A stretch of DNA of 7,557 nucleotides, taken from NCBI GenBank assembly GCA_015654605.1, contig JAATGO010000304.1:1-7557 (forward strand), read 5' to 3'. The notes under the pieces are model-generated. The model ran no database searches. It was not told the DNA's origin and worked only from the letters and a program-made list of their open reading frames with translations. This DNA comes from Betaproteobacteria bacterium (GTDB taxonomy: Bacteria; Pseudomonadota; Gammaproteobacteria; Burkholderiales; Burkholderiaceae). Below are positions 1 through 7,557 of this stretch, piece by piece; within the stretch, counting starts at the first letter, position 1, and every line of letters starts with the position of its first letter. Both the position numbers and the translations under genes were made by a program.

Positions 1-173
1 GAGCTATCGGCGGCGACACCATACATCCTATGATGATTAGCCTGATTTCTCGGCGCAGGATTTGCCCCAACTAAATTCATTGCATTTCTCTCTCCGATTT
101 CTTCCATCTCGTTATACACCTTCAATGCTCTTTTCATCCTTTCTGATGTATAGCTAGGCCGTCCTTCTGGCAT
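1..173 (-). CDS. Partial open frame, unknown protein, 3' end beyond window edge
   Basis: An open frame continues without a stop from just after the TAA of the proline-rich gene (210-212) to the window edge, 69 sense codons in all. The first ATG in it is at 171-173, giving a start MPEGRPSYTSERM. No clear Shine-Dalgarno sequence precedes that ATG. A GTG at 195-197 is another possible start. The visible part is hydrophilic and charged, with a probable helix around SERMKRALKVYNEMEEIGER, and has no membrane segment. It is in the same frame as the upstream gene, so it may be the detached C-terminal part of that protein rather than a separate gene. I do not recognise a family. Coding status is inferred from openness and composition only. 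Confidence 0.45.
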   Translation of the reverse strand, partial: MPEGRPSYTSERMKRALKVYNEMEEIGERNAMNLVGANPAPRNQANHHRMYGVAADS

Positions 174-209
174 ATGTGCCGATGGATCGAGTTGCACTTC
201 AGGATCCCG

Positions 210-941
210 TTACGCATTATTCATCGCCTCGTTCATCTGTTGCAATTCCATTTTCACATCTTGCTCGAAACTCTGTAATGTGGCATGTAATTTATCAAAA
301 ATATTCGACAAAAATGCTTGGCGATCAGCGACTTCTGAAGAAATCGTTTCATGTGATGATGCAACATTCCACGTCCTCGTATTGAGTCGCGACGAACGAA
401 AATGTCCCCCAATGGGGTAAGATTGTCTCTGTGCACGTTGCCCCGTAAAAGACGCTGGGGACTCCTCCCTGCCATCTCCTGGAAAAGGTCTCCATGCCCC
501 CCCATTTCCAGGAGATACTGGAGATCCGCCCCCATCTCCCCCTGGTGGCGGGCCAGATGGTGGCCCCCACGGTCCATTCCCCATAGGTGGCGCTGGAGGC
601 CCTCTCCACGGCCCTCCTGGTGGTGGACCAGGTGGAGCTCCTCCCCACGTCCCTCCTGGTGGTGGACCAGGTGGAGCTCCTCCCCACGTCCCAACATTCG
701 CGGGTACTCCCCAAGAACCACCTGGTGGTGGAGGGGCATACCCAACAGAAGAACGATGTGTATACCTATCTATTACATCCAGCAATGTATTCACATTATC
801 ATTTGCAATACCTGCAATACTTCTTTCTATAATACCCTGTATGCCACCAAATGTTCTTTGGGAAAAGTTATTTGGAGTTTGTGTGGGAGCTCCTTGATAC
901 CCTGTATAGTGGTGATTAAAGGAAATTCCTGGAATGGTCAT
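210..941 (-). CDS. Proline/glycine-rich protein, candidate type III secreted substrate
   Basis: A 243-residue protein of no family I recognise. Residues 1-68 are polar and Asn/Ser/Thr/Gly-rich, with no hydrophobic signal peptide, compatible with a type III export signal. Residues 69-155 are a Pro/Gly/Trp-rich region containing two identical copies of GTWGGAPPGPPPG (84-96 and 97-109) followed by degenerate copies. Residues 205-243 look like an amphipathic helix or short coiled coil. There are no cysteines and no membrane segments. The start ATG at 939-941 is preceded by a purine-rich AGAAAGAAG, a moderate ribosome site. The gene follows sctV on the same strand behind a 326-bp leader with a candidate sigma-dependent promoter. 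Location and composition suggest a secreted substrate, but this is inference. Poly-proline repeats like these can bind eukaryotic proline-recognition domains, but nothing here proves it. It may also be an extracellular structural protein. The reading frame stays open beyond its TAA. Confidence 0.75.
   Translation of the reverse strand: MTIPGISFNHHYTGYQGAPTQTPNNFSQRTFGGIQGIIERSIAGIANDNVNTLLDVIDRYTHRSSVGYAPPPPGGSWGVPANVGTWGGAPPGPPPGGTWGGAPPGPPPGGPWRGPPAPPMGNGPWGPPSGPPPGGDGGGSPVSPGNGGAWRPFPGDGREESPASFTGQRAQRQSYPIGGHFRSSRLNTRTWNVASSHETISSEVADRQAFLSNIFDKLHATLQSFEQDVKMELQQMNEAMNNA
612..689. repeat. Perfect 39-bp tandem duplication
   Basis: Bases 612-650 and 651-689 are identical 39-bp units in direct tandem. 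Each encodes 13 residues, GTWGGAPPGPPPG, so the repeat preserves the reading frame of the minus-strand gene. Degenerate relatives flank it on both sides (roughly 540-611 and 690-735), as expected of an older array with one recent unit duplication. Confidence 0.95.
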
Positions 942-993
942 AATTCTTCTTTCTGCTAATTTTTTTCATAGGCTCTCTATCGAGCTCCCTTTA

Positions 994-1020
994 CAGTTGT
1001 CATGCCCTCCAAGACAACTG
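994..1020 (-). repeat. 8-bp inverted repeat in the leader
   Basis: CAGTTGTC (994-1001) and GACAACTG (1013-1020) pair perfectly around an 11-nt loop. On the minus-strand RNA the loop contains GGAGGG, a Shine-Dalgarno-like sequence, one base before an ATG whose frame closes after eight codons. This is the strongest hairpin in the leader of the proline-rich gene. No poly-U follows it. Confidence 0.55.
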
Positions 1021-1229
1021 ATTAATATCCATTATGAAGTCTAGTATTATGAATATATTCACGATCAATATGTCTTCTCATCACATTCTATTTCTTACCA
1101 TTCATACAGAATACCTTCGAGCATGAAGGTCTCAAAGTAATCCACATAATGTAAACATAGTGAATCGAACCACCGTATCAACGATACAATCATCCTAAAA
1201 ATATATCTCTAGATTGCCTGCTACCTTTA

Positions 1230-1258
1230 TTTATGTTTTATGGAGAGCATTCAGTTCC
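1230..1258 (-). promoter_or_regulatory. Candidate HrpL-type promoter for the proline-rich gene
   Basis: On the minus strand the sequence reads GGAACT-N16-ACATAAA, starting nine bases after the sctV stop codon. It matches the HrpL consensus GGAACC-N16-CCACNNA at 8 of 11 defined positions with correct spacing. A very similar element, GGAACT-N16-TCAGTAA, lies upstream of sctW. The -35 half is convincing, the -10 half weak. Confidence 0.45.
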
Positions 1259-1267
1259 ACTACATGT

Positions 1268-3361
1268 TTAAATTTCAATCATTCCTACTGGTTTTACTTT
1301 TGCATGCTGTGTTAGTTCAGAAAACGCAAATACAGGTACTGGAAAAAATTCTTCTTCAATTAATTTACGTACGGAACGACGAATATCTGCCGCTGTCACC
1401 AGTACTGGCGGTGTAATAGGTGTACTAACATTCGTGGATAATTCATTCAATTTATCCAGCATCATTTGTTCCAATTCCGAATCAATATCCAAATAACTTC
1501 CCTGACTGGTTTGTCTCATGGCATTTCGTAATTGATCTTCGAGCTCTGGAGATAATAAAATAACTTCAATCATGCCTTCACGTGACACCTCATAGCAAAG
1601 CTGTCGCTTAAACGCAAGACGCACATAATCTGCAATCACGTCAGGATCTCTTTCCTTCGGCGCCCAATCCAGAGTCGTCTCAAGTAAAAGTCTGGCGTTA
1701 CGGAGTGATACTCCTTCGCGAGTCAATCTCTGTACAATTTCAGTCAAACGCTGCAACGTCACTGTCTTGATAACTTCTTTCCCTAACTCTGGATAACGAC
1801 GTTCTGCCCAACGGGTAAAACGGATGACTTCATTGACGCCAACAAACATCTGGCAATTACGTAACATTTCCACTTCAATATCGGCAGAAAAAACAGTCTC
1901 CCACCGTTGCACTGGAATTCCAGCTTCTGTTAATTTTTCCTCATCATCTAGACGTACCCATACCCGTCTTCGTCTTGAGCCAGCAATATTTCTTTCCAAA
2001 GCGGTAAATCCCAATTCTGTCACGCGCTCCAAACTCTCTCGAGTAGCACCCCATCCCAGCCTGATTTCTTCATCAACCAGAGGAACCTCTGACATCATAA
2101 AATGTGCTCTTCCCTCCGGGATCGAATGATGAAACTCAAATTCAATCGGCTTCAAATCTGGAATCCCTCTTCGTTCAAGCATCGCATTGCGCATAATACG
2201 TACCGCCGCTCTGATAATTTCAGCTTCTGGTGTATTTCGCATATTTTCTGGCATACGTAAAATAAAAGGAGTGGTTGCCGAGAAATTGGTTAAATCGACA
2301 ATACCTGCATTTTTACGTTCCATTTCATCTGCCTCGCGCTGTATCTCTGCATCAGCGAGTGGTTTTAACAAACCAATAACACCTCCTATACTCAGTGCTA
2401 TCGCCAGGGTAATAAACACCATGGTCGGCATCCCTGGGATCAGACCAAACAACAGCATGATTGCAGCTGCAGTTAATAATGCCTTAGGTTCAGCAAATAA
2501 TTCTCCAACAATTTCTCGACCGATATTGCTTTCAACACCTTCCTCATGATCATCATTACTAACACGTGTAGTAATAATACCGGCGCCGAGAGAAATTAGA
2601 AGCGCAGGAATCTGAGCAATCAGCGCATCACCAATTGACAATATAGAATATACGCTCATCGCTTGAGCGGCATCCATATTACGCTGCACAATACCAATTG
2701 ATATTCCGCCAATTAAATTGATTGCCACAATGCAGAGACCCGCAATCGCATCTCCCTTGACAAATTTCATGGCACCATCCATCGCACCATGCAGTTGGCT
2801 TTCCTGCCCTAATTTTGCACGCTTGGATTTAGCTTCTTCAGCAGTCAGAATACCGGCTCGCAAGTCACTATCAATGGACATTTGTTTGCCTGGCATAGCA
2901 TCTAATGAAAACCGTGCAGATACTTCTGAAACACGCTCTGACCCTTTAGTAATCACAATAAATTGCACTACGGTCAGAATCAAAAATATCACTAGTCCAA
3001 CTACTAAATTTCCACCAACGACAAAATTACCAAAAGTTTCAACAATGTGACCAGCATCTGCCTCCAACAGAATCAGTCTTGTGGTCGATACTGAAATGGC
3101 TAACCGGAATAATGTCGTTAGCAGTAGTACTGCGGGGAAAGTAGAAAATGCCGTAGGACCTGCCATATACATGGCAACGATAACGATCAAACCTGAAGCG
3201 CATAGACTGCAGGAAATCAGGATATCCAGCAGCCACACCGGCATCGGTAAGACCAGCATGAAGACAATTCCAATCACCAACGCCGCCACCATTAACTCGG
3301 AACGTTGTGCCAAACGATTGGAAAACTTATTCAGCATCAATACGATGCCCATTGCCTTCAT
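1268..3361 (-). CDS. sctV: SctV, T3SS export-gate protein (LcrD/HrcV/FHIPEP family)
   Basis: This 697-residue inner-membrane protein is the export gate of the T3SS. In the family its C-terminal domain forms a nonameric cytoplasmic ring that binds chaperone-substrate complexes and the gatekeeper. The length fits the family. Residues 1-333 hold about eight hydrophobic segments (roughly 24-44, 46-66, 72-92, 109-135, 204-224, 236-262, 291-310, 312-332). The FHIPEP signature, including SARFSLDAMPGKQM and IDSDLRAG, falls at about 142-170 in the first long cytoplasmic loop. Residues 334-697 are the soluble domain. The ATG at 3359-3361 follows an excellent AAAGGGG ribosome site five bases upstream. 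Met4 and Met9 are less likely starts. The gene lies 20 bp after sctY and ends the visible export operon. The neighbouring SctX and SctY point to the Ysc/LcrD branch rather than the flagellar FlhA or plant HrcV branches. Confidence 0.98.
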   Translation of the reverse strand: MKAMGIVLMLNKFSNRLAQRSELMVAALVIGIVFMLVLPMPVWLLDILISCSLCASGLIVIVAMYMAGPTAFSTFPAVLLLTTLFRLAISVSTTRLILLEADAGHIVETFGNFVVGGNLVVGLVIFLILTVVQFIVITKGSERVSEVSARFSLDAMPGKQMSIDSDLRAGILTAEEAKSKRAKLGQESQLHGAMDGAMKFVKGDAIAGLCIVAINLIGGISIGIVQRNMDAAQAMSVYSILSIGDALIAQIPALLISLGAGIITTRVSNDDHEEGVESNIGREIVGELFAEPKALLTAAAIMLLFGLIPGMPTMVFITLAIALSIGGVIGLLKPLADAEIQREADEMERKNAGIVDLTNFSATTPFILRMPENMRNTPEAEIIRAAVRIMRNAMLERRGIPDLKPIEFEFHHSIPEGRAHFMMSEVPLVDEEIRLGWGATRESLERVTELGFTALERNIAGSRRRRVWVRLDDEEKLTEAGIPVQRWETVFSADIEVEMLRNCQMFVGVNEVIRFTRWAERRYPELGKEVIKTVTLQRLTEIVQRLTREGVSLRNARLLLETTLDWAPKERDPDVIADYVRLAFKRQLCYEVSREGMIEVILLSPELEDQLRNAMRQTSQGSYLDIDSELEQMMLDKLNELSTNVSTPITPPVLVTAADIRRSVRKLIEEEFFPVPVFAFSELTQHAKVKPVGMIEI

Positions 3362-3381
3362 TTTTACCCCTTTTTTACCTG

Positions 3382-3678
3382 CTATGCCATTTCTGATACT
3401 TGGTACAGATCCAGTCGACGTAAGATCAAGTCAATCCATTTTTCATTGTCTGGCGTTCTTAACGATAACAATTCTGCTCTCTCTACCGGTTCGAGAAGCT
3501 CAGCAGCAACATAAGCTGCCATTAACTGAAGTCGCTTCTCATCTGGCCATATCTGAAGACAGGCCATGGCCAATTGATACGCGGGCTCATATTGATAAAC
3601 GTTCATATGCCCCCACACCAAACCAATCGCTAACAGCAATTCTTCTGATGTGTCATCACGCGATCTTCTTTTCCTCAT
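3382..3678 (-). CDS. sctY: SctY (YscY-like) TPR chaperone of SctX
   Basis: A 98-residue, mostly helical protein placed between sctX and sctV exactly as YscY is in Yersinia. YscY is a small TPR-like cytoplasmic chaperone that binds YscX and through it the SctV ring. Residues 11-63 show a TPR-like helix pair (SEELLLAIGLVWGHMN, then YEPAYQLAMACLQIWPDEKR with the typical Y, A and P positions). It is slightly shorter than YscY (114 residues). The ATG at 3676-3678 lies inside the 3' end of sctX, giving a 23-bp overlap, and is preceded by GAAGAG seven bases upstream, so the two are probably translationally coupled. The N-terminus is strongly basic (MRKRRSR). Sequence similarity by eye is low, and the assignment rests on fold pattern, size and gene order. 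Confidence 0.8.
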   Translation of the reverse strand: MRKRRSRDDTSEELLLAIGLVWGHMNVYQYEPAYQLAMACLQIWPDEKRLQLMAAYVAAELLEPVERAELLSLRTPDNEKWIDLILRRLDLYQVSEMA

Positions 3679-4120
3679 GAATATTCTCTTCAGTGGAAAT
3701 AAAATTGCTTTCTGCTTCGCTACGCCTCATTTGCAACCACCGTAAACGCCATTGCACTGCCATTTCCACAACCCGAATTCCCTCCATACAGGAGGACCTT
3801 TCGACATCAGGTAAAGTTAATGCATGTTCGACTATTTTTTTTTGCAGGGAACGCATACGCGGCACAGGATCTCCCATCCAGGCAGGATTGTCTACGGTGC
3901 AATTTGGACCTAGTATCTGGTTAAGAATTAGCATTGTAGGGTCTGGTGCCAGACCTTCTGGTGGTAATGATGCTTCCTCTTCCTCTGCCAACAGATAAGG
4001 ACGTGACTTGATAACTGGATCAACTTCCGTCAATCCAGAAATCTCAACCAATTCTCCGACATCCAATAATCGACTACGCTCAACTGCACTATGCATCGTC
4101 GACGAACTAATTTTTTTCAT
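3656..4120 (-). CDS. sctX: SctX (YscX-like) T3SS export component
   Basis: A 154-residue protein in the YscX position. YscX is secreted early, is required for needle export and forms a complex with YscY and SctV. The diagnostic piece is LPPEGLAPDP at residues 52-61, matching the conserved LPPDG segment of YscX, followed by a helical C-terminal half (about 88-135). At 154 residues it is longer than YscX (122). The extra length includes a charged tail rich in Glu (about 134-154) whose coding sequence overlaps the start of sctY. The ATG at 4118-4120 has only a weak ribosome site. A 111-bp gap separates it from the upstream chaperone gene, the only sizeable gap in the lower half of the operon, so a separate promoter or lost sequence there is possible. 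I saw no promoter match in that gap. Confidence 0.85.
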   Translation of the reverse strand: MKKISSSTMHSAVERSRLLDVGELVEISGLTEVDPVIKSRPYLLAEEEEASLPPEGLAPDPTMLILNQILGPNCTVDNPAWMGDPVPRMRSLQKKIVEHALTLPDVERSSCMEGIRVVEMAVQWRLRWLQMRRSEAESNFISTEENIHEEKKIA

Positions 4121-4231
4121 TTCATCAGTACTCGTAAAAATATAATTCTTTTAACAGTAGCACGAATAAAGCAGGCATGAGATCATTCGGATATCAGTTA
4201 ATCCCTAACAATATCAATCATGACATCCTCG

Positions 4232-4558
4232 TCAATGAAGCAACTCTTCTACTTCCACTAATTCTGTGTACAATGAATGACACGTACCGTCACCATATTC
4301 AGAAAGACGACGGATAAGGTATAGACTTCCATCATTAAATACTGCAGGTAACCAACAACCAAACCGCGTCAAAGATTGACGTCTTTTTCGCAAAATATTT
4401 TTTGTCTGTGTCTGATCTGACATCCCAATACCTAATGCAACCAACATACCATTTTGTAATGGATATACTAGAAGTTTCATACCATTTCTCAGAGTATTGA
4501 TCGCAACTGCTTGCTGCATCTTCGCCTCATTCATCAATCTTATCAATAGCTCTTCCAT
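4232..4558 (-). CDS. Small T3SS chaperone in the SycN position (gatekeeper chaperone)
   Basis: A 108-residue protein between the TyeA-like gene and sctX, the slot held by sycN in Yersinia. SycN pairs with YscB to chaperone YopN and hold it at the export gate. The C-terminal half resembles SycN and other class I chaperones by eye: a Leu/Arg-rich helix (about 54-64), GCWLPAVFNDGSLYLIRRL (67-85, compare AGWLGESQLVLFVSL of SycN), then a final acidic helix (95-107). The ATG at 4556-4558 has a good GAAAGG ribosome site eight bases upstream, and the gap from the preceding gene is 28 bp. Overall similarity is weak, so position is the main argument. It could instead be a YscB-type partner. Confidence 0.6.
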   Translation of the reverse strand: MEELLIRLMNEAKMQQAVAINTLRNGMKLLVYPLQNGMLVALGIGMSDQTQTKNILRKRRQSLTRFGCWLPAVFNDGSLYLIRRLSEYGDGTCHSLYTELVEVEELLH

Positions 4559-4586
4559 TGTCGTAACCTTTCATTATTCTCTGCGT

Positions 4587-5099
4587 CTATCTTTGCTGCC
4601 GTTGCTTCAACTCATTTTTACCCAATGCAGAAATTGAGTTTCTCCATTCCTGTTCAAGGATCTCTGTTTTAGATGGAAACGACTGTACGTTACCCATAAA
4701 ATAGCTAATCTGATATGTCAGCTCTTCAATAAACTCTCTTCGAGCTGGTAATTTATCTTGAGTCCATAAAATAAGTGGCAATTGAGTCACTGCATCCCGA
4801 ATCAATAAATACATCTGTCCCTTCTTTTGAAAATCCACATGTTTTATATCAACTATCTGCGATATCATTTGACTGACCTTACCCTTCCCCCAGCCAGCCT
4901 CTGCTATCGTCAGTAATAGAACAGCCAATTCAGCAGCACTCAATTTAGGAAGTCGCTGTATCTTCTCAGAAAAATTTCGACGTAGGCTTTCTGCTATCTC
5001 AATGCTAGAACGAACTAATGTAAAGGTTGAACCATCAGCTATGGTTAGCCAATAACGCCCCATACTTCTTCCTGGGTTTTTCCTTAAATCAGATTTCAT
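4587..5099 (-). CDS. tyeA: TyeA-like gatekeeper subunit with extended N-terminus
   Basis: A 170-residue protein following sctW. TyeA binds the C-terminus of YopN and completes the gatekeeper that holds back effectors until cell contact. Residues 51-133 align by eye with the whole of Yersinia TyeA (92 residues): the LSAAEL start, a Trp at 70 matching the conserved TyeA Trp, and LPLILWTQDKLPARREFIEEL (107-127) matching FPLGVFSDEEQRQNLLQM. About 50 residues precede this domain and about 37 follow it, neither present in Yersinia TyeA. The N-terminal part (RYWLTIADGSTFTLV) looks like a small beta element of unknown role. The ATG at 5097-5099 has a moderate AGGGTGA site. Met13 is an alternative start. 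It lies 141 bp after sctW, so the gatekeeper is split into two genes as in Yersinia, not fused as in HrpJ or SsaL. Confidence 0.7.
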   Translation of the reverse strand: MKSDLRKNPGRSMGRYWLTIADGSTFTLVRSSIEIAESLRRNFSEKIQRLPKLSAAELAVLLLTIAEAGWGKGKVSQMISQIVDIKHVDFQKKGQMYLLIRDAVTQLPLILWTQDKLPARREFIEELTYQISYFMGNVQSFPSKTEILEQEWRNSISALGKNELKQRQQR

Positions 5100-5191
5100 G
5101 ACTAATCACCCTATCAATTTTCCACATCACGATCAGTTACATTAATGAGCTGATATCATCTACGTTCCACAGAAAATTCTATCTATCCTGC

Positions 5192-5212
5192 TTATCCATT
5201 CAACATGGATAA
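5192..5212 (-). repeat. 8-bp inverted repeat between sctW and tyeA
   Basis: TTATCCAT (5192-5199) and ATGGATAA (5205-5212) pair perfectly around a 5-nt loop in the 141-bp sctW-tyeA gap. No T-run follows on either strand, so it is not a standard terminator. It could be an RNA-processing or stability hairpin that sets the ratio of SctW to downstream products. Confidence 0.5.
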
Positions 5213-5240
5213 AACACTAGACACACTCCGCCTCATATTT

Positions 5241-6086
5241 CTATAGTCCAGACATCATTCTAGATCGCAAGCTATTCATGGCATGAACACACTTATCCTT
5301 CCCAAAATTCTTTATTAATGCCTTCAACATAATCAATGGTGTTAATGGGGAATCAAAATTTCCTTTCTTTTTTGCACCAATTAAAAATCGCAGGTTACGT
5401 ATTGACACGCCACTTTCATCTCCAGACATCGCCTCAATAGATCCAACCAGGTCATCAGTCTCCTGAAGAGCACGACGTAATTCATGTGGATATTTATCCA
5501 TCAGATTGCTCATCATTGCATTGAGTGAGTTTTTTAACGATATCTTCCGCCCCTTAAAATGGACATCATTTTCTAATTTTTCTATGGCTTCATACAATAC
5601 GTGATAGTGTTGCAATGGATCGAACTCTTTAGATAGCATTTCTTCTATTTCTTTTTGTCCATCTCTCCCATTATTTTCTTTCAACATCTCTAACGTATCA
5701 GATACAAGTGATAAAAACTTATCTTCATCATCAATATCTTCCACATCCTCATCTGTAAATGATGACGCCTTGGATGCACCAGAAGATTTCTTGGATGGAC
5801 TCCTTTTCTTCAGTTGGATTCTTTTGTTACCTGGCATTGTCATGCGTTGCATCAGAGTACGTGTTTTATAAGACACATCCTCTCTCACCCCAGCCTGGCT
5901 ATTGATGGTATCTGGTGATGCTAACTCAATAGGGCCGTGAGCATCCGCATTAACCGCAACGCCATGACGTGCTAATTGCTTGGGTTGCGCACGATTAGGC
6001 GCGTAATTCTCCAAGATATTGCTATTGAAATGATTAATATGCATGTTCATGGAGATATGTGGTGATGCTATCTTGCCAGGTTCCAT
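5241..6086 (-). CDS. sctW: SctW gatekeeper (YopN/HrpJ/InvE family)
   Basis: A 281-residue regulator of substrate switching, normally cytoplasmic at the export gate and itself secreted. The N-terminal 75 residues are Asn/Ser/Ala-rich and lack a hydrophobic signal, fitting a type III export signal. A Lys/Ser-rich stretch (88-107) and an acidic stretch (111-122) follow. The YopN/HrpJ-type helical domain runs from about 122 to 222, including FDPLQHYHVLYEAIEKLE (155-172). The last 50 residues (SIRNLRFLIGAKKKGNFDSP onward) fit the TyeA-facing end. Its length matches YopN (293), with TyeA supplied by the next gene. The start is uncertain: a perfect HrpL-type promoter overlaps Met1. If that promoter is used, translation must begin downstream, most simply at Met13 (6048-6050) or Met15 (6042-6044). 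Neither Met1 nor Met13 has a good ribosome site. Met1 would be served by the weaker upstream promoter at 6159-6187. Confidence 0.88.
   Translation of the reverse strand: MEPGKIASPHISMNMHINHFNSNILENYAPNRAQPKQLARHGVAVNADAHGPIELASPDTINSQAGVREDVSYKTRTLMQRMTMPGNKRIQLKKRSPSKKSSGASKASSFTDEDVEDIDDEDKFLSLVSDTLEMLKENNGRDGQKEIEEMLSKEFDPLQHYHVLYEAIEKLENDVHFKGRKISLKNSLNAMMSNLMDKYPHELRRALQETDDLVGSIEAMSGDESGVSIRNLRFLIGAKKKGNFDSPLTPLIMLKALIKNFGKDKCVHAMNSLRSRMMSGL
6056..6084 (-). promoter_or_regulatory. Perfect HrpL-type promoter (hrp box) at the sctW start
   Basis: On the minus strand GGAACC (6079-6084) and CCACATA (6056-6062) are separated by exactly 16 bases, matching all 11 defined positions of the published HrpL consensus GGAACC-N16-CCACNNA. 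It lies at the head of the T3SS operon beside an ECF sigma gene. By chance an exact match would be expected roughly once in four million positions. The first G of the -35 element is the last base of the apparent ATG of sctW. Confidence 0.85.
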
Positions 6087-6158
6087 CTTCTACTGGAAGC
6101 CTTATCTGCAAGGAGTAAAACATTTGAAAGCGATTCAAAGTCGAGACTTACATTATTT

Positions 6159-6187
6159 TTACTGAAATTCAGGCACTGGTGAGTTCC
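6159..6187 (-). promoter_or_regulatory. Second, weaker HrpL-type promoter candidate upstream of sctW
   Basis: GGAACT (6182-6187), 16 bases, then TCAGTAA (6159-6165) on the minus strand: 8 of 11 defined positions of the HrpL consensus. A transcript starting near 6152 would carry a leader of about 65 nt to the sctW ATG at 6086. It shares GGAACT-N17-CA with the element at 1230-1258. Confidence 0.4.
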
Positions 6188-6249
6188 ATTTATATGGATA
6201 TTTAATGCCAATATTCCTCAAATTTTTTCAATGTCTCACGAATACTCAC

Positions 6250-6278
6250 AGAACGAAGAGATATCTGAATACCACTGC
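6250..6278 (+). promoter_or_regulatory. Degenerate HrpL-type box upstream of the sigma factor gene
   Basis: AGAACG (6250-6255), 16 bases, then CCACTGC (6272-6278) on the plus strand: GAAC and CCAC are intact with correct spacing, 8 of 11 defined positions. It lies 93 bp before the sigma ATG and would imply autoregulation. Two -35 mismatches make it speculative. I see no convincing sigma-70 or sigma-54 promoter here. Confidence 0.3.
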
Positions 6279-6371
6279 TATCGTCCATCCATACTTTTTG
6301 AGATGCTATTGTAAAAATTTCCTACATCATCTCAATTTTCACTAACAGCTTAGTGTTTCAAGGAGAACGCT

Positions 6372-6980
6372 ATGGATCATCCAGTGTTTAGTAATCATAT
6401 ATCTGATTTTCATCCATCGGAATTGGATACCGAGGACAACACAATTGAAGAAGCCACCAGAGACGTACCACAAATTGATATCGTTGCACTTTATACAGAA
6501 CATCGTAGCCATATTTTACGTTTTGTCCAACGTTACGTAGGAAATCATGAGGATGCGGAAGACGTCGTGCAAAACACATTCATCGAGGCAGTTAAATGTG
6601 CACATCGCTTCTCTGGCTTGTCTAAACCATCAACATGGTTATTTGGCATTGCATTGAATTTAGCTCGTAATCAGGTACGCCGTAACACAGCTAACCGCTA
6701 CGACATGGTAGATGAGAATTTTATGGAACAACTTGTCGATACCCACGCCGATCCGGCGATGTTGTTCGAATTACGCCAGATCGCACAGAAAGTCGATGCA
6801 TTACTCAATGAACTACCACCAAAAATCCGCTCAACATTTGAGGCAGTACTTGATGGAGATGCAACCTATGAAGAAGCGGCAGAACAGCTTCATATTCCCA
6901 TTGGAACAGTACGTTCACGTGTTTCTCGTGTAAGAGCCGCAGTTCGCAATGAATACGGATCCTCACATCGAGAAGATTGA
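6372..6980 (+). CDS. hrpL: ECF-type RNA polymerase sigma factor, HrpL/BtrS-like T3SS regulator
   Basis: A 202-residue sigma factor of the extracytoplasmic-function (ECF) class, directing RNA polymerase to a dedicated promoter set. Residues 1-35 are an acidic extension. Sigma region 2 spans about 38-105: YVGNHEDAEDVVQNTFIEA (56-74) is the core-polymerase and -10 recognition part, and STWLFGIALNLARNQVRR (87-104) ends it. Region 4 spans about 141-193, with the -35-binding helix-turn-helix at ATYEEAAEQLHIPIGTVRSR (164-183). Only regions 2 and 4 are present, as expected for ECF factors. The ATG at 6372 follows a strong AAGGAG ribosome site six bases upstream. It is divergent from sctW, and a perfect HrpL-type promoter heads that operon, which is why I call it HrpL-like. 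The symbol rests on this context, not proven orthology, and Bordetella BtrS, an ECF factor driving a Ysc-type system, may be the closer functional parallel. No anti-sigma gene is visible. Confidence 0.92.
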   Translation: MDHPVFSNHISDFHPSELDTEDNTIEEATRDVPQIDIVALYTEHRSHILRFVQRYVGNHEDAEDVVQNTFIEAVKCAHRFSGLSKPSTWLFGIALNLARNQVRRNTANRYDMVDENFMEQLVDTHADPAMLFELRQIAQKVDALLNELPPKIRSTFEAVLDGDATYEEAAEQLHIPIGTVRSRVSRVRAAVRNEYGSSHRED

Positions 6981-6983
6981 TAG

Positions 6984-7029
6984 TATGGCGCGCAAGTTAC
7001 TAGCTTTAGCGCGCCATATTTTCTTTTTT
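6984..7029 (+). terminator. Intrinsic terminator of the sigma gene
   Basis: TATGGCGCGC (6984-6993) and GCGCGCCATA (7009-7018) form a perfect 10-bp GC-rich stem, with AAG/CTT pairing possible inside the 15-nt loop, followed by TTTTCTTTTTT. It begins three bases after the sigma stop codon. The T-run is only on the plus strand, so it serves the sigma gene. The right arm overlaps the last codons of the convergent chaperone gene. Confidence 0.92.
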
Positions 7030-7446
7030 ATCTGACTGAATAACTGCAAAGTAACGACTCGCCAAATCAGCAGTAGATAGGATGGCATCCATGACACTAC
7101 GTTCATCGCTCAACTCCGTCATCGGGATTTTCTTAACAACAATGTAGCGCCCTTCATCTGCCTGCCAAAAGAATTCAATATCAGAAATATTGTCATCTAT
7201 TTCTGTTTTGGGAGAAAATAATAACGGTAGATAATGTGGATGTTCACAACTAGGTAATAATCCTGTAATGGAAAGATAACGATCAGCTCCACTGTATTCG
7301 ACGGAAGCACGTGTGATAATTTCTCCAATCTGCAACTCAAGCACAGGATTCTCTGACCCTTCCTGTCCTGCAAGAGCAGTGAGTTCAAGTAACAAGTGTT
7401 TTACCTGAACAGCAGAAATATCGTCGTTATTGTCGTCTTGTTGCAA
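7006..7446 (-). CDS. CesT-like class I type III secretion chaperone
   Basis: A 146-residue acidic protein with the features of class I T3SS chaperones, small dimeric cytoplasmic proteins that keep an effector or translocator export-ready. An N-terminal helix (about 12-28, VKHLLLELTALAG) is followed by beta-rich segments (ELQIGEIITRASVEY, RYLSITGLL, IEFFWQADEGRYIVVKKIPM, about 37-110) and a C-terminal helix (about 115-136, MDAILSTADLASRYFAVIQ). The apparent start is TTG (7444-7446), with GAGAAGG eight bases upstream. An ATT codon just before it is possible, and the frame is closed by TGA at 7465-7467, so there is no upstream ATG. It converges on the sigma gene, and its last three codons (MAR) lie in the right arm of that gene's terminator. 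No hrp-type box is visible in the available upstream 110 bp. Its partner is probably outside the window. Family by pattern, not by search. Confidence 0.68.
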   Translation of the reverse strand: MQQDDNNDDISAVQVKHLLLELTALAGQEGSENPVLELQIGEIITRASVEYSGADRYLSITGLLPSCEHPHYLPLLFSPKTEIDDNISDIEFFWQADEGRYIVVKKIPMTELSDERSVMDAILSTADLASRYFAVIQSDKKENMAR

Positions 7447-7557
7447 AATCGTAGCCTTCTCAGGTCAGCAAAGGTACACAATGTGGCCACCCAACGTAGC
7501 GCTGCAAGATAGGAAAGTATTTTACCTGTTAATCATTACAAGGAAAAGATAGTCTGC

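Follow-up and report, generated by a model that had tools for sequence, protein, structure and literature searches.

An HrpL-type promoter sequence abuts the predicted start codon of a putative sctW gene and may give rise to a leaderless mRNA

An exact hrp box, GGAACC-N16-CCACATA, lies on the minus strand of the window (the whole stretch of DNA analysed here, 7,557 nt) at 6084–6056, and only five bases separate its end from an ATG that forms codon 13 of the longest open reading frame of a putative sctW gene. Judging from the sequence, we consider it highly probable that this box is the HrpL-type promoter of an operon running from sctW to sctV, that it abuts the start codon and that translation begins leaderlessly at Met13. 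We propose that HrpL, encoded by the divergent ECF gene at 6372, would direct RNA polymerase to the box, that transcription would begin at or within a few nucleotides of the A at 6050 to give an mRNA with a 5′ AUG or a leader of 1–3 nt, and that the protein would begin at Met13 by leaderless initiation without a Shine-Dalgarno sequence, residues 1–12 of the longest open reading frame never being made. The features on which this proposal turns are as follows.

6079..6084, minus strand: -35 element GGAACC of the HrpL-type promoter; exact match, its first G being the G of the presumed false ATG
6056..6062, minus strand: -10 element CCACATA (CCACNNA); exact match, with a 16-nt spacer to the -35 element
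6084..6086, minus strand: ATG of the longest open reading frame, most likely no start codon but promoter DNA that translates as ‘MEP’; the 12 codons bear no sign of constraint as protein, and in-frame stops occur within the box in 7 of 30 loci
6048..6050, minus strand: Met13, the predicted true start codon; 30 of 32 records have an ATG 5, 6 or 8 nt beyond the box
6050, minus strand: predicted transcription start at the A of AUG, 6 nt past the A of the -10 element; based on published HrpL start sites and the sequence
6042..6044, minus strand: Met15, a second ATG and possible alternative start with a 6-nt leader; missing in several relatives
5241..6050, minus strand: revised putative sctW coding sequence, 269 aa plus stop; from open reading frame calls and homologue alignment

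The preliminary description of this DNA had read GGAACC-N16-CCACATA as a full match to the HrpL consensus with a -35 element beginning on the last base of the apparent sctW ATG, and both observations hold: the match is exact, and the box runs from 6084 while the ATG occupies 6086–6084, a single base being common to the two. This is the only match in the window to GGAACC-N15..17-CCACNNA, against a chance expectation of 0.01 and a match in one of 200 shuffles. The position of the box is more than chance because the same placement recurs in relatives. These were gathered by a protein database search, which yielded 18 proteins including the window’s own, and by a scan of genome contigs, which gave six named loci (three Herbaspirillum, a Duganella MAG, a Burkholderiales MAG and Pseudoduganella violacea). 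Among 392 genomes belonging to the family of the first locus, 27 had a match, five of them being the genomes of named loci; two genus searches of 34 and 74 genomes found matches in 11 and 15 and added three loci; and an order-wide search found matches in 3 of 399 genomes, two already in the set and the third, G614, dropped as a weak 37-residue match with an internal stop. The resulting 32 records comprise the window, 30 genomes and one MAG (the Burkholderiales MAG, L005). Left out of the counts were L034 (a second weak match in G004), L035 (the G614 match), and L001–L004 and L006, which come from the same genomes as G001–G005; the weak homologues L027–L033 and L057 were retained, the nearest box was taken wherever several adjoined a gene, and L005 and L030 were scored as misses.

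Counted in this way, 30 of 32 records have 5, 6 or 8 nt between the end of the box and the start codon of this gene (5 nt in 13, 6 nt in 14 and 8 nt in three), a figure that is not a count of independent events, as the loci share descent. Within the 392-genome family set the ATG lies at one of these distances in 26 of 27 cases, the exception being L030, and all three loci from the genus searches, obtained once the spacing rule stood, conform to it. In one conforming locus (L010) ACAC replaces CCAC. L030 (genome G219) has an N15 box with the assigned ATG 28 nt downstream; another ATG 1 nt past that box opens a six-codon frame, possibly a tiny leader ORF. The Burkholderiales MAG keeps the -35 element ATGGAACC, 33 nt from the ATG, with a -10 element that is degenerate although the locus includes a relative of the sigma gene; alteration or decay of the promoter is a possibility there. 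A plasmid search with sctV DNA returned partial, distant matches only, with no record covering 80% of the query.

The distance between box and start codon is also specific. An N16 box followed by an ATG at 5–6 nt occurs 31 times in 25 of the 30 genomes, 25 of these occurrences being this gene as judged by position, and the reversed pattern occurs not once; the five genomes lacking such a match are G001 (with ACAC), the three 8-nt genomes and G219. Relaxing the distance to anything from 0 to 30 nt gives 125 matches versus 75 with the reversed pattern, two genomes contributing 44 of the latter; 31 of the 125 fall at distances 5 and 6, each other distance holding 3.2 on average and 8 at most. A functionless chance match would be in keeping with the abundance of exact boxes as such, which show no genome-wide enrichment (46 versus 57 for the reversed pattern in five genomes), yet the expectation of 0.01 in the window, the box in the same place in 30 of 32 records and the empty reversed-pattern control at 5–6 nt leave this explanation a negligible probability. 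Two similar-looking sites away from this gene, G003:C49:5691-5727 and G220:C25:52941-52977, also carry a box with an ATG at 5 nt and perhaps share a coding stretch.

Twenty-four other exact boxes are listed in the stretches around the gene in seven genomes, and none has the ATG of an open reading frame of at least 90 aa at 5–8 nt, three having one at -1 or 0 nt. Nine of the 24 precede a Shine-Dalgarno start (dG -4.4 to -9.3, one of them GTG) with leaders of 38–105 nt, as assigned by eye; the remainder, which have no clear gene, may be chance matches. Exact boxes that touch or overlap the ATG of a longer open reading frame are found at G134:C1:2970783 (485 aa), G031:C1:2733278 (102 aa) and G001:C57:76464 (148 aa), and at the last of these a start with a leader, 38 nt beyond the box, is equally likely.

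The twelve residues ahead of Met13 are most likely promoter DNA read as protein. The preliminary description had raised the question of whether residues 1–12 are conserved as protein or only as DNA; the relatives show no sign of protein constraint, and the -35 DNA is kept. In the alignment of the 18 proteins, conservation begins at the MNM(K/Q)IN start. Positioned 10–12 residues before it, ‘MEP’ is present in six and ‘MEL’ in one of the 17 other homologues, and the residues between this motif and the conserved start are mostly unlike. Protein conservation was rejected as an account of the motif: as DNA, ‘MEP’/‘MEL’ is the -35 element, ATGGAACC translating to ME(P), a reading made for the 17 homologues from their proteins, with the DNA seen only where a fetched locus encodes one. 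AT precedes GGAAC in 16 of 30 loci, and four of these belong to the 6-nt class, in which the box lies in a different reading frame from that of the 5- and 8-nt classes and the resulting ATG is out of frame.

Substitution patterns point the same way. In the 5-nt class (13 loci) the pairwise difference in the spacer is 0.65, 0.69 and 0.50 at codon positions 1, 2 and 3, so that positions 1 and 2 are at least as variable as position 3 and the pattern expected of protein constraint does not appear; codons 2–8 past the ATG give 0.47, 0.66 and 0.56 over the whole class. A contrast between coding sequence and spacer is clear only within sets of closer loci, namely seven loci with 0.31, 0.34 and 0.43 in these codons versus 0.56, 0.66 and 0.56 in the spacer, and L020–L023 with 0.06, 0.14 and 0.15 in codons 2–20 versus 0.33, 0.31 and 0.26 in the spacer. 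The invariance of the box positions themselves is partly due to the loci having been chosen by their box. In 7 of 30 loci an in-frame stop falls inside the box (the TGA ending the -10 element in L010, L013, L014, L015, L017 and L019, and a stop in the spacer in L028), and coding therefore cannot extend above the box there; among these seven, L010 alone has a further start codon between the stop and the ATG, namely a GTG right after the box. The frame is open back to the box-overlapping ATG in 12 of 30 loci, the window included, and L011 and L012 carry one more in-frame ATG, which overlaps the final base of the box, so that these genes, taken alone, leave room for an upstream start.

The putative sctW gene lies upstream of sctV on the same strand and divergent from the hrp sigma gene in the window and in all six named loci. 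The other genes of the presumed operon, which would be read as a single transcript through to sctV, and the sigma gene are as follows.

4587..5099, minus strand: second gene in the presumed operon (170 aa), without a family above cut-off; syntenic in six of six named loci
4232..4558, minus strand: third gene, 108 aa; no family, relatives in six of six named loci
3656..4120, minus strand: fourth gene, 154 aa; no family, relatives in six of six named loci
3382..3678, minus strand: fifth gene, 98 aa; no family above cut-off, relatives in six of six named loci
1268..3361, minus strand: sctV (hrcV); TIGR01399 at 772 bits, good Shine-Dalgarno sequence (dG -7.9)
6372..6980, plus strand: divergent ECF sigma factor; Sigma70_r2 and r4, general ECF models only, normal Shine-Dalgarno sequence (dG -8.5)

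The sigma factor is 38% identical over 159 aa to the one adjoining sctW in Pantoea vagans, relatives of it are found in 25 of 30 short loci from the relatives’ genomes and in all six named loci, and it is likely to be the HrpL-type sigma that reads the sctW promoter.

Within the window, start signals set the putative sctW gene apart. The hybridisation energy with the 16S tail at Met13 of the window is +1.3 kcal/mol, meaning that there is no Shine-Dalgarno sequence; in the same window sctV reaches -7.9, the sigma gene -8.5 and the four small genes between sctW and sctV -2.5 to -4.6. In 26 relatives the energies for sctW range from +1.2 to -5.3; three of them, at -4.8 or below, leave the absence of a Shine-Dalgarno sequence doubtful. 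For comparison, the median over the best candidate starts of 321 long cluster open reading frames is -4.3, and 46% lie at -5 or below; given this median, the contrast is modest in the GC-rich relatives. In 30 of 30 loci the first 45 nt have weaker structure than stretches from inside the gene, which lends mild support to a leaderless start, weak 5′ structure being usual for bacterial genes. Together, the spacing in 30 of 32 records, the stops in 7 of 30 loci and the missing Shine-Dalgarno sequence favour one of two possibilities raised in the preliminary description, namely that the open reading frame is 12 residues too long and would be read from a leaderless or near-leaderless mRNA.

A conventional alternative is an unseen upstream promoter producing a led mRNA that is translated from Met1 or Met13, with the box acting as a secondary internal promoter. 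The frame of the window is open back to Met1, as in the 12 loci noted above, a weak purine run (dG -3.8) lies upstream of Met1, and two candidate promoters can be pointed to: a sigma-70-like site at 6335-6308 on the minus strand that scores 10/12 and a box-like site with two mismatches at 6187-6159. Both kinds of site occur at chance level, however, with 11 sigma-70-like sites found versus 11.4 expected over 4000–7557, and seven boxes with two mismatches versus 4.2 expected, a number reached in 27 of 200 shuffles. Moreover, a start upstream is blocked by the in-box stop in 7 of 30 loci, a start at Met13 would lack a Shine-Dalgarno sequence, and the spacing kept in 30 of 32 records is left unexplained, and we therefore regard a led transcript as very unlikely.

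The other possibility raised in the preliminary description, that two promoters give two N-termini and hence a long and a short gatekeeper, finds a parallel in the Herbaspirillum CF444 genus set, where L007 and L008 have a second exact box 67–69 nt upstream, followed in L007 by an in-frame ATG with a strong Shine-Dalgarno sequence (dG -9.1) that would add 8 residues. In L008, though, only a TTG and no in-frame ATG lies upstream of the conserved ATG; a long form is excluded wherever the frame is closed inside the box; and the window itself has no second N16 box with fewer than two mismatches, its sigma-70-like sites being at chance level. For the window this arm of the earlier proposal thus loses its footing, and we judge it highly improbable. 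The tandem boxes of L007 (G134) and L008 (G031) stand at -101/-103 and -34 from the start of the match; their upstream copies could give a led transcript in those two genomes, and L007 possibly makes a longer second form.

Where a transcript from the box would begin can be predicted from mapped HrpL promoters. In Pseudomonas syringae DC3000, 5′ ends were captured 0–7 bp from the -10 element for most of 20 candidate HrpL promoters, and at 3–7 bp for one of them (PMC4149516); in another study, 39 of 49 HrpL start sites are 2–4 bp from the end of the box as annotated there and the other 10 at 0–75 bp (PMC4544800). Positions 1–7 past the -10 element of the window read TCTCCAT, which contains no purine besides the A of the ATG. 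A pyrimidine immediately precedes the ATG in all 30 loci (28 C, 2 T), compared with 78 of 147 Shine-Dalgarno-led starts in the clusters, and this fits a pyrimidine-purine start at the A. The mRNA is thus likely to begin with AUG or to carry a leader a few nucleotides long, and we infer 6050 as its exact 5′ base. The preliminary description had placed the transcript start near 6049, at or just beside Met13; this location agrees with our prediction, and the base is refined to 6050 because the TCTCC between the -10 A (6056) and the ATG holds no purine. In the three loci of the 8-nt class the leader would be about 3 nt long.

Given the scatter of HrpL start sites in P. syringae, a leader of 1–3 nt is possible, as is a start just inside the ATG, in which event Met15 would be used. 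A near-leaderless start at Met15 with a 6-nt leader draws on the ATG-NNN-ATG arrangement of the window and of L007, L008, L009, L011, L012, L018 and L027, and two homologues (P0012 and P0013) are called from the equivalent ATG. The second ATG is nevertheless missing in L010, L013–L017 and L019–L023, and Met15, too, is without a Shine-Dalgarno sequence (dG +2.6); we consider it an unlikely start.

The elements of the window correspond to those of known HrpL promoters in P. syringae DC3000, which share the -35 and -10 elements, the spacing between them and a sigma of the HrpL-type ECF group (PMC4149516, PMC3247240). Some P. syringae boxes fall within reading frames, and 5′ ends mapped internally have already raised the suspicion of misplaced start codons in that species (PMC4149516, PMC3247240). 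‘Leaderless’ is not a word of the main text of either article, whereas in the lineage of the window the box abuts the start codon of one particular gene. Herbaspirillum rubrisubalbicans has the same kind of system, in which hrp boxes precede six transcription units; one of these, orf6, is the first gene of an operon extending to hrcN (PMC3487950). Our guess is that orf6 may be the gene described here, and the accessible text of that report mentions neither the distance from box to start codon nor leaderless translation. In Pantoea vagans the sctW gene (hrpJ; L056) likewise precedes sctV and diverges from an ECF sigma gene, and has the box GGAACC-N15-CCACATA; unlike the window, it has 34 nt between box and ATG, an ordinary leader in this single comparison, and it directly adjoins sctV, where the window has four small genes in between.

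Leaderless mRNAs as such are common in β-proteobacteria (Burkholderia cenocepacia, PMC4603805; Cupriavidus metallidurans, PMC7563307), accounting for 4.67% of primary starts in C. metallidurans (PMC7563307). As predicted for the window, they start at or near the start codon, with the promoter in the place of a Shine-Dalgarno sequence; they differ in having been mapped by RNA-seq and in being enriched in transcription regulators, whereas the window case concerns an ECF/HrpL-type promoter and a secretion gene and is a prediction from sequence. In open-access PMC text, supplements excluded, we found no HrpL-driven leaderless secretion gene and no pairing of HrpJ with leaderless, and open-access PMC searches combining leaderless with Herbaspirillum or a type III gatekeeper gave nothing relevant as judged by title or the start of the abstract; the start-site maps of Shigella and Chlamydia may include leaderless secretion genes read from other promoters. 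What appears to be new, then, is an ECF/HrpL-type promoter that abuts a start codon and is kept among relatives, the leaderless mRNA itself being already known.

The revised start would correct the likely beginning of a conserved secretion-system gene and hence the N-terminus, the usual site of secretion signals, of its product. It also provides a clear example of a promoter and a start codon that have remained adjacent across related bacteria, and would connect, in a way open to testing, the leaderless translation of a single type III secretion component with an ECF sigma promoter. A more speculative idea, which we think doubtful, is that leaderless initiation is a selected control point, the protein in the gatekeeper position being made by a 70S-type route and sctV and the other Hrp operons by way of Shine-Dalgarno sequences; if this were true, the ratio of gatekeeper to export apparatus would shift with the state of the ribosomes, for example under stress.

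The putative assignment of the gene as sctW draws on its position. Its product has no Pfam, NCBIfam or PDB sequence match of value: HrpJ (PF07201) is detected in none of the 18 family members at E ≤ 1 and nowhere above cut-off in six genomes, and the NCBIfam gatekeeper models (LcrE/SctW, TIGR02568) match neither the window protein at E ≤ 0.001 nor the L001 protein at E ≤ 1, the Pantoea SctW being one that does match the NCBIfam gatekeeper model. With Foldseek, no gatekeeper is among the best 50 of 189 rows, and YopN, InvE, MxiC and BopN are present in a second-look list; a gatekeeper-like fold for residues 119–221 (numbering of the 281-aa open reading frame) is suggestive only. On the flanks of the cluster, a 243-aa frame with Pro/Gly-rich repeats lies downstream of sctV (210–941, minus strand); it matches no family above cut-off, and tblastn against the six named loci returned nothing. 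Beyond the sigma gene, a small gene on the minus strand (7006–7446), for which no Pfam or NCBIfam family rises above cut-off, has relatives in all six named loci.
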